In this document: positions 1-64,000 of the stretch, one piece after another
How positions within the stretch are numbered: position 1 is the first letter of the stretch
How the letters are laid out: the number at the start of each line of letters is the position of its first letter
Origin: Chryseobacterium taichungense
GTDB lineage: Bacteria; Bacteroidota; Bacteroidia; Flavobacteriales; Weeksellaceae
Assembly: GCF_900109935.1 (NCBI RefSeq)
Contig: NZ_FOBV01000001.1
Coordinates: 248,001-312,000 of the forward strand
Direction: 5' to 3'
Length of the DNA stretch: 64,000 bases
The notes under the pieces: generated by a model
The model's input: the letters and a program-made list of their open reading frames with translations, nothing else
Databases searched by the model: none
Told to the model about the DNA's origin: nothing
Position numbers and translations under genes: made by a program

Positions 1-516
1 TCGGTGCTGAATTTTGGTGAAAAATTGGGAATGGTATTTCTTCAGCTTCATGATAACTTTAAACCTAAAGACTATGACAGACTGGAAAAATTCGTCAAGG
101 ACTGGCCGAAAGAAGTACCATTAGCTATTGAGTTAAGAAATACCGAATGGTTTACCGATGAAAATATTTTCAATACCACCTGCGAGCTTTTTGAAGCCAA
201 TAATATTACAAATATCATCGTAGATACGGCAGGCAGAAGAGATATGCTTCATATGCGTCTTACAACACCTACAGCGTTTATCCGTTATGTAGGAGCCAAT
301 GCAGAAAGTGATTATGACAGGTTGGATGACTGGATGAAACATCTTACAAAATGGAAAAAAGAAGGACTTCAAAATGTTTACTTTTTTGTACACCAAAATA
401 TTGAAAAAGCTTCACCTTTATTGTCTGCATATTTTATAAAAAAAATGAATGAAGAGTGGAAAACGGACCTTCACGTCCCAAAAATGGCGACGGAAAGCAC
501 CGGTACATTATTTTAG
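1..516 (+). CDS. DUF72 (YecE-like) protein, 3' part
   Basis: The reading frame is open at the left edge, so only the C-terminal 171 residues or so of the protein are present. The segments LGMVFLQLHDNF, PLAIELRNTEWF, TNIIVDTAGRRD, AFIRYVGAN and VYFFVHQN follow the order seen in DUF72/YecE proteins, a TIM-barrel family of uncharted biochemical role. The GTG at position 4 is probably an internal Val codon, since a full-length member has about 100 more residues upstream. The end is intact. There is no close downstream partner, and 185 bp of AT-rich DNA follow. Family assignment is confident; the function is unknown. Confidence 0.85.
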   Translation, partial: SVLNFGEKLGMVFLQLHDNFKPKDYDRLEKFVKDWPKEVPLAIELRNTEWFTDENIFNTTCELFEANNITNIIVDTAGRRDMLHMRLTTPTAFIRYVGANAESDYDRLDDWMKHLTKWKKEGLQNVYFFVHQNIEKASPLLSAYFIKKMNEEWKTDLHVPKMATESTGTLF

Positions 517-701
517 CAGCTGATACATTTTAATTTTATTCACTTTTCAGTGGAATGATTTTCGTTGAAATTATATTTTAGAGAAAAAAAATTAACCTTT
601 TTTGCCGAAAAAAAAATTAATCGCCAAAACCTTTCTCATATTATTATTAATTTAAAAGTATGATAACTTTAATTTAATAACACTCTTAAAAAACAACAAA
701 T

Positions 702-932
702 ATGGAAAAGGAGATATGCAAAGTAAGCATCTCAACAAGCTTTCTTGGAGATGAGTATATTTTTTACGAAAATGACAAAATCAAAAGAGTTTATGATAAC
801 AACAGTTTAAGCTCCGATGTCACAGAATGGCTGGAAGCTAAGCAAATCAGTAAACAAAACAAAGATAAAATTATCAGAAAATGTCCTGAAGAATTTAAGG
901 AAAGAATAATGCTGATTTTAGATTATCCTTAA
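702..932 (+). CDS. small hypothetical protein (76 aa)
   Basis: A 76-residue soluble, charged protein that starts at ATG after an AT-rich leader and ends just before a strong bidirectional terminator. It contains no cysteine cluster, signal peptide or membrane segment. The N-terminal half (ICKVSISTSFLGDEYIFYEND) looks like beta strands, and the C-terminal half is a Lys/Glu-rich helix. I recognise no family. The terminator placed exactly behind the stop codon and codon use like that of the neighbours argue that it is a real, separately transcribed gene rather than a chance frame. Confidence 0.6.
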   Translation: MEKEICKVSISTSFLGDEYIFYENDKIKRVYDNNSLSSDVTEWLEAKQISKQNKDKIIRKCPEEFKERIMLILDYP

Positions 933-958
933 TTTTTTAGTTCAATAAAGTTTTCATA

Positions 959-991
959 AAATTTCCGGCTTGCTTCGCAAGCCGGAAATTT
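959..991. terminator. bidirectional intrinsic terminator
   Basis: A perfect 15-bp inverted repeat (AAATTTCCGGCTTGC, then a 3-nt loop, then its complement). It separates the convergent genes at 702-932 and 990-1577 and overlaps the stop codon of the minus-strand gene. Confidence 0.8.
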
Positions 992-1577
992 ATTTTCTTC
1001 TCATTAGCAGCATAAGATTAAGAAATAATAGAAGAAAATCGAGTGTCACCCAGATTCCTACCTTTATGTTCTCATAATTATAAGCCTCTATCTGCTTTTT
1101 AGCCAGATCTGAAAGCTTTACACTTTGATTGATGTAATTCCTTATTTCAATAATCTGGTCTATATTTTTATTAGGAAGTGCGTGTTGTGAAAAATACACA
1201 AGGTTTTTCCCTAAATAACCGACAATCCAGTATTCATCAGACTTATCCATTGTAAGATATTCAATCCTGTAATATTCAGGTCGGACTTTCCCAATGTGTT
1301 TTGTATCAATTACTTTACCTACCTCAGAATCGTTAAGTGTTATCACGTAGAAATCAAGCGGTTGAGGAATCTTATTAATCACCTGCAGCGCCAAAGAATT
1401 CTCTACAATTCCTACGGAACTTTTCTTAATAAACCAATACGTAAAAATAGAAATTGAAAATACGATACTGACGATACGGAACAATTTTGCCCATTCGGCT
1501 CCTTTCCCTCTTTTAATTTTAGACAAAAGAAGAGAGATTACCAAAGCCCAGAAGATAGCCAAAACAATGAATACCAT
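990..1577 (-). CDS. hypothetical membrane protein (195 aa)
   Basis: A 195-residue protein with two N-terminal hydrophobic segments (about residues 1-20 and 31-50), a roughly 120-residue extracytoplasmic-looking domain, and a final membrane helix (about 172-191, WVTLDFLLLFLNLMLLM). The middle domain (YRIEYLTMDKSDEYWIVGYLGKNLVYF) has no motif I can assign. A -7 promoter box lies five bases ahead of the ATG, so the mRNA may be leaderless. The gene stands alone, with its stop codon inside a terminator hairpin. Function unknown. Confidence 0.7.
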   Translation of the reverse strand: MVFIVLAIFWALVISLLLSKIKRGKGAEWAKLFRIVSIVFSISIFTYWFIKKSSVGIVENSLALQVINKIPQPLDFYVITLNDSEVGKVIDTKHIGKVRPEYYRIEYLTMDKSDEYWIVGYLGKNLVYFSQHALPNKNIDQIIEIRNYINQSVKLSDLAKKQIEAYNYENIKVGIWVTLDFLLLFLNLMLLMRRK

Positions 1578-1581
1578 ACTG

Positions 1582-1589
1582 CAAAGATA
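1582..1589 (-). promoter_or_regulatory. -7 box abutting start codon
   Basis: TATCTTTG on the minus strand matches the Bacteroidota TAnnTTTG -7 element. Its last G is 5 nt before the ATG at 1577, predicting transcription start at or next to the start codon. I see no convincing -33 TTG. Confidence 0.5.
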
Positions 1590-1618
1590 CTTATTTTAAT
1601 AAGCTTTCAGCAGAAATA

Positions 1619-2263
1619 TCAGCTGACGTTCCATTCTTTATAAAACTGGTCGAGAAACTGCAGCATAAAATCATGTCTTTTAGTAGCAATTTCTTTTCCT
1701 TTCCGTGTATTCATAAGGTCTTTCAGCAGAAGAAGCTTTTCATAAAAATGATTAACGGTAGTTCCATCAGACTTTTTATATTCCTCTTTCGACATATTCA
1801 GTTTGGGCTTAATTTCAGGATCATACATCAGATTATTTTTAAAACCTCCGAAATTGAATGTTCTGGCAATTCCGATTGCGCCAATTGCATCAATCCTGTC
1901 GGCATCCTGAACAATTTTGAGCTCAATAGGAAGATGTTCGGGAGCTTCTGCCCTGTTTTTAAACGAAATATTTTTAATAATAAATAAAACTTTCTCAATA
2001 ATACCTTCCGGAGCATCCTGGTTTTCCAGAAACTCACGCGAAACTTTAAGAGCAACCGTTTCATCACCATTGTGAAATTTCGGGTCGGCTATATCATGAA
2101 GGAGCGCTCCCAATTCGACAACTTCAATATTGCATTCTTCCGTTTCAGCAATATTTTTAGACAGCTTCCAAACTCTTTCAATATGATACCAGTCGTGACC
2201 GGCTTCGGCGCCTTTCAGCTTTTCTTTGACAAATTCTACAGTGTTTTCAATCAGATTCTTCAT
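1619..2263 (-). CDS. HD-domain phosphohydrolase
   Basis: A 214-residue cytosolic metal-dependent phosphohydrolase of the HD superfamily. The metal ligands are visible in order: H23 and H27 (GHDWYHIERV), the H56-D57 doublet (ALLHDIAD) and D120/D122 (VQDADRIDAIGAIG). The length and the DADRIDAIGAIGIAR motif fit the YedJ-like subgroup, whose physiological substrate is not settled. The ATG overlaps the stop of the upstream alpha/beta hydrolase gene by 4 nt, so the two are probably translationally coupled. The fold is confident; the substrate is not predictable. Confidence 0.88.
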   Translation of the reverse strand: MKNLIENTVEFVKEKLKGAEAGHDWYHIERVWKLSKNIAETEECNIEVVELGALLHDIADPKFHNGDETVALKVSREFLENQDAPEGIIEKVLFIIKNISFKNRAEAPEHLPIELKIVQDADRIDAIGAIGIARTFNFGGFKNNLMYDPEIKPKLNMSKEEYKKSDGTTVNHFYEKLLLLKDLMNTRKGKEIATKRHDFMLQFLDQFYKEWNVS

Positions 2264-3102
2264 TTATTCAATTCATTTAAAATAATATTCCAGAGCTTTC
2301 TATTGTAGCTTCTAAAAAAGTTAACATGCCCGATCTCTCCTTTTTCGGATTCGGAAGTTTTGATCAGTCTGTAAGTAGGCCTTAGATTAGGATAAGTATC
2401 ATTGAGAAGGCTCTTCACTCCTTTCTCGGTAAGCCATACATCATCTTCAGCCCTGATCACGAATGTTTTCTGTGTTAAAATTTTAGAATAATCATCGGTT
2501 TTTTCTAATAAACCGTTGGTTGATTTTCTGTTTAAAATTAAGGTTCTCCAGTCATATGCGCAATTTTTCGGAAGACTTTCTCCCAATCCAAACCATTGCG
2601 CCGGGAAATAGCCTAATAATGTTGTCATTACCGGTTGCGCGATCCCAAAGCCAAGATACGCTTCTATTTTTGTTCTGAATTTTAAATTTCCTACAAATGC
2701 ATTCTGAGTTCCTACGAAGACAAATTCGTCAAAAATACCTGAGTCTTTATTCATTCCTAAAATTAAAGCGCCAACAGAATGGCCAAGACAATATTTCTGA
2801 TAATCATTAAAATTAATTTTAATATAGTCCGTTAATGCTTTATAATCTTTCGATCCCCAGATTCTCATAGAAGCTTTGAAACCTTTCATATTTTTCGGCT
2901 TTGAAAGTCCGATTCCACGATAATCGTAAGTAAGAACAGTAAATCCCTTTTCGGAAAAATATTTCGCAAAAGAAAAGTAAACATGCTGTTTAACTCCTGT
3001 TGCAGAATTGATGAGCAAAAGTTTATGATTGCTTTTTTCAGGCAAAAAAAGATGAGCCGCGATCGAGAAAGAATCTTCTGTAGTAAGAACTAACTTTTCC
3101 AT
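2260..3102 (-). CDS. alpha/beta hydrolase
   Basis: A 280-residue alpha/beta hydrolase with no signal peptide, so probably cytosolic. It shows the nucleophile elbow GHSVGA (S109), an oxyanion-strand region LLLINSATGVKQHVY (about 28-42), the typical TYDYRGIGLS strand-turn (58-67), an acidic residue in RAEDDVWL (about 216) and a His in GEIGHVNFF (about 258). This layout fits the COG4757-type predicted hydrolases; the substrate is unknown. It is the first gene of a two-gene operon with the HD phosphohydrolase, overlapping it by 4 nt. Confidence 0.85.
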   Translation of the reverse strand: MEKLVLTTEDSFSIAAHLFLPEKSNHKLLLINSATGVKQHVYFSFAKYFSEKGFTVLTYDYRGIGLSKPKNMKGFKASMRIWGSKDYKALTDYIKINFNDYQKYCLGHSVGALILGMNKDSGIFDEFVFVGTQNAFVGNLKFRTKIEAYLGFGIAQPVMTTLLGYFPAQWFGLGESLPKNCAYDWRTLILNRKSTNGLLEKTDDYSKILTQKTFVIRAEDDVWLTEKGVKSLLNDTYPNLRPTYRLIKTSESEKGEIGHVNFFRSYNRKLWNIILNELNK

Positions 3103-3189
3103 AGATAAAAGAAAAAATCCACTATAAAAGTGGAAATATTAGTTTAAATTTTGAGCTAAATCTTAAAACTTCGATATGTAACAAATAGT

Positions 3190-4080
3190 TTATGAAGTAA
3201 AATCCGATAATCTGGGAAGCCCTGTCTGAGAACCTTTTTTTGCAGAAACTCTTGCAGAAACTTCATTCCCGAATTTTACACAGTCATGAATATCATTATT
3301 ATGACACAATGCAACGGAAAATCCTGTCGTGAAAGCATCTCCCATTCCCAATTTATAGATTGCACTGTCTTTGTCATTCCTGCAATATTTCATTTCGGTG
3401 CCATCGAAATATACGGTCGAATTGATGTCATCACGTACAAAAACTTTATTAAAGTATTTTTTAAGAATCTCTTCTCTTTGATCCTCTCCAAAAAGAATAT
3501 GCAGTTCGTTACTCTTTACGATAATAAAATCAAGATCTTCAATGATTTCATCTTTGAGCCGCTGAGCCGGTGATGCGTAAAGTCCAACTTTTCTGCCGTA
3601 ATTTTTAGCCTTTTTAATGGTATACTCAACAACATCCATCGAAACCTCCAGCTGGAGAAGAACGAGATCTGCCGTTTGAAAATATCGGTCTGCAGATTCT
3701 ACGTGCTGTGTGCTTAAATAATTATTTGCAGCCGGGACGACAACAATAGCCGAATTTCCCTTTGAAGTTGTCACATAAGCTGTACCGCTCGCATCATGAT
3801 CTGTTTCAAAAACGAAATCAACATTTACATTTTCACTGATCATATTTCTCATAATCTGCTGTCCAAGCGGATCCATTCCCACACAACCGATAAAGTGCAC
3901 ACTGGCCCCCAATCTTGCAGCGCCAACAGCCTGATTGGCTCCTTTTCCTCCAAAAAAACTTTCTGAAGTAGCAGCAATGACTGTTTCGTTTTTACCGGGA
4001 AGCTTTTCGGTTTCCAGAATAAGATCTATTGATGAGCTTCCTACAACTACAATTTTCGGTTGTTCTGATGAGAAATTCAT
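3190..4080 (-). CDS. rbsK: PfkB-family sugar kinase, ribokinase-like
   Basis: A 296-residue kinase expected to phosphorylate a furanose sugar such as ribose at the 5 position with ATP. The N-terminal PfkB signature FGGKGANQAVGAARLGA (from residue 43) is typical of ribokinase. The catalytic region near the C-terminus reads KLGMGDAF (residues 243-250), with D248 as the expected base; the usual text here is TGAGDxF, so two anion-hole positions differ. It stands alone without a ribose transporter or RbsD beside it. Ribokinase is the best guess, but another PfkB sugar or nucleoside kinase is possible. Confidence 0.75.
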   Translation of the reverse strand: MNFSSEQPKIVVVGSSSIDLILETEKLPGKNETVIAATSESFFGGKGANQAVGAARLGASVHFIGCVGMDPLGQQIMRNMISENVNVDFVFETDHDASGTAYVTTSKGNSAIVVVPAANNYLSTQHVESADRYFQTADLVLLQLEVSMDVVEYTIKKAKNYGRKVGLYASPAQRLKDEIIEDLDFIIVKSNELHILFGEDQREEILKKYFNKVFVRDDINSTVYFDGTEMKYCRNDKDSAIYKLGMGDAFTTGFSVALCHNNDIHDCVKFGNEVSARVSAKKGSQTGLPRLSDFTS

Positions 4081-4123
4081 ATTTTAATAATTTGTGTGTT
4101 GGTGTTGATTATGATGAATAACT

Positions 4124-4759
4124 TTAGCTGATTTCTATAAATTCAGTCACAATTTTTACCGGATCATTATTTTTATCATAAGCAATATAGCTTGCGTAAA
4201 ATCCTTCACCATATCCGGTTTCAAAGGCAAAAATAGTTCCAGGATGATCTTCAGAAGGTTTTAAAAATGCATATTGATCAATCGCTCCGTTTTCATCAAA
4301 AAAATATTCATGGAAAAACTCTTCGTAAATACCCATGAAATCTACTCCTTTACTGTGATATAATCTTTGCTCAAGATCATTAAGGCTGTTCTGTGCATCT
4401 GCATCCATAAAACATCCCATCCCACTTTCTACAGGATATCCGAAAACTTCGCCTTCTTCCAGATCTTTTACATTTTGCCCTTCTGTCGTAGCAAGCTTCC
4501 AGTCGAAAATCTCTTCCTGACTGAAAATAATTTCTGCGTATGCTACACAATTACTTTCTCTTTCTTTATGCAACAAAACAGAAAAGTCTCCTTTCGGAAA
4601 TACTGTGGTAAAAGATTTCATATCATTCGTGATCACAGGATCACAAGCGACAAGATGACCGCTGGAAAGATATATTTTCCCAACTTCAAAACTTTCCAGC
4701 AAAGGACTTTCTATAAAGTTTTTGGAGAACAGTTTTTTTATGTTTTCTAAATGTGTCAT
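4124..4759 (-). CDS. DUF4241 domain protein
   Basis: A 211-residue soluble protein with the DUF4241 pattern along its length: YLSSGHLVACDP near residue 30, FPKGDFSVLLH near 75, the GYPVESGMGCFMDADA block near 107-122, and the C-terminal pair FAFETGYGEGFYASYIAYD. DUF4241 proteins have no established biochemical function; some occur in polymorphic-toxin or immunity contexts, but nothing here points that way. It lies 43 bp downstream of the ribokinase-like gene's ATG region and upstream of a repeat-rich gap before valS. Confidence 0.85.
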   Translation of the reverse strand: MTHLENIKKLFSKNFIESPLLESFEVGKIYLSSGHLVACDPVITNDMKSFTTVFPKGDFSVLLHKERESNCVAYAEIIFSQEEIFDWKLATTEGQNVKDLEEGEVFGYPVESGMGCFMDADAQNSLNDLEQRLYHSKGVDFMGIYEEFFHEYFFDENGAIDQYAFLKPSEDHPGTIFAFETGYGEGFYASYIAYDKNNDPVKIVTEFIEIS

Positions 4760-4767
4760 GTTATATT

Positions 4768-4810
4768 CAGGCTAAGATTAAGGTTCAGGCTAAGCGAGAC
4801 TCAACCTTAA
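4768..4810. repeat. intergenic direct and inverted repeat
   Basis: CAGGCTAAG occurs at 4768-4776 and again at 4786-4794. TTAAGGTT (4778-4785) is mirrored by AACCTTAA (4803-4810). It lies directly behind valS and could fold as a terminator or be a copy of a dispersed repeat. Confidence 0.5.
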
Positions 4811-4823
4811 CCTAAACCTTTTA

Positions 4824-7454
4824 TTATAAACTTTTTAATTTCTCTTCTAAAATCGCAATCTTATCAAGTGCATCTTTTTGTTTTTTGCGCTCAACTTCTA
4901 CGATTTCAGGTTTTGCATTGGCAACAAACTTTTCGTTGGAAAGCTTTTTGTCTACAGAGATTAAAAATCCTTTTAAGTATTTTAATTCTTCCTCAGTCTT
5001 CTTCTTTTCTTCTTCTAAATCAAGGTTTTCACTTAAAGGAATTGAAATTTCTGTCGCTCCTACCAAAAATGTGAAACTTGGCTTGTCGGTTTTTGTTCCG
5101 AAATGAATTTCTGAAACATTGGCCAGCTTTCTGATGACAGCTTCATTCGCAAAAGCTGTCGCATTGGTATAAATTTCAGCGACTTCTCTTGGCGAAATTC
5201 CTTTTGTCTGACGGTAATTTCTAACTCCGGAAATCAATTCTGCCGCAGTTTCAAAGTTTTTAATAACTTCTTCATTAAAAGCTTCTGCTTTTTTCTGCTG
5301 AGCAATAACCAGTGCTTCTTCAGTATTCCTTTCAGAAATTGTCTGCCATAATTCCTCTGTTAAGAAAGGCATAAACGGATGAAGCAATTTCATTAATTCT
5401 TCAAAGAAATAAATGGTTTTATGATACACTTCTTTAGAAATTCCTTCGCCATAATTTGGTTTGATAGCCTCTAAATACCAACCACAGAAATCATCCCAGA
5501 TTAATTTATAAATCAAATGCAAGGCATCAGAAATTCTGAACTTTTCAAACTGATCGCTGATTTCAGCAATGGTTTTATTTAATTTATTTTTAAACCATTC
5601 GATTGTCTGATTTTCAGTAACATTGGCAGATTTATCTTCATGATTCCACATATTGATCAGTCTGAAAGCATTCCAGATCTTCGTCATGAAATTTCTTCCC
5701 TGCAACATTAAATCTTCATCAAAAAGAAGGTCATTTCCTGCCGCGGAACTTAATAAAATTCCGACACGAACGCCATCTGCTCCATATTTATCCATCAATT
5801 CAAGCGGATCCGGAGAATTTCCTAAAGATTTTGACATCTTTCTTCTCTGCTTATCTCTTACAATTCCTGTAAAATAAACATTTTTGAACGGAACTTCTTT
5901 TCTGTATTCCAACCCTGCCATGATCATTCTTGCTACCCAGAAGAAAATAATATCCGGACCCGTCACCAAATCTGAAGTTGGGTAATAATAGTTGATATCT
6001 TTATTTTCAGGATCAAGCAATCCGTCGAAAACTGACATTGGCCACAACCATGATGAGAACCAAGTATCAAGAGCGTCTTCGTCTTGTTTTAGGTTGTTGG
6101 TTGTAAGTTGGTCGTTGTTGGTTTTTTGTTTTGCAAGTTCTAATGCTTCTTCGATGTTTTCTGCAACGACAAAGTCATTTTCTCCATCACCATAATAATA
6201 GGCAGGAATTTGCTGCCCCCACCAAAGCTGTCGGGAGATGTTCCAGTCGCAGATGTTTTCCATCCAGTGCTTGTAGGTATTTTTGAATTTTTCAGGATAA
6301 AATTTAACCTCATCATCCATTACAACATCCAGGGCAGGCTTTGCAATTTCAGACATTTTTAAGAACCATTGTACAGAAACTTTAGGTTCGATTACCGCAC
6401 CCGTTCTTTCAGATGTTCCTACTTTATTTACATAATCTTCTGCCTTTAACAAAAGATCTTTTTCTTCTAATTCTTTTGCGATCTGCTTTCTAACTTCGAA
6501 TCTGTTTTTTCCGGCGTAATGTAACCCGTACTCATTAAGATTTCCGTCATCATCCAGAGCATCAATCATCTGAAGATTGTGCTTTTGCCCGATTTCATAG
6601 TCATTAACATCGTGAGCCGGTGTAATTTTCAATGCACCTGTTCCGAATTCAATATCCACATATTCATCTTCAATAATCGGAATTACCCTGTTTACAATCG
6701 GTACGATTACTTTTTTACCCTTTAAATGAGCATATCTTTCATCATTAGGATTGATACAAACGGCAGTATCTCCGAAAATAGTTTCAGGACGCGTTGTCGC
6801 AACCGACAAATATTCGTCGGTATCTGAGCCTGTCGAAGATTCGATGGCATATTTTAGGAAATATAATTTTCCGTTTTGCTCTTTGAAGATTACTTCTTCG
6901 TCGGAAATATTGGTTTTTGCTTCCGGATCCCAGTTTACCATTCTGTAACCACGATAGATCAATCCTTTATTATAAAGATCAACAAAAGATTTGATAACCT
7001 GCTGAGAAAGTTTTGGTTCCATTGTAAACCGCGTTCTGTCCCAATCGCAAGAGCAACCCAGCTTTTTAAGCTGCTCCAGAATTGTTCCTCCGTATTTGTC
7101 GGTCCAGTCCCAGGCATGTTTTAAGAATTCTTCGCGGGTAATATCAGATTTATTGACTCCTTCAGACTTCAGTTTGGCAACAACCTTCGCTTCCGTAGCA
7201 ATGGAGGCGTGATCTGTTCCCGGAATCCAGCAGGCGTTGAATCCCTGCATTCTTGCACGTCGGACCAGAACATCCTGAATGGTATTATTCAGCATATGCC
7301 CCATGTGTAAAATCCCCGTAACGTTTGGTGGAGGGATGACAACAGTGTAAGGCGGCTTTTCATTCGGCTCTGAATGGAAATAGTTATTCTCCAACCAGTA
7401 ATTGTACCACTTTTGTTCTGTTTCCTGTGGATTGTACTTTTCTGAAATCTGCAT
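4824..7454 (-). CDS. valS: valine--tRNA ligase
   Basis: An 876-residue class I aminoacyl-tRNA synthetase that attaches valine to tRNA-Val in the cytosol. It shows the HIGH box HMGH (residues 50-53, in NVTGILHMGHML), the editing domain with ATTRPETIFGDTA (about 218-230), the WWGQQIPAYY block, the KMSKS box at 539-543, and the C-terminal tRNA-binding coiled coil (about 810-876). Two stretches look like captured dispersed repeats: residues about 204-212, next to the editing domain, and about 441-457 (KTNNDQLTTNNLK), just before DALDTWFSSWLWP. The reading frame is intact, so the enzyme should work. A -7 box lies at 7483-7490. Confidence 0.98.
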   Translation of the reverse strand: MQISEKYNPQETEQKWYNYWLENNYFHSEPNEKPPYTVVIPPPNVTGILHMGHMLNNTIQDVLVRRARMQGFNACWIPGTDHASIATEAKVVAKLKSEGVNKSDITREEFLKHAWDWTDKYGGTILEQLKKLGCSCDWDRTRFTMEPKLSQQVIKSFVDLYNKGLIYRGYRMVNWDPEAKTNISDEEVIFKEQNGKLYFLKYAIESSTGSDTDEYLSVATTRPETIFGDTAVCINPNDERYAHLKGKKVIVPIVNRVIPIIEDEYVDIEFGTGALKITPAHDVNDYEIGQKHNLQMIDALDDDGNLNEYGLHYAGKNRFEVRKQIAKELEEKDLLLKAEDYVNKVGTSERTGAVIEPKVSVQWFLKMSEIAKPALDVVMDDEVKFYPEKFKNTYKHWMENICDWNISRQLWWGQQIPAYYYGDGENDFVVAENIEEALELAKQKTNNDQLTTNNLKQDEDALDTWFSSWLWPMSVFDGLLDPENKDINYYYPTSDLVTGPDIIFFWVARMIMAGLEYRKEVPFKNVYFTGIVRDKQRRKMSKSLGNSPDPLELMDKYGADGVRVGILLSSAAGNDLLFDEDLMLQGRNFMTKIWNAFRLINMWNHEDKSANVTENQTIEWFKNKLNKTIAEISDQFEKFRISDALHLIYKLIWDDFCGWYLEAIKPNYGEGISKEVYHKTIYFFEELMKLLHPFMPFLTEELWQTISERNTEEALVIAQQKKAEAFNEEVIKNFETAAELISGVRNYRQTKGISPREVAEIYTNATAFANEAVIRKLANVSEIHFGTKTDKPSFTFLVGATEISIPLSENLDLEEEKKKTEEELKYLKGFLISVDKKLSNEKFVANAKPEIVEVERKKQKDALDKIAILEEKLKSL
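6081..6133 (-). repeat. repeat-like ACCAACAAC tract inside valS
   Basis: On the coding strand AACCAACAACGACCAAC is followed by a second ACCAACAAC, giving the Asn/Thr/Gln-rich peptide at about residues 441-457. The tract resembles the AACAACCAAC intergenic repeats of flavobacteria but appears roughly length-neutral for ValS. Confidence 0.4.
6824..6838. repeat. CTGAGCCTGTCGAAG repeat half-site inside valS
   Basis: A 15-base sequence related to the palindrome at 57408-57432 (shared core GAGC-NN-GTCGAAG). It encodes part of SSTGSDT, an extra-looking loop before the editing-domain motif. Confidence 0.5.
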
Positions 7455-7482
7455 AAATTCTATTACTTTAATTTACAATTTG

Positions 7483-7490
7483 CAAAAATA
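7483..7490 (-). promoter_or_regulatory. valS -7 box
   Basis: TATTTTTG on the minus strand matches TAnnTTTG, 29 nt upstream of the valS ATG. No clear -33 TTG is visible. Confidence 0.45.
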
Positions 7491-7532
7491 GTCTAAAGAA
7501 AAAAAATTTTAAGTATGAATTAAAATAATTTT

Positions 7533-7540
7533 TAACTTTG
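7533..7540 (+). promoter_or_regulatory. -7 box of DUF1573 gene
   Basis: TAACTTTG matches the TAnnTTTG consensus, 43 nt upstream of the ATG at 7583. A -33 element is not evident. Confidence 0.5.
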
Positions 7541-7582
7541 TTTCTCAAAATTTATCTAACAACATATTTAATATTCAAGAAT

Positions 7583-8050
7583 ATGAAAAAATTAATCGCA
7601 GGAATTGCATTATTCGGAACATTCGCATTAGCATCTGCACAAACTATTACATTCGACAAAACTACTTTTGACTATGGTACAATCAAACCTAGCTCAGACG
7701 GTACAAGATTTTTTACAGTAACGAATACAGGTGACAAGCCTCTTGTTCTTTCAAACGTAAAAGCATCTTGCGGATGTACAACTCCAGAATTTAAGACAGA
7801 TCCTATCATGCCAGGAAAATCTGCTCAGATCAAAGTTGGATACAACACGGCTATCAATGGCGGATTCAACAAAATGATCGAAGTATTTTCTAATGACCCT
7901 GTTAACAGCAGAAGCGTAATTTACATCAAAGGAAATGTAGATCCAAATGCTCCGGATCCAAAACCATTAACTCCTGAAGAACTAAAAGCTAAAGCTAAGG
8001 CTGACAAAAAAGCTGCTAAAGCTGCTAAAAAAGTTGCCGCTGCAAAGTAA
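7583..8050 (+). CDS. DUF1573 domain exported protein
   Basis: A 155-residue exported protein. The ATG at 7583 is chosen because it begins a standard Sec signal peptide (MKKLIAGIALFGTFALASAQ, predicted cleavage after ASA); the in-frame TTG upstream would bury it. Residues about 25-125 form the DUF1573 Ig-like module, with the signature CGCTTPEFKTDPIMPGKSAQI and the strand pair FFTVTNTGDKPLVL / NDPVNSRSVIYIKGN. The tail after PLTPEEL is Lys/Ala-rich. DUF1573 proteins are abundant periplasmic or surface proteins in Bacteroidota with no fixed role. It is monocistronic, with its own promoter and terminator. Confidence 0.88.
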   Translation: MKKLIAGIALFGTFALASAQTITFDKTTFDYGTIKPSSDGTRFFTVTNTGDKPLVLSNVKASCGCTTPEFKTDPIMPGKSAQIKVGYNTAINGGFNKMIEVFSNDPVNSRSVIYIKGNVDPNAPDPKPLTPEELKAKAKADKKAAKAAKKVAAAK

Positions 8051-8072
8051 TTTCTACTCAAAAAAATAAAAG

Positions 8073-8098
8073 AACCGTCTCATTGAGGCGGTTTTTTT
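8073..8098 (+). terminator. intrinsic terminator
   Basis: A 9-bp stem AACCGTCTC / GAGGCGGTT (one G-U pair) with a 3-nt loop and a T7 tract, behind the DUF1573 gene. Confidence 0.85.
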
Positions 8099-8139
8099 AT
8101 TATATTTAAGTAACTGATTTAATCTTTAATTTAAACAAT

Positions 8140-9009
8140 ATGGATATCAACTTTTCAGATGACTTTTTGGTAAAAGGAAAATTTTCAATAAAAAAATCTT
8201 CAACTTCATATAAAGGAAAACTAACAAAAGAGGAAGGCGAAAAGTTGCTTATTCTTGAAAAAGTAAAACTTCGTGAGCTTCAGGAAAGATTATATTCCGA
8301 TGACAGTAAGTCACTTTTAGTGGTACTTCAGGCGATGGATGCTGCAGGCAAAGACAGCATGATAGAACATGTTTTCGGAGGAGTAAACCCCCAGGGATGT
8401 AATGTTGTAAGTTTTAAAACTCCGAGCTCAAGAGAATATTCACACGATTTCCTTTGGAGACATTATCTCGCTTTACCTAAAAAGGGAATGATCGGTATTT
8501 TTAACAGATCCCATTACGAAAGCGTATTGGTATGCAAAGTTCACCCCGAATACAATCTGAACGAAAAAACCTGGAAATCCGTAAAAGATTTTGATGAAAA
8601 GTTTTGGGAAAACCGGTATGAAAGCATCAGAAATTTTGAGAAGCACCTGACTGAAAACGGAACAACCATCGTAAAAATATTTTTACACGTTTCTAAAGAT
8701 GAGCAGAAGAAAAGACTTCTTGACAGAATTAATGAACAGGAAAAAAACTGGAAGTTTTCTGCTGCCGACCTGCCTGAAAGAGCACTTTTTGATAAATATA
8801 TGGACTGCTACGAAACCGCCATCAACGAAACATCGAAAGATTATGCGCCCTGGTTTGTACTTCCGGCAGATGATAAATGGTTTGCAAGAGTAGCGGCCAT
8901 TCAGATTATTATTGATGCACTGGAAAAAATGAATCTTAAATATCCTAAACTTTCTGAAGAAGATAAAGCCGGATTAGAGGAAGCTAAAAAACAACTGGAA
9001 AGTGAATAA
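8140..9009 (+). CDS. ppk2: polyphosphate kinase 2, class III-like
   Basis: A 289-residue P-loop kinase that uses polyphosphate to phosphorylate nucleoside mono- or diphosphates. The Walker A is QAMDAAGKDS (64-73), the Walker B region IGIFNRSHYESVL (118-130), and a lid with RINEQEKNWKFSAADLPER follows at about 195-215. FNRSHYE instead of the class I DRSWYNRAGVE text points to class III, members of which can phosphorylate both AMP and ADP; class assignment from a motif alone is tentative. It has a single domain and is transcribed alone after a terminator. Confidence 0.9.
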   Translation: MDINFSDDFLVKGKFSIKKSSTSYKGKLTKEEGEKLLILEKVKLRELQERLYSDDSKSLLVVLQAMDAAGKDSMIEHVFGGVNPQGCNVVSFKTPSSREYSHDFLWRHYLALPKKGMIGIFNRSHYESVLVCKVHPEYNLNEKTWKSVKDFDEKFWENRYESIRNFEKHLTENGTTIVKIFLHVSKDEQKKRLLDRINEQEKNWKFSAADLPERALFDKYMDCYETAINETSKDYAPWFVLPADDKWFARVAAIQIIIDALEKMNLKYPKLSEEDKAGLEEAKKQLESE

Positions 9010-9015
9010 ATTTGG

Positions 9016-9093
9016 ATGGAAGACAGAAGCTGGAGGTTTAAAATTACTATGTTAAAAACTTCCCTCTTCAAGCTTCTAACTTCCAGCTTTTTA
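9016..9093. repeat. GAAGCTGGAAG-type intergenic repeats in both orientations
   Basis: The plus strand carries GAAGACAGAAGCTGGAGG near 9019. The minus strand carries AGCTGGAAGTTAGAAGCTTG followed by AAGAGGGAAGTT (about 9057-9089). The same core occurs in frame inside the M3 peptidase gene at 25421-25452. Confidence 0.6.
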
Positions 9094-9098
9094 AAAAT

Positions 9099-9422
9099 CA
9101 CGAGAAAATCTGTAAGCCGGATTTTGTTCTTCCGAAGAAGTGCCTGTTATTTATCTGCGTTTTACATTGCTGCAAAACTTTAGCTGATTACCCCTCGGCT
9201 TTCAGAGCGAGCAACTCCTATTTTCATTACTGAAAAGAACCGATATACTTATCATTGCACCACAAAGAGTTTACCTGATTTCACTACAGCCGAACTGTAC
9301 ATCCTTTCTGTTGCACTTGTCCTACCCTCACGGGTGACGGATGTTATCCGCTTTGCTGCTCTACGGTGTCCGGACTTTCCTACCCCTGCCGAAGCAGGAA
9401 TCAACAAGCCGACTTTCTCGTG
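9099..9422 (-). ncRNA. rnpB: RNase P RNA (bacterial type A)
   Basis: The catalytic RNA that trims the 5' leader from pre-tRNAs. On the minus strand the RNA opens with CACGAGAAAGTCGG (9422-9409) and closes with the complement TTTCTCGTG (9107-9099), forming a perfect 9-bp P1. The universal core GGAAAGTCCGGACACC follows 5' P1, then GGTAGGACAAGTG and the ACAGAAA element of the conserved core. The 3' strand contains AATCCGGCTTACAGA. The 324-nt length and the Bacteroidota -7 box five nucleotides upstream support these bounds. The protein-like frame at 9252-9458 inside it is spurious. Confidence 0.95.
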
Positions 9423-9426
9423 GGTG

Positions 9427-9458
9427 CAAAGATACAATTTAATGTAACAATTTAGCAA
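9427..9458 (-). promoter_or_regulatory. rnpB promoter
   Basis: On the minus strand TTG (9458-9456), 21 nt, then TATCTTTG (9434-9427). This matches TTG-N19-21-TAnnTTTG and sets the start of transcription at about 9422, the predicted RNase P RNA 5' end. Confidence 0.65.
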
Positions 9459-9540
9459 TGTAACAATATAACAATGAAAAATTACGCTGAATTTAATAAT
9501 TGCTAGATTGTTAAATTATTACATTATTAAATTGATATTT
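9435..9540. repeat. AT-rich TAACAAT / TTAGCAATG repeat tract
   Basis: Irregular copies of AATGTAACAATTTAGCAATGTAACAATATAACAATG, followed by complementary-style TTGCTAGATTGTTAAATTATTACATTATTAAATTG. A similar tract lies at 42490-42625. It occupies the gap between rnpB and the sigma factor gene. Confidence 0.5.
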
Positions 9541-9575
9541 TCTTTATCTTCGTACCACTAAATTATACATCTGCA

Positions 9576-10067
9576 TTGGCTTCAAAGGAAAAAGAATTTG
9601 CGCAGCTTATTAAAGATAATCAGGGTCTGATTATTAAGGTTTCGCGTCTTTATACCAATTCTTTGGAGGATGAGGAAGATCTTTTCCAGGAAATTGTTTT
9701 ACAATTATGGAGGAGCTACGACTCATTTAAAGGAAATTCCAAAATCTCTACGTGGATGTACCGTGTTGCCCTCAATACAGCCATTACTCTTTTCAGAAAA
9801 AAAAGCAAAAGCCTGCCTACCAACGAGCTGGACATCAATCATGCAGATTTTATTGAAGATGATGACGAAAAACAACAGCAGGTATCACTTTTGTATACTG
9901 TAATAAAAACTCTTCCTAACGTAGAAAGAGCGATCGTAATGATGTATCTGGATGATTTGCCTTACAAGGATATTGCAGAAAACCTCGGGATCACCGAAGT
10001 TAATGCTCGTGTGAAAATGAACAGATTAAAGAAAACCCTTAAAGAAAAGATGGAAAAATATGCCTGA
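9576..10067 (+). CDS. ECF-type RNA polymerase sigma factor
   Basis: A 163-residue extracytoplasmic-function sigma factor. Region 2 spans about residues 10-75 (DEEDLFQEIVLQLWRSYDSFKGNSKISTWMYRVALNTA). Region 4 spans about 105-160 (LPNVERAIVMMYLDDLPYKDIAENLGITEVNARVKMNRLKK), with the expected helix-turn-helix. The start is TTG at 9576; no in-frame ATG precedes the conserved part, and a full N-terminus is present with this choice. It overlaps the next gene by 8 nt, so the pair is probably one regulatory unit. The inducing signal is unknown. Confidence 0.9.
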   Translation: MASKEKEFAQLIKDNQGLIIKVSRLYTNSLEDEEDLFQEIVLQLWRSYDSFKGNSKISTWMYRVALNTAITLFRKKSKSLPTNELDINHADFIEDDDEKQQQVSLLYTVIKTLPNVERAIVMMYLDDLPYKDIAENLGITEVNARVKMNRLKKTLKEKMEKYA

Positions 10068-10734
10068 ATTTGATTTAGACAGCTTTAAGAAAACATGGCA
10101 GGAACAACCTGTTCAGCAGAAATACGACGATAATGAAATCCTTCAGATGCTCAACAGAAAATCACGAAATTATGTGAAATACATTTTCTGGATCAGCGTA
10201 GCAGAGTTTTTACTGTTCTCGGTAATGGGGATATTTTATTTCTTTCAGACAGAAGAAGATAATGGTTTTCTAAATATTCTGGAAAAACTGGGAGCGCAGA
10301 AGACTCCTGAAGTTGAAAGCAGTTTTGATACTATTTACTGGATATTAAAAGTATTAAGCATTAGCGTTACGGCTTATTTTGTTTATAAATTTTATCTGAA
10401 TTACCGCAAAATAAGAATTGAAGAAAACCTTAAAGGATTGATTACAAGGATTATTAAATTCAAAAAAACTGTAAATGCTTTTATTTTAATCAGTATTCTT
10501 TTACTGGTGGCTTTTACTTCTATTTTTACCATCTTTATATTCTATTCTTTAAACTCACAGAATGTAGAGCCTAAAAATTCTGCAATGATAATATTTGTGG
10601 TAGGAGTTATTCTTACAACTGCATTTTCAGTATTGCTGATCTGGCTTTATTACAGGTTGGTATACGGAATTATTATGAGCAAGCTCGATAAAAACCTCAA
10701 ACAGCTTAAAGAAATCGATTCTCAGGAAATGTAG
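10060..10734 (+). CDS. membrane protein coupled to ECF sigma factor
   Basis: A 224-residue protein with a cytosolic N-terminal segment of about 45 residues and four predicted membrane helices (roughly 48-65, 88-112, 140-163 and 170-195). Its ATG lies inside the 3' end of the sigma factor gene (8-nt overlap), the usual arrangement of a sigma/anti-sigma pair. The N-terminal FKKTWQEQPVQQKYDDNEILQMLNR could be the sigma-binding segment, but no classical zinc anti-sigma motif (HxxxCxxC) is present. The anti-sigma role is inferred from position only. Confidence 0.7.
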   Translation: MPEFDLDSFKKTWQEQPVQQKYDDNEILQMLNRKSRNYVKYIFWISVAEFLLFSVMGIFYFFQTEEDNGFLNILEKLGAQKTPEVESSFDTIYWILKVLSISVTAYFVYKFYLNYRKIRIEENLKGLITRIIKFKKTVNAFILISILLLVAFTSIFTIFIFYSLNSQNVEPKNSAMIIFVVGVILTTAFSVLLIWLYYRLVYGIIMSKLDKNLKQLKEIDSQEM

Positions 10735-10793
10735 TTTAGAAAGCAGGAGTTTAAGATATAATTGTTAATTTTATTTTATTAAATCTCCACTTT

Positions 10794-12416
10794 ATGCAAA
10801 TATCCTATGTTCATGGCGCTTCTGACATTCCTTTGTTAGGAGAAACCATTGGAAATAATCTTAAAAGGACCGTAGAAAAATTCCCAAATAATGATGCGTT
10901 AATCTGTGTCCATCAAAATTACCGCGCGACATACCAGGAATTCTATAATCAGACCACTGCCGTTGCTAAAGCATTAATTTTTCTGGGTGTAAAGGCAGGC
11001 GACCGCATTGGAATCTGGTCAGCTAACCGCTATGAATGGGTACTTTTACAATATGCTACCGCAAGAATAGGTGCCATTCTCGTGAATATCAATCCAGCGT
11101 ATCGGACCAGCGAGTTAATTTTCGTGATTAATCAATCGGAAATGTCGCATATTTTTTCTTCGCTGCATTTTAAATCAAGCGATTACAAAAATATGATCGC
11201 TGATGCCCGTGAATTTTGCTCAACTTTACAATCAGAGATTTTCTTTGACGACAATTGGGAAGACTTTCTTAATAACGGACAGCATATTTCGGACGATGTG
11301 CTGCACAGCTTTGAAGAACATGTACAGTTTGATGATCCGGTAAATATTCAATACACTTCCGGCACTACAGGATTTCCAAAAGGCGTTACGCTTTCTCATC
11401 ATAATATTTTAAATAACGGATATTTTATAGGAATAAGGCTGAAATATTCTGACAAAGACAGGGTTTGTATTCCTGTACCATTCTACCACTGCTTCGGAAT
11501 GGTAATCGGAAATATGTGTTGTACCGCACATGGCGCGTGTATGGTGATTCCTAATGATAGTTTCGATCCTGAAATTACACTGAAAGTTGTTTCTGATGAA
11601 AAATGCACTTCCCTATACGGCGTTCCGACGATGTTTATTGCCGAGCTGGCCGTAAAGAATTTTGACAGCTTTGATTTTTCCAGCCTGCGAACAGGTGTAA
11701 TGGCCGGCTCAGTATGTCCGCCCGAAATTATGAAAAAGGTGGAAAGCCTTATGAATATTAAAGAAATGAGCATCTGCTACGGAATGACGGAAACTTCTCC
11801 GGTTTCAACGCAGACATTAATCGGAACACCTTTTGAAAAGCAGGTTCATACCGTGGGAACCGTTCAGGATCATCTTGAAATTAAGATTATTGATGAAAAT
11901 GGAAAAACCGTTAAGAGAGGAGAACATGGTGAACTTTGCACCAGAGGATATTCTGTAATGCTGAAATACTGGAATGACCCGGAAAATACAAAGAAAGTTC
12001 TCGATGATTCCCGTTGGATGCACACAGGAGATCTGGCCACGATGGATGAAGAAGGATATATTACGATTTCAGGCAGAATAAAAGACCTTATTATCCGCGG
12101 AGGTGAAAACATTTCTCCTAAAGAAATTGAAGATTTTCTTTACACCTATCCCAATATTCTGGATGTTCAGATCATAGGAGTTCCTAGCGAGAAATTTGGA
12201 GAGGAAGTAATGGCCTGGGTAAAACTGAGAAAAGGTTTTACAGTGGATGAAAAAGAGCTTGTAGATTACTGTAAGGGAAGAATAGCCCATTATAAAATTC
12301 CAAAATTCTGGAAGTTTGTAGATGAATTTCCCATGACCATTTCAGGTAAAATAAGAAAAGTTGAAATGAGAGAAATTTCCATTAAAGAACTTGGTCTTGA
12401 GCATATTAAGGCTTAA
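10794..12416 (+). CDS. acyl-CoA synthetase (AMP-forming)
   Basis: A 540-residue ANL-superfamily ligase that activates a carboxylic acid, probably a medium- or long-chain fatty acid, through an acyl-adenylate to acyl-CoA. The P-loop is YTSGTTGFPKGVTLSH (about 187-202), the A5 motif YGMTETSPVS (about 329), the hinge aspartate lies in GRIKDLIIRGGENISPKEIE (about 427-446), and the catalytic lysine lies in ISGKIRKVEM near the C-terminus. It stands alone between the sigma operon and the convergent rpoN. The exact chain-length preference cannot be read from sequence. Confidence 0.92.
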   Translation: MQISYVHGASDIPLLGETIGNNLKRTVEKFPNNDALICVHQNYRATYQEFYNQTTAVAKALIFLGVKAGDRIGIWSANRYEWVLLQYATARIGAILVNINPAYRTSELIFVINQSEMSHIFSSLHFKSSDYKNMIADAREFCSTLQSEIFFDDNWEDFLNNGQHISDDVLHSFEEHVQFDDPVNIQYTSGTTGFPKGVTLSHHNILNNGYFIGIRLKYSDKDRVCIPVPFYHCFGMVIGNMCCTAHGACMVIPNDSFDPEITLKVVSDEKCTSLYGVPTMFIAELAVKNFDSFDFSSLRTGVMAGSVCPPEIMKKVESLMNIKEMSICYGMTETSPVSTQTLIGTPFEKQVHTVGTVQDHLEIKIIDENGKTVKRGEHGELCTRGYSVMLKYWNDPENTKKVLDDSRWMHTGDLATMDEEGYITISGRIKDLIIRGGENISPKEIEDFLYTYPNILDVQIIGVPSEKFGEEVMAWVKLRKGFTVDEKELVDYCKGRIAHYKIPKFWKFVDEFPMTISGKIRKVEMREISIKELGLEHIKA

Positions 12417-12460
12417 ATGAGATCCTAAGTTTCAGGCAAAGTTTAAAGTCAATAATAAAA

Positions 12461-12485
12461 AAAGCACTTCAGAACGAAGTGCTTT
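12461..12485. terminator. bidirectional intrinsic terminator
   Basis: A 10-bp stem AAAGCACTTC / GAAGTGCTTT with a 5-nt loop, between the convergent acyl-CoA synthetase gene and rpoN. A-tracts and T-tracts flank both sides. Confidence 0.8.
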
Positions 12486-12493
12486 ACTATATT

Positions 12494-13957
12494 TTAAAGT
12501 TCTTTTCGTAATCTTGCGACCGGAATATTGAGCTGTTCACGGTATTTGGCAATTGTTCTTCTGGCGATATTGTATCCCTGTTCTTTAAGAATTACTACTA
12601 AAGCATCATCGGTAAGAGGCTTTCTTTTATTTTCCTTGCTGATCACTTCCTGAAGATGAGTTTTAATCTCTTTCGTAGAAACTTCTTCTCCGTCATCATT
12701 GGTAAGACTGTCTGAAAACAGATCTTTAAGATAAACAATTCCGTTTGGTGTATCGGCATATTTGCTTTTTACCACCCTCGAAATCGTGGAAATATCAAAC
12801 CCGGTTATATCTGCTACATCTTTCAAAATCATTGGTCTTAAAGATTTTTCATCCCCTGTAATAAAATAATCCTTCTGGAATTTTACAATTGCTGTGATCG
12901 TTTGCAATAAAGTATTTTGGCGCTGATTGATAGCATCAATATACCATTTTGCAGCATCAAGCTTCTGTTTAATGAATAAAGCAGCCTGCTTGTGTTCTGA
13001 TGAGTTTTTATCGTGAGAATAAGTTGTCAGGATATCTTTATATTCTTCGGAAACCCTTAACGTTGGAGCGTTCTTACTGTTCAACATCGGAACAACCTGT
13101 CCATCCTTTACCTGTATAACAAAATCCGGAATAATTTCCTGGTTGATCGTAATGGTTTGCGTATCGAAGTTTCCGCCTACTTTAGGAGACAATTTTGAGA
13201 TTTCATCCAGTGCATCTCTCAAATCCTCTTCCTCAATATCATATTTTTGAATGATTTTATTATAATGTTTGTTGGTAAGCGCATCAAACTGGTATCTCAG
13301 GATATTGGCAGCAAGAGAAACAGCTTTATCAGAGCTCACCTTTTTCTCAATCTGCAGGAGAAGACATTCCTGTAAGCCCCTCGCTCCCACTCCAGGTGGA
13401 TCCAGTTTTTGGATATAATTTTCGAGAATATCTTCTACCTTTTCTTTTGTAGTATAAATTCCCTGGGAAAAAGCAAGATCATCCACAATCGATTTAATTT
13501 CCCTTCTAAGGTATCCGTCTGTATCAAGGTTTCCGATAAGGTATTCTGCGATTTTTTCGTCTTCTTCACTGATATTTACCAGATGAATCTGCTCAAGAAG
13601 ATAATCGTAAAGAGACTGACCTTCTGTTAAGAGACTTTCATTATCAAATTCTTCGTCGTCGGGAGAATAATTGCTGGAAGCCGTTTTATAGCTCGGCTCA
13701 TCATCATAAAGATATTGGTCTACATCAAAATCTGTCTCAATGCTTTCTGTACCCTCACCTTCATAGTTATCTTCCAGAGAAGAAAAATCATCCTCTTTAG
13801 ATTCTTCTTTTACAATTTCCAATGCAGGATTTTCTTCTAACTCTCTTTCAAGTTCCTCTTCAAATTCCAACGTGTGAAGCTGAATCAGCTTCATCAACTG
13901 GATCTGCTGAGGCGCCAACTTTTGTCCTAATTTGAGTTGTAAGTGTTGTTTTAGCAT
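12494..13957 (-). CDS. rpoN: RNA polymerase sigma-54 factor
   Basis: A 487-residue sigma-54. Region I is the Gln/Leu-rich activator-interacting segment (LKLGQKLAPQQIQLMKLIQL, residues 7-26). An acidic region II follows (about 50-110). The core-binding region and helix-turn-helix lie in the middle to C-terminal part (DVADITGFDISTISRVVKSKYA), and the RpoN box ARRTIAKYREQLNIP ends the protein. It needs AAA+ activators to open promoters; none is encoded in this window. It faces the acyl-CoA synthetase gene, with a shared terminator. Confidence 0.97.
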   Translation of the reverse strand: MLKQHLQLKLGQKLAPQQIQLMKLIQLHTLEFEEELERELEENPALEIVKEESKEDDFSSLEDNYEGEGTESIETDFDVDQYLYDDEPSYKTASSNYSPDDEEFDNESLLTEGQSLYDYLLEQIHLVNISEEDEKIAEYLIGNLDTDGYLRREIKSIVDDLAFSQGIYTTKEKVEDILENYIQKLDPPGVGARGLQECLLLQIEKKVSSDKAVSLAANILRYQFDALTNKHYNKIIQKYDIEEEDLRDALDEISKLSPKVGGNFDTQTITINQEIIPDFVIQVKDGQVVPMLNSKNAPTLRVSEEYKDILTTYSHDKNSSEHKQAALFIKQKLDAAKWYIDAINQRQNTLLQTITAIVKFQKDYFITGDEKSLRPMILKDVADITGFDISTISRVVKSKYADTPNGIVYLKDLFSDSLTNDDGEEVSTKEIKTHLQEVISKENKRKPLTDDALVVILKEQGYNIARRTIAKYREQLNIPVARLRKEL

Positions 13958-14079
13958 ATTACTAGATTGTGTTTTAACATAACATATTGTACGAATTTAG
14001 TAAAATATTTTGACAAAAATAAATTTTAGCACGATTTTTGCATTACAGTGTGCATAATAAGCTATTTAAAAATAAACAG

Positions 14080-14111
14080 AAAAGCCCTGAAGTATTGTTT
14101 TCAGGGCTTTT
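14080..14111 (-). terminator. intrinsic terminator of toxin gene
   Basis: An 11-bp stem AAAAGCCCTGA / TCAGGGCTTTT with a 10-nt loop. It overlaps the TGA stop codon of the toxin gene. Confidence 0.75.
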
Positions 14112-14412
14112 TCTTATATTCTAGACTTAGTGAATCAGGATCTCTTCTGTTGTCCCAGAATGCGAGAATTTCAATAACATCATCATTAATTCTATAATAA
14201 AGAGAAAAATTTTTATCAATCAATATATAGCGTACTCCTTCAATTTCTGATAAAGAACCAATGTTTGGATTTTTAGAAATGAGCTTTTCCTTCTTTTCAA
14301 CTTCATCGATTAATTTAGTAGAATATTTATTTGATTTATTATGATTCATCCAATATTCAAGAATATCAATGTAGTCAGATTCAGCTTGATGTGACCAAAT
14401 TAGCGTAAACAT
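14101..14412 (-). CDS. RelE/ParE-type toxin
   Basis: A 103-residue protein with the RelE/ParE fold pattern: FTLIWSHQAESDYIDILEYW (1-21), a middle helix with KYSTKLIDEVEKKEKLISKNPNIG, and the strand block VRYILIDKNFSLYYRINDDVIEILAFWDNRRDP. The closing WDNRRDP matches ParE/RelE members with a C-terminal Arg-Asp. Whether the target is gyrase or the ribosome cannot be decided here. It is the second gene of a pair, its ATG overlapping the end of the upstream antitoxin gene by 13 nt. Confidence 0.88.
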   Translation of the reverse strand: MFTLIWSHQAESDYIDILEYWMNHNKSNKYSTKLIDEVEKKEKLISKNPNIGSLSEIEGVRYILIDKNFSLYYRINDDVIEILAFWDNRRDPDSLSLEYKKKP

Positions 14413-14615
14413 TTTCTGGCTTTTTCAGAAACAGATTTGCTTGATGAAAATTTTCCTTCAGAAATATCTGATATTCCTTTCAAAATTTTTTCTTTTTGCC
14501 ATTCCGTTAAATTTTCCTCTTTATTAATTTCAAAATTAATTTTCAATTCCTTTAAAAGAGCCTTAAGCAGATTAATTTGATTTTCATTATCCGTGTGTAT
14601 CGTAATAGTATTCAT
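14400..14615 (-). CDS. antitoxin of RelE/ParE pair
   Basis: A 71-residue protein. The ATG at 14615 is chosen because translation from it begins with MNTITIHTDNENQINLLKAL, a strand-helix start usual in small Phd/ParD-like antitoxins of this phylum; the longer frame upstream runs through the asnS terminator and the asnS coding region. The C-terminal half (LTEWQKEKILKGISDISEGK) is helical and should wrap the toxin. It precedes and overlaps the toxin gene by 13 nt, typical toxin-antitoxin order. It is probably expressed from its own promoter between 14616 and 14642. Confidence 0.8.
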   Translation of the reverse strand: MNTITIHTDNENQINLLKALLKELKINFEINKEENLTEWQKEKILKGISDISEGKFSSSKSVSEKARKCLR

Positions 14616-14642
14616 TTCCGAAATTTTAGTAAAGTTAATAAA

Positions 14643-14671
14643 AAATCCTTCTGTATTATTCAGAAGGATTT
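14643..14671 (-). terminator. asnS terminator
   Basis: An 11-bp stem AAATCCTTCTG / CAGAAGGATTT with a 7-nt loop. It is followed on the minus strand by a T-tract and separates asnS from the toxin-antitoxin pair. Confidence 0.8.
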
Positions 14672-14692
14672 CAGTATTTTTAGAAATAATAT

Positions 14693-16141
14693 TTAGAATT
14701 CTGCATTCTTTGGTGTTCTCGGGAAAGGAATTACGTCTCTGATGTTCGTCATTCCCGTTACGAAAAGAACAAGCCTTTCCAACCCTAAACCAAATCCCGC
14801 ATGCGGAACAGAACCGAATTTTCTGGTATCCAGGTACCACCAAAGTTCATGCTCATCAACATGCATATCTGCCATCTTCTGCTTTAGAACATCCAATCTG
14901 GCTTCTCTTTCAGAACCTCCAATGATTTCACCGATTCCAGGGAAAAGTACGTCCATCGCTGCAACAGTTTTACCGTCTTCATTAAGTTTCATATAAAAAG
15001 CTTTAATTTCTTTCGGATAATCAAACAAAACTACCGGACTTTCAAAATGTTTTTCTACCAGATATCTTTCGTGCTCTGACTGAAGATCTGTTCCCCATTT
15101 TTCAACAGGATATACAAATTTTCCTTTTTTATTTTCTTTCGAGTTTAATAAAATCTCAATAGCTTCTGTGTAAGAAACTCTCTTGAAACGTTTAGAAACT
15201 ACATTTTCAAGCTTTTCAATAAGACCTTCTTTGGCTCTTTCTTTCTCCGGTTTCGATTTTTGCTCTTCTGCAAAACGCTTGTCTAAGAAGTCAAGATCAT
15301 CTTTACAGTTATCCAAAACATACTGGATCACGTATTTCAGGAAATCTTCCGCCAAGTCAATATTATCTTCAAGATTGTTGAAGGCTACTTCCGGCTCAAT
15401 CATCCAGAATTCTGCAAGGTGTCTTGTGGTGTTCGAGTTCTCTGCACGGAAAGTTGGTCCGAATGTATAAATTCTTCCCAATCCCATCGCTGCCGTTTCT
15501 CCTTCAAGCTGTCCGGAAACCGTTAAGTTGGTCTTTTTACCGAAGAAATCCTGTGCAAAATCAATATCTCCCTGTTCATCTCTCGGAATATTATTTAAAT
15601 CGAAGTTGGTAACACCAAACATTTCTCCTGCTCCTTCTGCATCAGCCCCTGTTATTACAGGTGTATTGATGTAAAAGAACTGATTCTGGTTGAAGAACGA
15701 ATGGATTGCAAAACTCACGGCATGACGCACTCTGAAAACTGCTCCGAATAAATTTGTTCTGAACCTTAAGTGAGCCTGCTCTCTTAAAGTTTCCAGTGAA
15801 TGTTTTTTTGGCTGAAGAATCGTTTTATCTCTTTCTTCCGTAAAGTTGTCCCCTAAAACCGTAATTTTCTTAGCTAAAATTTCTACAGCCTGCCCTGCTC
15901 CCTGACTTTCAACGACTTCACCAACAATTTTCAGAGAAGCTGCGGTACTGATTTTAGAAATGATTTCCTCATCAAAATTTTCAAAATCAACAACAATTTG
16001 CAAATTATTAATTGTAGAACCATCATTAAGGGCAATGAAACGATTGGCACGGAATGTTCTCACCCAGCCGTAAACCGTAATGTCATGATGTAATACTTTC
16101 TTGTAATCCTCAAGGATTTCCTTAATTGTCTGCTTTTTCAT
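14693..16141 (-). CDS. asnS: asparagine--tRNA ligase
   Basis: A 482-residue class IIb synthetase that charges tRNA-Asn in the cytosol. An N-terminal OB-fold anticodon-binding domain (about 15-105, [22 protein letters not shown]) is followed by the catalytic core, with motif 2 [21 protein letters not shown] (about 230-250) and motif 3 [10 protein letters not shown] near the C-terminus. The ATG at 16141 ([13 protein letters not shown]) is preferred over one 13 codons upstream, because the upstream segment overlaps the promoter box at 16178-16185 and is not conserved-looking. Confidence 0.97.
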
Positions 16142-16177
16142 TTGTTGATTAAATTTTTGTATAAAAATTAATGAGTG

Positions 16178-16185
16178 CAAAGGTA
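16178..16185 (-). promoter_or_regulatory. asnS -7 box
   Basis: TACCTTTG on the minus strand matches TAnnTTTG, 36 nt upstream of the chosen asnS ATG. It lies at the end of the longer alternative frame, which supports the shorter start. Confidence 0.5.
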
Positions 16186-16233
16186 CAAAAAACGTTTTAA
16201 GACTTAAATAGTTATCCTCTTTTAATTTTATAT

Positions 16234-16878
16234 TTATTGCCAGTAAACAGGGTATTGCATATAATCCAGAAAGCCGTTTGTTTCGAAAAGTATATCGTAG
16301 CCCTGATCCGTTAAGTAATAGTGACAGACTTTTACTTCATTATTTCTTTTCGGAAATGTTAATACCGCAGGACAAAGCTTCGCCTTATCAACTTTCATAG
16401 TGAAGACTTCATAAGCGTCATTTATTTTCTTCTTGCTGAAAATTCCTAATGATCTGTCATTTATAAATCTTGCGATCACAATATCCTTTATGGAATACGT
16501 AAAAAGCTCATATTTTATTCCTTCGTATTTTGCACAGTTTTCATTCATTGTAGAAGAAATGGTGAGAGAATCTTTTGTAATATTTTTGATAACGCCCGAT
16601 CTGTAAAGTTTTCCATCATTAAATTCGAGATCATAAATTGCTTCCATTCTAATAGCAAATCCTTCTTTTGTGGGTTTCCAGCTTTTTGCAGGATCAATTA
16701 TTTTTCCTTTTTTCTGAATAATTAAAACATATCCCGGTTCATATTTACAATCATAATATTTCTTATAATGTAATTCATAATCCAGACTATCTTCGACTGT
16801 TTTAAACTGCCCATTAATACCTATTCCTGATGCAACAAAAAGTAGAATGAGAATAATTTTCAATTTTAGAGCTTTCAT
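16234..16878 (-). CDS. hypothetical exported protein (214 aa)
   Basis: A 214-residue protein with an N-terminal signal peptide (about residues 1-22, [17 protein letters not shown]). The mature part is beta-rich and contains four cysteines (near 43, 113, 168 and 185) but no motif I recognise. It is the last gene of a three-gene minus-strand run behind the surface-repeat protein and the phosphatidyltransferase (24-nt gap), so it may share an envelope role. It is followed by asnS at some distance, in the same direction. Function unknown. Confidence 0.7.
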
Positions 16879-16902
16879 AATTAATTTATTTTAAAATTTG
16901 GT

Positions 16903-17502
16903 TTAATTAAATAAAAGTGTTTTCTTGATATTTTTCCCTTTCCTGATCCTCCATGCGTGGTAGGAACTCGGAACGTCATATTGCCATTTCGGGAGAATCA
17001 GGATAATAAGAATTACATCAATATGCGCGATAAATCCTAAAATAACTGTAAGATAAAATGCCCATCCAGCTTCTTGGAATCCGATGAGATAGGTAAAAGC
17101 AATAAGCAAACTTATTCCCCACATTTTTGATAAAAAAGCATGGGTACAGGTTTCTTTTTTAAATTTCAGAATGCTTATGATGTAGCAAAGCGCTTCCATA
17201 CTCAGGATTAAAAGAATGCCGATCCATTCATCTTTTATCAAGTCAGGGTTTAAGAAGTACACTGCAAATCCTAATGAAAGCCAGAAAACCAAATCGGTCT
17301 GACTGTCCAGCCTCCGCAATTTTTCAGAAGACACGCCAACTTTCCGGGCGATGATTCCGTCAAAAATATCAGTCAATAGTCCGAAATACATTAAACTTAA
17401 AATAAAAAATCCAGACACTTCTCCTTTGAAATAAGCTAATAAAATGATAATCGGAGCAAGAATAAATCTTATAGCAATTAAAATATAGGGTATAGTTTTC
17501 AT
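16903..17502 (-). CDS. CDP-alcohol phosphatidyltransferase family protein
   Basis: A 199-residue integral membrane protein with about six helices. It carries the family's catalytic motif in DIFDGIIARKVGVSSEKLRR-LDSQTD, where DG-x2-AR-x8-[G]-x3-D-x3-D is expected; all four acidic residues and the Arg are present, but the Gly position is Leu. Such enzymes exchange CMP for an alcohol on a phospholipid precursor; the alcohol acceptor is unknown. The ATG at 17502 is chosen because it leaves a 4-nt gap to the preceding stop and starts just before the first helix (TIPYILIAIRFILAPIIILL). It is the middle gene of a three-gene operon. Confidence 0.82.
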   Translation of the reverse strand: MKTIPYILIAIRFILAPIIILLAYFKGEVSGFFILSLMYFGLLTDIFDGIIARKVGVSSEKLRRLDSQTDLVFWLSLGFAVYFLNPDLIKDEWIGILLILSMEALCYIISILKFKKETCTHAFLSKMWGISLLIAFTYLIGFQEAGWAFYLTVILGFIAHIDVILIILILPKWQYDVPSSYHAWRIRKGKNIKKTLLFN

Positions 17503-17506
17503 GGTT

Positions 17507-18181
17507 CTAAAAATTAATAATTGGTAAACTTCTTTTTCCATTTTTATTCCACAAGCCGATTTGCAGCCCTTTCAATTTTTTAGACTTATTGATAAGACCT
17601 ATCTGCATGCCTTTTCCATCCTTGTTAGAATTATACCCTCCAATTTGTATCCCCCGCATTATTTCTGCATTATTAAAAATCGAAATACTCACACCATTCA
17701 ATTTTTTGGAATGAACACCTAAAGATGATACAAAAAAACCGTTTCCTGTTTCAATATAAGTAGTAAAAAAAGTTCCTGAAATGCCATTCATTGTATGCCC
17801 GTAATTATAAAGAGAAAGGGTGAGTCCATTATGACTGATGCCTTTTAAATAGCCTGCCGCTGAAATATTAAGCCCGTTAATCTTTATAAATTCTGTATCC
17901 TGATCTTTTTCCGGATCGTACAACATCCAAAATAAAATACCTAGCGGGTTAACCTCTATATTTAAGCCATTTACTTTTTGAAGTAGTTCGGTATCTTGCT
18001 TTTTAACAATGTATTTTGAATCAAAACCTAACCCAAAAGTCAAACCATTTACTTTATCTGTTTTTTTATTTAAAGGAGTTAAAGCGATTAATTTTGCGTT
18101 TTGTATCTTCAAAGTATCATCCTGTGCTTTAATAAAATTAATTATTAAAAGGCTCATTATTAATAAAATCCGTATTTTCAT
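17507..18181 (-). CDS. LA_2272-type surface-repeat exported protein
   Basis: A 224-residue exported protein with a signal peptide (residues 1-19, ending IKAQ). From about residue 45 it consists of repeated short units of the form GLxI-x(5-8)-G, for example VNGLNIEVNPLG, INGLNISAAGYL, LNGVSISIFNN and MRGIQIGGYN, and ends GLQIGLWNKNGKRSLPIINF. This tandem pattern, and the closing KRSLPIINF in particular, is that of the LA_2272 surface-repeat proteins, which are predicted outer-membrane or surface beta structures of unknown role. It is the first gene of an operon with a phosphatidyltransferase and an unknown exported protein, and is divergent from a HTH regulator. Confidence 0.78.
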   Translation of the reverse strand: MKIRILLIMSLLIINFIKAQDDTLKIQNAKLIALTPLNKKTDKVNGLTFGLGFDSKYIVKKQDTELLQKVNGLNIEVNPLGILFWMLYDPEKDQDTEFIKINGLNISAAGYLKGISHNGLTLSLYNYGHTMNGISGTFFTTYIETGNGFFVSSLGVHSKKLNGVSISIFNNAEIMRGIQIGGYNSNKDGKGMQIGLINKSKKLKGLQIGLWNKNGKRSLPIINF

Positions 18182-18264
18182 AATTCATTTTTTAAAAATT
18201 GATGATTCAAAATTATTAGCAGAAACTGCGCAAATGAATGCGGAAAAAAATTAAAATAAATTTC

Positions 18265-18272
18265 TAAATTTG
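18265..18272 (+). promoter_or_regulatory. -7 box of HTH gene
   Basis: TAAATTTG, 15 nt upstream of the ATG at 18288, matches TAnnTTTG. Confidence 0.5.
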
Positions 18273-18287
18273 TGAAAATCGCAAAAC

Positions 18288-19220
18288 ATGTATCAGGAAC
18301 TTTTACTCAAGCAGATTCGGAGAAAGATTGGTGACAAGTCTCTTAATGACGAAATTTCAAATATTCTTAATATAAGTTATGACGCTGCTCACCGGAGAAC
18401 TTCACTGAAAGCGAAATTCAGTTTTGAGGAAGCTCTTGAACTGGCAAAATATTTTCAGATTTCATTAGATCAGTTCCAGGCTTCTGATCATCAAATCGTT
18501 GTGAGAAAAACTTCTGCTGTAGCCAAAACTGAGGATTTGGAATCTTTCTTTAAAAACAACCTTCATGTTTTCGAAAATCTTCCCCTAAACGATAAAATGA
18601 CAATCTATTATTCAGCGAAAGACATTCCATTTTTTTATACGCTTTCCGATACATTGCTTTCTCGTTTTAAAATTTATGTCTGGATGAATCTGCTGAATGC
18701 AAAACAGGTTTTCGTCCCTTTCCTGCAATTTTCTTCTCCAAATTTCCAACTTAATACTAAAGAGCTGAGAAAAAAATATGAAGAACAAAATGTGATTGAA
18801 TTATGGAACGACATGACGGTTTCCAGTATTTTACAGCAGATTATTTACTATTACGAAACCGGCCTTCTGAAAAATCATGAAGCACAGATCATCCTAAAAG
18901 AACTGAAGGAATTAATAGAATATATTGAACAAAAAACAGAAAGCAATCCAAAATTTCATTTATATGAAAATGAACTAATGCATCTTTCGAATGACATTTT
19001 TTTTCATCACCCGCAGCAATCTCTTTTTGCGATTCCTACTAATATGTTTGGATATATTTTAGTTAACGATGAAAAAACCTGTAAAGAAACACAGAATTAC
19101 TTTGAGCATCAGATTAAAAATTCAAAGTCACTGAATACTTCCGGCAATCGGGACCGGAAAATATTTTTCAATAAAATGTATGTACAGATTGAAAAGATAT
19201 ATGAAAAAGTGAATTTTTAA
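18288..19220 (+). CDS. HTH DNA-binding transcriptional regulator
   Basis: A 310-residue protein. Residues about 5-65 form a lambda-repressor-like helix-turn-helix (RKIGDKSLNDEISNILNISYDAAHRR, then FSFEEALELAKYFQISLDQF). The remaining 240 residues are helical and acidic with no recognised ligand domain. It resembles the one-component regulators with a BetR/XRE-type N-terminus common in Flavobacteriia. It is divergent from the surface-repeat/phosphatidyltransferase operon, with a 106-bp shared control region, so regulating that operon is a plausible but unproven job. Confidence 0.75.
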   Translation: MYQELLLKQIRRKIGDKSLNDEISNILNISYDAAHRRTSLKAKFSFEEALELAKYFQISLDQFQASDHQIVVRKTSAVAKTEDLESFFKNNLHVFENLPLNDKMTIYYSAKDIPFFYTLSDTLLSRFKIYVWMNLLNAKQVFVPFLQFSSPNFQLNTKELRKKYEEQNVIELWNDMTVSSILQQIIYYYETGLLKNHEAQIILKELKELIEYIEQKTESNPKFHLYENELMHLSNDIFFHHPQQSLFAIPTNMFGYILVNDEKTCKETQNYFEHQIKNSKSLNTSGNRDRKIFFNKMYVQIEKIYEKVNF

Positions 19221-19247
19221 AAATGAATTTCTTTATGTTAAGAAAAA

Positions 19248-19790
19248 TTATTCATCTTTTTTGGAAGGAACCAGAAAAACATCGATAAGACCTTCCGGCA
19301 ACTGCATTTTGATGAATTTTTCTTCTCTGTTCACTTCAAGAATCCAGTCTTTGATCATGGGTATTACGACTTCTTTTCCGTCGAGATTGGTAATAAAGTA
19401 CGTTTGTGCGGTCTGATCATTTACAGATCTGATTACACCACAGTCGTTATCATTTTCATCAACAATATTGTAGCCGATGATTTCATGATAATAGAACTGC
19501 TTCCCTGAAAGTTTAGGTAATGTGGATAACGGCAAATAGACATTTTTGCCTAAAGACTGATCTACCAAAGCTTCGGTAGAATTTTTAAATAAGATATTGA
19601 GCGCATCAGATTTGCTCCAGGTTGTTTTTGCAATAAAAAAAGGAACCAATAATCCGTTGATTTCAACGAATATTGATTCCAGTTTATTGTAAAGCTCGGG
19701 TTGATCGGTATCCAGTTTAAGGATTACGTTTCCCGCAAGTCCGTGTCTGCGTGTGATTTTTCCTAATAAATAGCAATCTTCTTTACGCAT
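19248..19790 (-). CDS. rimM: ribosome maturation factor RimM
   Basis: A 180-residue 30S assembly factor that helps fold the 16S rRNA head domain with S19. The N-terminal RimM barrel starts CYLLGKITRRHGLAGNVILKLDTD (6-29). The PRC-barrel region contains FYYHEIIGYNIVDEND (about 98-113) and VIPMIKDWILEVNREEKFIKMQLPEGL (about 140-166), the standard C-terminal signature. It lies 12 nt behind rpsP, the usual pairing. trmD and rplS do not follow, since a convergent gene comes next. Confidence 0.96.
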   Translation of the reverse strand: MRKEDCYLLGKITRRHGLAGNVILKLDTDQPELYNKLESIFVEINGLLVPFFIAKTTWSKSDALNILFKNSTEALVDQSLGKNVYLPLSTLPKLSGKQFYYHEIIGYNIVDENDNDCGVIRSVNDQTAQTYFITNLDGKEVVIPMIKDWILEVNREEKFIKMQLPEGLIDVFLVPSKKDE

Positions 19791-19801
19791 ACAGGGCTTT
19801 C

Positions 19802-20359
19802 TTATGCTTCAGTGTTTTCTTCTGTAGATTCAGCAGCAGCTTCTCCTTCAGCAGTATTTTCTTCAGCAGGTGCGTTAGCAGCTTCTTCAGCAGCCTTAGC
19901 ATCAGCTTCAGCCTGTGCAGCAGCAGCGATTCTTGCTTCGTTTACTTTAGCTTCAGCTTCTAAAGCAGCTTTTTTAGCATCAGCCTGCGCTTTAGACAAA
20001 CCTTCAACTTTACCTTGAACCTTAGCTTCTTTAGCTTCTACCCAAGCATTGAATCTTTTTTCAGCTTCAGCCTCATCAAAAGCTCCTTTAGCAACACCAC
20101 CTTGTAAGTGTTTTTTGTAAAGAGCACCTTTGTAAGAAAGAATAGCTCTTGCCGTATCAGTTGGCTGAGCACCGTTGTTTAACCACTTTACAGCAGAATC
20201 AACATTTAAATCGATTGTTGCAGGGTTAGTAATTGGGTTGTAAGTTCCTAACTTCTCGATGAATTTACCATCTCTTCTAGCTCTAGAATCTGCAACCACG
20301 ATGTGGAAGAAAGGTTTTCCTTTTTTACCGTGTCTTTGTAATCTGATTTTTACTGACAT
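19802..20359 (-). CDS. rpsP: 30S ribosomal protein S16, C-terminally extended
   Basis: The S16 core occupies about residues 1-85 (VKIRLQRHGKKGKPFFHIVVADSRARRDG, then EKLGTYNPI and AVKWLNNGAQPTDTARAILSYKGA). The remaining 100 residues are a Lys/Ala then Ala/Glu-rich tail (from about 130: repeated EAEAKVNEARIAAAAQAE-type text), making the protein about twice the E. coli length. Such tails are common in this phylum. It is the first gene of an operon with rimM, with a -7 box at 20409-20416. Confidence 0.97.
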   Translation of the reverse strand: MSVKIRLQRHGKKGKPFFHIVVADSRARRDGKFIEKLGTYNPITNPATIDLNVDSAVKWLNNGAQPTDTARAILSYKGALYKKHLQGGVAKGAFDEAEAEKRFNAWVEAKEAKVQGKVEGLSKAQADAKKAALEAEAKVNEARIAAAAQAEADAKAAEEAANAPAEENTAEGEAAAESTEENTEA

Positions 20360-20408
20360 AATGTTTGAATTTTAAGGGAGCTCGTCCCAGTTAAATATTT
20401 TAAGAGTG

Positions 20409-20416
20409 CAAAGATA
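20409..20416 (-). promoter_or_regulatory. rpsP -7 box
   Basis: TATCTTTG on the minus strand, with a TTG about 17 nt further upstream. This fits TTG-N17-21-TAnnTTTG, 49 nt before the rpsP ATG. Confidence 0.55.
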
Positions 20417-20461
20417 CATAAATTTTTAAAATCCAATATAGGTAACACGATAATTTTAAGA

Positions 20462-21301
20462 TTATTTTTTTACTATCTTATATAATAGTGAGTTTTTATT
20501 CTGATAGTTTATCCTTAGATAATAAATCCCAGCGGTCCAACCCCTGCAATCTATTTGATCAGATAAGTCACTGCTTCGAATTGATTTAATTCTTTTTCCC
20601 GAAGCATCCATTATTAAGATTTCTTTTATATTATCCTGACTATCAATGGTGAGAAAATCCGTAACAGGATTAGGATAAATGGTAAGTTTTTTAAAAGAGT
20701 CTGAAAGATCCTGAGTCCCCAGCAAAGTATTGTATTCAATAACGTAATACAATGTATTATCCTGAGACACGTCATTCCATTGCCCTGCTACTCCAAAAGG
20801 CCAATCAGTAAGAGCAAGTCCTAAAGCATGCTGGAAAGAATTAAAGTTGTCCGGTTCACCTCCCCAATTATTATAAAGCCCTCCGACAGGACTTCCCGTG
20901 TAATCACCTTGCCAGAACTCCGCTCCTGTTGTGTCATTATTTCCATCCCAGATCCACGTTCCTTCAACGGCCATATCATTTCCTCCCAACCATACATAAG
21001 AAGCCCCTCCACCATCCGGAGCCATAGTATTACTGTTAATAATGCCGGCATTCTGAACTCCTGAAAAAACAGCATTTTGTTCGTTCTGGTCATTTATTTC
21101 AGCCAAAAAGCCTCCTTTTTCCACGGCACAAGCCGCAGCATCAATCCAATTCTTTTTTTCTTTAACGACCTGATACGTTTTTCCGTTATAGTTAAAAGAA
21201 TACACATTTGCAGGATTGGCACATTGACCGTTAATCTGAATATGGCCAATACTGAACAGAATAGCAGATACCACTTTAAGAAGTAATAAATTTTTTTTCA
21301 T
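20462..21301 (-). CDS. secreted C-type lectin with T9SS sorting domain
   Basis: A 279-residue secreted protein. The ATG at 21301 is chosen because it starts a signal peptide (MKKNLLLLKVVSAILFSIGH, ending near INGQ). Residues about 30-195 form a C-type lectin-like domain: NWIDAAACAVEKGGFLAEIND, YVWLGGND, TWIWDG, the calcium-site-like GGEPDNF, and WND in GQWNDVSQDN. The last 75 residues (LTIYPNPVTDFLTID ... GIYYLRINY ... YKIVKK) are a type A sorting domain for type IX secretion. It should be exported across the outer membrane and attached to or released from the surface. The ligand is unknown. Confidence 0.88.
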   Translation of the reverse strand: MKKNLLLLKVVSAILFSIGHIQINGQCANPANVYSFNYNGKTYQVVKEKKNWIDAAACAVEKGGFLAEINDQNEQNAVFSGVQNAGIINSNTMAPDGGGASYVWLGGNDMAVEGTWIWDGNNDTTGAEFWQGDYTGSPVGGLYNNWGGEPDNFNSFQHALGLALTDWPFGVAGQWNDVSQDNTLYYVIEYNTLLGTQDLSDSFKKLTIYPNPVTDFLTIDSQDNIKEILIMDASGKRIKSIRSSDLSDQIDCRGWTAGIYYLRINYQNKNSLLYKIVKK

Positions 21302-21493
21302 ACAATTGCTTTTAATTTTTGAAATTACATAATTATTCTTTACCGTCAAAAAAAACAGATCTGCCTCATAATGAAGCAGATCTGATATTTTCCTTTAAAC
21401 TAGAATTGATGAAAAAAAATTATAAACAAAATGAAAATATGCTTTATTTTTTTAATTAAAATAAAGCAATTATATAAATTTATTTTTTTTGCT

Positions 21494-22006
21494 TTACATC
21501 ATATTTCCCATATAAAATAATCCCAGACATTTCTGGTTTTCTTCAATCGTTAAAGAATCTTTCAGGTGATCTACGATTTTAGGAGAACTCCAGTAGCAGC
21601 CGATCTCATTCGCCGTACAGGTAAGATACATATTTTGAACCGCCATGGAAACGGCAGCAATTTCTTCCCATTCCGGAACCATTCCACTGAAATTAACCAC
21701 AATAGAAATTACAGCATCCGCTTTATTGATTTTAAAACCAATATCGTTATATTTCTTTTCTAAAAAGAGCTGTTCCGGCTGGGTTGATTTGTAAATAGCC
21801 TGCATTTCTGAAGCTAATTTTGATTTTTCCTCACCTTTAAATATTTTAAAACGCCAGGGTTTTGTACGCTTGTGGTTAGGTGCAAAGGTTGCAGAATTTA
21901 CAATTTCATCTATAATTTCCTGAGAAATTTCCGTATCAGTATAATCTTTAGGAAAGATACTACGTCTTTGCGCTATGATTTCTTTTAAAACTTCTGATTT
22001 ATTCAT
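21494..22006 (-). CDS. nitroreductase family protein
   Basis: A 170-residue FMN-dependent nitroreductase-fold protein. It begins with the FMN phosphate-binding RRSIFPKDYTD (13-23), then NSATFAPNHKRTKPWRFKIF (about 37-56), the dimer helix AAVSMAVQNMYLTCTANEIGCYWSSP (about 117-142) and ends at LGLFYMGNMM. Related proteins usually continue for about 15-20 more residues after LGxFYxG, so the last strand and tail are missing or reduced. The -7 box at 22012-22019 is 6 nt before the ATG. Substrate unknown. Confidence 0.85.
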   Translation of the reverse strand: MNKSEVLKEIIAQRRSIFPKDYTDTEISQEIIDEIVNSATFAPNHKRTKPWRFKIFKGEEKSKLASEMQAIYKSTQPEQLFLEKKYNDIGFKINKADAVISIVVNFSGMVPEWEEIAAVSMAVQNMYLTCTANEIGCYWSSPKIVDHLKDSLTIEENQKCLGLFYMGNMM

Positions 22007-22011
22007 AACAA

Positions 22012-22019
22012 CAAATTTA
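22012..22019 (-). promoter_or_regulatory. -7 box abutting start codon
   Basis: TAAATTTG on the minus strand, with its last base 6 nt ahead of the nitroreductase ATG. It predicts a leaderless or nearly leaderless mRNA. Confidence 0.5.
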
Positions 22020-22061
22020 CAATATGTTATCTGATACTTTATTTATGTCTTACTTATTTTT

Positions 22062-22697
22062 TTAATTATTTAACAACAATTTCCTTTTCCTGTAAGCCAT
22101 TATATTACTTGTAAAGAAAGTTATAAGTATCACAACACCAAGAAACAGAGAAAACCAACGGGTGAATACATTTGCATTGGCAGGCCCCAACAGCTGAAGA
22201 CTGATGAAACAAATTGCATAAATGCTTCCTGAAATGATCCAGAGACGATCCGGATCGGAATACTGTTCTACTAAATATGATTTATTGTAGCTGAGTAATG
22301 GCAAAATCTTATGCTTATCCCAAATCAGTAGTACAAGAATAGCGATCATCATCAAAGAAGTAATAATCCATGTACCCTGAAAAGACAAACTAAGTGTAAT
22401 AATCCAAATATTACTCAAAATTGCCAGAAACACAAGCGCTCCTAAAGTTGCGAAACGCTGGGTCATCAACAATATCCCTGCGATCACTTGTGTCAGCCCG
22501 AGAAAATTCCAGTAAAATCCCGATTGATATAAAGCTTCAAAAAAATAACCGATAGGCTCTGAAGTGGAAACCCTTGTAAATCTCTCTCCCATGACCTTCA
22601 CAAGTCCGGAAGGAAAAAAGGCAAAGCCCAAAAGATAACGTAAATGAATAATAATCCATTGATTGAATGTGTTTGTTCTTAGTTTTTCGAATCTCAT
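22062..22697 (-). CDS. DoxX-like membrane protein
   Basis: A 211-residue integral membrane protein with about six helices. The N-terminal part (LRYLLGFAFFPSGLVKVMGERF, 20-41) and the following LGLTQVIAGILLMTQRFATLGALVFLAILSNIW carry the DoxX-family pattern of a conserved Gly/Lys loop after helix 1 and a GxxxLxxxRFAxLGA turn. DoxX-family proteins have been tied to redox or quinone functions in some organisms, but no cofactor ligand is seen here. It is monocistronic. Confidence 0.7.
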   Translation of the reverse strand: MRFEKLRTNTFNQWIIIHLRYLLGFAFFPSGLVKVMGERFTRVSTSEPIGYFFEALYQSGFYWNFLGLTQVIAGILLMTQRFATLGALVFLAILSNIWIITLSLSFQGTWIITSLMMIAILVLLIWDKHKILPLLSYNKSYLVEQYSDPDRLWIISGSIYAICFISLQLLGPANANVFTRWFSLFLGVVILITFFTSNIMAYRKRKLLLNN

Positions 22698-22790
22698 AAT
22701 AATAGTTTATGTTATATAATATGTATTGCAAGGTACTAAATAAAAATAAAACTCCAATAAAATTGAAGTTATTTTTGGGGAATAATGAAA

Positions 22791-23240
22791 TTAAATGACT
22801 TCTATAATCTTCTGATGAATCTTATTTAAGGTAAATTCATCACCAGGCTTCATGCCCATCATCTTTTTTGCCATAGGGCTTTCAGCGGAAATTGCATAAA
22901 ATCTGTCGCCTTCAAAAAAGAATTCTCCTAAAGAAACGGAAATATAAAACCTTGCTTTATTGGTAATAACCAAAGAACCTAGCTGAACCCTTTCCGTAGA
23001 ATTGTTCAGGACTTTGGCCATATTTCTCTTAAGATCATTTAAAGCTCCTAACTAACGTTGCATCTGGTAAATTTCTTCCTGCATTTCCTCACGCATGCTG
23101 TCATATTTCGGAGTTTTTTTAATATCGCGGCTTGCTTCTAAAGTAAATTCGATAAAGTTTTTTAGCCTTTCTATTTTTTCGGCAATCACGGTTTTTACAT
23201 AATCTCTTATGTTATTTTTCTCAAATACTGTCTTCTCCAT
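22791..23240 (-). pseudogene. GreA-like transcript cleavage factor, interrupted by an amber codon
   Basis: Two pieces in the same frame together give a 149-codon gene. Codons 1-62 (from ATG at 23240) form an N-terminal helical hairpin (IAEKIERLKNFIEFTLEASRDI, then REEMQEEIYQMQR). Codon 63 is TAG (23052-23054). Codons 64 onward read LGALNDLKRNMAKVLNN and then the FKBP-like C-terminal domain of GreA/GreB (ERVQLGSLVITNKARFY ... ISAESPMAKKMMGMKPGDEF). No frameshift is present, and CAG (Gln) to TAG is a single C-to-T change. It may be a real nonsense mutation, a suppressed codon or a sequence error; an internal ATG at 23021 could yield the C-terminal domain alone. Confidence 0.85.
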
Positions 23241-23454
23241 ACATCTAATCTTTATATAAAGATAATATTTTTTACATAATTCATACTTTTGAATATGTTA
23301 AAAACTTGTAATAAGTACCTATGCGATTATTGATTAGCGAATGCTTTTATAATATGATCAGATTTTATAACAAAGAAAAAGATAAAATAACCAAGCATAT
23401 TCGAAAGGACTGAAAAATATTTCAACGATTATTTTGATATGCTATATGCCTAAA

Positions 23455-23483
23455 AAAGCCCTGCAGAAGTTTTGCAGGGCTTT
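23455..23483 (-). terminator. intrinsic terminator
   Basis: An 11-bp stem AAAGCCCTGCA / TGCAGGGCTTT with a 7-nt loop. It lies just beyond the stop codon of the SRPBCC gene on the minus strand. Confidence 0.8.
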
Positions 23484-23487
23484 AGTT

Positions 23488-24021
23488 TTATTTTTCAACT
23501 AAGTTTTTAAGATTAGTAAGGCCTTCTTCATAGGATTTTCCCATCTGATAATCCATCATTGGTCTCATTATTTTCATCATGGCGTCTTGTTCCATGTCCA
23601 TCGTCCAGGTTACTTTTGTAGCGTTTCCTTCAGGAGAAAGTTTAATTTCGGAAGTGGCCTGCCCGTCAAAAGGTCTTTTAAAAATCATTTCTGTTTTCTG
23701 TTTTTGGTTTGTTGCCAGATCTTTGATTTCCTGACAACCTGCTCCTGCGTCATCATTCTTACTGTCCCAACAGTATTTATCACCTATTTCACCGCTGTTT
23801 CCCGAATAGATAATTTTCATACTCGGATCCAGCTTCATCCATGGATTCCATTGATTAAAAGCTTTCATAGAGCTTATCTGTTGCCAGACTTTTTCTTTCG
23901 GAGCTTTAATAACCATAGATTTTTCATAGTGATAATTACCCCCAAAGGCAATCATGGCAATTACTGCGTATACTACAAGGAGAAGAATAATGACACCTAG
24001 AATTTTTAAAATTGTTTTCAT
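23488..24021 (-). CDS. SRPBCC family protein (membrane-anchored)
   Basis: A 177-residue protein with one N-terminal membrane helix (about 6-25, LGVIILLLVVYAVIAMIAF) and a START/polyketide-cyclase-type ligand-binding domain: the strand SMVIKAPKEKVWQQISSM (35-52), the loop NQWNPWMKLDP, and the closing helix DYQMGKSYEEGLTNLKNLVEK. Such domains bind hydrophobic ligands or act as chaperones; the ligand is not predictable. It is monocistronic, followed by a strong terminator and divergent from the M3 peptidase gene. Confidence 0.82.
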   Translation of the reverse strand: MKTILKILGVIILLLVVYAVIAMIAFGGNYHYEKSMVIKAPKEKVWQQISSMKAFNQWNPWMKLDPSMKIIYSGNSGEIGDKYCWDSKNDDAGAGCQEIKDLATNQKQKTEMIFKRPFDGQATSEIKLSPEGNATKVTWTMDMEQDAMMKIMRPMMDYQMGKSYEEGLTNLKNLVEK

Positions 24022-24234
24022 AGTCCATATTATTTAAGATTAATTTTTTTTCAGTGAGCAGTGTTTGAAATAGTTGTTAAAAATAATCAATTCACCATAA
24101 TCTCCACTTCGCATATGACAAGATTTATCAACTACCGTAATTCTGTCACATCTTCTTATTCAGGCATCATTTTTGAGCAATTTTGCTGTCGATTCAAGAG
24201 AATCATTAAATTTACAAGAATTAAAATTTTGAAC

Positions 24235-26292
24235 ATGAATATTTTAACAGAAAAGTTTAACACACCATATCATTCAGCACCTTTTAATCAAATTAAAAAT
24301 GAAGATTATCTTCCTGCCTTCAGGGAATTAATTAAAAAATCAGAAGAAGAAATTGATGGCATTGTCAGCAATCCTGAAGAGCCAACTTTTGAAAACGTAA
24401 TTGAAGCACTGGCTTATTCTGGTGAACAACTGGATGTGGTTTCCAATATATTTTTCAATTTAAATTCAGCAGAAACAAGTGATGAGCTTCAGCAGATCGC
24501 TCAGGAAGTTTCGCCGATTCTGACTGAATATTCTTCAAAAATTTCTCAAAATGAAGCTTTGTTTAAAAAAATTAAAAAAGTTTACCACGAAAAAGAGAAA
24601 TACGACCTGAACGACGAACAGCAAATGCTTTTGAATGAGACGTATAAAGGTTTCGTAAGAAGCGGAGCCTTGCTCAATGAGGAAGACAAAGAAAAACTGA
24701 AAAAAATCAGCATGGAGCTGTCTGTAAAATCCCTACAGTTCGGGCAAAATGTACTGGCTTCCACCAACAGTTATTTCAAACACATCACGAAAAAAGAAGA
24801 TTTGGCAGGAATTCCTGATGCTATCATGGAACAATACGCCGAAGAAGCAAAAGAAAGAAATCTTGAAGGCTGGGTAGTTACGCTGCAGTATCCGAGCTAT
24901 GTTCCTTTTATGACGTACGCGGAAAACCGTGAATTAAGGAAAGAGCTGGCATTGGCCAATGGAAAGAAATCTTTTGATGGCGGTGAGTTTGATAATCAGA
25001 ATTTAATTAAGGAACTTCTTACTTTAAAGCAGCAAAAGGCAGAATTATTAGGCTATAAAAACTATGCAGATTATGTTCTGGAAGAAAGAATGGCAAAATC
25101 TCCAACAAAAGTTAGTGATTTTCTAAATGAGCTTTTAACCAAAGCAAAACCCTATGCCGACAAAGAAATCGAAGAATTAAAATCATTAGCAAAAGCAGAC
25201 GGAATCGATGAAATTCAGGCGTATGACCATGCTTTTTATGCCGAAAAACTTCGTAAAGCTAAATTTGATCTCAATGATGAAGAATTAAGGCCTTATTTTC
25301 CATTAAATCAGGTTCAGGATGCTGTTTTCGGATTGGCAAACAAGCTTTTCGGACTGACTTTCGTGGAAAGAAACGACCTCCCAAAATACCATGAAGACGT
25401 AAAAGTGTATGAGGTCTTTGAGGCAGGAAGCAGAAAGTCAGAAGCTGGAAGTACCCATCCTGAAAAAAATTTCAAAGCTTTACTTTATGTAGATTATTTT
25501 CCGCGAAAAGGCAAAAGAGCCGGAGCATGGATGACAAGCTATAAAAACCAGTATCAGAAGAACGGAGAAAATTCCCGTCCTCATATTTCTATTGTTTGTA
25601 ATTTTACCAAACCGACAAAAGATACGCCTAGTTTATTGACGTTCCAGGAGGTGACCACTTTATTCCACGAGTTTGGTCATGCCCTTCACGGAATGCTCGC
25701 CAATACACTCTATCCGACCCTTTCCGGAACTTCTGTGAAATGGGATTTTGTGGAACTACCATCGCAATTCCTTGAAAATTTCTGCTATGAACCGGAATTC
25801 CTAAAAACTTTTGCCAAGCATTATAAAACCGGTGAAGTTCTTCCCGATGAAAAAATCGAGAAAATAGCACAATCGAAAAACTTTATGGAAGGCTATCAGA
25901 CCTTGCGACAGCTTGGTTTTGGATTACTGGATATGAATTACCATACGAAAGTTGAAGAGCTGGAGAATAAGACTATTAAGGAGTTTGAAGATGGATACAC
26001 TAAAGCAACTCAACTTTACCCTACAAATCCTGAAACGGCGATGAGCCCAAGCTTTTCGCATATTTTCCAGGGTGGATATTCTGCCGGATATTATTCTTAC
26101 AAATGGGCGGAAGTTCTGGATGCTGACGCTTTTCAGTATTTTAAAGAAAATGGAATTTTCAATCCTGACATTGCCACAAAATATAAAATCCTTCTTTCTT
26201 CAGGCGGAACAAAAGATCCGATGGAGCTGTACAAAAGCTTTAGAGGAAGCGAACCGAAAGTGGAAAGTTTACTGAAGCGAGCATTCGGATAA
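24235..26292 (+). CDS. M3 family oligopeptidase (dipeptidyl carboxypeptidase type)
   Basis: A 685-residue zinc metallopeptidase that degrades short peptides. The start ATG at 24235 (MNILTEKFNTPYHSAPFNQI) gives the standard N-terminus and excludes a 58-codon AT-rich extension. The zinc site is HEFGHALHG (H478, E479, H482), with the third ligand in the VELPSQFLENF helix. There is no signal peptide, so it is probably cytosolic. Residues about 396-411 (AGSRKSEAGSTHPEK) replace a shorter loop between VYEVFE and FKALLYVDYFPRKGKRAGAW and are encoded by a dispersed repeat; the frame is kept. A terminator follows. Confidence 0.95.
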   Translation: MNILTEKFNTPYHSAPFNQIKNEDYLPAFRELIKKSEEEIDGIVSNPEEPTFENVIEALAYSGEQLDVVSNIFFNLNSAETSDELQQIAQEVSPILTEYSSKISQNEALFKKIKKVYHEKEKYDLNDEQQMLLNETYKGFVRSGALLNEEDKEKLKKISMELSVKSLQFGQNVLASTNSYFKHITKKEDLAGIPDAIMEQYAEEAKERNLEGWVVTLQYPSYVPFMTYAENRELRKELALANGKKSFDGGEFDNQNLIKELLTLKQQKAELLGYKNYADYVLEERMAKSPTKVSDFLNELLTKAKPYADKEIEELKSLAKADGIDEIQAYDHAFYAEKLRKAKFDLNDEELRPYFPLNQVQDAVFGLANKLFGLTFVERNDLPKYHEDVKVYEVFEAGSRKSEAGSTHPEKNFKALLYVDYFPRKGKRAGAWMTSYKNQYQKNGENSRPHISIVCNFTKPTKDTPSLLTFQEVTTLFHEFGHALHGMLANTLYPTLSGTSVKWDFVELPSQFLENFCYEPEFLKTFAKHYKTGEVLPDEKIEKIAQSKNFMEGYQTLRQLGFGLLDMNYHTKVEELENKTIKEFEDGYTKATQLYPTNPETAMSPSFSHIFQGGYSAGYYSYKWAEVLDADAFQYFKENGIFNPDIATKYKILLSSGGTKDPMELYKSFRGSEPKVESLLKRAFG
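25421..25452 (+). repeat. dispersed repeat inserted in frame in M3 peptidase
   Basis: AGGCAGGAAGCAGAAAGTCA is followed directly by GAAGCTGGAAGT. It shares CAGAAGCTGGA and GCTGGAAGT cores with the intergenic repeat at 9016-9093, and adds about 12-15 residues to a loop. Confidence 0.65.
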
Positions 26293-26307
26293 TTATTTTA
26301 ACAAAAT

Positions 26308-26346
26308 GACTGATAATGGAAGACGTTATCGTTTCCTTTATCAGTC
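26308..26346 (+). terminator. terminator of M3 peptidase gene
   Basis: GACTGATAA-T-GGAA pairs with TTCC-T-TTATCAGTC around a short loop (one internal mismatch). A weak T-tract follows. Confidence 0.65.
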
Positions 26347-26471
26347 TTAAAACTTAGACGAGGGTGTAAATTATTATTAAATAATGGTTAAAAGTCAGGA
26401 ATATTAGTGATTGACTTCATTTTATTTTCATTACCTTTAGTAAAATCAAAAACAAGGTATTGCACAATATT

Positions 26472-27077
26472 ATGAAAGATCAACTATATTTTATAAAAAC
26501 AGATCCTGTCAGCGCAAAGATCAATCTTTATAATAGACTCTGCTGCGAAGAAAACGGAATGCTTCCTTACCTTGAAGATGATAAAAAAGCAAGTCTTGAA
26601 ATCATAAAAAGAAAGACACTTGATAATATCGAGACGCTTTCCAAGGAAGAATTCATCAGTATTTTTAATTGGTTTGACGCTAAATACAATTCTGATCCTG
26701 AAGAGCTGAAAACCCAGCTTTTTATCCATGGAATTGATATATTTTACGATATTTCAAATCCGCTATGTATTGAAAATTTCCAGCACATTCTTTCAGGATA
26801 TGAAGATTATTTACAAAGTAAACTTTCCTTCAAAATCAATTCCGAAGCTTTCAATCATTTTGTGATTTATGCCATCTTTTTTACAGGAATGGCAAATTCA
26901 GAAGAAAAATATCTGTTCAATTTTTTAAAGCAAGACCACAATGTGCTCTACTCGCTGGCAGAAAAAGGATACAGTGAAAAAAGATATGGAATTTCTTTAC
27001 AACCGGAGATGTATCAATACTTTTCGGATCTTTATGATTGTACAAAGTTTTATAAAGGATCGGTAATTACCATTTAG
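26472..27077 (+). CDS. hypothetical protein (201 aa)
   Basis: A 201-residue soluble, helical protein. The ATG at 26472 (MKDQLYFIKTDPV) is preferred over a TTG four codons upstream. It has no signal peptide, membrane segment or recognised motif. Two features stand out: a cysteine pair in NRLCCEENG (about 24-25), and a conserved-looking C-terminal block with PEMYQYFSDLYDCTKFY. It is monocistronic, between two terminators. Function unknown. Confidence 0.65.
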   Translation: MKDQLYFIKTDPVSAKINLYNRLCCEENGMLPYLEDDKKASLEIIKRKTLDNIETLSKEEFISIFNWFDAKYNSDPEELKTQLFIHGIDIFYDISNPLCIENFQHILSGYEDYLQSKLSFKINSEAFNHFVIYAIFFTGMANSEEKYLFNFLKQDHNVLYSLAEKGYSEKRYGISLQPEMYQYFSDLYDCTKFYKGSVITI

Positions 27078-27137
27078 ACACCCTTAGTGCTCTAATATAA
27101 ACATTAAATATCTGAGGATGTAAATTATAAAGTCAAA

Positions 27138-27168
27138 AAAACGATCGTTTTTTTTAAGCGATCGTTTT
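27138..27168. terminator. bidirectional intrinsic terminator
   Basis: A 10-bp stem AAAACGATCG / CGATCGTTTT with an 11-nt T-rich loop, between the convergent genes ending at 27077 and 27190. Confidence 0.75.
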
Positions 27169-27189
27169 CTATTTTAGAATATAAAATTA

Positions 27190-28215
27190 TTATGCAATTT
27201 CTTTTTCTGAGACCATACTATTTCTCGCTCTGGCCAACATCGGAATGGAGATAAGTCCCATCGTCAACATGATAATGATCTGCAACGGTAATGAAATAAA
27301 AGAATAGGTTAATCCGATTTCTCCTCCTAATGCACCACTCTTACCCATAGAAATGAATAATGCCATAAAACCATATTTCATAGCAAGATTGAAAGCGCCG
27401 ATTCCACCACTTGCTGGGATAATCATTCCGAGGGTTCCTACGACAAGAATTAAAAAGCCGTCATCGAAAGTAAAATTTGAGGTTTCCGGTAGTGCAAAAC
27501 ATACAAGATAAGCTGCAAAATAATACGAAATCCAGATGCCTATGGTGTAAATAATAAATTTTCCTTTTTGCTTTAATTTAAATATGGAAGTCAACCCTTC
27601 AAAAACACCATCAATAAATCTGATGATCTTATCTAAAACAGGAATATTTGCCAATCTTTTTTTAAAAACAAAAAATAAAACCGTTCCGACAATCAGAATT
27701 CCCAGAATGATTAAAATTTTATTAGGGTTAAATTGTATGCCTGAATTTTTATAAAAAGAATAAATAGCTTCCCCTTTAAATAATAAAGTCAGACCCAGAA
27801 ATGCCACCATACAAACGAGATCCACAACTCTTTCCAGAATAATAGTCCCGAAAGACTGATCTACAGGAACTTTTTCTACACCATACAAAGCTGTTGCTCT
27901 TGCGACTTCACCACTTCTGGGAATGGTAAGGTTCATTAAATATCCAAAAGAAATAGACCACAACGAATTGGAATTTGAGATTGTATGTCCCATGGGCTCC
28001 AGCATCAGATTCCAGCGTATTGCCCTAAACCAGTAAGCCGCGATCCCGAAGCATGCTGCTAATAAAACCCACCAGTAGTTTGCTTTTGAGATAGACTTCC
28101 TGAATGATTCATAATCAAAATCTTTCAGGGCAAGCCATAAAAAAAAGCCTGCAAAAGCAAGCGAAATTACTATTGTAAGAATTGATTTTAAAGGGCTCTT
28201 TGTATTTTTCTCCAT
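27190..28215 (-). CDS. flippase-like membrane protein (LPG_synthase_TM family)
   Basis: A 341-residue integral membrane protein with about eight helices and the LPG_synthase_TM/UPF0104 layout: AYWFRAIRWNLMLEPMG after helix 2, the ISFGYLMNLTIPRSGEVARATALY segment (about 90-113) with the conserved PRxGExxR, and GMIIPASGGIGAFNLAMKYGF (about 258-278). It lacks the catalytic aminoacyl-transfer domain of MprF. Members move or handle lipids at the inner membrane; the substrate is unknown. It lies 4 bp behind panD, so the two are co-transcribed. Confidence 0.85.
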   Translation of the reverse strand: MEKNTKSPLKSILTIVISLAFAGFFLWLALKDFDYESFRKSISKANYWWVLLAACFGIAAYWFRAIRWNLMLEPMGHTISNSNSLWSISFGYLMNLTIPRSGEVARATALYGVEKVPVDQSFGTIILERVVDLVCMVAFLGLTLLFKGEAIYSFYKNSGIQFNPNKILIILGILIVGTVLFFVFKKRLANIPVLDKIIRFIDGVFEGLTSIFKLKQKGKFIIYTIGIWISYYFAAYLVCFALPETSNFTFDDGFLILVVGTLGMIIPASGGIGAFNLAMKYGFMALFISMGKSGALGGEIGLTYSFISLPLQIIIMLTMGLISIPMLARARNSMVSEKEIA

Positions 28216-28219
28216 CAGT

Positions 28220-28570
28220 TTAGGTCAAAAGATTGGTCTTTTCATCCGGGAAAACAATTTTCGGCTGAAAATCTTTGGCTTCTTCAGGAGTCATCTGCGC
28301 ATAAGCAATAATGATAATAATATCGTCTCTCTGCACTTTTCTTGCGGCAGGACCGTTGAGGCAAACTTCGCCTGATTTTCTTTTACCTTTAATCACATAC
28401 GTATCAAAACGCTCACCATTATTTACATTTACAATATATACTCTTTCTCCTACGACAAGACCGGCTGCTTCAATAAGATCTTCATCTATGGTAATACTTC
28501 CGATATAATTAAGGTCAGAAGCCGTAACTCTCACCCTGTGAATCTTAGACTTAAAAACTTCTATTAACAT
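28220..28570 (-). CDS. panD: aspartate 1-decarboxylase
   Basis: A 116-residue pyruvoyl enzyme that makes beta-alanine from aspartate for pantothenate and CoA. The self-cleavage site G24-S25 is present in [10 protein letters not shown], and K9, R54 (GERFDTYVI), Y58 and the [12 protein letters not shown] block near 72-83 match the family. The -7 box lies only 4 nt before the ATG. It is followed at 4 bp by a flippase-like membrane protein gene with no evident pathway link. Confidence 0.97.
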
Positions 28571-28573
28571 ACT

Positions 28574-28581
28574 GCAAATTT
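28574..28581 (-). promoter_or_regulatory. panD -7 box abutting start codon
   Basis: TAAATTTG on the minus strand, ending 4 nt before the panD ATG. It predicts a leaderless panD mRNA. Confidence 0.5.
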
Positions 28582-28904
28582 ATTAATAAAAATCAATAAA
28601 ACGCTTTTTTAGACTTATTTTAAAACTATCAGAGTCACAGCATTTTAATTTCTTTAAATATAATTTTTAGAGTTTTTAATTGTAAAATCAGTAAATATAT
28701 TCTAAAACTGTTAATACTTTAGTTATAATTTAGGATTTAATAAATACAGAAAATAATATTATGATTCTCATAAAGTCAATATACATAAGCATTTGGCATG
28801 ATTTTAGTAACGTGTAACGTACATTTTACGTAAAAAAGAGAATTATCATATTTTAATCATTTTCACGTAAAAACAAAAAAATTATTTATTTTTTTATAAA
28901 AAAA
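28582..28904. other. 323-bp AT-rich intergenic region upstream of HU
   Basis: No gene is visible. It contains the perfect palindrome TTTTACGTAAAA (28824-28835), a second related site TTTTCACGTAAAA (about 28859-28871), and CGTGTAACGTACATTTTACG just upstream. These repeated ACGT cores are candidate operator sites for the HU promoter. Confidence 0.4.
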
Positions 28905-28934
28905 TTGCACATATAGAAAATAGTATTATATTTG
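28905..28934 (+). promoter_or_regulatory. HU promoter
   Basis: TTG (28905-28907), 19 nt, then TATATTTG (28927-28934). This exactly fits the Bacteroidota consensus TTG-N19-TAnnTTTG, 35 nt before the ATG of the HU gene. Confidence 0.75.
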
Positions 28935-28969
28935 CTATTATACGAACTAACTTTAATATTAGAAAAATT

Positions 28970-29260
28970 ATGAACAAGTCTGAATTAATCGACGCAATCT
29001 CAAAAGATGCAGGTATCACTAAAGTTGCAGCTAAAGCTGCTTTAGAATCATTCATCAATAACGTAATGACTACTTTAAAGAAAAAAGATGGAAAAGTTTC
29101 TTTAGTAGGATTCGGTACTTTCTCAGTAGCAGAAAGAGCTGCAAGACAAGGTATTAACCCTGCAACTAAAAAACCAATCAAAATTGCCGCTAAAAAAGTT
29201 GCTAAGTTCAAAGCAGGAGCTGACCTTTCAAATGCAGTTTCAGGAGCTAAGAAAAAATAA
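28970..29260 (+). CDS. HU family DNA-binding protein
   Basis: A 96-residue nucleoid protein. It begins MNKSELIDAISKDAGITKVAA, carries the beta-arm signature GFGTFSVAERAARQGINPATKK (about 47-68) including the invariant Pro in NPATKKP, and ends in a Lys-rich tail. It should bind DNA non-specifically as a dimer and compact or bend it. A textbook promoter precedes it and a strong terminator follows, consistent with high expression. The antisense frame across it is a shadow. Confidence 0.97.
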   Translation: MNKSELIDAISKDAGITKVAAKAALESFINNVMTTLKKKDGKVSLVGFGTFSVAERAARQGINPATKKPIKIAAKKVAKFKAGADLSNAVSGAKKK

Positions 29261-29282
29261 TCATTCAGATTAAGTAAAAAGC

Positions 29283-29310
29283 AACCTCATCATTGATGAG
29301 GTTTTTTTAT
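29283..29310 (+). terminator. HU gene terminator
   Basis: A 9-bp stem AACCTCATC / GATGAGGTT with a 3-nt loop and a T-tract. Confidence 0.85.
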
Positions 29311-29340
29311 GGAAAAATGGCTTTGAAGGCTTTATGATCC

Positions 29341-29988
29341 TTAAGGTGCCAGCCTCGAAATTTTCCAGTCGAGATTGTCAATTAATTCATAGATAATCCG
29401 GTCATGCAAACGGTTGGGTCTTCCCTGCCAAAATTCTATTTCATACGGTTTTGCAATATATCCTCCCCAGTTACCCGGTCTTGGAATTTCTTCTGCATTT
29501 TCATATTCTTTTTCAAGCGCTCTCAGTTTTTCTTCCAAGAAATTCCGATCCGGAATCACCTGACTTTGTGGTGAAACTACCGCTCCAAGTTGGCTTCCTT
29601 TCGGCCTTGAGTGAAAATATCCGTCACTCAGATTCTCAGCAATACGTTCAAGATTTGCCTTAATAATGATTTGCCTTTCAAGATTTGGCCAGAAAAAATG
29701 AAGACATGCCTTATGTGTACTCTCAATTGCTTTTCCTTTTCTGCTGTCGTAATTGGTATAAAAAATAAATCCCTCGTACGTATATGCCTTCAACAGTACC
29801 ATTCTCGTACGCGGACATCCGTCTGACTCTACTGTCGAAACCGCCATTGCATTAGCTTCAGAAATACGGGGATTATCGCTCGCTTCGATGAACCAGTCCC
29901 GAAATTGTTCAATGGGATTTTGTTTTATCTCACTTTCAATAAGTTGGGATCTCTCGTACACTTTTCTTTTATCGTGCAGGTTTTCCAT
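29341..29988 (-). CDS. pdxH: pyridoxamine 5'-phosphate oxidase
   Basis: A 215-residue FMN enzyme that oxidises pyridoxamine or pyridoxine 5'-phosphate to pyridoxal phosphate. FMN- and substrate-binding text is in order: SRxxLLK-like TRMVLLKAYTYEGFIFYTNYDSRKGK (about 60-85), the FFWPNLERQIIIKANLERIAE strand (about 93-113), SRPKGSQLGAVVSPQSQVI (about 122-140), and the C-terminal signature EFWQGRPNRLHDRIIYE (about 187-203). It is divergent from the AlgH-type gene with only 24 bp between the starts. Confidence 0.97.
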   Translation of the reverse strand: MENLHDKRKVYERSQLIESEIKQNPIEQFRDWFIEASDNPRISEANAMAVSTVESDGCPRTRMVLLKAYTYEGFIFYTNYDSRKGKAIESTHKACLHFFWPNLERQIIIKANLERIAENLSDGYFHSRPKGSQLGAVVSPQSQVIPDRNFLEEKLRALEKEYENAEEIPRPGNWGGYIAKPYEIEFWQGRPNRLHDRIIYELIDNLDWKISRLAP

Positions 29989-30001
29989 AAATATTTTTTA
30001 T

Positions 30002-30009
30002 TAAATTTG
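30002..30009 (+). promoter_or_regulatory. -7 box abutting start codon of AlgH gene
   Basis: TAAATTTG ends 4 nt before the ATG at 30013, predicting a leaderless mRNA. It lies within the 24-bp gap to pdxH. Confidence 0.5.
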
Positions 30010-30012
30010 AGT

Positions 30013-30561
30013 ATGAATTACTCCTACAAAGGTAAAATATTAATTTCCACACCTGACATTTCCGGTGATATTTTTTCCCGATCGGTAGTATTGGTTATAG
30101 AACATAACGAACAGGGTGCATTTGGCTTAATATTAAATAAAAAAAACAGCCAGATGAGCGACAAATTCAAAGATCTGTTCGAATTTAAGATCGAAGTTTA
30201 CGATGGAGGCCCCGTGGAAAATGATAAGGTTTTCTTTATCGTTAAAGGGAAAAAAGTAACGGAAACTTTTGTAGAGATTACTCCAGAATTTTATCTGACA
30301 GAAGATATTGAAAATATTATCAGCGCCATTTTAAACAGCGAACTGAATATCAATGACGTAAAAATATTTTCAGGTTATTCAGGATGGACATCGATGCAGC
30401 TCGACAGCGAAATACAGCGAAAAATGTGGACCGTAGTTGACGTCTATAATCTTGATTACACTTTGCCGAACGATCAGACGCTTTGGAAATCTATCATGCA
30501 GAATTTGGGAGGCGAATACTTACTTTGGGCAAATTCTCCTGAAGATATCTCACTCAACTAG
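30013..30561 (+). CDS. YqgE/AlgH family protein
   Basis: A 182-residue cytosolic protein. The ATG at 30013 is chosen because the family N-terminus GKILISTPDISGDIFSRSVVLVIEH starts right after it; the longer frame upstream overlaps pdxH on the other strand. Family motifs are GAFGLILNKK (about 35-44), VYDGGPVENDKVFF (about 61-74) and the GYSGWTSMQLDSEI loop (about 119-132). AlgH/YqgE proteins are widespread and conserved, without a firmly established molecular function. Confidence 0.93.
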   Translation: MNYSYKGKILISTPDISGDIFSRSVVLVIEHNEQGAFGLILNKKNSQMSDKFKDLFEFKIEVYDGGPVENDKVFFIVKGKKVTETFVEITPEFYLTEDIENIISAILNSELNINDVKIFSGYSGWTSMQLDSEIQRKMWTVVDVYNLDYTLPNDQTLWKSIMQNLGGEYLLWANSPEDISLN

Positions 30562-30669
30562 AAAAAGTTACAAATTCATCCCTGATAATTTTAACAAAAT
30601 TTTGGGAAGGCGTTAACCAATTTTAAGCAAATAATTTCCGTTATTTGCTTAACCAAAAACTCAGCCGAT

Positions 30670-31254
30670 ATGAAAGGAATCAAACTACTTGCTATATCAG
30701 TATTTTCTGCTGCTTTTCTATCTTTCACTCCTGAAAACAAAAAGATAATTATCATCGACGCAGGCCATGGCGGTAATGACATGGGCGCTAACAGAGATGG
30801 CATCTACGAAAAAGATGTTGTTCTTAATATCGCTAAGGAAATCCGGGAATTCAATAATGTACAGGATAAATACGAAGTTATTTTAACTAGAGATAACGAC
30901 ACCTATTTACAACTAGCTGACAGAAGCACTTTGATCAACAAACTGAATCCTGAAATAGTGGTTTCTCTTCACATGAACAGCAGCCCGCATCAGGAATCTG
31001 TAAGATTTGGAAAGGAAGTTTATACTCAAAGTACGGAAGCATCAAAAAAGCTGGCTCAGCAAATTTCTCAAAAACTTAATCCATGTGAAATTTCGGGAGA
31101 AAAAAATCTTCACATTTTAAGAGAATCTAAAGCACCTACTGTTCTTGTAGAGCTGGGCTTTATGAATAATACAGAAGACAGAGAATATTTAACCAGCAAA
31201 AAAGGTCAAAAAGAAATTGCTCAAAAATTCATTGAAGTTTTTAATGAATACTAA
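30670..31254 (+). CDS. N-acetylmuramoyl-L-alanine amidase (Amidase_3)
   Basis: A 194-residue zinc amidase that cuts the bond between N-acetylmuramic acid and the peptide stem of peptidoglycan. A short hydrophobic N-terminus (residues 1-19, LLAISVFSAAFLSF) suggests export. The zinc ligands are H33 (DAGHGGND), E47 (IYEKDV) and H101 (SLHMNSS), with the catalytic E161 (LVELGFMNN). No SPOR or other wall-binding domain is attached, so it is a minimal enzyme. Role: wall remodelling or daughter-cell separation. Confidence 0.93.
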   Translation: MKGIKLLAISVFSAAFLSFTPENKKIIIIDAGHGGNDMGANRDGIYEKDVVLNIAKEIREFNNVQDKYEVILTRDNDTYLQLADRSTLINKLNPEIVVSLHMNSSPHQESVRFGKEVYTQSTEASKKLAQQISQKLNPCEISGEKNLHILRESKAPTVLVELGFMNNTEDREYLTSKKGQKEIAQKFIEVFNEY

Positions 31255-31336
31255 ATAAGAAACAATTCTGATAATTTCGGAATAAAACCCGGTAAAGGAC
31301 TTTGAAAATTTTTGTTGTTTACCGGGTTTGTCAATT

Positions 31337-32146
31337 TTAAAAGCTGCTTTTCCAGGCTTCTACCAATCCTGAGAACTTAGCGCTTCCAAAAGTTTTATTT
31401 CTTATTTTACCTACCGAAAAAATTCCCTTTTCATCAGATATCAAAAGAATTTCTTCAGCTTTCTGAGATTCAAATGCAATAATTTCGTGCTCCTGAATAT
31501 CGGCAAGATTATTTTTATGTAAAAAGGTAACAAAGTTTTCCATTAAAGGCGAAATATATGCTCCTTCGGTTTGTTTCGGTATTTTAATCATATCCCCTTC
31601 CAGAAATAAAAGATTACCGGATATCGCCCTTGCAATTCTTTTGTTCGGATTTAGGAAAATTACGTCATCAAGATCATTTTCCTGCGCGTAAATTTCACCA
31701 TAAATATTTTCCGGACTATGGACACGGATATTGCTCAGAAGATTGTTATTAACGTTAATTTCTTTGATTAAATCCAGTTCCAGCAGTCTTTCATGGATTG
31801 ATAATACATCATCCATTGCCGTAACCTCATAATAATATGATACGTAAGATTTTGACAAAGTAATACCATCCCTATTTCTGAAGACCTGAAAATTAATGAT
31901 TCCGTTCTGAATTCCCTTTCCTTCGATAATATCTTTATTGAAAGTCGACTGGAAAAATTCTAGCGTGTATGACAAAGGAATATTGAGTCTCATTTTCCTC
32001 ATGGAAGCCATCAGAAAAAAATAGCATTCTTCATCCATGATTAACTTTGAATTTCTTATAAAGAATGAAACCTTCACCGCATCTCCAAGCAGAAATGCTC
32101 TGTTCTTTATATTTAATTCTCCCGATGTAAAATATTGATTTTCCAA
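31337..32146 (-). CDS. class IV aminotransferase-fold protein, probably degenerate
   Basis: A 269-residue protein with the outline of fold-type IV PLP enzymes (BCAT, PabC). It has ENQYFTSGELNIKNRAFLLGDAVKVSFFI at the N-terminus, corresponding to the usual RGxxYGDGxFE segment, and a C-terminal domain with DDVIFLNPNKRIARAISGNLLFLEGD. The PLP lysine, expected just ahead of DDVIFLN, is not apparent: the text is NLLSNIRVHSPENIYGEIYA. The usual Glu before SGNL is Ala. Either PLP is held atypically or catalytic function has been lost. It is transcribed upstream of nothing obvious and faces the amidase gene. Confidence 0.7.
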   Translation of the reverse strand: MENQYFTSGELNIKNRAFLLGDAVKVSFFIRNSKLIMDEECYFFLMASMRKMRLNIPLSYTLEFFQSTFNKDIIEGKGIQNGIINFQVFRNRDGITLSKSYVSYYYEVTAMDDVLSIHERLLELDLIKEINVNNNLLSNIRVHSPENIYGEIYAQENDLDDVIFLNPNKRIARAISGNLLFLEGDMIKIPKQTEGAYISPLMENFVTFLHKNNLADIQEHEIIAFESQKAEEILLISDEKGIFSVGKIRNKTFGSAKFSGLVEAWKSSF

Positions 32147-32221
32147 TTTAATCTGATTTATTATAAAAAAATAATGAACGATAAATCGTTCATCAGTTTT
32201 ATCTGCAAATACTGCTTACGT

Positions 32222-32608
32222 TTAAGCGGCACCTAATTTTATTCTAAGGTTTTCGATAAGATTTTCCCAATACATTGCGTTTTCCTCTTCGTCTCCTTCT
32301 TCGCAAAAGTCTGTAATATTTAAAGCAAGATCTTCTGTAATATCGTCGATTGTAATTGTCATTTCAAAGAAATGCTTCGTTCCTTCATCTTCTTCCCATC
32401 TAAAACGCACGAAACCTTCAGGCTTATATCTGATTAAAGTTGCCTTCTCGGCAGGACCTCCTCCCCAACTAAAAAAGAAATCATCTCCTTTCTCTATTAC
32501 TTCATCCGCAAACCATTCAGATAATCCCTCTGCAGTGGCCAGATATTCATATAAAATCTCTGATAAGCAATGCATTGGAAATTCGTAATGGACTTTATGT
32601 TTCGCCAT
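32222..32608 (-). CDS. START-like domain protein (128 aa)
   Basis: A 128-residue AHSA1/START-fold protein widespread in Bacteroidota. It contains YEFPMHCLSEILYEYLATAEGLSEWFADEV (8-37), the strand KATLIRYKPEGFVRFRWEED and a C-terminal helix ENAMYWENLIENLRIKLGAA. The surface is highly acidic. No ligand or pathway can be assigned. It is monocistronic, and its upstream gap contains the palindrome TTTACGTAAA at 32725-32734. Confidence 0.82.
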   Translation of the reverse strand: MAKHKVHYEFPMHCLSEILYEYLATAEGLSEWFADEVIEKGDDFFFSWGGGPAEKATLIRYKPEGFVRFRWEEDEGTKHFFEMTITIDDITEDLALNITDFCEEGDEEENAMYWENLIENLRIKLGAA

Positions 32609-32724
32609 ATAATCTTTGTTTTAATCGTCCCGCAATATATAAATTAATTTTTTTATTACACAAAAATGTGTTTACTTTTTTACACAATCTTCATGACATT
32701 TGTCAGAGATTTTCAAATATTTGC

Positions 32725-32734
32725 TTTACGTAAA
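32725..32734. promoter_or_regulatory. TTTACGTAAA palindrome
   Basis: A perfect 10-bp palindrome, identical to the core of the site at 28825-28834 upstream of HU. It lies in the 268-bp gap upstream of the START-like gene and is a candidate operator. Confidence 0.3.
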
Positions 32735-32832
32735 ATTATATTATAAATATACCTTCCGGAATGATTTTCACAACTAAATATATTTAAAAACATTCAAATT
32801 AAACAATTAATGCTTCAATATGAAGCAAATCA

Positions 32833-32860
32833 AAGGGCATCGAAAAATTTCGATGCCCTT
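32833..32860 (-). terminator. terminator of class III aminotransferase
   Basis: A 10-bp stem AAGGGCATCG / CGATGCCCTT with an 8-nt loop, behind the minus-strand gene ending at 32877. Confidence 0.7.
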
Positions 32861-32876
32861 GTCGTATTAATTCTTA

Positions 32877-34061
32877 TTAATTTTCTTCTAAAACTTCCAG
32901 GATAATTTTGCAGCCTTCGGTAATTTCTTCTTTTGAAATTGTAAGAGGTGGTGATATTCTGAGGTATTCATTTCTGTAGAGCTGCCAGAAAACTATCAAT
33001 CCTTTTTCCATACATTTTTTTGCAACATGTAAAGTATATTCCGGCGAACCAAGATTTACAGCCAACATTAATCCTTTTCCATTAATATTTTGAATTTTTG
33101 GATGAACTAAAAGTTCTCTGTATAATTTTTCTTTCTCTTTAATTTCATCCATCAATCCGCTTTCCAGCACTTCCTTAAGGGTTGCATAGCTTGAAGCTGC
33201 AATCAGGGGATTTCCGCCAAAGGTAGTTATATGACCCAATTTCGGGGAATGCGAAAGTGTTTCCATGATTTTTCTTGAGCTCATAAATGCGCCCACCGGC
33301 ACTCCGCCACCCATTCCTTTTCCCATTACCACGATGTCGGGAACAATTCCGAAATGTTCGAAAGAAAACAATTTCCCGGTTCTTCCGAATCCGGGCTGTA
33401 TTTCGTCAAGAATCAACAATGCGCCGACTTCTTCACATCTTTTTTTAAGGTTAATTAAATAATCCCTGTCAGGAACCAGAAAACCTGCAGCTCCCTGAAT
33501 AGTTTCCATGATAACACAGGCTGTTTTCTCGGTAATTTTATCAAAATCATTTTCATTATTGAATTCAATAAACGTTACCATCGGCAGAAGCGGTCGGAAT
33601 TCTCTTTTGTGATTTTCATTTCCGGAAACGCTTAATGCTCCATGAGTATTTCCATGATAAGAATTCTTAAATGAGACAATTTCTTCTCTTCCCGTATACC
33701 TTTTTGCAAGTTTCAGACTGCCATCGATAGCCTCTGCACCACTATTTACCAAATAAGTAATTTCTAATGGATCAGGTGTTGATTCTGCGAGAAGCTTACA
33801 TAAAGCTACCGGCTTTTCCTGAGCATATTCACCATACACCATCACGTGAAGATATTTATCTGCCTGCTCTTTAATGGCATTTATGACTTTCGGATGCGAA
33901 TGTCCCAATGTATTTGCAGAAACACCGGCTACAAAATCCAGATATTTTTTTCCGTCGGTGCCGTAAATATAGCTTCCTTCTGCTTTTTCCACTTCAAAAC
34001 CTGCGGCAAATTTTGTGGTTTGTGCCTGATATGTAAAAAAATCCTGTTGCATTTTATCCAT
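32877..34061 (-). CDS. class III PLP aminotransferase
   Basis: A 394-residue aminotransferase of the ornithine/acetylornithine/4-aminobutyrate group. Visible blocks are LDFVAGVSANTLGHSHPKV (about 41-59), the substrate/PLP segment NSGAEAIDGSLKLAKRYTGR, YHGNTHGALS, the Asp of LILDEIQPGFGRTG (about 217-230) and the PLP lysine in VVMGKGMGGGVPVGAF. The substrate is not clear from sequence. ATG at 34061 (MDKMQQDFF) is used; 34052 is equally plausible. No pathway partners are adjacent. Confidence 0.9.
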   Translation of the reverse strand: MDKMQQDFFTYQAQTTKFAAGFEVEKAEGSYIYGTDGKKYLDFVAGVSANTLGHSHPKVINAIKEQADKYLHVMVYGEYAQEKPVALCKLLAESTPDPLEITYLVNSGAEAIDGSLKLAKRYTGREEIVSFKNSYHGNTHGALSVSGNENHKREFRPLLPMVTFIEFNNENDFDKITEKTACVIMETIQGAAGFLVPDRDYLINLKKRCEEVGALLILDEIQPGFGRTGKLFSFEHFGIVPDIVVMGKGMGGGVPVGAFMSSRKIMETLSHSPKLGHITTFGGNPLIAASSYATLKEVLESGLMDEIKEKEKLYRELLVHPKIQNINGKGLMLAVNLGSPEYTLHVAKKCMEKGLIVFWQLYRNEYLRISPPLTISKEEITEGCKIILEVLEEN

Positions 34062-34130
34062 TGAAAATTTTTCAGCAAAGCTAAAAAACATTCATCAAAT
34101 GCCGAAATTAAACCGATAGAATAAAAAAAT

Positions 34131-34153
34131 CGCTTACAGTAAAACTGTAAGCG
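34131..34153 (-). terminator. orphan intrinsic terminator
   Basis: A perfect 10-bp stem CGCTTACAGT / ACTGTAAGCG with a 3-nt loop. On the minus strand it is followed by seven T residues. It ends no recognised gene: the preceding minus-strand gene already stops at its own hairpin at 34411-34439. Confidence 0.7.
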
Positions 34154-34410
34154 ACACCACCAAATCACAAAATATTAATATAGCTTAATTATTTTCTCAT
34201 TCAAATATATGCAAAAAAACAATTCGAATACATATTTAATAAAAAAAAATGAAATTTAATAATTATAATTAAAACAAATGATTAATTTAATTATTTAAAA
34301 ACTATTAAAAATACAATAATATGAAGATATCACATTTTAGAGATCTTTAAAGAACGAACACAAAATCTGAAACTTATAAAAAGAATCTCTCATCAATCTA
34401 AACCAAAAAA
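34154..34410. other. AT-rich gap, possible small RNA locus
   Basis: No coding frame of note. On the minus strand the sequence runs into TTTGTGATTTGGTGGTGTCG and then the orphan terminator. An unannotated short transcript reading leftwards is the simplest explanation, but I could not define a promoter with both boxes. Confidence 0.35.
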
Positions 34411-34439
34411 ATAACCCACTACATAGAATAGCGGGTTAT
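34411..34439 (-). terminator. terminator of OstA-like gene
   Basis: A stem ATAACCCACT / AGCGGGTTAT (one mismatch) with a 9-nt loop, just beyond the stop codon at 34459, with a T-tract on the minus strand. Confidence 0.65.
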
Positions 34440-34458
34440 CATATTTCTTACAAGAGCC

Positions 34459-36219
34459 TTATTTTCTGACGCGTTTTGGTTTTTTGGCTTCTTCTTTAGC
34501 TTTTTCGTCTTCGATCACTTTTTGTGCCGAATCATATAAAGTAGTATCCGACTCATATTTTATTTCAGGATAATTTGGAGAGTCTACCAGAATGTCCTGC
34601 CATTTTAAAATACGGTCTTTGGTATTCCAGTTGAAATCCGGAAATTTACGCTTAGAAGGCTCAATCATACTCATGGGAAATGTATCTGAAGCCGCACCGA
34701 TATTACATTCTACAACATATAGCGCTTTTTCTTCAAAAATAGCATCGATAATTCCACAGGTACTAACAGATATTCCTATTCTTTCTTTTTTTTTGGTTTG
34801 CGTATTTTCATCATCAGAATAGGTAATTGCCTGAGCATTTCCAATCACTTTTGCTTCTCTGATATTATTACCTTCTCCATAATATACCGTCATCAGCTTT
34901 CCTTTCACCTGATTGAATTCATCCTTCATATTCAGCGAATCTACTTTACTGATTGCAAAAGCATTTCCAATTACTTTGAGAGAATCTATATTTTCTTTTT
35001 GCGTATTAAAATAAGCCTCTATTTTATTGCCTGTCACCTGCTTACCGTTGCTCCACAGAATAGGTTCCCTGTACATATGCAGCACCCCGTCCGTTTCATT
35101 AAAGGCAATTGAATCTGCTCTACCTTGGGCATTTGATTTATAAAATCTGCCTTTTCTGAATGCTCTCAGAAAACTTTTTTTAACGGTAGCATCTGAAGAA
35201 TCCGGTTTTTGAAATGATATGATCTTTTCAGCCGCAAAATACATAGAATCTTTTTCCAGAGCTTTTACAGCGTAGGGATTTTTAGTCATCATGGCAGAAT
35301 CTTTCTTTTCAAAAATCTCTCCGTACCCGCCTTTGATCCATCTTTTTTCATTAGGATCATCCAGTGTTACATTTCCAGTTGCCTTTCCGAAACCGGTAAG
35401 CTGATTGTAATACATTTCATCTCCGGTAAGGATTTTATCATTATAAAACACTTTCGAATTCTTATATAAAAAAGCTTCTTTCGTGTTCGTATTGTAATTC
35501 CCTTTATCCGTAACAATACGGTTTTTAGGGTTCTTTTTATTGATAATTGTAGTTGGTCCGTTGATGTTTACAATGTTCGTATTCTGATTCTGAACAACAT
35601 TATCACCTTCCAGGATATACTGCGCATCTTCAATTTTCACTCTCCCCGAAAGATCAATGGTTCGTGTTGCAAGAAAATAGGTTGCAGATTTCGAATATGT
35701 GGTGCTTTTCCCATCATTGATTGTCCCGCCGGTATTGTAATAAGCCTGATTGGAAACCCTGTCGTAATACATGGTTTCAGTTTTGATCACTGTTCCTTTA
35801 GGATCTGTAAGTACTACATTTTTTCTTGCAATTCCTCTTTGGGTATTGCCGTCATATTCCATTTCATCAGCGGTGATTACTGAGCCATCCGCATTCTGCA
35901 GCTTTACATTTCCGATAGCTTTCACAAAGTTCTGACCTTCATAAACAATCACAAGGTCCGCATTCAGCAGAGATCCCTGATGCTCAAACTGTACATTTCC
36001 TGTAAAATAATTATTGCCGTCGTATTTGGCAGGATCCTTCCGCAATTCATCAGAGTGTATATGCTTTACCTTTTCAGGAGGCGGAGTATTTTTCTGCGGA
36101 ACGGTCTTAGGCGTAAAATAGGGATCTTTCTGCAGAGGTTTTTGATTGTCCTGTGCAAAAATAAGCGAAGAAATACATACGAAAAGGCCGATGAACAGCC
36201 TTAAGGAACGGTTAGTCAT
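34459..36219 (-). CDS. OstA/LptA-like lipopolysaccharide-transport protein
   Basis: A 586-residue exported protein with a signal peptide (MTNRSLRLFIGLFVCISSLI, cleavage near FAQ). Residues about 55-430 consist of repeated OstA beta-jellyroll strands (NNYFTGNVQFEHQGSLLNADL, IGNVKLQNADGSVITADEMEYDG, RKNVVLTDPKG and so on), as in LptA and the LptD N-terminus, but with many more repeats than the short E. coli LptA. It should bridge LPS between the inner and outer membranes. The C-terminal tail is Lys/Glu-rich. The ATG at 36219 overlaps the fur-like gene by 8 nt, so the pair is translationally coupled. Confidence 0.85.
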   Translation of the reverse strand: MTNRSLRLFIGLFVCISSLIFAQDNQKPLQKDPYFTPKTVPQKNTPPPEKVKHIHSDELRKDPAKYDGNNYFTGNVQFEHQGSLLNADLVIVYEGQNFVKAIGNVKLQNADGSVITADEMEYDGNTQRGIARKNVVLTDPKGTVIKTETMYYDRVSNQAYYNTGGTINDGKSTTYSKSATYFLATRTIDLSGRVKIEDAQYILEGDNVVQNQNTNIVNINGPTTIINKKNPKNRIVTDKGNYNTNTKEAFLYKNSKVFYNDKILTGDEMYYNQLTGFGKATGNVTLDDPNEKRWIKGGYGEIFEKKDSAMMTKNPYAVKALEKDSMYFAAEKIISFQKPDSSDATVKKSFLRAFRKGRFYKSNAQGRADSIAFNETDGVLHMYREPILWSNGKQVTGNKIEAYFNTQKENIDSLKVIGNAFAISKVDSLNMKDEFNQVKGKLMTVYYGEGNNIREAKVIGNAQAITYSDDENTQTKKKERIGISVSTCGIIDAIFEEKALYVVECNIGAASDTFPMSMIEPSKRKFPDFNWNTKDRILKWQDILVDSPNYPEIKYESDTTLYDSAQKVIEDEKAKEEAKKPKRVRK

Positions 36220-36685
36220 TCTTTGTACCATAAAAATACAGCGAATGAGAATCAATCTTTACCCCAAATGCCTCTTCAATAGCTTCTTTAATTCCCTGGA
36301 TTCTCGGATCGCAAAATTCTATAATTTCTTCAATTTCCTTGTCAGAATCTTTTTTGTAAATCACTAAATGATCATGCTGTTTATCAAAATAAGACTTTTC
36401 ATAGGAAGAAGAAGTAAGCGTTTTTTCACCAAACTGATGCTTACGGATAAGCCCTGCATCCAGGAAAATCTCAATGGTGTTATAAATTGTTGCCTTGGAA
36501 ACATGATATTTTTTCTGCAGCATCAAAAGGTACAGATCATCGACATTAAAGTGATGATCCATACTGTAAATCTCTTCTAATATTGTATATCTTTCAGGAG
36601 TATTGCGAAAGCCTTTTTCCAGCAAATAATTCCTTAAAACATCTTTAATAAGTGCAATATTTTTTTCTTTTTGTATTGTATCCAT
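36212..36685 (-). CDS. Fur family transcriptional regulator
   Basis: A 157-residue metal-sensing repressor. The winged helix contains GFRNTPERYTILEEIYSMDHHFNVDDLY (24-51) and KATIYNTIEIFLDAGLIRKHQ. The dimerisation half has the metal motif KQHDHLV. The paired CxxC zinc motifs of Fur or Zur are absent; a single Cys remains in EFCDPRI. The ATG at 36685 (MDTIQKEKNIA) is preferred over one six codons upstream, which would start within the promoter region. The sensed metal or peroxide is undetermined. Its stop overlaps the start of the OstA-like gene. Confidence 0.88.
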   Translation of the reverse strand: MDTIQKEKNIALIKDVLRNYLLEKGFRNTPERYTILEEIYSMDHHFNVDDLYLLMLQKKYHVSKATIYNTIEIFLDAGLIRKHQFGEKTLTSSSYEKSYFDKQHDHLVIYKKDSDKEIEEIIEFCDPRIQGIKEAIEEAFGVKIDSHSLYFYGTKND

Positions 36686-36700
36686 CAAAAAAATTATATA

Positions 36701-36708
36701 CAAATTTA
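36701..36708 (-). promoter_or_regulatory. -7 box of fur-like/OstA operon
   Basis: TAAATTTG on the minus strand, 15 nt upstream of the chosen ATG at 36685. It supports that start over the longer frame beginning at 36703. Confidence 0.5.
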
Positions 36709-36752
36709 TTGATTTTTATTTAAATACATATTGTACCCGAATGTTAAAGAAT

Positions 36753-38747
36753 TTAACTATTATGACGAATAAAACCGCACTGCTCTATCCTGGATTTGCT
36801 TACACAATCTTCTGTCATTGGTGCAGATTCCACCTCTACATTGTGTGAAGTGATCCCCCAAGCCTTGAAATCGTCGCTACCGATATACTTAACGAAATTA
36901 TAAATATTAAGGATAATTTTCTCTTTTACCGTAAGAAGTATATCGTTGATATAGGTATTATCTATGATCACATACTTTAGATCAGGCGGAATATTGTGCG
37001 CTCTTAGTGAAGGATGGCTACTTCTTGAAGGGATTGTTCCGTCTGCCATCATATCCCTTAATACCATATCAAAATAATCATTGATTCTTCGGTCGATTTT
37101 AAAACCTAACATAAAATTGATTTTATAAATCGTACCCGGAAGTACTTCATCAACGGCATATTTAAAGGTGTACGGATCTTCCTGATTGGTAATACTTAAA
37201 ATGAAATAATGATCTGCTCTTTTCGGCTGCTTTTTAATAATTGAATAGATAATTTTTGATTCTATTTCATCATTTCTTTTGGCCCTACTCAGATAAGCGA
37301 GATTGGTAGCATATTTAGGAATTGTTTCGTCAAGCTTCATATCTTTAATGATAGGAATATAATTTTCCAGCTTGATAAACTTGATAAATTTGGTCTTGAT
37401 GAGCCTTCCGTTGTACCATGCATACATACATACTCCGATGGAACCAGCCAGAACAACTGTTATCCAGCCTCCTTCCATGAATTTAATGACATTGGCACTA
37501 AAGAAACCTAATTCAATAGCCATATATACCAAGGCGAATACAAGAATTAAAATCTTGTTTACTCTGTGTTTTAAAAGCCAATATACCAAAAGGATGGTTG
37601 TCATCAACATCGTCACGGTAATGGAAAGACCGTAAGCAGCTTCCATTTTCCCGGATTCCCTAAAGTGCAGCACCACAATAATACAGAATAATAAAAGTCC
37701 CCAGTTGATTCTCGGTATATACATCTGTCCTTTTACCCCCGAAGGATAATCGATTTTCTGGTTTGGCCATAAATTCAGAGACATTGCTTCTGAGAAAATG
37801 GTGAACGAACCCGTGATTAAAGCCTGGCTCGCAATAATTGCCGCAGCTGTCGCCAGAATAACGCCAGGAATAACCATCCATTCTTCCATAATTCCGAAGA
37901 AAGGATTAACAACAGAAAAGCCCGGTTTATTATAATTCATTAAAAGCCATGCTCCCTGTCCTAAATAATTAAGAATCAGCATGATTTTAACAAATCCCCA
38001 GCTTACTCTGATATTTTTTGCACCACAGTGTCCCAAATCTGAATAAAGCGCCTCTGCTCCCGTTGTACAAAGGAAGACAGCTCCCAAAATAATAATGGCA
38101 CTTGGTGAATGCGCAATAAGCTTATAAGCATAATACGGATTGAATGATCTCAGAATCTCCATATTTTCGCTTAAATGAGACAATCCCAAACCGCCTAATA
38201 CCAGAAACCAGATGACCATGACAGGTCCGAAGAATTTCCCGATAAAGCTTGTTCCAAACTGTTGAACGACAAAAATAACAATTAAGATCGCAATTGTAAT
38301 CGGAACAACGGGTGTATGAGGATTGTAAATTTCAAGACCTTCGATGGCCGACATCACGGTAAGAGAAGGCGTAATAACACCATCTGCGATAAGTGCGGCA
38401 GCTCCTACAATAGCGATGAGATACAGCCAGCCTTTCTTCAGATTCTTAACCAGTGAAAAAAGCGCAAGAATCCCTCCTTCTCCTTTGTTGTCTGCTCTAA
38501 GAGCGATTACTACATACTTTATTGTCGTCTGAAGAGTAAGTGTCCAGATAATGCAGGAAAGAGCTCCTTCAATATATTCATTAAAAGGCATCGTGCTTCC
38601 GCTCTCTCTTGCATTGACGATTGCTTTCATTACGTAAAGCGGTGAAGTACCAATATCTCCGAAAACGATCCCCAGAGAAACCAAGACTCCAATGAAAGAA
38701 AGCTTCTTAATGTCAAAATGATGACCGCCTTCTGTAACTTCTGCCAT
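36753..38747 (-). CDS. kup: KUP-type potassium transporter
   Basis: A 664-residue inner-membrane potassium/proton symporter with about 12 helices over residues 15-450 and a cytosolic C-terminal domain. The N-terminal signature is GIVFGDIGTSPLYVMKAI (about 21-38), with LRADNKGEGGILALFSL (about 72-90), GDGVITPS-like ADGVITPSLTVMSA, and TTGAEALYSDLGHCG (about 218-232), all family hallmarks. It is monocistronic between fur and pdhB; the promoter box is at 38773-38780. Confidence 0.96.
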   Translation of the reverse strand: MAEVTEGGHHFDIKKLSFIGVLVSLGIVFGDIGTSPLYVMKAIVNARESGSTMPFNEYIEGALSCIIWTLTLQTTIKYVVIALRADNKGEGGILALFSLVKNLKKGWLYLIAIVGAAALIADGVITPSLTVMSAIEGLEIYNPHTPVVPITIAILIVIFVVQQFGTSFIGKFFGPVMVIWFLVLGGLGLSHLSENMEILRSFNPYYAYKLIAHSPSAIIILGAVFLCTTGAEALYSDLGHCGAKNIRVSWGFVKIMLILNYLGQGAWLLMNYNKPGFSVVNPFFGIMEEWMVIPGVILATAAAIIASQALITGSFTIFSEAMSLNLWPNQKIDYPSGVKGQMYIPRINWGLLLFCIIVVLHFRESGKMEAAYGLSITVTMLMTTILLVYWLLKHRVNKILILVFALVYMAIELGFFSANVIKFMEGGWITVVLAGSIGVCMYAWYNGRLIKTKFIKFIKLENYIPIIKDMKLDETIPKYATNLAYLSRAKRNDEIESKIIYSIIKKQPKRADHYFILSITNQEDPYTFKYAVDEVLPGTIYKINFMLGFKIDRRINDYFDMVLRDMMADGTIPSRSSHPSLRAHNIPPDLKYVIIDNTYINDILLTVKEKIILNIYNFVKYIGSDDFKAWGITSHNVEVESAPMTEDCVSKSRIEQCGFIRHNS

Positions 38748-38772
38748 ATCAGCTAATTTTATTTTAAACGCG

Positions 38773-38780
38773 CAAATTTA
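38773..38780 (-). promoter_or_regulatory. kup -7 box
   Basis: TAAATTTG on the minus strand, 25 nt before the kup ATG. Confidence 0.45.
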
Positions 38781-38830
38781 AATCAAATTTACAACCCTAA
38801 GAATTTTTCTTCATGAATATAATAAATGAA

Positions 38831-38852
38831 AAAACTTCCTTTCGGAAGTTTT
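38831..38852 (-). terminator. pdhB terminator
   Basis: A 9-bp stem AAAACTTCC / GGAAGTTTT with a 4-nt loop and flanking A and T tracts. Confidence 0.8.
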
Positions 38853-38870
38853 TTTCTATAATTATGTTAA

Positions 38871-39851
38871 TTATTTCACGTACATCGCTTTTTTGATTTC
38901 TTCTTTTACTTTTTCAAGTTTTGGAAACCATTCAGCAAATAAAGCTGCAGAGTAAGGAGCAGGTGCATCAGGAGTGGTAATTCTCTTGATCGGAGCATCC
39001 AAATAATCAAAAGCTTTCTGCTGAACCATATATGTAATCTCAGAAGCCACAGAGCCAAATGGCCATGCTTCTTCAAGAACTACTAATCTGTTTGTTTTCT
39101 TCACAGAAGCTAAAACGGTATCGTAATCTAAAGGACGAACTGTTCTAAGATCGATTACCTCTACAGAGATTCCTTCTTTAGCAAGATCTTCAGCTGCCTG
39201 AATTGCTAATTTCATAATTTTCCCGAAAGAAACCAACGTAACATCGCTTCCTTCTCTCTTAATGTCAGCCTTTCCGATTGGTAAATAATATTCTTCTTCA
39301 GGAATTTCCATTTTATCTCCGTACATCTGCTCAGATTCCATGAAAATAACCGGATCATTATCCTGAATTGCTGTTTTTAACAATCCTTTCGCATCGTAAG
39401 GGTTTGAAGGTACCACTACTTTTAATCCCGGACAGTTGGCATACCAGCTCTCAAAAGCCTGCGAGTGAGTTGCACCCAGCTGACCTGCAGAAGCTGTAGG
39501 ACCACGGAAAACGATAGGACAGTTCCACTGACCACCACTCATCTGACGGATTTTCGCAGCATTATTAATAATCTGATCAATCCCCACTAATGAGAAATTG
39601 AATGTCATAAACTCTACGATTGGCCTGTTACCATTCATTGCAGCTCCCACAGAGATCCCTGCGAAACCAAGTTCAGCGATTGGTGTATCAATTATTCTTT
39701 TAGGACCAAATTCATCCAGCATTCCTTTTGAAGCTTTGTATGCACCGTTGTATTCTGCGACCTCCTCACCCATCAAATAAATAGATTCGTCTTTACGCAT
39801 TTCCTCACTCATTGCTTGTGCAATTACCTCACGAAAAGTATATTCTGCCAT
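38871..39851 (-). CDS. pdhB: pyruvate dehydrogenase E1 component, beta subunit
   Basis: A 326-residue thiamine-diphosphate enzyme subunit; with E1-alpha it decarboxylates pyruvate for acetyl-CoA synthesis. It begins YTFREVIAQAMSEEMRKDESIYLMGEEVAEYNGAYK, contains the pyrimidine-domain block DTPIAELGFAGISVGAAMNGNRPIVEFMTF (about 54-83), the RGPTASAGQLGATHSQAFESWY loop (about 115-136) and the C-terminal transketolase domain (VIDLRTVRPLDYDTV). pdhA and the E2/E3 genes are not in the window, so the complex genes are split in this genome. Confidence 0.95.
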   Translation of the reverse strand: MAEYTFREVIAQAMSEEMRKDESIYLMGEEVAEYNGAYKASKGMLDEFGPKRIIDTPIAELGFAGISVGAAMNGNRPIVEFMTFNFSLVGIDQIINNAAKIRQMSGGQWNCPIVFRGPTASAGQLGATHSQAFESWYANCPGLKVVVPSNPYDAKGLLKTAIQDNDPVIFMESEQMYGDKMEIPEEEYYLPIGKADIKREGSDVTLVSFGKIMKLAIQAAEDLAKEGISVEVIDLRTVRPLDYDTVLASVKKTNRLVVLEEAWPFGSVASEITYMVQQKAFDYLDAPIKRITTPDAPAPYSAALFAEWFPKLEKVKEEIKKAMYVK

Positions 39852-39874
39852 ATCTTTTTGAAAAATTTAGAGTA

Positions 39875-39882
39875 CAAAAATA
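39875..39882 (-). promoter_or_regulatory. pdhB -7 box
   Basis: TATTTTTG on the minus strand, 23 nt before the pdhB ATG. A TTG lies 23 nt further upstream, slightly longer than the usual spacing. Confidence 0.45.
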
Positions 39883-39908
39883 GTGTTTTTTTATTATTCA
39901 CATAGCAA

Positions 39909-39939
39909 AAACGACATCTCATTTATTGAAATGCCGTTT
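39909..39939 (-). terminator. weak terminator of DUF2147 gene
   Basis: An imperfect hairpin: AAACG and CAT pair with ATG and CGTTT across one mismatch, beyond the stop at 39961. Confidence 0.45.
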
Positions 39940-39960
39940 ATTAATTTTATTTAATGGTAA

Positions 39961-40377
39961 TTAATTAACTTTATGCCATATTTGGGTCCTTCCAATAAGA
40001 GAAAACCCAATATAACCTCTCACATTCAGATTATCTCCTTCCCTTTTAATGGTACACTTATATGTTTTTCCATCTTTAGGGTCTGTGATAGTACCTCCGG
40101 TAAATTCATCTCCATCTTTTTTCAGACCTCTGATGATTTCCATTCCAAGAATAGGCTTGTTTTTTCTGTCATCCTTACAATCTACACAATTTGGATTTTC
40201 AGGTTTTATTAAAAGCTGGGAAACTTTTCCATAGTACTGGTCTCCCTTTTTATAGATTTCAACAATAGATTTTGCCTGTTTGGTTTTATCATCTATCGTT
40301 TTCCATTTTCCTTCAATCTGTGCAAATGAAAAGACACCCACGAAAGAAAGAATAAAGGTTAATAATAATTTTCTCAT
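39961..40377 (-). CDS. DUF2147 exported protein
   Basis: A 138-residue exported protein with a signal peptide (MRKLLLTFILSFVGVFSFAQ). The mature part is the DUF2147 beta-barrel: IEGKWKTIDDKTKQAKSIVEIYKKGDQYYGKV (21-52), a cysteine pair in NCVDCKDDRKNKP (about 66-78), then LGMEIIRGLK and the closing LNVRGYIGFSLIGRTQIWHKV. The family is lipocalin-like and probably handles a small ligand in the periplasm; the ligand is unknown. It is monocistronic. Confidence 0.92.
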   Translation of the reverse strand: MRKLLLTFILSFVGVFSFAQIEGKWKTIDDKTKQAKSIVEIYKKGDQYYGKVSQLLIKPENPNCVDCKDDRKNKPILGMEIIRGLKKDGDEFTGGTITDPKDGKTYKCTIKREGDNLNVRGYIGFSLIGRTQIWHKVN

Positions 40378-40544
40378 TTTCTTATAGTTTTAATTGTAAT
40401 AAAATAATTTCGTTATCTATATATTGCTAAAAATAGAAATTAATTTCCAAATAACAAAAACATTTATTATCCGGAACATATATTAGATAGATATGCTTTA
40501 AGTCAAATAGTTAAAACGGATTTTGACAAATTTTAACCTTCAGA

Positions 40545-42476
40545 TCAATATAATTTCCTGTTGATTACCCTGTTCATATAGTCCTGGTACCATGCTTTAG
40601 CAATCAATATTCCTTTTTGAGCTTCCGGATTACTTTTCAGTTGATCCATCAGGTTTTTCTCCAGTCCAAGATCAGTCTTGTCAAAAATCCCAACCACTTC
40701 TTTCCCGTCGAAACGGTAAATATAATTTCCGATAATAAACTGTTCCACGGAACCATCTGAATTAGCAATGATCGGAGCGGTTTGTTTTTCACTCACTAAA
40801 CTTCTTCCCCAGCTTCTGATTTTTTTATTGTACCCAATCAGGTCTGCCAGAGTAGGATAAATATCAATTTGTTGGGCAAACTCATTATTTACTCCTTTTA
40901 ATTGATATTCAGGATTTGGAGAATAAAATAATAAAGGAACAGCAAAACGGTTCATAATTTTTTCATATTCAGGATAATATACTTCATTGGTATGATCTCC
41001 TGTGAATACAAAAATTGTATTCTTAAACCAAGGCTGTTTTTTGGCGGTTTCAAAATATTTTTTTATCGCGTAATCAGTATATTGGATAGGCTCATGCATC
41101 GAATTCTTACCTTTTTTAAATTTCCCATTATATTTTTCAGGAATTTTAAACGGATGGTGGGAAGATGCCGTAAATACAGTAGTCATGAAAGGTTGCTTTT
41201 TCCCTACATTTTTAGCAAAATATTGCAGAAAAGGTTCATCCCAGATCGCCCACATCCCATCAAAATCGTTATCATTATGGTATTCTGTTTTGCCGAAATA
41301 ATGTTTAAAGCCTAAAATATTACCAAAACCTAAAAAGCCCATCGACCCATTCGGTGCTCCGTGATAAAAAGAAGTATCATATCCCATTTCGTTACAGACA
41401 GAGACAATGGACTGTATTTTCTGATTTGAATAAGGTGAACTTGTAAAAGCATCCGTCAAACTCGGAATCCCAGCCAAGACAGAACTCATTCCGTGAATTG
41501 ACTGTCTCCCGTTGGCAAAAGTATTAGGAAAAATAAGACTCTGCCCGGCGAGACTATCCATAAAAGGTGTATAAGAGACGTAATCTTTTATATTTTTACC
41601 TTCATTAAAAGCCCCGGAATACTCTCTGCCAAAAGACTCTACAATAAAAATAACAATATTAGGCTTCTCGGCAACCTTCCTTTCATATAATTTATAAGGA
41701 TGAAGATTTTCTTCGATAAATTTCTCATCAACAAAATGGACTTCTTTAAAATTATTGGTATTTAAAGTCCTGAAAAATGAAAAAGTACTGTTCAGCACCA
41801 TATTTCCCTGGGAAGGCAGTTTTGCAAACCGGTTGGCATCCACCAAATTTATAGGTCTTGTGCTGTGTTTGAAATCGCCGCGTATACCCCCAACTGCCAG
41901 AACCGCTGTTATACAAAGCATAATTACGGACCAAATAAAATACGGAACCAGCTTTACAGGTCTGCATTCGGTTATTTTTACCTTTTTATACAGGAAAATC
42001 CATAATGCCATTAAAACTACAAACCAAATGAGTACAAAAGGATTCTGAATAACCGACGATGTGAAAACCTTAAAAATATTATTCTCATGCTGTGCAACCT
42101 GAAACGCAGCGGAAGTCAGCCTCATTTGGGAAAACTTAAAATAAACCATATCACCAAAATTCATGGCATAAGCAATTCCGTTGGTGATAAAGTAAAGCCA
42201 GAAGAGAAATTTCTGGTATCCTTTTTTAGTATTAATGATGATTGGAATAATGCTCAACAGAATAAAAAGTGCATTGACATATAAAATTGCGGTGGTATCG
42301 AATGCGATTCCGTGAAAAGACAAGCTGAAATAATCTGATACAGAATCAACTTTAATCAATCCGCGGTTAAAATACCAAAACAAAAACCGCGCAATCTGAT
42401 AGAAAAAATAAGCTAAAAAAATCCGGTACAACAATACCAGAAGTTCCTGTTTCCTAAATTCTTTAAACAATTTCAT
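40545..42476 (-). CDS. LTA synthase family (alkaline-phosphatase superfamily) membrane enzyme
   Basis: A 643-residue protein with five N-terminal membrane helices (about residues 8-200) and a large extracytoplasmic sulfatase-fold domain (about 265-600). The metal/nucleophile region is NIVIFIVESFGREYSG (about 271-286) and FANGRQSIHGMSSVLAGIPSL (about 318-338); further metal ligands lie in SSHHPF and FTGDHTNEVY. Gram-negatives lack LTA, so in this lineage it probably transfers a phosphoglycerol or phosphoethanolamine group to an envelope glycan or lipid. A -7 box lies 5 nt before the ATG. It is divergent from pssA. Confidence 0.9.
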   Translation of the reverse strand: MKLFKEFRKQELLVLLYRIFLAYFFYQIARFLFWYFNRGLIKVDSVSDYFSLSFHGIAFDTTAILYVNALFILLSIIPIIINTKKGYQKFLFWLYFITNGIAYAMNFGDMVYFKFSQMRLTSAAFQVAQHENNIFKVFTSSVIQNPFVLIWFVVLMALWIFLYKKVKITECRPVKLVPYFIWSVIMLCITAVLAVGGIRGDFKHSTRPINLVDANRFAKLPSQGNMVLNSTFSFFRTLNTNNFKEVHFVDEKFIEENLHPYKLYERKVAEKPNIVIFIVESFGREYSGAFNEGKNIKDYVSYTPFMDSLAGQSLIFPNTFANGRQSIHGMSSVLAGIPSLTDAFTSSPYSNQKIQSIVSVCNEMGYDTSFYHGAPNGSMGFLGFGNILGFKHYFGKTEYHNDNDFDGMWAIWDEPFLQYFAKNVGKKQPFMTTVFTASSHHPFKIPEKYNGKFKKGKNSMHEPIQYTDYAIKKYFETAKKQPWFKNTIFVFTGDHTNEVYYPEYEKIMNRFAVPLLFYSPNPEYQLKGVNNEFAQQIDIYPTLADLIGYNKKIRSWGRSLVSEKQTAPIIANSDGSVEQFIIGNYIYRFDGKEVVGIFDKTDLGLEKNLMDQLKSNPEAQKGILIAKAWYQDYMNRVINRKLY

Positions 42477-42480
42477 GGCG

Positions 42481-42488
42481 CAAATTTA
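42481..42488 (-). promoter_or_regulatory. -7 box abutting start codon of LTA-synthase-like gene
   Basis: TAAATTTG on the minus strand, ending 5 nt before the ATG at 42476. Confidence 0.5.
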
Positions 42489-42489
42489 T

Positions 42490-42625
42490 CAAAATAATGC
42501 AACAGTTAAACAATATAGCAATATATCAACGTAATAGTGTACGAATGAACTAATGGAACAGTGTAACGATTCGGAATGAAGAAATAATTGATACACCGTT
42601 AAATTGATACATTGTTACATTAATT
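42490..42625. repeat. AT-rich GTAAC/ACATTGTTACATT repeat tract
   Basis: Irregular copies of GCAACAGTTAAACAAT, GTGTAACGATT and GATACATTGTTACATT. It resembles the tract at 9435-9540 and fills the divergent gap between the LTA-synthase-like gene and pssA. Confidence 0.45.
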
Positions 42626-42628
42626 TAT

Positions 42629-42636
42629 TAATTTTG
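42629..42636 (+). promoter_or_regulatory. pssA -7 box abutting start codon
   Basis: TAATTTTG ends 6 nt before the ATG at 42642. Confidence 0.5.
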
Positions 42637-42641
42637 TGACT

Positions 42642-43385
42642 ATGAATTTTATTAAAAATAATTTAGCCAACGTTATCACTCTGGGAAATTTATTTTCAGG
42701 TTGTGTAGGGGCCATTCACCTTATTTTGGGAGATTATCAGACGACCGCTATCTGCCTGATTTTTTCTTTGGTATTAGATTTTTTTGACGGTTTTGTAGCA
42801 CGGGCTTTAAAAGCAAATTCCAATCTGGGTGTTCAGCTGGATTCATTGGCAGACATGGTGAGTTTTGGACTGGTTCCAGGCCTGACAATGTTTAAAATAC
42901 TTGAACCATTTGGAACTGATCTGTTTGGTTTTTCTTTGCCTTTTGAGATTAAATATTTCGGATTATTAATTACATTATTCTCTTGTTTAAGATTGGCAAT
43001 TTTCAATCTGGACGAAGAACAGAAATATTATTTTAAAGGATTAAATACTCCGAGTAACACTATACTTATATTTGGAATTTATTATTTTTTACAAATACAT
43101 ACTCAACAAGAACCAACAAATCAATTTGGAAGTTTAAGTATAAATTTCAATTTTGGTTCAGAGATATGGCTACTATTAACAATACTTTCATCTTGGCTTT
43201 TAATTAGTCCGATCAAAATGATTGCGATGAAATTCAAATCGATGAAACTGCAGGATAATTATCCAAAAATTGCTTTATTAGTTGGGGCTATCATTATTTT
43301 AATCTTCTTTAAAACGGTCGGAATTCCTTTAGTCATCATTTATTATATCTTAATTTCTCTTATCTTTCAAAAACAATTGAAATAA
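42642..43385 (+). CDS. pssA: CDP-diacylglycerol--serine O-phosphatidyltransferase
   Basis: A 247-residue inner-membrane enzyme that makes phosphatidylserine, the precursor of phosphatidylethanolamine. The catalytic motif is complete: DGFVAR, eight residues, G, VQL, D, SLA, D (residues about 46-68), followed by MVSFGLVPGLTMF. About seven helices follow the usual layout. The ATG at 42642 (MNFIKNNLANVITLGNLF) is used; the GTG two codons upstream overlaps the -7 box. psd is not adjacent. It leads a run of plus-strand genes, but the 63-bp gap behind it suggests a separate transcript. Confidence 0.93.
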   Translation: MNFIKNNLANVITLGNLFSGCVGAIHLILGDYQTTAICLIFSLVLDFFDGFVARALKANSNLGVQLDSLADMVSFGLVPGLTMFKILEPFGTDLFGFSLPFEIKYFGLLITLFSCLRLAIFNLDEEQKYYFKGLNTPSNTILIFGIYYFLQIHTQQEPTNQFGSLSINFNFGSEIWLLLTILSSWLLISPIKMIAMKFKSMKLQDNYPKIALLVGAIIILIFFKTVGIPLVIIYYILISLIFQKQLK

Positions 43386-43448
43386 GATTGATTTTATTGC
43401 GATTCCATTTTCAAATTAACACATTCTCAAATTTTCAAATTATAACAA

Positions 43449-44213
43449 ATGAACTTAAAATTACATAAACCGCTCTGTATATTTGATTTAGAAACAACAG
43501 GAACCAACATCGGGAGAGACCGTATTGTTGAAATCTGTATTTTAAAAGTGAATCCTGATGCTTCAAGAGAAAGCAAAACCTGGAGGGTAAATCCGGAAAT
43601 GCCAATACCCAAAGAATGTAGCGAGATTCATGGAATCTATGATGAAGATGTAAAAGAGGCTCCGACTTTCAAAGAAATTGCTCCGAAAATCATGGAAATG
43701 CTTTCCGGAAGTGATCTTGGAGGCTTTAATTCCAACCGTTTTGATGTTCCGTTACTGGCAGAAGAATTACTGAGAGTAGGAATTGATTTTGATCTAAGTA
43801 AATTCAGATTGGTAGATGCACAGACGATTTTCCATAAAAAAGAACCAAGAAATCTGAGTGCCGCCTACCAGTTTTATTGCGGGAAAACATTGGAAAATGC
43901 CCATTCTGCTGAAGCTGATGTGATGGCAACTTTTGAAGTGCTGGATGCACAGGTCGGAAAGTATGATGATATTCCGAATGAAATCGGACCGCTGAGTGAA
44001 TTTACGTTCCATAATAAACATGCAGATCTTGCAGGATTTATCGGTTATAACGAAAAACTAGAAGAAGTTTTCAACTTCGGAAAATATAAGGGACAGTGCG
44101 TAAAAGTTGTTTTCAAGAAAGATCTGGGATACTTCGGGTGGCTTCAGAATGCAGAATTTCCGCTGTACACTAAAAAAGTCTTTACTAAAATCCAATTATC
44201 AAGCAGATTTTAA
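43449..44213 (+). CDS. DnaQ-like 3'-5' exonuclease
   Basis: A 254-residue DEDDh exonuclease. Exo I is in CIFDLETTGTNIGRDRIVEICI (D12, E14), Exo II in LGGFNSNRFDVPLLAEELL (D about 100), and Exo III is H-x4-D in NAHSAEADVMATFEVLD (about 153-169). The C-terminal 60 residues (FNFGKYKGQCVKVVFKKDLGYFGWLQNAEF) are the exodeoxyribonuclease-X-like C-terminal domain. It may proofread or trim single-stranded ends. A DUF2007 gene follows 2 nt behind the stop, so the two are coupled. Confidence 0.9.
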   Translation: MNLKLHKPLCIFDLETTGTNIGRDRIVEICILKVNPDASRESKTWRVNPEMPIPKECSEIHGIYDEDVKEAPTFKEIAPKIMEMLSGSDLGGFNSNRFDVPLLAEELLRVGIDFDLSKFRLVDAQTIFHKKEPRNLSAAYQFYCGKTLENAHSAEADVMATFEVLDAQVGKYDDIPNEIGPLSEFTFHNKHADLAGFIGYNEKLEEVFNFGKYKGQCVKVVFKKDLGYFGWLQNAEFPLYTKKVFTKIQLSSRF

Positions 44214-44215
44214 TA

Positions 44216-44614
44216 ATGAGTGAACTTGTTAAATTCAAATTTTACGAAACGGCACTGCAGGCAAACAGAGACAAGCAGATTCTGGCTGAAGGCGGCATCA
44301 ATAGCTTTATTGCCAATGAACAGCTGATCCAGTCGGACTGGCTTCTTTCACAGGCGGTTGGAGGAATTCAGCTACAGGTTTTTGAAGAAGACCTTGAAAA
44401 GGCGCATCAGGTTTTGGAGGACTACAAAGAAAATGAAGTATTTTCCCTGGAAGTGGAACATACCATTGCAGATCCAGAATTTGACTTTGTATGCCCAAAA
44501 TGTGGATCCAATCATATTTACAGGGATGACAGCGCGACAAGTTTTTTTGGTATTTCAATTCTGACAAGCCATAAATTCGTGTGTTATTACTGTGGAAATG
44601 AGTTTACCCATTAA
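44216..44614 (+). CDS. DUF2007 protein with zinc ribbon
   Basis: A 132-residue cytosolic protein. Residues about 5-75 form the DUF2007 fold (FKFYETALQANRDKQILAEGGINSFIANE, then GGIQLQVFEEDLEKAHQVLEDYK). The C-terminus adds a four-cysteine zinc ribbon, CPKCGSNHIY (93-96) and CYYCGNEF (about 124-127). DUF2007 is annotated as a putative signal-transducing or PII-like domain without proven role. It sits 2 nt behind the exonuclease and 2 nt ahead of a membrane protein gene, so it belongs to one operon with both. Confidence 0.85.
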   Translation: MSELVKFKFYETALQANRDKQILAEGGINSFIANEQLIQSDWLLSQAVGGIQLQVFEEDLEKAHQVLEDYKENEVFSLEVEHTIADPEFDFVCPKCGSNHIYRDDSATSFFGISILTSHKFVCYYCGNEFTH

Positions 44615-44616
44615 AA

Positions 44617-45225
44617 ATGAATGAATTTTTCAATTTTTCGCTTTTAGTTTTTGTAACAGGTATTTTTGTTTTCTTTATCAAAAGGATACCAAAGGAACCA
44701 AGATTCAAAGTGACCAAAATCTTTTTAATTTCAGGAATTGCTTTATATTTCATCTATTTAATTGAGTTTTTAGGCATTGTAGATATTTATGGAGCCTTTT
44801 CACAGAATTTTTTTTATGGAGTATCTCTAAGTCTTTTGCTTCTGGCGATGAAATTTGGTATAAAAAATCCTGGATTAAAATTAATCAATATTTTCTCTTT
44901 TATATTTAATATTCCGGTTTTACATCAGTTTATTTTAATTATTGCCGGAACAATTGGCGGGATAAAAATATATCATACACCATCAATAGAAAAAGAGACA
45001 GCAAATTACAGAATTGAAAGCGAGTATAGCTCGCCAGGGATGACAAGAGCTGAAGATGTTTATTTTGTACAAAAAAAATTTCCTTTTGAACAAAAATACA
45101 AACTGCTTTCTGTTCCGAAAAAACAATATATTGACAGTATGAAATTTACGGAGATTCGTGATTCATTACATATTCAATATATTGGCAAGGAACTCGATAT
45201 TAATACAACATTTAGCATTAAATAA
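44617..45225 (+). CDS. hypothetical membrane protein (202 aa)
   Basis: A 202-residue protein with four N-terminal membrane helices (about 4-20, 32-52, 60-80 and 88-120) and a soluble C-terminal part of about 80 residues (EKETANYRIESEYSSPGMTRAEDVYFVQKKF). No family is recognised. It is the third gene of a tightly packed operon (2 nt behind the DUF2007 gene and 4 nt ahead of the FAH-family gene), which is the only clue to its role. Confidence 0.65.
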   Translation: MNEFFNFSLLVFVTGIFVFFIKRIPKEPRFKVTKIFLISGIALYFIYLIEFLGIVDIYGAFSQNFFYGVSLSLLLLAMKFGIKNPGLKLINIFSFIFNIPVLHQFILIIAGTIGGIKIYHTPSIEKETANYRIESEYSSPGMTRAEDVYFVQKKFPFEQKYKLLSVPKKQYIDSMKFTEIRDSLHIQYIGKELDINTTFSIK

Positions 45226-45229
45226 AATT

Positions 45230-45835
45230 ATGAAAATAATCTGCATAGGGAGAAATTACAGCGAACACGCAAAAGAACTGGGAAATGAAATCCCGGAAAG
45301 ACCAGTCATTTTCATGAAACCTGATACTGCCGTTCTGAAAGGAAATGATTTTTATATTCCGGAGTTTTCAAATGACGTTCATTATGAACTTGAAGTGGTC
45401 GTAAAAATCTCAAAAGGAGGAAAATATATCCAGAAAGAAACGTCTCATAAACATTATGAGGAAATCGGGTTAGGAATTGATTTTACGGCAAGAGACCTTC
45501 AAAGTGAACTAAAATCAAAGGGCTTACCATGGGAGCTTGCTAAGGGATTCGACGGTTCTGCAGTCGTTGGAAATTTCTTTAAAAAAGAAGATTTTAATCT
45601 TGAATCTTTGAATTTTTCATTATTAAAAAATAAAGAAAAAGTTCAGGACGGAAATACGAAAGACATGATGTTCGGTATTGATGATATTATTGCTTTTGTT
45701 TCGCAATATTTTACCTTAAGAGTTGGTGATCTTATTTTTACAGGAACTCCAAAAGGTGTTGGTAGAGTTGAAGAAAATGATATTCTGGAAGCTTATCTTG
45801 AGGATAAAAAAGTGATTGATATCAGAATATTGTAG
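45230..45835 (+). CDS. fumarylacetoacetate hydrolase family protein
   Basis: A 201-residue FAH-fold enzyme. The ATG at 45230 begins KIICIGRNYSEHAKELG, the family's normal start. The metal site is E-x-E in HYELEVVVKI (about 51-60) with D in GLGIDFTARDLQ (about 86-97). Also present are KGFDGSAVVG and the C-terminal GDLIFTGTPKGVGRV (about 172-186). Members hydrolyse or decarboxylate acylpyruvates or isomerise related diones; this one is closest in size to acylpyruvase or oxaloacetate-tautomerase-type proteins. The substrate is undetermined. Confidence 0.92.
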   Translation: MKIICIGRNYSEHAKELGNEIPERPVIFMKPDTAVLKGNDFYIPEFSNDVHYELEVVVKISKGGKYIQKETSHKHYEEIGLGIDFTARDLQSELKSKGLPWELAKGFDGSAVVGNFFKKEDFNLESLNFSLLKNKEKVQDGNTKDMMFGIDDIIAFVSQYFTLRVGDLIFTGTPKGVGRVEENDILEAYLEDKKVIDIRIL

Positions 45836-45895
45836 ATAATTTAATGCTGTTTTCTACCATATTTTTCTTAACTTTAGTAGACAAAATTAAAGGTT

Positions 45896-46333
45896 ATGGT
45901 AAATATTGTATTGCCCGTAGATTTTGGGGACAAAACAGAGCAGCTCATAGAAGGTGCAGTAAAATTTGCAAAGCAGATAAACGGCAGGATTTTTCTTATC
46001 CATGTAGCGCCGTCGGATATTGGTTTTGCGATCGGTGATATGGGTTTCCAGTATTTTCCGGAGGTTGAAGAGAACGAGATCAGAGAAGAACTGGTACAGC
46101 TTAATAAAATACAGCAAAGAATTCTTGCCCACGAGGTAGATTGTGAACACATCCTGAAACAGGGTATTGCGAAGGATATTATTCTAGAACATGCCCATGA
46201 CAAAAAAGCAGATTTTATTGTAATGGGGTCACACGGAAGAAGCGGAATATATGATGTTTTTGTAGGAAGCCTAACAAAAGGAATCACCAAAGACTCTAAT
46301 ATTCCTGTGCTGGTATTGCCTATTCATGAATAG
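45896..46333 (+). CDS. universal stress protein (UspA)
   Basis: A 145-residue UspA-fold protein. It begins VNIVLPVDFGDKTEQLIEGAVKFAKQING (2-30), with the ATP-binding text VMGSHGRSGIYDVFVGSLTKGITKDSNIPVLVLP at the C-terminus matching G-x2-G-x9-G(S/T), with SLT in the last position. It is therefore an ATP-binding member. It is monocistronic, with a partly matching -7 box (TAACTTTA) upstream and a strong terminator behind. Expected in general stress resistance. Confidence 0.93.
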   Translation: MVNIVLPVDFGDKTEQLIEGAVKFAKQINGRIFLIHVAPSDIGFAIGDMGFQYFPEVEENEIREELVQLNKIQQRILAHEVDCEHILKQGIAKDIILEHAHDKKADFIVMGSHGRSGIYDVFVGSLTKGITKDSNIPVLVLPIHE

Positions 46334-46360
46334 CTATAATTTTTTAATCGTTAACAATAA

Positions 46361-46395
46361 AAAAAGCCGATCAAACAGAATTTGATCGGCTTTTT
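46361..46395. terminator. bidirectional intrinsic terminator
   Basis: A perfect 15-bp stem AAAAAGCCGATCAAA / TTTGATCGGCTTTTT with a 5-nt loop, between the universal stress gene and the convergent DUF6341-type gene. Confidence 0.9.
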
Positions 46396-46412
46396 ACTAT
46401 ATAACCAATTAA

Positions 46413-46646
46413 TTAACCTTCTTTTTTGTAGATATTCGGATCATAGTAAGGGAACTTCCCTTCTGTTGGAGAATAGTAGTCTTTGTCTTTATTGTTGCCA
46501 AGTGTAACCACCAATACATAGCACCAGTAGGTAAACAATGCGCAGCAAACAATAAATAAAATCCAGTTTAATACGTTTCCGAATGCATCATAAAAACCAA
46601 ACGACCATTTGAAAACTTTGCTTAAGAATAGAAAGAAAGACGTCAT
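46413..46646 (-). CDS. DUF6341-type small membrane protein (77 aa)
   Basis: A 77-residue protein with an N-terminal amphipathic segment (FLFLSKVFKWSFGFYDAFGN), one strong membrane helix (about 27-48, WILFIVCCALFTYWCYVLVV) and a polar tail with YYSPTEGKFPYYDPNIY. This size, sequence pattern and its position beside a DUF6427 gene are conserved in Flavobacteriia. Function unknown; some databases mislabel such genes from a neighbouring uracil phosphoribosyltransferase. It is divergent from the DUF6427 gene with overlapping promoters. Confidence 0.75.
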   Translation of the reverse strand: MTSFFLFLSKVFKWSFGFYDAFGNVLNWILFIVCCALFTYWCYVLVVTLGNNKDKDYYSPTEGKFPYYDPNIYKKEG

Positions 46647-46664
46647 TATTTTCCTTTTTTAAAT

Positions 46665-46682
46665 TAACTTTGTACAAATTTA
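46665..46682. promoter_or_regulatory. back-to-back divergent -7 boxes
   Basis: TAACTTTG (46665-46672, plus strand) serves the DUF6427 gene. TAAATTTG (46682-46675, minus strand) serves the DUF6341 gene. The whole divergent gap is only 42 bp. Confidence 0.55.
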
Positions 46683-46688
46683 TAAAAA

Positions 46689-47594
46689 ATGTTTAAATTA
46701 CTTTCAAAAGAAAGCAATATTTTTTCAATACCGGTTTATATTGGTTTTCTTCTGTTAATAGTAATAACTTTTAACTTTTTGAATTTCAACACTTATGAAG
46801 CAATTATCGCTGTAATTACCTTTCTGGGAATTGCTTTGGGATATTTTTGCTTTCACAGCATTGCGCTGAATTATCAGACTCATTTACCTTTATTTTTATA
46901 TACATTTTTTATTTTTGGATTATATCCCGGAAGGCTTGATATCGGTCTGGCCATTGCACTTCTTACCAATTCTTTTCTTCTGCTTCTTCTTACCAGCACC
47001 AATGAAGACATCAGAAAAAAATCTTATGTTCTGGTAGGATCTATTGTAGCCTTGAACTTTATTTTTCTTCCGACAACCTGGCCGATGGCGGTTTTTGTGA
47101 TCATCCATGTTGTTGCCACTTCTGAAAGGATAGGATTGAACATTTTCAGGTTTTTGTTGGGAATTTTACTGATCGTTTTCAGTTATTTCTCCGTGATGTT
47201 CTTTTTAGATTTCACTTCATGGAATATGGATTACTTCCCTTTCGGAAGAATGAAATTTGTTACTGATTATGAAGGGCTGCTGCCACTGATTCCTATTGTG
47301 CTGATGCTGATCTACGCAGTTTATGACCACTTTAGAAATTATAATAAGAAGAGCCCGGTAAGCAGATACAAGTACACTTTTTTATTGGTTTTTTCGTTTG
47401 CCCAGCTGATTACCATCGTGCTTTATATGAACAAAAATTATGAGTACTTATTGCTTCTTGCATTCCCTTCTACGATTATCCTCAGCCGGATGTTGAGATT
47501 TTTACCGAAGTACTGGATGCAGGAGGTGAGCCTTTGGGTAATAATTTTCAGTTTAATCGGTTTTAAAGCCGGAACTTATTTTGATTTATTTTAA
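46689..47594 (+). CDS. DUF6427 family membrane protein
   Basis: A 301-residue integral membrane protein with about nine or ten helices and short loops. It begins MFKLLSKESNIFSIPVYIGF and contains FGLYPGRLDIGLAIALLTNSFLLLLL and FLPTTWPMAVFVIIHVVATSERIGLNIFR, the pattern of the DUF6427 proteins conserved in Flavobacteriia. Function unknown. It is 6 nt upstream of the DUF3109 gene, so the two form an operon, and is divergent from the DUF6341-type gene. Confidence 0.82.
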   Translation: MFKLLSKESNIFSIPVYIGFLLLIVITFNFLNFNTYEAIIAVITFLGIALGYFCFHSIALNYQTHLPLFLYTFFIFGLYPGRLDIGLAIALLTNSFLLLLLTSTNEDIRKKSYVLVGSIVALNFIFLPTTWPMAVFVIIHVVATSERIGLNIFRFLLGILLIVFSYFSVMFFLDFTSWNMDYFPFGRMKFVTDYEGLLPLIPIVLMLIYAVYDHFRNYNKKSPVSRYKYTFLLVFSFAQLITIVLYMNKNYEYLLLLAFPSTIILSRMLRFLPKYWMQEVSLWVIIFSLIGFKAGTYFDLF

Positions 47595-47600
47595 AAGATT

Positions 47601-48185
47601 ATGATTCAGATAGACGATAAATTGATCTCCGAAGAAATTTTTTCTGAAGAGTTTGTTTGCAACCTTACCAAATGTAAAGGTGCCTGTTGTGTGGAAGGAG
47701 ACGTAGGAGCTCCTTTGGATAAAGATGAGTTGGAAATTTTAGATAATATTTTTGATAAAATTAAGCCTTATCTTACCCCGGAAGGCATTAAAGCTTTGGA
47801 AGAACAGGGAACATGGACCACCGATCCTATGGACGGCATGTATGTAACACCAATGGTGGAAGACCGTGAATGCGCTTACGTTACCTTTGATGAAAAAGGC
47901 ATTACAAAATGTGGTATCGAAAAAGCTTACGAAGATGGCGCCGTTGACTGGCAAAAACCAATTTCCTGTCACCTCTACCCGATCCGTATAACGGAATATT
48001 CTTCTTTTACGGCTTTAAATTATCATGAATGGAGCGTATGCAGTGACGCCTGTACTTTAGGAAAAGAACTGCAGGTACCTGTATATAAATTCCTGAAAAC
48101 ACCGTTGATCAGAAAATATGGTGAAGACTTCTATGAAGTACTGAGCGGTGCAGCCGAAGAATGGAAGAAAGAGTACGGCTCGTAA
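47601..48185 (+). CDS. DUF3109 family cysteine-rich protein
   Basis: A 194-residue soluble protein with the DUF3109 cysteine pattern: CNLTKCKGACC (20-30), then CAYVTFDEKGITKCGIEKAY (about 92-111), KPISCHLYPIRIT (about 118-130) and WSVCSDACTLG. Nine or more ordered cysteines suggest an iron-sulfur or zinc site, as in the related YkgJ-type CxxxC proteins. The cellular role is unknown. It is co-transcribed with the DUF6427 gene. Confidence 0.88.
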   Translation: MIQIDDKLISEEIFSEEFVCNLTKCKGACCVEGDVGAPLDKDELEILDNIFDKIKPYLTPEGIKALEEQGTWTTDPMDGMYVTPMVEDRECAYVTFDEKGITKCGIEKAYEDGAVDWQKPISCHLYPIRITEYSSFTALNYHEWSVCSDACTLGKELQVPVYKFLKTPLIRKYGEDFYEVLSGAAEEWKKEYGS

Positions 48186-48187
48186 TG

Positions 48188-48213
48188 GGGTTTGAGAGTA
48201 AGGGTTTGAGAGT
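48188..48213 (+). repeat. GGGTTTGAGAGT tandem repeat
   Basis: GGGTTTGAGAGT occurs at 48188-48199 and 48202-48213 (period 14), directly behind the DUF3109 gene. It is a typical intergenic repeat of this genome type. Confidence 0.6.
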
Positions 48214-48286
48214 TGACTTGTGTATGTGTATTCATATGACCTAAAGATCAACATTGACCTTTAGTAATTAATAGAACAATAAATAA

Positions 48287-48320
48287 AAATCCCGTCCGGT
48301 AGATTTATCGGACGGGATTT
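48287..48320. terminator. bidirectional intrinsic terminator
   Basis: A 12-bp stem AAATCCCGTCCG / CGGACGGGATTT with a 10-nt loop, between the DUF3109 gene and the convergent M16 peptidase gene. Confidence 0.88.
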
Positions 48321-48342
48321 ATTTGGAATATTAAATCGAATA

Positions 48343-51204
48343 TTAATTTGCAGCTCCGGCTTTGATCACCGCTGTTTCAGGTTTTGCTTCATCTTTTTTA
48401 GCATTTTCCCAACCATCTTCCGGCATTAAAGTCGCCACAATTCTGCCTTTTGTAAGGTATTTTTTACCTACATTCTGAAGATCTTTTACCGTTAAAGCTT
48501 TCACTTTTTCCTCATAGTTCAGGATTTCATACTTATCACTTCCATCCATCTGATTTTTAGTAAGCGCATTCATCCAGTACATATTATCCTTCAAGCTTGT
48601 TTTGTGGTCATTATATTCGCCTTCTTTGTATTTGTCAAGATCTTTTTGTTCAGGTCCTTTGTCAATTAACTTCTGCAGCTCTGTCAGTGCACTTTTTGTA
48701 AGTTTATCTGCATTTTCAGGTCCGCAAGGGAAACTGATGCTGAAACTGTAATTGTTGTAAGGTACCCGGTACATTCCACCTCTTGCTCCTCCGCCATAAA
48801 TTCCACTTTCATCCTCGCGTAGTTTTTCAATCACTTTTATGGTAGCTACTTCTCCTAAAGCTTCCAGCGCAAGCGCTTCTTTTTCATTATAAGGAGTTTC
48901 ACCCAGATAAGTGATCGTCACCATACTTTTAGGATCTTTCCCTTTTTTATAGGTTTTCGTAAAATCCCCTGTCATCTGTCTGTATCCCGTATCCTTGAAG
49001 TTGGATGATTTTCCTGTAGACGGAAGACTGGCAATATACTGCAGCACTTCATTTTTAAATTTAGCTTCATCAATATTTCCTACAAAATAGAAATGGAAGT
49101 TTCCGGCATTGGCAAATTTCTCTTTATAAATATCATATGCTTTTTTATAATCTGTATTGGTCCATTCTTTTTCTAAAGGAACAATACCTATAAATCTTGG
49201 GTTCTTCTGATTCATAAATTTGGCATGCTCATTTGAGAAATAAAACTGAGGATTCGACAACAGATTGTCCAGCATAGCAGATTGCTTTGTTTTATAGGCG
49301 TTGAATGCGTCAGGATTATAATTAAGTCCTGTAAAATACGCATACATCAGTTCCATTGCCGTACCAAGATCTTTTTGTGTCGTGCGTCCTGAAACTCCTT
49401 CAAATAAAGAACTTACCATAGGATTTACGCTTACCTGCTTTCCGGCAAGATAATTCGTAAGATCTGATTTTGAAAAACCGTTTACTCCAGCTTCTGATAA
49501 TGCAGGAAAAGCAAACTGAGTTTTATTGTAATCAGCATCATTAATCAGAGAGCTTCCTCCCATACTTCTTGCGGAGAAAACAATTTCATCATCTTTAAAA
49601 TCCGTTTTTTTGAATGTTACTTTTGCCCCGTTGCTTAGTGTCCAGGTTGTAGTACCCAGTTTTGCATCAGTTTCTGTTTTGGCAATTTTTCCTTCTGATT
49701 TGAATGGCTTTACTAAATTTTTAATCGTTTCTTTCTCCTGGTAAGGCTTAAGATCAGCCATTTTCACGCTTTCAAACATGTTTAAAACCATAGCCTGCGT
49801 CGGCATCGGAACATTGTCTTTTTTAGGACCGGTGATCACGACTACCCTGCTATCGTCTTTCACGAATTTTTTGATAACTTCATTCGTCTGAGCGAGTGTT
49901 ACTGAAGGTAAAAATTTCTTTGTATCCTCATATTCCCATGCAATACCCGGAATCGGCTCCTGCTCCAGGAAGTTTCTCACATATTCATCGACCAGCATAT
50001 CGCTTTCCGTTTTATCACGGTTGTTGTAAGATCTTTCCAGGTTTGATAAAACCTGAGCTTTTGCTCTGTCAAGTTCAGTCTGAGTAAATCCGAATCTTTT
50101 AGCTCTTTCGGTTTCTTCCAAAAGCACTTTGAGCGCATTCATCTGGCCACCATCTTTAACCATGGCAAATCCCTGGAAACCTTCTTTGCTTCTTGCATAC
50201 GTTCCTCCATGATAAACTGATCCATAAGTAAATGGAGGATTCGTAGAATTTACAAGTTCTCTCAATCTGTTATTCAACATGGTTGAAGTAAGGTTTTCAA
50301 TAATACTCTGATTGTATTGCTCAACTGTAACATCCGGCTGATAAGCTTCCGAATCTTTCATGATAAACTGAACCATTGAGCTTGTCGCATCAGGATCCGT
50401 TTCCACAGCTACCAGCGTTTCTTTATGGTTTGGCAGATCAAATGTTTTTCTTTCTCTTGGTTTTTCAGGATTTTTGTATTTGCTGAAATTATCTTTAATT
50501 TTCTTTTCAATCTCATCTACATTCACATCTCCCACAACAACGATTGCCATAAGGTCCGGTCTGTACCAGTCTTTATGAAACTGTCTGATCACTTCAGGTT
50601 TAAAATTTTCAAGCACTTCTTTCTTTCCTATCGGAAGCCTGTTGGCATACTGAGAATTGTACAACAACTTAGGAAGATATTTGTCTGACATTCTTTTGTC
50701 TGCACCAAGACCTAATCTTAATTCTTCCAGAACAACGCCTCTTTCCTTATTGATCTGCTCATCAGAAAGTGTTGCATTGAATGCCCAGTCTTCCATTACC
50801 TTAAGGCCTGCGTCAAGATTGCCTGGTTTATCCAAGGGAACCGGAAGCATGTATACCGTTTCGTCGAAACTTGTGTAAGCGTTAAGGTGCTGACCGAATT
50901 TTACTCCGATTGACTGTAGAAAATCAACCAGCTTGTTATCTGGGAAATTTTTTGTCCCGTTGAAGTTCATGTGCTCCATGAAGTGTGCAAGCCCTTGCTG
51001 GTTTTCGTCTTCAAGAATAGATCCTGCATTGATCGCCAATCTGAAATCTACTTTCTTTTCGGGTAACGTATTTTTTTTGATGTAGTACTTCATTCCGTTT
51101 GAAAGAGTACCGATTCTTACAGAGGGGTCTGTAGGAATATTCTGTGCGAATGCATTTGCAGAGAAAAGGAAAACCACTGCAAATGAAGATAGCATTTTCT
51201 TCAT
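48343..51204 (-). CDS. M16 family zinc peptidase, exported, two-domain
   Basis: A 953-residue peptidase with a signal peptide (residues 1-20, ending ANAFAQ). The active half (about 25-480) has the inverted zinc motif HxxEH in LAHFMEHMNFNGT (about 73-85), with the distant ligand Glu in ERGVVLEELRLG. The second half (about 520-930) repeats the M16 fold without the zinc motif, giving the usual clamshell. Ala/Asn-ended tail. It probably degrades peptides in the periplasm. It is monocistronic, with a 311-bp gap upstream. Confidence 0.94.
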   Translation of the reverse strand: MKKMLSSFAVVFLFSANAFAQNIPTDPSVRIGTLSNGMKYYIKKNTLPEKKVDFRLAINAGSILEDENQQGLAHFMEHMNFNGTKNFPDNKLVDFLQSIGVKFGQHLNAYTSFDETVYMLPVPLDKPGNLDAGLKVMEDWAFNATLSDEQINKERGVVLEELRLGLGADKRMSDKYLPKLLYNSQYANRLPIGKKEVLENFKPEVIRQFHKDWYRPDLMAIVVVGDVNVDEIEKKIKDNFSKYKNPEKPRERKTFDLPNHKETLVAVETDPDATSSMVQFIMKDSEAYQPDVTVEQYNQSIIENLTSTMLNNRLRELVNSTNPPFTYGSVYHGGTYARSKEGFQGFAMVKDGGQMNALKVLLEETERAKRFGFTQTELDRAKAQVLSNLERSYNNRDKTESDMLVDEYVRNFLEQEPIPGIAWEYEDTKKFLPSVTLAQTNEVIKKFVKDDSRVVVITGPKKDNVPMPTQAMVLNMFESVKMADLKPYQEKETIKNLVKPFKSEGKIAKTETDAKLGTTTWTLSNGAKVTFKKTDFKDDEIVFSARSMGGSSLINDADYNKTQFAFPALSEAGVNGFSKSDLTNYLAGKQVSVNPMVSSLFEGVSGRTTQKDLGTAMELMYAYFTGLNYNPDAFNAYKTKQSAMLDNLLSNPQFYFSNEHAKFMNQKNPRFIGIVPLEKEWTNTDYKKAYDIYKEKFANAGNFHFYFVGNIDEAKFKNEVLQYIASLPSTGKSSNFKDTGYRQMTGDFTKTYKKGKDPKSMVTITYLGETPYNEKEALALEALGEVATIKVIEKLREDESGIYGGGARGGMYRVPYNNYSFSISFPCGPENADKLTKSALTELQKLIDKGPEQKDLDKYKEGEYNDHKTSLKDNMYWMNALTKNQMDGSDKYEILNYEEKVKALTVKDLQNVGKKYLTKGRIVATLMPEDGWENAKKDEAKPETAVIKAGAAN

Positions 51205-51473
51205 AGTTTGATTATTAATTTTTATGGTTCAAAAATATCATTTATTCACAGAACGAAGAAATAATGAAAATATTATTTAGAGTTAAAATTCGTTAAATAG
51301 AGTTAATTTTTCAGGATTCTTCAGGAATTGATTGCAAACAGGGAATAGAAATCTGTTTTCGTTGGATTTTTTTATCATTTTAATGTGTCTTATTTGAAGC
51401 AAAAATACAAATTCAATAAAAAGCGGTAAAGGAGTTTTTAGTTAATCTTTCGTTAAATATCAATTCAATAAAA
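51205..51473. other. AT-rich gap upstream of the M16 peptidase gene
   Basis: It holds no gene I can support. GAGTTAA/GTTAAA-type motifs recur (about 51282-51306 and 51439-51457), possibly part of the promoter region. A terminator for the gene at 51516 closes the far side. Confidence 0.4.
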
Positions 51474-51494
51474 AAACCGGGACGAGCCCGGTTT
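51474..51494 (-). terminator. terminator of LolA-like gene
   Basis: An 8-bp stem AAACCGGG / CCCGGTTT with a 5-nt loop. A-tract upstream becomes a T-tract on the minus strand. Confidence 0.8.
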
Positions 51495-51515
51495 AATTAT
51501 GTTAAATAATAAATT

Positions 51516-52202
51516 TTATTTAAAATCAGCATCCGAAACTCCGGAATTAAGTGTGATTTTTGTAGTCTTAATAACCACTTTCTGACCGTTTCCTTCTGCC
51601 TCAATTTCCTGAGGAAACTGAATTCCGTCTACAGTCATATAACTTTTTACAGTTGCTACTCCTTCAGCTGCAGAGGATTTATACAATAATCCTGTAGAAG
51701 CATCAAAATAGAATTTACCTTTATCTGAGTTTAATACATTGTAGTCTTTTCCATCTACTTTTTCAACGGTAACTGTTGTGAAGCTGGCCGGATCATACGC
51801 TAAAGCATCAATTACTTTGCTCTTTTTTAAATCTGCAATTTTATCAGCCGGAATATCCATTTTTTGACCTCCCTGCTCGAAGTATCCTTTTTCACCATCA
51901 AAAAACTGAACCATTTTCTGACCCATCACAGATTGCTCAGATTTGAATTTGTTTCCCATTTTTTTGGTGGTCATCGTAATATCCATTCCCTGAACAGTAA
52001 GTGTATTTTCGATAAGTGTTGTTTTAATACTTTCCAGTTTATCTTTTCCTCCCAAAGCTTTAAGATAATTGTCGATAACTTCTTTGGGTGTTAATTTCGA
52101 TTTTACAGCTTCCGTCTTAGCCGGAGCAGCAGTAGTTGTTTGTGCAGCCACAGGAGCAGCATATAGCACAGCGCATAAAAAGGGAATGATGATCTTTTTC
52201 AT
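51516..52202 (-). CDS. LolA-like exported protein
   Basis: A 228-residue exported protein with a signal peptide (MKKIIIPFLCAVLYAAPVAA, then QTTT). After an Ala/Lys linker, residues about 38-220 have the LolA/LolB-type pattern: KEVIDNYLKALGGKDKLESIKTTLIENTLTVQGM, followed by long antiparallel strands (KMVQFFDGEKGYFEQGG; GKFYFDASTGLLYKSS). The YLKALGG opening is frequent in Bacteroidota outer-membrane-linked proteins of this type. A lipid or lipoprotein-binding role is an inference from fold. It is monocistronic. Confidence 0.72.
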   Translation of the reverse strand: MKKIIIPFLCAVLYAAPVAAQTTTAAPAKTEAVKSKLTPKEVIDNYLKALGGKDKLESIKTTLIENTLTVQGMDITMTTKKMGNKFKSEQSVMGQKMVQFFDGEKGYFEQGGQKMDIPADKIADLKKSKVIDALAYDPASFTTVTVEKVDGKDYNVLNSDKGKFYFDASTGLLYKSSAAEGVATVKSYMTVDGIQFPQEIEAEGNGQKVVIKTTKITLNSGVSDADFK

Positions 52203-52266
52203 ATACTAAATTTAAGTCGTAAATATATGAATATTGTATGATAAAATTTATGGATGACCCATAAAA

Positions 52267-52287
52267 AAACCACCAAAATGGTGGTTT
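52267..52287 (-). terminator. tig terminator
   Basis: An 8-bp stem AAACCACC / GGTGGTTT with a 5-nt loop, behind the tig stop codon on the minus strand. Confidence 0.8.
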
Positions 52288-52310
52288 ATAAATATTTATA
52301 ATTGTATAAA

Positions 52311-53645
52311 TTATTTTTTAAGCTCCTCTAAAAACTCGTCGTGAGAAATTACAGTTTCTTTTTTTGTTGCTTTTTCAAGAATTACATCTTTAAGTTTTGT
52401 CATAGCAACTTCAGAAGAGATTTGTCTTACCTGCTCTTGGTCTTTCAACATTTCAACAGCATATTTCTGGATTTCTTCGTCTCCTAAGTGGTGGATTCCG
52501 TAGATTGCCAGTTGATTTCTTACCAATTGCTCAGCCTGTGCCAAAACATCAGCATAGTCTAATTGAATCTCATTATCCGTCATTAATTTACCTTCAATGA
52601 TCTGATATTTCAACTGGTTTTTCTCAGTTTCAAGAATTTGTTTAGCCTGTTCTTCAGACTGGATGTTCTGATTAGAGAAGATTAACCATTTTACAAGGAA
52701 TTCTTCCGGTAATTTTACTTCTTCTTTTTCAGAAACCTGCTCCAAAACTTTATTTACAAAGTGTACATCTGCATTTTGCTGGAAGTATTCATCCAGTTCA
52801 GATTTTACCTTTTCTTTTAATTCTTCTTCAGATTTGATGTTTCCTTCACCATATACTTTATCGAAAAGATCCTGGTTAAGCTCAGCAAGATTCAAAGAAT
52901 AGAAATCTTTTACTTTTACTTCCACTTCATTGTGGTGTAAGTGCTCAACTTCTTCTTTAGAGAATCCTAATTCTTTAGCCAATTCTTCGCTACCTGCAAG
53001 CGTTTCTTTAGAAACTTTTACAGATCCGTCCATTTTCAAACCTTTTACCAATTTGAATGCTTCTTTGTTTTCAGCAGTGATGGTAACATTTTTAGGATGG
53101 TGGTGGTGCTCTCCTTCTGCATCTTCTTCCACTACCTGAGAAACTTCCAGGGCGATGTAAGAATCTTTAGTGATTTTATCTTGAGGAACCTGCTCAGCGA
53201 AACGCTTCTGCATGTTTTCGATACTCTTGTTAATTTCTTTTTCAGAAGCTTCAACTTTGTAGTGAGGCGCTTCGTATTTAGCTAAATCGATGCTAAATTC
53301 AGGCTCAAATCCTACTTCAAAAGCAACTTCCAACTGATCAGCATTGTAATCGAATTCGTTTACTGGCTGAGGAACAGGCTGACCAACTAATCTTAATTTG
53401 TTTTCATTTACGTAGTTGTTTAAAGCATCAGAAACCTGCTTGTTGATTTCTTCGAAAGCAATGCCTGCTTCATATTGTCTTCTAACCATACTTAAAGGCA
53501 CTTTCCCTTTTCTGAAACCAGGAACTTGCGCATTTTTAGCATAATTAATCAATTGCTTCTCAACTTTTTCTTTATAGTCAGATTTTTCCAATGTCACTGT
53601 AAGCAATGCACTTACATCATCATGGTTTTGTGCGGTAACCTTCAT
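52311..53645 (-). CDS. tig: trigger factor chaperone
   Basis: A 444-residue ribosome-associated chaperone. The N-terminal ribosome-binding domain has the signature VPGFRKGKVPLSMVRRQY (about 37-54). The middle domain (about 145-245) is where the PPIase lies in E. coli, but here it is shortened and diverged, with a His run in EGEHHHHPKN (about 174-183) and EVEHLHHNEVEV. The C-terminal helical arms (about 250-444) end KETVISHDEFLEELKK. PPIase activity is doubtful; chaperone function should remain. A -7 box lies at 53668-53675. Confidence 0.93.
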   Translation of the reverse strand: MKVTAQNHDDVSALLTVTLEKSDYKEKVEKQLINYAKNAQVPGFRKGKVPLSMVRRQYEAGIAFEEINKQVSDALNNYVNENKLRLVGQPVPQPVNEFDYNADQLEVAFEVGFEPEFSIDLAKYEAPHYKVEASEKEINKSIENMQKRFAEQVPQDKITKDSYIALEVSQVVEEDAEGEHHHHPKNVTITAENKEAFKLVKGLKMDGSVKVSKETLAGSEELAKELGFSKEEVEHLHHNEVEVKVKDFYSLNLAELNQDLFDKVYGEGNIKSEEELKEKVKSELDEYFQQNADVHFVNKVLEQVSEKEEVKLPEEFLVKWLIFSNQNIQSEEQAKQILETEKNQLKYQIIEGKLMTDNEIQLDYADVLAQAEQLVRNQLAIYGIHHLGDEEIQKYAVEMLKDQEQVRQISSEVAMTKLKDVILEKATKKETVISHDEFLEELKK

Positions 53646-53667
53646 TATTGATTAAAATTTTAGGTTG

Positions 53668-53675
53668 CAAAAATA
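53668..53675 (-). promoter_or_regulatory. tig -7 box
   Basis: TATTTTTG on the minus strand, 22 nt before the tig ATG. Confidence 0.45.
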
Positions 53676-53737
53676 GGAAAATTTTATGAAAATCTCTCAT
53701 TAAAATGAACTTAAAAAGCCAAATAATGTTAAATAAA

Positions 53738-53762
53738 AAACCACCGAAAGAATCAGTGGTTT
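53738..53762 (-). terminator. terminator of TonB-receptor operon
   Basis: A 7-bp stem AAACCAC / GTGGTTT beyond the lipoprotein stop codon, with a T-tract on the minus strand. Confidence 0.65.
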
Positions 53763-53785
53763 TATAACAAGATTAAGGATCTATA

Positions 53786-54373
53786 TTAATGAATAATATT
53801 ATAATTAGCCTGAGCGTCGGTTTCACCTCCGGTATGGGTACCGTAGATAACTCCGTTTCCGCTTACTGAGGAAGCTTCAGACACAGTTACCGGCTCATGA
53901 TAGAGCGTAAGAACCAACTGTGCCGGGGCAGAAGTATTTTTAATTGCCGTATTCACAACCCATTTTGTTTTTATTCCGACATGGTTTCCATCGCCTCTTA
54001 CAAATCCGGGATCGTCAGTACGGGTCAACGTAATATCGGAATTCGGGAAATTATACACTAAAAAGTGCTCATCTACAGCATCTTTTATTTCCTGTGTAGC
54101 ATCTTCATCTCCGTTTCTGAACATCACTTCTACATTATAAGTATGGCCGTCAACCAACTTAACATTCGGGTTGGTGGTACTGTTCACCTGATAGTCGTAC
54201 ACCACAGAAGTTCCTGTTGATGCATCTGTAACTTTCAGCAGAACATCAGACAATTCTTCCTGCGGAAGGTCATCTGCTTCATCGTCGCTTCTGTTACAAG
54301 AGGTTAAACTCAAAGAAGCCGATAAGAATAATAGTCCTGCAATAAGTGTTGTATTTTTAAAAATATTTTTCAT
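53786..54373 (-). CDS. lipoprotein partner of TonB receptor
   Basis: A 195-residue lipoprotein with the lipobox LTSC (C26) and an acidic run right after it (SDDEADD), which in this phylum favours transport to the cell surface. The text EIKDAVDEHFLVYNFPNSDITLT, VGIKTKWVVN, LTLYHEPV and THTGGETDAQANYNI matches the roughly 190-residue lipoproteins usually found beside ZnuD-like receptors and often labelled 'type 1 periplasmic binding fold'. A role in handing substrate to the receptor is inferred from position. It lies 17 nt behind the receptor gene. Confidence 0.78.
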   Translation of the reverse strand: MKNIFKNTTLIAGLLFLSASLSLTSCNRSDDEADDLPQEELSDVLLKVTDASTGTSVVYDYQVNSTTNPNVKLVDGHTYNVEVMFRNGDEDATQEIKDAVDEHFLVYNFPNSDITLTRTDDPGFVRGDGNHVGIKTKWVVNTAIKNTSAPAQLVLTLYHEPVTVSEASSVSGNGVIYGTHTGGETDAQANYNIIH

Positions 54374-54390
54374 TTTTTTGATTTAAGTAA

Positions 54391-56784
54391 TTAAAATTGA
54401 TATTTAAACGTTAAAATAAAGTTTCTTCCCATATCATCAGCGAAGAAACGGAGCCTGTTGAGATAATCTCTGTAGGCTTTATTAAATACATTACGGGCTG
54501 AAAAATCAACGCCGAAATTTTTAGACAGCTTTACCCCTGCCTGAAGGTCCCAGAGCGAATATCCGTTGGGAGGTGTGGAAATATCCACTTCCTGATTATA
54601 GGCATTGCCATTTGAATCAAATAATCGGATCGGAACATTGTAAATCGGAAATCTCGTTTGCTTCAGGTAAGTATTGTTGCTTACATTTACATAAAAGTTT
54701 TTCCACTCTTTTTTACTGAATTCCAGTGAATTATTAAAATTCGGCGGCATCATCAGGATTAATGACACATTGTGGGTAAGATCCTGTCCGTAAACATATG
54801 ATGCGCTTCCTTTATATCCGAGATTATCGGTAATTTTAAGCTGAACATCGAGGTCTACCCCATACATCTTTGCATCAATCTGTTCATAGTTGTACACGAC
54901 AAAAGCCCCTCCCCATTGTGTATTCTGGTATCCCGAAGGAATTTCGTTAATAAAGTTTTTGGTGTAAAAGAAATAGGGATTTACAGAGATATTTAATCCT
55001 TTTAAAACATTGGCTCTTACATCAGCCACAAGATTAAATTGGTTCCCTGTTTCATTTTTGATCCTCATATCTCCTCTTTCAATGATCGCTGCCGAATGAT
55101 GCAGCCCATCTGCAAAAAGCTCAGCAACATTCGGAGATCTTGAAACCCTCGCATAATTGAATTTCAAATCAAAATTCTGGAAAGGACGGTAGACGATACC
55201 TGCATTGGCCGATACATTATTATAACTTAATGATGGTTTTGTAAGAATTCTGTTTTTGTTTACTCTTACAGCGAAGTCAGAGAAATCGGAAGCATATAAT
55301 TTGTTCCAATCGCTCAGATCATACCATTTGGTCACTTCATAATGATCAAAATCGTACCTTCCTCCCAATTCCATATCCAGATCCGGAGTGATTTTATATT
55401 TAAAAACAGAATAAGCTCCAGCGTAATACCTGTCATAATTCGGGACAAGGCGTCTTGCTTCAGTCTGTGTATTGGAATAGTTGTTCTGATAACCCGCGTT
55501 AATTCCCGATTCAAGATTCCAGTTTCCTCTTTCGATGATGTGATCGATATTCAGGTCGTTGGTGATCAGCTCCAGATCCAAAGCAGGTTTTTTGCTGAGC
55601 TCTTCTCCACGACGGATATCAAACTCTTTCCTGTGATTATACTGAAAACTGTAGGTCGCTGTAATTTTACCGAAATTCTTAAATCTCTGATAGGCAGAAA
55701 CTTTAGCAATATGGTGCTCAATCTCCTGTCTCGGGTTATCAATATCATAGCTGAAATCTCTCTGATAAATAGGCTCCGGAGAAGTAAGCGCAAGATACAA
55801 GTCTTCCGAGTTACCTACATGCGAGCTTCTGAGAATTCCTACCGAGCTTTTCGTAAGATAATAATCAAAAGAAAACCCTTTATTGAAAGTCATTTTCTGG
55901 ACTCCAAAATTAAATCCTGAACTTTGAAGTCCTGTATTCATCAGCCCATAATTGGGTGCATCAAGATCTCCAAGCTTTTTAAAGCTTCCGTTGGTTTTAA
56001 TCGCCCAGCCGTCTTCCCAGGTTTTCGCCAGTTTTACATTAAGGTCGCCACCTTTTCCATTCGAAATTCCTGATAGAGAAACCGCTCCCATTATCGTATC
56101 TTTCTTTGGTAAAACCTGTGGCTGCAGAACAACAACACCTCCTACTGCGCCGCTACCATACTTCAGTGCCGAAGCTCCTTTTACAACATCGATATGTTCA
56201 AAATTGTTGACATCTACGTTGGGAGCATGCTCTACACCCCACTCCTGTTCTGCCAGCTTAACCCCGTCATTAAGTATTAAAACACGGCTTCCGTACAACC
56301 CATGAATAATAGGTTTCGCGATATTATTTCCTGTTTTTAATACATTCACACCGGAAATATTGGTTAAAAGATTTCCGAGATTCTCGGTAATATTTCGTGA
56401 AATTGTTGATTTGTCAAGCGTTTTCACAACCATACTTCCATTGTTTTTATGGCTTCCATGAACGGTCACCGTTTCGATATCCTGAATATGGTGTTCAAGC
56501 GTTATCGCCAAATGCAAATCCTTTGTAACTCCTACATTTTCAGTATAATCATTACAATCAGGATGTTTAGCAATGAGTATATAATTTCCCGCAGGAATTT
56601 TACTGATAGAAAATTTACCGCTTTTATCTGTTTTTGCTGAATAGTTTCCCATTTTCACGACTGCATTTTCCAGCATGGTTTTGTCATGAAAATCCTGAAC
56701 AGTTCCTTCTACAGTATAAGTCTGCTGCGCATTTGTAAATGCAAATCCACACATGATAAGCATAAAACTGTATATCAATTTCAT
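54391..56784 (-). CDS. TonB-dependent receptor, ZnuD-like
   Basis: A 797-residue outer-membrane transporter with a signal peptide (ending FAFTNAQ), a carboxypeptidase-like regulatory domain (about 20-100, VEGTVQDFHDKTMLENAVVKMG), a plug (about 110-235, with GSRVLILNDGVKLAEQEWGVEHAPNVD and VVKGASALKYGSGAVGGVV), and a 22-strand barrel ending in aromatic FKYQF. The WGVEHAPNVD loop resembles the ZnuD family of zinc receptors. The substrate is probably a metal (zinc or copper), by inference. A GTACCT-N5-AGGTAC inverted repeat lies 20-36 bp upstream of the ATG. Confidence 0.88.
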   Translation of the reverse strand: MKLIYSFMLIMCGFAFTNAQQTYTVEGTVQDFHDKTMLENAVVKMGNYSAKTDKSGKFSISKIPAGNYILIAKHPDCNDYTENVGVTKDLHLAITLEHHIQDIETVTVHGSHKNNGSMVVKTLDKSTISRNITENLGNLLTNISGVNVLKTGNNIAKPIIHGLYGSRVLILNDGVKLAEQEWGVEHAPNVDVNNFEHIDVVKGASALKYGSGAVGGVVVLQPQVLPKKDTIMGAVSLSGISNGKGGDLNVKLAKTWEDGWAIKTNGSFKKLGDLDAPNYGLMNTGLQSSGFNFGVQKMTFNKGFSFDYYLTKSSVGILRSSHVGNSEDLYLALTSPEPIYQRDFSYDIDNPRQEIEHHIAKVSAYQRFKNFGKITATYSFQYNHRKEFDIRRGEELSKKPALDLELITNDLNIDHIIERGNWNLESGINAGYQNNYSNTQTEARRLVPNYDRYYAGAYSVFKYKITPDLDMELGGRYDFDHYEVTKWYDLSDWNKLYASDFSDFAVRVNKNRILTKPSLSYNNVSANAGIVYRPFQNFDLKFNYARVSRSPNVAELFADGLHHSAAIIERGDMRIKNETGNQFNLVADVRANVLKGLNISVNPYFFYTKNFINEIPSGYQNTQWGGAFVVYNYEQIDAKMYGVDLDVQLKITDNLGYKGSASYVYGQDLTHNVSLILMMPPNFNNSLEFSKKEWKNFYVNVSNNTYLKQTRFPIYNVPIRLFDSNGNAYNQEVDISTPPNGYSLWDLQAGVKLSKNFGVDFSARNVFNKAYRDYLNRLRFFADDMGRNFILTFKYQF

Positions 56785-56803
56785 TGTTAAATAGATTGAT
56801 TGC

Positions 56804-56820
56804 GTACCTTTTTCAGGTAC
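56804..56820. promoter_or_regulatory. GTACCT-N5-AGGTAC inverted repeat
   Basis: A 6-bp inverted repeat with 5-nt spacer, just upstream of the TonB receptor ATG. It could be an operator or a small attenuating hairpin; a short T-run follows on the plus strand. Confidence 0.4.
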
Positions 56821-56922
56821 ATTTTTCGTAAAAAATTAATTGTTGGGAATTGGATAAAGTAATACACAGGGAAATAACCCTTGCATCAAGATATTAAGCT
56901 TTAACCAATAAGAATCTGTAAA

Positions 56923-57279
56923 CTATGAAATTGCCGGCGGCCCGCGAAGCTGAAAAGTAAATTTTGTCTGAGACCAGATTTTTTCCTGAAGAGTAATGAT
57001 CTGCTCTACTTCATGCGTATAGCTTTCAAGAGTAAAACTGAATTCTTCAGGGACTAACGTATGTCCTGTAGCCATAAAATGACAGGCCAGACAGTCGGCT
57101 GCTTTTTCTTTGGCTACGTTTTTTGTAATGGTATTTTCTGATTTTTTAAAACTGAAATTTTTAAAAACATCTTCAGAACTGTGGCTATGGAAATTCTGGG
57201 AAAACAGCGCAAGAAAGTATATTCCAAACAATAATTTGGAAATAAAACTTTTCAGATTTCTGCTTTCTTTAAAAATCAT
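56923..57279 (-). CDS. small exported protein with CxxCH and C-terminal RGPP
   Basis: A 118-residue protein with an N-terminal hydrophobic segment (about 11-30, SFISKLLFGIYFLALFSQNF) followed by HSHS. It carries DCLACHFMATGH (C63, C66, H67, H73) and ends QLRGPPAIS. The Cys/His cluster plus RGPP tail resembles DUF2946-type small proteins that accompany metal-related TonB receptors. CxxCH could also bind haem, but the chain has no distal Met or cytochrome-c framework that I can see. It is 138 bp upstream of the TonB receptor gene, same direction. Confidence 0.68.
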   Translation of the reverse strand: MIFKESRNLKSFISKLLFGIYFLALFSQNFHSHSSEDVFKNFSFKKSENTITKNVAKEKAADCLACHFMATGHTLVPEEFSFTLESYTHEVEQIITLQEKIWSQTKFTFQLRGPPAIS

Positions 57280-57407
57280 TCGTCAAAATTATAAAAATAA
57301 ATTAAAAATGGACATTAAAGTTTTCTTAAAATATTTTTGATTTATAAGTAGGGTGAATTGAAATTTTGTTACAAATATTGTGAATTATTTTAACACGTAC
57401 TATACTA

Positions 57408-57432
57408 AGATGCTTCGACTAGCTCAGCATCT
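57408..57432. repeat. GCTTCGACTAGCTCAGC palindromic repeat
   Basis: An extended imperfect palindrome, AGATGC, TTCGACTAGCTCA, GCATCT. It shares the GAGC-NN-GTCGAAG core with the copy in valS at 6824-6838 and lies between the small exported protein gene and the ABC-F gene. Confidence 0.55.
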
Positions 57433-57454
57433 CTATGATTTTATTTTATTAAAA

Positions 57455-59389
57455 TTAATTTAATTGAGTACCCAAATATTCCCACTCTTGTAAAGCAACC
57501 TCTAATTCTTCTTTTGTTTTATTGTATTTTTCCAGCGTTTCTTCAGAAGGATTTTCTTTTGTAAAAGAAGCTTCAAATTCTTCAACCTTTGTTTCCAGTT
57601 CGGAGATTTTTTCTTCTACTTTTTTTATTTTGTTCTGAATATTTTTCTGTTCTTTACTTACGATGGTTGATGATTGCTGGTTTTCTGCTGCCGACACTTC
57701 CTGCTTCTTAGCCTTTGCCTCAACCTTATTTTCCTCTCCATGAAGTTTTGCTTTCTCTGCAGAAATTTCGCGAATGGTTTCTTTTTGTCTGTATTCCAGG
57801 TATTCGTTGATATCACCCAGGAACTCTTTCATACGCCCATCACGGAATTCATAAATTTTATCACAAAGTCCCTGAAGGAATTCCCTGTCGTGAGAAATCA
57901 CAATCAGTGTACCTTCAAACTTCTGAAGTGCCAGCTTGATAATTTCTTTCGATTGAATATCCAGGTGGTTGGTAGGTTCGTCCATGATCAGCGTGTTGAA
58001 AGGACGTAACAACAATTTACATAAAGCCAGACGGTTTCTCTCACCTCCTGAAAGAACTTTTGTTTTTTTCGTCACCGCTTCTCCCTGAAAAAGGAAAGAT
58101 CCTAATAAATCTCTCACTCTAGGTCTTGTTTCTTCGGTTGCGGCATCTTCCGCTTCTTCCAAAACTGTTTTATTTGGCGTTAAAACCTCTTCCTGATTCT
58201 GTGCAAAGTAACCGATATTCACATTATGCCCGAGGTTCCATGAACCGGAGTAATCTTTAATATCTCCTGCCAAGATTTTAGCCAGCGTTGTTTTTCCCTG
58301 TCCGTTTTGCCCTAAAAGCGCAATTCTGTCGCCTCTCTGAACAATAAAATCAACATCATCAAAAATCTGCTTCTGCCCATAGGCTTTTCCTAAATTTTCA
58401 GCTTCGAAAATTACTTTTCCCGGAACAACGGACTGTACGAAACGGATATTAAATTTAGAAACATCTTCATTATCCACCTCGATACGCTCGATTTTATCTA
58501 ATTTTTTAATAAGAGACTGTGCGAATGATGCTTTTGTAGCACTGGCACGGAACTTATTGATATTGTCTTCCATCTGCTTGATTTCCGCATCCTGATTCTT
58601 TTTAGCCTGAATCAGCTTTTCGCGGCGGTCTTCGCGCATAATGAGATATTTGGAATAATTGGCTTTATAATCGTCAACTTTTTTATTGTTGATATCAAAA
58701 GTACGGTTGCAGACAGCCGTCATAAACTGCTTGTCGTGACTGACTAATACAATCGCTCCCGGATAATCTTTAAGGAAGTTTTCCAGCCAGATAATCGATT
58801 CCATATCCAGGTGGTTGGTAGGCTCATCGAGAAGCATGATATCATTCTTTTGAAGAAGTAGCTTTGCAAGCTCGATCCTCATTCTCCATCCTCCGGAAAA
58901 TTCATCGGTAATCTTTTGAAAATCATCGGCTTTAAAACCTAAACCGAACAGTACTTTTTCCATGTCGCCTTCCAGGTTGTAGGCATCATGATTCATCAAA
59001 AGATCATTCAGCTCGGTCATTTTATTGATCAGATCCGTATAAGAATCACTTTCATAGTCGGTTCTTGTCGCCATCTGATGATTCACCTCTTCAAGCTCAT
59101 TTTTCCAGGCATTGATTTGCTCGAAAGCCTGCATTGTTTCGGCCCAAACGGTTCTTCCTTTTACAAAATCAAGATCCTGTTTCAGGAAACCGATGGTAAT
59201 ATTTCCTTCGGGTACAACATTTCCTTCATAGAAATTGATTTCCCCTGAAAGCATTTTTAATAAAGTGGATTTCCCCGCTCCATTTTTACCGACCAAACCA
59301 ATTTTATCATCCTTTTTAATCGTGAAATTCACGTTTTGAAACAGATAGTTTCCCGAATGATGTAATCCTAAACCTTGAACCGAAAGCAT
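57455..59389 (-). CDS. ABC-F family ATPase
   Basis: A 644-residue cytosolic ABC-F protein with two ABC domains and no membrane segment. ABC1 has GKNGAGKSTLLKML (about 36-49) and SGGWRMRIELAKLLL (about 166-180) with LLDEPTNHLD. ABC2 has GQNGQGKTTLAKIL (about 356-369), LSGGERNRLALCKLLL (about 444-459) and IMDEPTNHLD. A linker helix pair between them (about 240-290) and a C-terminal coiled coil (about 545-640) are typical. Role: ribosome-associated translation factor, Uup- or EttA-like. The -7 box is at 59430-59437. Confidence 0.95.
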   Translation of the reverse strand: MLSVQGLGLHHSGNYLFQNVNFTIKKDDKIGLVGKNGAGKSTLLKMLSGEINFYEGNVVPEGNITIGFLKQDLDFVKGRTVWAETMQAFEQINAWKNELEEVNHQMATRTDYESDSYTDLINKMTELNDLLMNHDAYNLEGDMEKVLFGLGFKADDFQKITDEFSGGWRMRIELAKLLLQKNDIMLLDEPTNHLDMESIIWLENFLKDYPGAIVLVSHDKQFMTAVCNRTFDINNKKVDDYKANYSKYLIMREDRREKLIQAKKNQDAEIKQMEDNINKFRASATKASFAQSLIKKLDKIERIEVDNEDVSKFNIRFVQSVVPGKVIFEAENLGKAYGQKQIFDDVDFIVQRGDRIALLGQNGQGKTTLAKILAGDIKDYSGSWNLGHNVNIGYFAQNQEEVLTPNKTVLEEAEDAATEETRPRVRDLLGSFLFQGEAVTKKTKVLSGGERNRLALCKLLLRPFNTLIMDEPTNHLDIQSKEIIKLALQKFEGTLIVISHDREFLQGLCDKIYEFRDGRMKEFLGDINEYLEYRQKETIREISAEKAKLHGEENKVEAKAKKQEVSAAENQQSSTIVSKEQKNIQNKIKKVEEKISELETKVEEFEASFTKENPSEETLEKYNKTKEELEVALQEWEYLGTQLN

Positions 59390-59429
59390 GTTGAATAATG
59401 ATTAAGAGTGAATAATGAATTTTCGCGTG

Positions 59430-59437
59430 CAAAAATA
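59430..59437 (-). promoter_or_regulatory. ABC-F gene -7 box
   Basis: TATTTTTG on the minus strand, 40 nt before the ATG at 59389. Confidence 0.45.
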
Positions 59438-59500
59438 CGGAAAATAAAAGAATTCGCTACAGAAAATTAAGTTCTTATAAATGTGCGTCTTAAAAGACAT

Positions 59501-59530
59501 AAAAAAAGAGCTGTCTTACCAGGACAGCTC
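59501..59530 (-). terminator. terminator of DUF2235 gene
   Basis: An 8-bp stem GAGCTGTC / GACAGCTC with a 7-nt loop; a seven-base T-tract follows on the minus strand. Confidence 0.85.
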
Positions 59531-59558
59531 CACACCTAAATTTAAAACTGAAAAAGTA

Positions 59559-60902
59559 CTAACATTTATAGTATAAATTTTCCTTAATCAATATTGTACG
59601 ATTCCAATGATCATTATTTGGAATGTTTGTTCCGTATGCGTAATCCACGATAGAATCTTCTATGTGATGTATTTCGTGCTGCTGTTTCGACTGGTTGGCA
59701 ATGAACTGATCGTCGGAATTTCCCGGAACATTCAATCCGTTGTTGATAAATTCCGTATGGTCATTAATCTCTGAATTTTTTATGATTGCAGGATGATACA
59801 ATCCGAAATTCCCTGATATATGGGTATAATTTGCCAGTGCATTATAGCTGTAATCAGGTTTTGCTTCCGGAGAAAGATTTTTGATATAATTTTCCAGAGT
59901 TTCTGAAAGCCGTATCAGATAAGCATGTTTCTCAGGATCAATTAAAAAATAAGTATCTAAATCGGTATTAAAAATTAGCTTTTCAGCATTTGACTCCTGC
60001 AGCATAAGTTTTCCGTACACTTTGGAAAGTTCGTTGTATACAAGCTTTCTGGCAATATACGCCTGCGAAAAAGCCTCTCCCTGATCGATCCTGAAGTCAT
60101 TCAGAAGACAGTTCCATATCAGATGTCTTTGAGCGTCGGTTGCTGTTGTTCTGATGGTATTGATATAGGCATCCAGCTCACTGTCAACGAGAAAGTTCGG
60201 TGAAATGTAAACTGATTGAGAACCTTCCAGATATCCTCCTCCGATATCAGCATGAGCACCGGGAACAAATATTTCTTTCCATATAGTATTTACCGTTTCA
60301 AACTTGGAGTCTTCCATTAAACCTGAATCTTCGAAAAAACCTGTCAGAGGAAAGAAAAAACGGCATTCGTTCACTGCACAGATATGGAGTGCTCTTTCTG
60401 TCGAAGGATGCAGCGTAACATTATAATCATTAAAGGGTGCAGATTCTACTGTATCGAAAACGCCGAGAAATTTCACTTTGATATTTCCATGAAAAGAAGA
60501 ATCGACCTTGAGCAGTTCGTAGCAGAAATTTCTTGCCAGCATGGCTCCTCTGCTGAATCCGTAAATATAAAATTCATATTGTTTTGTGCAGTCGGACATG
60601 ATATCCCCGGTAAAAGAAAATGCTTTCTGAAGTTTATCATCAGAAGAATATCCGTGAGATCCTGAAGAATTCTTACAGGTTGCAATGGCAAAATCACTGT
60701 CTTCCTTCCCGGTGACGGTACCAATCCCTTCTACGTAAAGTTTTTCCTCACCATTAAACAGTTGAAACAATTTATAAATATTGGTAATATTTCCGTAATA
60801 GCTTTCATTGTTTTTCGGAGGTTTTTCAGGAGAAGTTGCGTTCATCCCGTTATTTCCGGTTCCGTCGAAAAAAACTCCGATGGATATTATGTTGCTCTGC
60901 AT
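59559..60902 (-). CDS. DUF2235/Tle1-like alpha/beta hydrolase
   Basis: A 447-residue serine hydrolase of the DUF2235 family, to which type VI phospholipase effectors of the Tle1 group belong. It opens SIGVFFDGTGNN (7-18). The triad is S117 in IYGFSRGAMLARN, D150 in LGVFDTVES and H217 in PGAHADIGGGYLEG. No signal peptide or membrane anchor is present, as expected for an effector delivered by a machine or a cytosolic enzyme. No immunity gene or VgrG/Hcp is visible nearby. A pair of 12-nt direct repeats lies 20 bp upstream of the ATG. An effector role is possible but not shown. Confidence 0.85.
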   Translation of the reverse strand: MQSNIISIGVFFDGTGNNGMNATSPEKPPKNNESYYGNITNIYKLFQLFNGEEKLYVEGIGTVTGKEDSDFAIATCKNSSGSHGYSSDDKLQKAFSFTGDIMSDCTKQYEFYIYGFSRGAMLARNFCYELLKVDSSFHGNIKVKFLGVFDTVESAPFNDYNVTLHPSTERALHICAVNECRFFFPLTGFFEDSGLMEDSKFETVNTIWKEIFVPGAHADIGGGYLEGSQSVYISPNFLVDSELDAYINTIRTTATDAQRHLIWNCLLNDFRIDQGEAFSQAYIARKLVYNELSKVYGKLMLQESNAEKLIFNTDLDTYFLIDPEKHAYLIRLSETLENYIKNLSPEAKPDYSYNALANYTHISGNFGLYHPAIIKNSEINDHTEFINNGLNVPGNSDDQFIANQSKQQHEIHHIEDSIVDYAYGTNIPNNDHWNRTILIKENLYYKC

Positions 60903-60921
60903 GTCACCTTGTGGTTTTACT

Positions 60922-60958
60922 TTTTAAACTTTGTTAAAGATTTTAAACTTTGACAAAG
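60922..60958. repeat. TTTTAAACTTTG direct repeats
   Basis: TTTTAAACTTTG at 60922-60933 and 60941-60952 (period 19), each followed by a near copy of TTAAAG or ACAAAG. They lie immediately upstream of the DUF2235 ATG; possible operator pair or dispersed repeat. Confidence 0.5.
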
Positions 60959-61025
60959 TGAACGAATTCTTCAAAGTAACGATGAAAAAAACCGGGACAG
61001 TAGAGTAAAAAGTACTAATTGAAAA

Positions 61026-61045
61026 ATTCCGTATTTCTACGGAAT
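61026..61045 (-). terminator. terminator of response regulator gene
   Basis: An 8-bp stem ATTCCGTA / TACGGAAT with a 4-nt loop, overlapping the stop codon, with a short T-tract on the minus strand. Confidence 0.6.
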
Positions 61046-61722
61046 CAAATCCTTTCTAAAGGATGAATATTATTGATAATTGCATAAATGACAATTCCGA
61101 CTGTATTTTTTGCACCTATCTTCTCAACGATCCGCTGGCGGTGGCTTTCAACGGTTCTGGGGCTGATGAAAAGCTTTTCAGCAATTTCGTTATTTGTACA
61201 TTCCTGGCAGATAAGCTTTACGACATCTTTTTCGCGGTCGGAGAGTTCATCATCCATTTCAAAAAGGGTTCTTTTTTTGGTAGGACTGTTCATGTAAGAA
61301 AAAATCATCTGATGATCTTCGGGAGTAAAGAAAATTCCGTTTTTGTAGACCATGGTAATCGCTTCTATAAAAGCATTGCGGTTGGAGTTTTTAGGTAAAA
61401 ATGCTGAAACACCCAGCTTTACCATATATCCCAGAATCGTTGTTTTGTAATGTGAAGAAAGAATAATAATTTTAAGATTGGGATATTTTTCCTTGAGAAT
61501 TTCTACCAGTTCAAAGCCGTTCATTGGCTGCATCTGGACATCAACCAGGGCAATATCGGGAAAGTTTTCCTCCGAAGTATTTTCCAGAATTTCCAAAAAA
61601 TCCGGCCCGTTGTTCGATGTAAATTCTACGGAAATATTCTGCTCGGAAGACAACAGCATTTTCACTCCTTCCAGGATGAGCTGCTCATCATCAATTAATG
61701 CTATTTTAATCTGGGAATTCAT
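61045..61722 (-). CDS. NarL/FixJ-type response regulator
   Basis: A 225-residue two-component regulator. The receiver domain (about 5-125) has the acidic pair DD (11-12), the phospho-acceptor D61 in IALVDVQMQP and the switch/Lys region in ILSSHYKTTILG. The LuxR-type helix-turn-helix (about 155-215) reads LSDREKDVVKLICQECTNNE then IAEKLFISPRTVESHRQRIVEKI. It overlaps the sensor kinase gene by 17 nt, so the pair is a coupled two-component system. Target genes are unknown; the adjacent DUF2235 gene is a candidate. Confidence 0.93.
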   Translation of the reverse strand: MNSQIKIALIDDEQLILEGVKMLLSSEQNISVEFTSNNGPDFLEILENTSEENFPDIALVDVQMQPMNGFELVEILKEKYPNLKIIILSSHYKTTILGYMVKLGVSAFLPKNSNRNAFIEAITMVYKNGIFFTPEDHQMIFSYMNSPTKKRTLFEMDDELSDREKDVVKLICQECTNNEIAEKLFISPRTVESHRQRIVEKIGAKNTVGIVIYAIINNIHPLERI

Positions 61723-62431
61723 TATTATACGGAATTTTGATAATTAATCGGCTGCCTTTATTTAAAACATTTTTCCATTTGTGCACTGCATTCATGGATT
61801 TTATTCTGGATTCTATATTTTTAATACCCATTCCTTTTTTCACTTCTTCATATTCAAAGCTTTCTCCATTATCCGAAATAACAACTGCCAGATTGGTTTG
61901 GTTATCTTTAATGTAAATCCAGACTCTTGATGCTTCCGAATGTTTAAGAACATTGGTTGTAAACTCCTGAATGATCCTGTACAACTGCACTTCTATGAAA
62001 ATATCCTTTTTCTGAAATTTCGGGCTTACGCTTAATGAGATGTTTATTCTCCCGGAAAGATTGGCAATCAATTCTTCGATGTAGAGAACAAGTCCGACAG
62101 TTTCCAGATTGACAGGGTACAATGAATGTGAAATACTTCTTGCAGAATCGATCAGGGAAGACATCTGTGTGGTGATGTTTTTCTTGATCAGCTCATCTCC
62201 TTTCGTGTCTAGGTTATTTAGCCATAATGATAAAATATTAAGTCTGTTCCCAATATCATCGTGAATCATTACTGCAATTCTTTTTCTTTCAGACTCCTGA
62301 GCCTTTATATTTTCAAGCACCAGGTTTTTCTGATGGAGAACTTCTGCTTCATGCTGTACGTTTTTTTCTTCAATTATTCTTTTAATAAAACTTCTGTAAG
62401 CGAGAAGAATAAACGTCATGATAATTATCAA
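61706..62431 (-). CDS. sensor histidine kinase (HisKA_3)
   Basis: A 241-residue kinase counted from a TTG at 62431. Dimerisation/phosphoacceptor segment: ESERKRIAVMIHDDIGNRLNIL, with H57 (of this start). The ATPase domain follows, with the N box EFTTNVLKHSEASRVW, D box ISDNGESF and G box KKGMGIKNIESRIK. The membrane helix is cut by the TTG start; the frame is open upstream, and an ATT at 62482 would add 17 residues (KEITLNISFFVTLIVV) and restore a full helix. It overlaps the response regulator gene by 17 nt. The signal is unknown; a membrane protein gene lies directly upstream. Confidence 0.88.
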   Translation of the reverse strand: MIIIMTFILLAYRSFIKRIIEEKNVQHEAEVLHQKNLVLENIKAQESERKRIAVMIHDDIGNRLNILSLWLNNLDTKGDELIKKNITTQMSSLIDSARSISHSLYPVNLETVGLVLYIEELIANLSGRINISLSVSPKFQKKDIFIEVQLYRIIQEFTTNVLKHSEASRVWIYIKDNQTNLAVVISDNGESFEYEEVKKGMGIKNIESRIKSMNAVHKWKNVLNKGSRLIIKIPYNNEFPD

Positions 62432-62469
62432 AACGACAATTAACGTAACAAAAAAACTGATATTGAGAG

Positions 62470-63078
62470 TTATTTCTTTAATTTTAAAAAGGTATAAATA
62501 AACGTTAAATATAAAACACTGCTTAAGATATTATTGATGCTCCATAGATTTACTGCTTCATCCTGAGCCAGATCTGAAAACTGCCTAAGGAGAAAAAACA
62601 AAAAAACCGACAATGCGTAATACAGAAAGATCATACTGTCTGCCAGCATAAAACGATCATTAATCTTGCTGTTTTTAATCTCTGTAAGCAATGCATATCC
62701 TGCAAAACAGATCACAATGATATTGGATATTGCTTTTTTAACATCATTTGCCAGCAACTGAGAATCAATCAGGAATAAAACAGTGAGTATCCCAACAGGA
62801 ATATACCAGTAATTAGGCATCTTGAGCTTCCTTATAAACAAAATGCACAAGAGCAGAAATTCTCCGGCAACATAAAAAGGAAAGACAAAATTGACATCCT
62901 TTATTCCAAAAATATAAAAACAGAGTTTAACAACAGCTTCAATCAAAAAAAGAAAAATGATATAATAAACATACCATTTTTCTGTATTTTTAAAAAATTT
63001 GTACCGGATAAGTCCTATAACAGTACAAATAAAAAGTAAACTATTATTAAGATAAAGTATTACTTTGTAAGTATCCAC
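62470..63078 (-). CDS. hypothetical integral membrane protein (202 aa)
   Basis: A 202-residue protein with six or seven membrane helices and very short loops (for example VILYLNNSLLFICTVIGLI, YVYYIIFLFLIEAVVKLCFYI, PFYVAGEFLLLCILF and a final YLTFIYTFLKLKK). No family is recognised. It ends at or inside the probable start of the sensor kinase gene and starts 14 nt behind the unknown gene at 63093, so it sits in one operon with the kinase/regulator pair and may act as its sensor input; that is an inference. Confidence 0.75.
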   Translation of the reverse strand: MDTYKVILYLNNSLLFICTVIGLIRYKFFKNTEKWYVYYIIFLFLIEAVVKLCFYIFGIKDVNFVFPFYVAGEFLLLCILFIRKLKMPNYWYIPVGILTVLFLIDSQLLANDVKKAISNIIVICFAGYALLTEIKNSKINDRFMLADSMIFLYYALSVFLFFLLRQFSDLAQDEAVNLWSINNILSSVLYLTFIYTFLKLKK

Positions 63079-63092
63079 AATAGATTTTGATA

Positions 63093-63821
63093 TTAATTAA
63101 ACGGGCACATCGGCGGGCAAGGTTGAGACCAGTCGTAGGTATTGGTGATGGTCTGTATACTGCCTCCCTGGAGTTCCTTATAAAACGAGATAAAAATAAG
63201 CGTTGGCAATACCCTTTGGTATATCTCAGAATATTTCAGCCCGAATGAGGCTACGATGCGGTAAAGCCCGGCTTTCGTAGGTGTAAGATCCTTTGCTGGC
63301 ACATAAAATTTTCTGAAAATCCTACTTCCTTTAAACTCAGAACATTCTCTGTAGAACCACGTCATACCGTCATTTCTCCATGTTTCGATGGCATCAATTG
63401 CTTTATCCTGCGCCAGCATAGGCTGACTTGAAACTGGGAAAAAAGTATCCGAATCGTAGTCAGTCCTTTGCAGATCTTTTGAAAGAACAGCGTTCTTAAT
63501 AACAACGTATTGTTCAGTTTCCTGTAATTTCAGATCTCCTTCAAGCTCTTTTAATGGACTGTAAGGAAGTTTATCGACAATAAGTTTCTGACCACGGGAG
63601 TCTAACGGACATAGTATGGCAACTAATTTACCTTCATGAACACCTATTTCTGCACAAAATTCAGTATACTTATTTTGAGCTGCCATCCAATCGGTCTGTT
63701 CTGTATCAAAATTGAAGACATAATTGGTAGGGATAAGATTCTGGATAGATTTATAATCCGAACATCGGTTTGTCCATTCTGCAACGGCTACATCAAATTG
63801 ATCTCTGCTGAGTGTATTCAT
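63093..63821 (-). CDS. hypothetical protein (242 aa)
   Basis: A 242-residue soluble protein with no signal peptide or membrane segment. Recognisable text is absent; the C-terminus ends in a small proline/cysteine motif, CPPMCPFN. Segments such as GKLVAILCPLDSRGQKLIV and WRNDGMTWFYRECSEFKGSRIF suggest an alpha/beta fold. It is the first gene seen of the operon with a membrane protein, sensor kinase and response regulator. Function unknown. Confidence 0.68.
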   Translation of the reverse strand: MNTLSRDQFDVAVAEWTNRCSDYKSIQNLIPTNYVFNFDTEQTDWMAAQNKYTEFCAEIGVHEGKLVAILCPLDSRGQKLIVDKLPYSPLKELEGDLKLQETEQYVVIKNAVLSKDLQRTDYDSDTFFPVSSQPMLAQDKAIDAIETWRNDGMTWFYRECSEFKGSRIFRKFYVPAKDLTPTKAGLYRIVASFGLKYSEIYQRVLPTLIFISFYKELQGGSIQTITNTYDWSQPCPPMCPFN

Positions 63822-63902
63822 ATTTCACGGTTTTTTAAAGTGCCATAAAATTAAAGAAACTAAATTATCTGTGCAAGTATATCACATGTAAATGAAAATT
63901 AT

Positions 63903-64000
63903 TTAATAATTCCTAACCGTAATGTGAAAACAGCTTTGCTGCTTCTCTTTGATGTAGTAAATCCGTCCGGCATCATGATAATATTTCAAAACCTTTTCCA
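63903..64000 (-). CDS. partial unknown CDS, C-terminal end
   Basis: Reading leftwards from the window edge, one frame is open and gives about 31 residues (starting EKVLKYYHDAGRIYYIKEKQ, ending HITVRNY) to a TAA at 63903-63905. The other two minus-strand frames are closed by stops near the edge. The 81 bp between this stop and the unknown gene at 63821 make it a plausible neighbour in the same direction. Too short to assign. Confidence 0.5.
   Translation of the reverse strand, partial: EKVLKYYHDAGRIYYIKEKQQSCFHITVRNY

Follow-up and report, generated by a model that had tools for sequence, protein, structure and literature searches.

Is a gene that is cut by a single in-frame amber codon lost, read through, split in two or simply misread by the sequencer? 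The question arises at a minus-strand frame of Chryseobacterium taichungense (23240-22791), which by translation encodes 149 residues, ends in TAA and carries one internal stop, a TAG at 23054-23052. The frame lies in the 64,000-nucleotide stretch that was analysed (the window; C23:248001-312000), which is part of a draft assembly of 31 contigs and 4,478,932 bases, here called G000. An earlier note, made from the sequence alone, had reported the single TAG at codon 63, and translation of the minus strand confirms it. The features discussed below are collected in Table 1.

Table 1. Features of the interrupted locus, its neighbourhood and the open reading frames (ORFs) of the window that differ in length from those of genome G009
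Feature	Positions	Strand	Basis or remark
Gre-like gene, 149 codons plus stop, broken at codon 63	22791-23240	minus	Translation and orthologue comparison
In-frame TAG, codon 63; Gln in all 80 orthologues kept	23052-23054	minus	Translation and orthologues
Open first 62 codons: helix 1, tip loop and part of helix 2 of the predicted coiled coil	23055-23240	minus	Translation; low-confidence model of orthologue L097
76-codon frame that starts at the internal ATG (Met74) and includes the GreA/GreB-like C-terminal part	22791-23021	minus	Translation and Pfam
Dyad-symmetric stretch, 7 bases before the ATG	23248-23264	minus	Conserved in orthologues
Hairpin after the polyketide-cyclase-like gene	23455-23483		Scanned as plus-strand terminator; a T run follows on the minus strand too
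Upstream neighbour, polyketide-cyclase-like	23488-24021		
Downstream neighbour, DoxX-like gene	22062-22697		
Length-differing ORF	4-516		Window edge
Length-differing ORFs	2260-3102, 9576-10067		Upstream frame extension in G009
Length-differing ORF	57455-59389		End of the G009 stretch compared

The gene and its stop in Chryseobacterium

A contig search found 145 relatives, of which the best 80 were kept as orthologues for comparison. The frame aligns with these 80 over residues 1-149 at 88-98% identity, and none of them has an internal stop; thus, a chance open frame is ruled out. The gene is whole and colinear in all 80, and codon 63 consistently encodes Gln (71 CAG and 9 CAA). This comparison, which the earlier note had proposed as a check, supports its suggestion that the stop arose very recently by one C-to-T transition in a Gln codon. 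Even the closest of the 80 has 60 differences from the window gene in 450 bases. A genome search gave 29 orthologues, a set that overlaps with the first, and these likewise have Gln at codon 63 and no internal stops. Every genus name among the orthologues found is Chryseobacterium, and two Weeksellaceae MAGs bear none.

Within the genus, the gene is matched in 171 of 173 genomes, G000 included (E 1e-30 or better). Among the 150 matches listed, only that in G000 has a stop inside the gene. Of 21 further genomes that were searched separately, 17 are clean, two (G157 and G158) have two TGA codons each, one (G160) has three, and in G098 the match covers residues 1-115. Irregular copies are therefore found in 5 of the 171 carriers, and an internal TAG is found in G000 alone. 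The defects in the other four are small insertions or deletions, not nonsense changes: a one-base deletion at codon 126, adjoining a run of A, in both G157 and G158 (loci L205 and L206); a one-base deletion at codon 108 in G098; and a two-base insertion together with a one-base deletion in G160. The deletion common to G157 and G158 may reflect a shared loss, parallel slippage or error. If it is real, loss of the gene has occurred elsewhere in the genus. Indel errors are plausible in G160, which is 75% complete, and in G098, both of which are single-contig assemblies.

The two genomes in which the gene was not matched, G001 and G169, do not establish its absence, because the flanking matches run to contig ends. 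In G001 the upstream flank matches at 6425-6984 of a contig of 7305 bases (C126). In G169 the match on C105 starts at base 363, and that on C113 stops at 22928 of 23082. Contig breaks within a few hundred bases 5' or 3' of the gene are also seen at L014, L124, L129, L155 and G018:C149, as they are at G001:C126 and G169:C105, and in G018 short tandem repeats directly follow the gene. A single TAG recorded for a paralogue in G026 at first resembled a second nonsense case; it is that paralogue's own terminal stop.

A hairpin separates the gene from its upstream neighbour, which suggests that the gene is served by a promoter region of its own. Immediately before the start codon lies a dyad, which in the window is a 16-base perfect inverted repeat. 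With at most three mismatches it recurs in 71 of the 80 upstream regions compared (the window and 79 orthologues), and in 69 its end lies 7 or 8 bases upstream of the start codon. In its 17-base form, with zero mismatches, it is found in its own genome at this site only. The dyad is a possible operator or part of a promoter.

Relationship to GreA

As judged from its sequence, the gene is a divergent Gre-like paralogue and not greA. The C-terminal GreA/GreB domain model (PF01272) scores 23.4 bits with the read-through frame and 25.0 bits with the second piece, below the cut-off of 26.9, and the intact orthologue L097 also scores 23.4 bits. A search of the genome with the N-terminal GreA domain (PF03449), taken to E 1, gave three matches, none of them in this gene. 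Thus, only in a loose sense is this, as the earlier note had put it, a complete protein of GreA/GreB type with the normal order of domains. Against the greA model TIGR01462, L097 scores 23 bits (cut-off 139) with an E value of 6.6e-5, and its residues 39-143 are colinear with model positions 37-141.

A profile built from 34 of the 80 orthologues aligns its residues 39-139 colinearly with residues 41-141 of a GreA/Gfh1 chimera (4wqt) at an E value of 1.4. Two bicaudal D coiled coils (E 0.75 and 0.83) rank above the chimera, so the search of PDB sequences would not by itself prove a Gre relationship. An AlphaFold2 model of L097, made with the same number of aligned orthologues (34 of 80), has helices at 9-39 and 44-77, with the tip between them, followed by four strands, at a mean pLDDT of 56.2; GreA and GreB have an antiparallel coiled coil and an FKBP-like beta domain. 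A Foldseek search of the PDB with this weak model found nothing at an E value of 0.001 or below. Sub-threshold Pfam matches to unrelated families (T4SS at 0.0025, and others) were put down to the coiled coil.

The tip of the predicted coil is altered. In E. coli GreA, the coil-tip residues D41 and E44 are described as contacting the catalytic Mg ion, and a GreA-dependent reporter was not induced by the D41A E44Y variant (PMC7527559). In the weak alignment with 4wqt, D39 falls on D41 and K42 on E44, and the two-acid tip of GreA and GreB is thus not present. All 80 orthologues kept from the 145 relatives have D or E at position 39 and KK at positions 41-42. The protein is therefore expected to bind the secondary channel of RNA polymerase and, with Lys in the place of Glu44, to have weak cleavage activity or none.

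A canonical greA is intact elsewhere in the genome (G000:C30:30413-30868), with a 160-residue open frame and a PF03449 score of 105.3 bits. A second Gre-like paralogue, with 38% identity, is intact at C23:80438-80881. Thus, the stop does not imply loss of GreA. The earlier note had anticipated loss of a transcript-cleavage factor, with an effect on backtracking, unless a second greA existed; the search that it suggested found that gene, and the expected loss is not borne out.

Constraint and the fate of the stop

Between the window gene and the 29 orthologues, the median dN/dS is 0.035 before the stop (14 of 29 pairs usable) and 0.029 after it (15 of 29), with pairs left out where dS was not computable. 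For all other pairs, the medians are 0.028 before (183 of 406 usable) and 0.032 after (238 of 406). The window protein has one private residue relative to the 80 orthologues, which is the stop itself, and the part after the stop differs from four near relatives at 2 to 4 non-synonymous codons. Suppose that the window branch carries half of the synonymous differences and that, for a fraction f of this branch, the sequence after the stop changed freely. The unconstrained fraction f is then at most 0.10-0.13 with the four near relatives; an identical calculation on the part before the stop yields 0.11-0.25. The sequence after the stop thus looks still to be under selection, without relaxation, which means that the stop is very young, is read through, or is a base error. 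Near-universal presence in the genus and strong constraint suggest that losing the gene carries a real cost, a point against the loss favoured below.

We consider an ordinary explanation to be the probable one: this one genome has very recently acquired a nonsense mutation in an accessory Gre-like gene. A single C-to-T change would have turned the conserved Gln codon into TAG very recently on the G000 branch. The intact product would comprise a predicted antiparallel coiled coil and a GreA/GreB-like C-terminal part, and we infer that it binds the secondary channel of RNA polymerase. The stop falls within the predicted second helix of the coil and, if the base is real and the product is lost, as we infer, would most likely leave only a useless fragment of 62 residues. 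Such a loss would be tolerated because the canonical GreA and the second Gre-like paralogue remain whole.

The main rival, which we regard as rather unlikely, holds that the species has an intact gene and that the TAG arose through faulty base calling or assembly, or by mutation in the sequenced culture alone. Its occurrence in only 1 of 171 genomes and the lack of decay on either side of it fit such an error, which would look identical in a draft of 31 contigs. However, the change is a substitution rather than a homopolymer indel, and it lies deep within a contig of 818 kb. The remainder of the window also argues against error. Of its 67 non-overlapping ORFs of at least 60 codons, 51 have an orthologue in G009 at 55% identity or more; two of these are the pieces of the Gre-like gene, and 7 of the other 49 end in TAG. 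None of the 49 is broken as judged by length ratio to G009, a measure that is blind to stops in the last 15%. Four differ in length by more than ~15%, none in a way that signals breakage (Table 1). The assembly is thus not error-ridden in the window. Other window ORFs that contain stops were taken, by their positions, for shadow ORFs or start-codon extensions; one of them, 45874-46290, is the shadow of a universal-stress-protein gene.

Equal constraint on the two sides of the stop would also be expected if a near-cognate tRNA read the TAG at a useful level and yielded a little full-length protein, and a general proposal that stops of this kind are read through has been made (PMC7918605). We nevertheless hold this to be improbable. 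The constraint is explained equally well if the stop has existed for less than about a tenth of the branch, and the suppressed stop considered in the earlier note finds no suppressor: among 57 tRNA matches (RF00005; 150 of 342 first-look candidates scored), the 56 to which ARAGORN assigned an anticodon include none with CTA, and the 57th is apparently degraded. RF1 is intact (C14:140900; 463.4 bits, cut-off 423.25). With RF1 intact and no CTA-anticodon tRNA found, the TAG should terminate translation.

One tRNA cluster, at G000:C19:134292-138223 (L095 and L094), was considered as a source of a suppressor and set aside, as its six tRNAs are those for His, Lys, Asp, Phe, Gln and Trp, none with a CTA anticodon. 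These six are second-copy genes and are followed by two degraded-looking tRNA-like stretches. Three of seven neighbouring proteins tested match PHROGs, including a phosphoesterase and a DNA polymerase exonuclease subunit. The cluster is perhaps the relic of a tRNA-carrying phage or element.

The gene might instead give two products: the coil fragment of 62 residues, and a C-terminal part of 76 residues whose translation would begin at the ATG at 23021. This ATG is in frame only 30 bases after the TAG, and the part that it would open contains the GreA/GreB-like stretch. However, all 80 orthologues (the best of the 145 relatives) have Met74 within their full-length protein, and no Shine-Dalgarno-like word of at least four bases precedes the ATG in the window; 52 of the 80 orthologues have such a word, by the chance of their codons. 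Shine-Dalgarno-like words are not decisive in Bacteroidota. There is thus no sign of a separate start, contrary to the split expression that had been proposed. Moreover, both domains of GreA seem to be required for specific binding to RNA polymerase in E. coli, as described in PMC7527559, and we give the two-product reading a very small chance. It is decidedly improbable that a genuine TAG is overcome by read-through or re-initiation, such that the strain tunes down a strongly constrained Gre-like factor with an altered catalytic tip that is found almost throughout the genus.

Comparison with known systems

Taken alone, the stop has little import, as a further singleton nonsense change (or base error) in the draft genome of a bacterium. 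Any use may lie in the gene itself, a strongly constrained Gre-like paralogue carried by 171 of 173 Chryseobacterium genomes, in which one tip acid is replaced by Lys. Its coexistence with an intact canonical greA was checked in the window genome only. A strain that is a natural knock-out would be a handle on the role of this gene.

In-frame stops, CAG/TAG pairs included, are described as widespread in bacterial genes, mostly short-lived and accompanied by dN/dS below 1 (PMC7918605). The stop reported here resembles those described in that survey in the CAG/TAG change at one codon, in a dN/dS below 1 and in its apparently short life. However, the survey, as described, focused on stops common to two or more species, whereas this one is found in a single genome. 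The dN/dS values of the survey are also described as fairly high (0.73 in its example), whereas that found here is ~0.03 and was measured between species.

The gene resembles greA and greB (PF03449 plus PF01272; TIGR01462) in its similar length, its weak colinear matches and, in the low-confidence model of L097, a predicted two-helix coil followed by strands. It differs from them in falling under the curated cut-offs tested, in leaving PF03449 unmatched, and in having Lys for Glu44, such that the place of Asp41 alone is acidic. For a comparison with the Rnk type, one NCBIfam model of a nucleoside diphosphate kinase regulator matches at 15.2 bits, versus a cut-off of 126. Gfh1 and Rnk have a Gre-like build with a changed tip. 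The protein predicted here would resemble such factors without cleavage activity in combining a Gre-like build with an altered tip.
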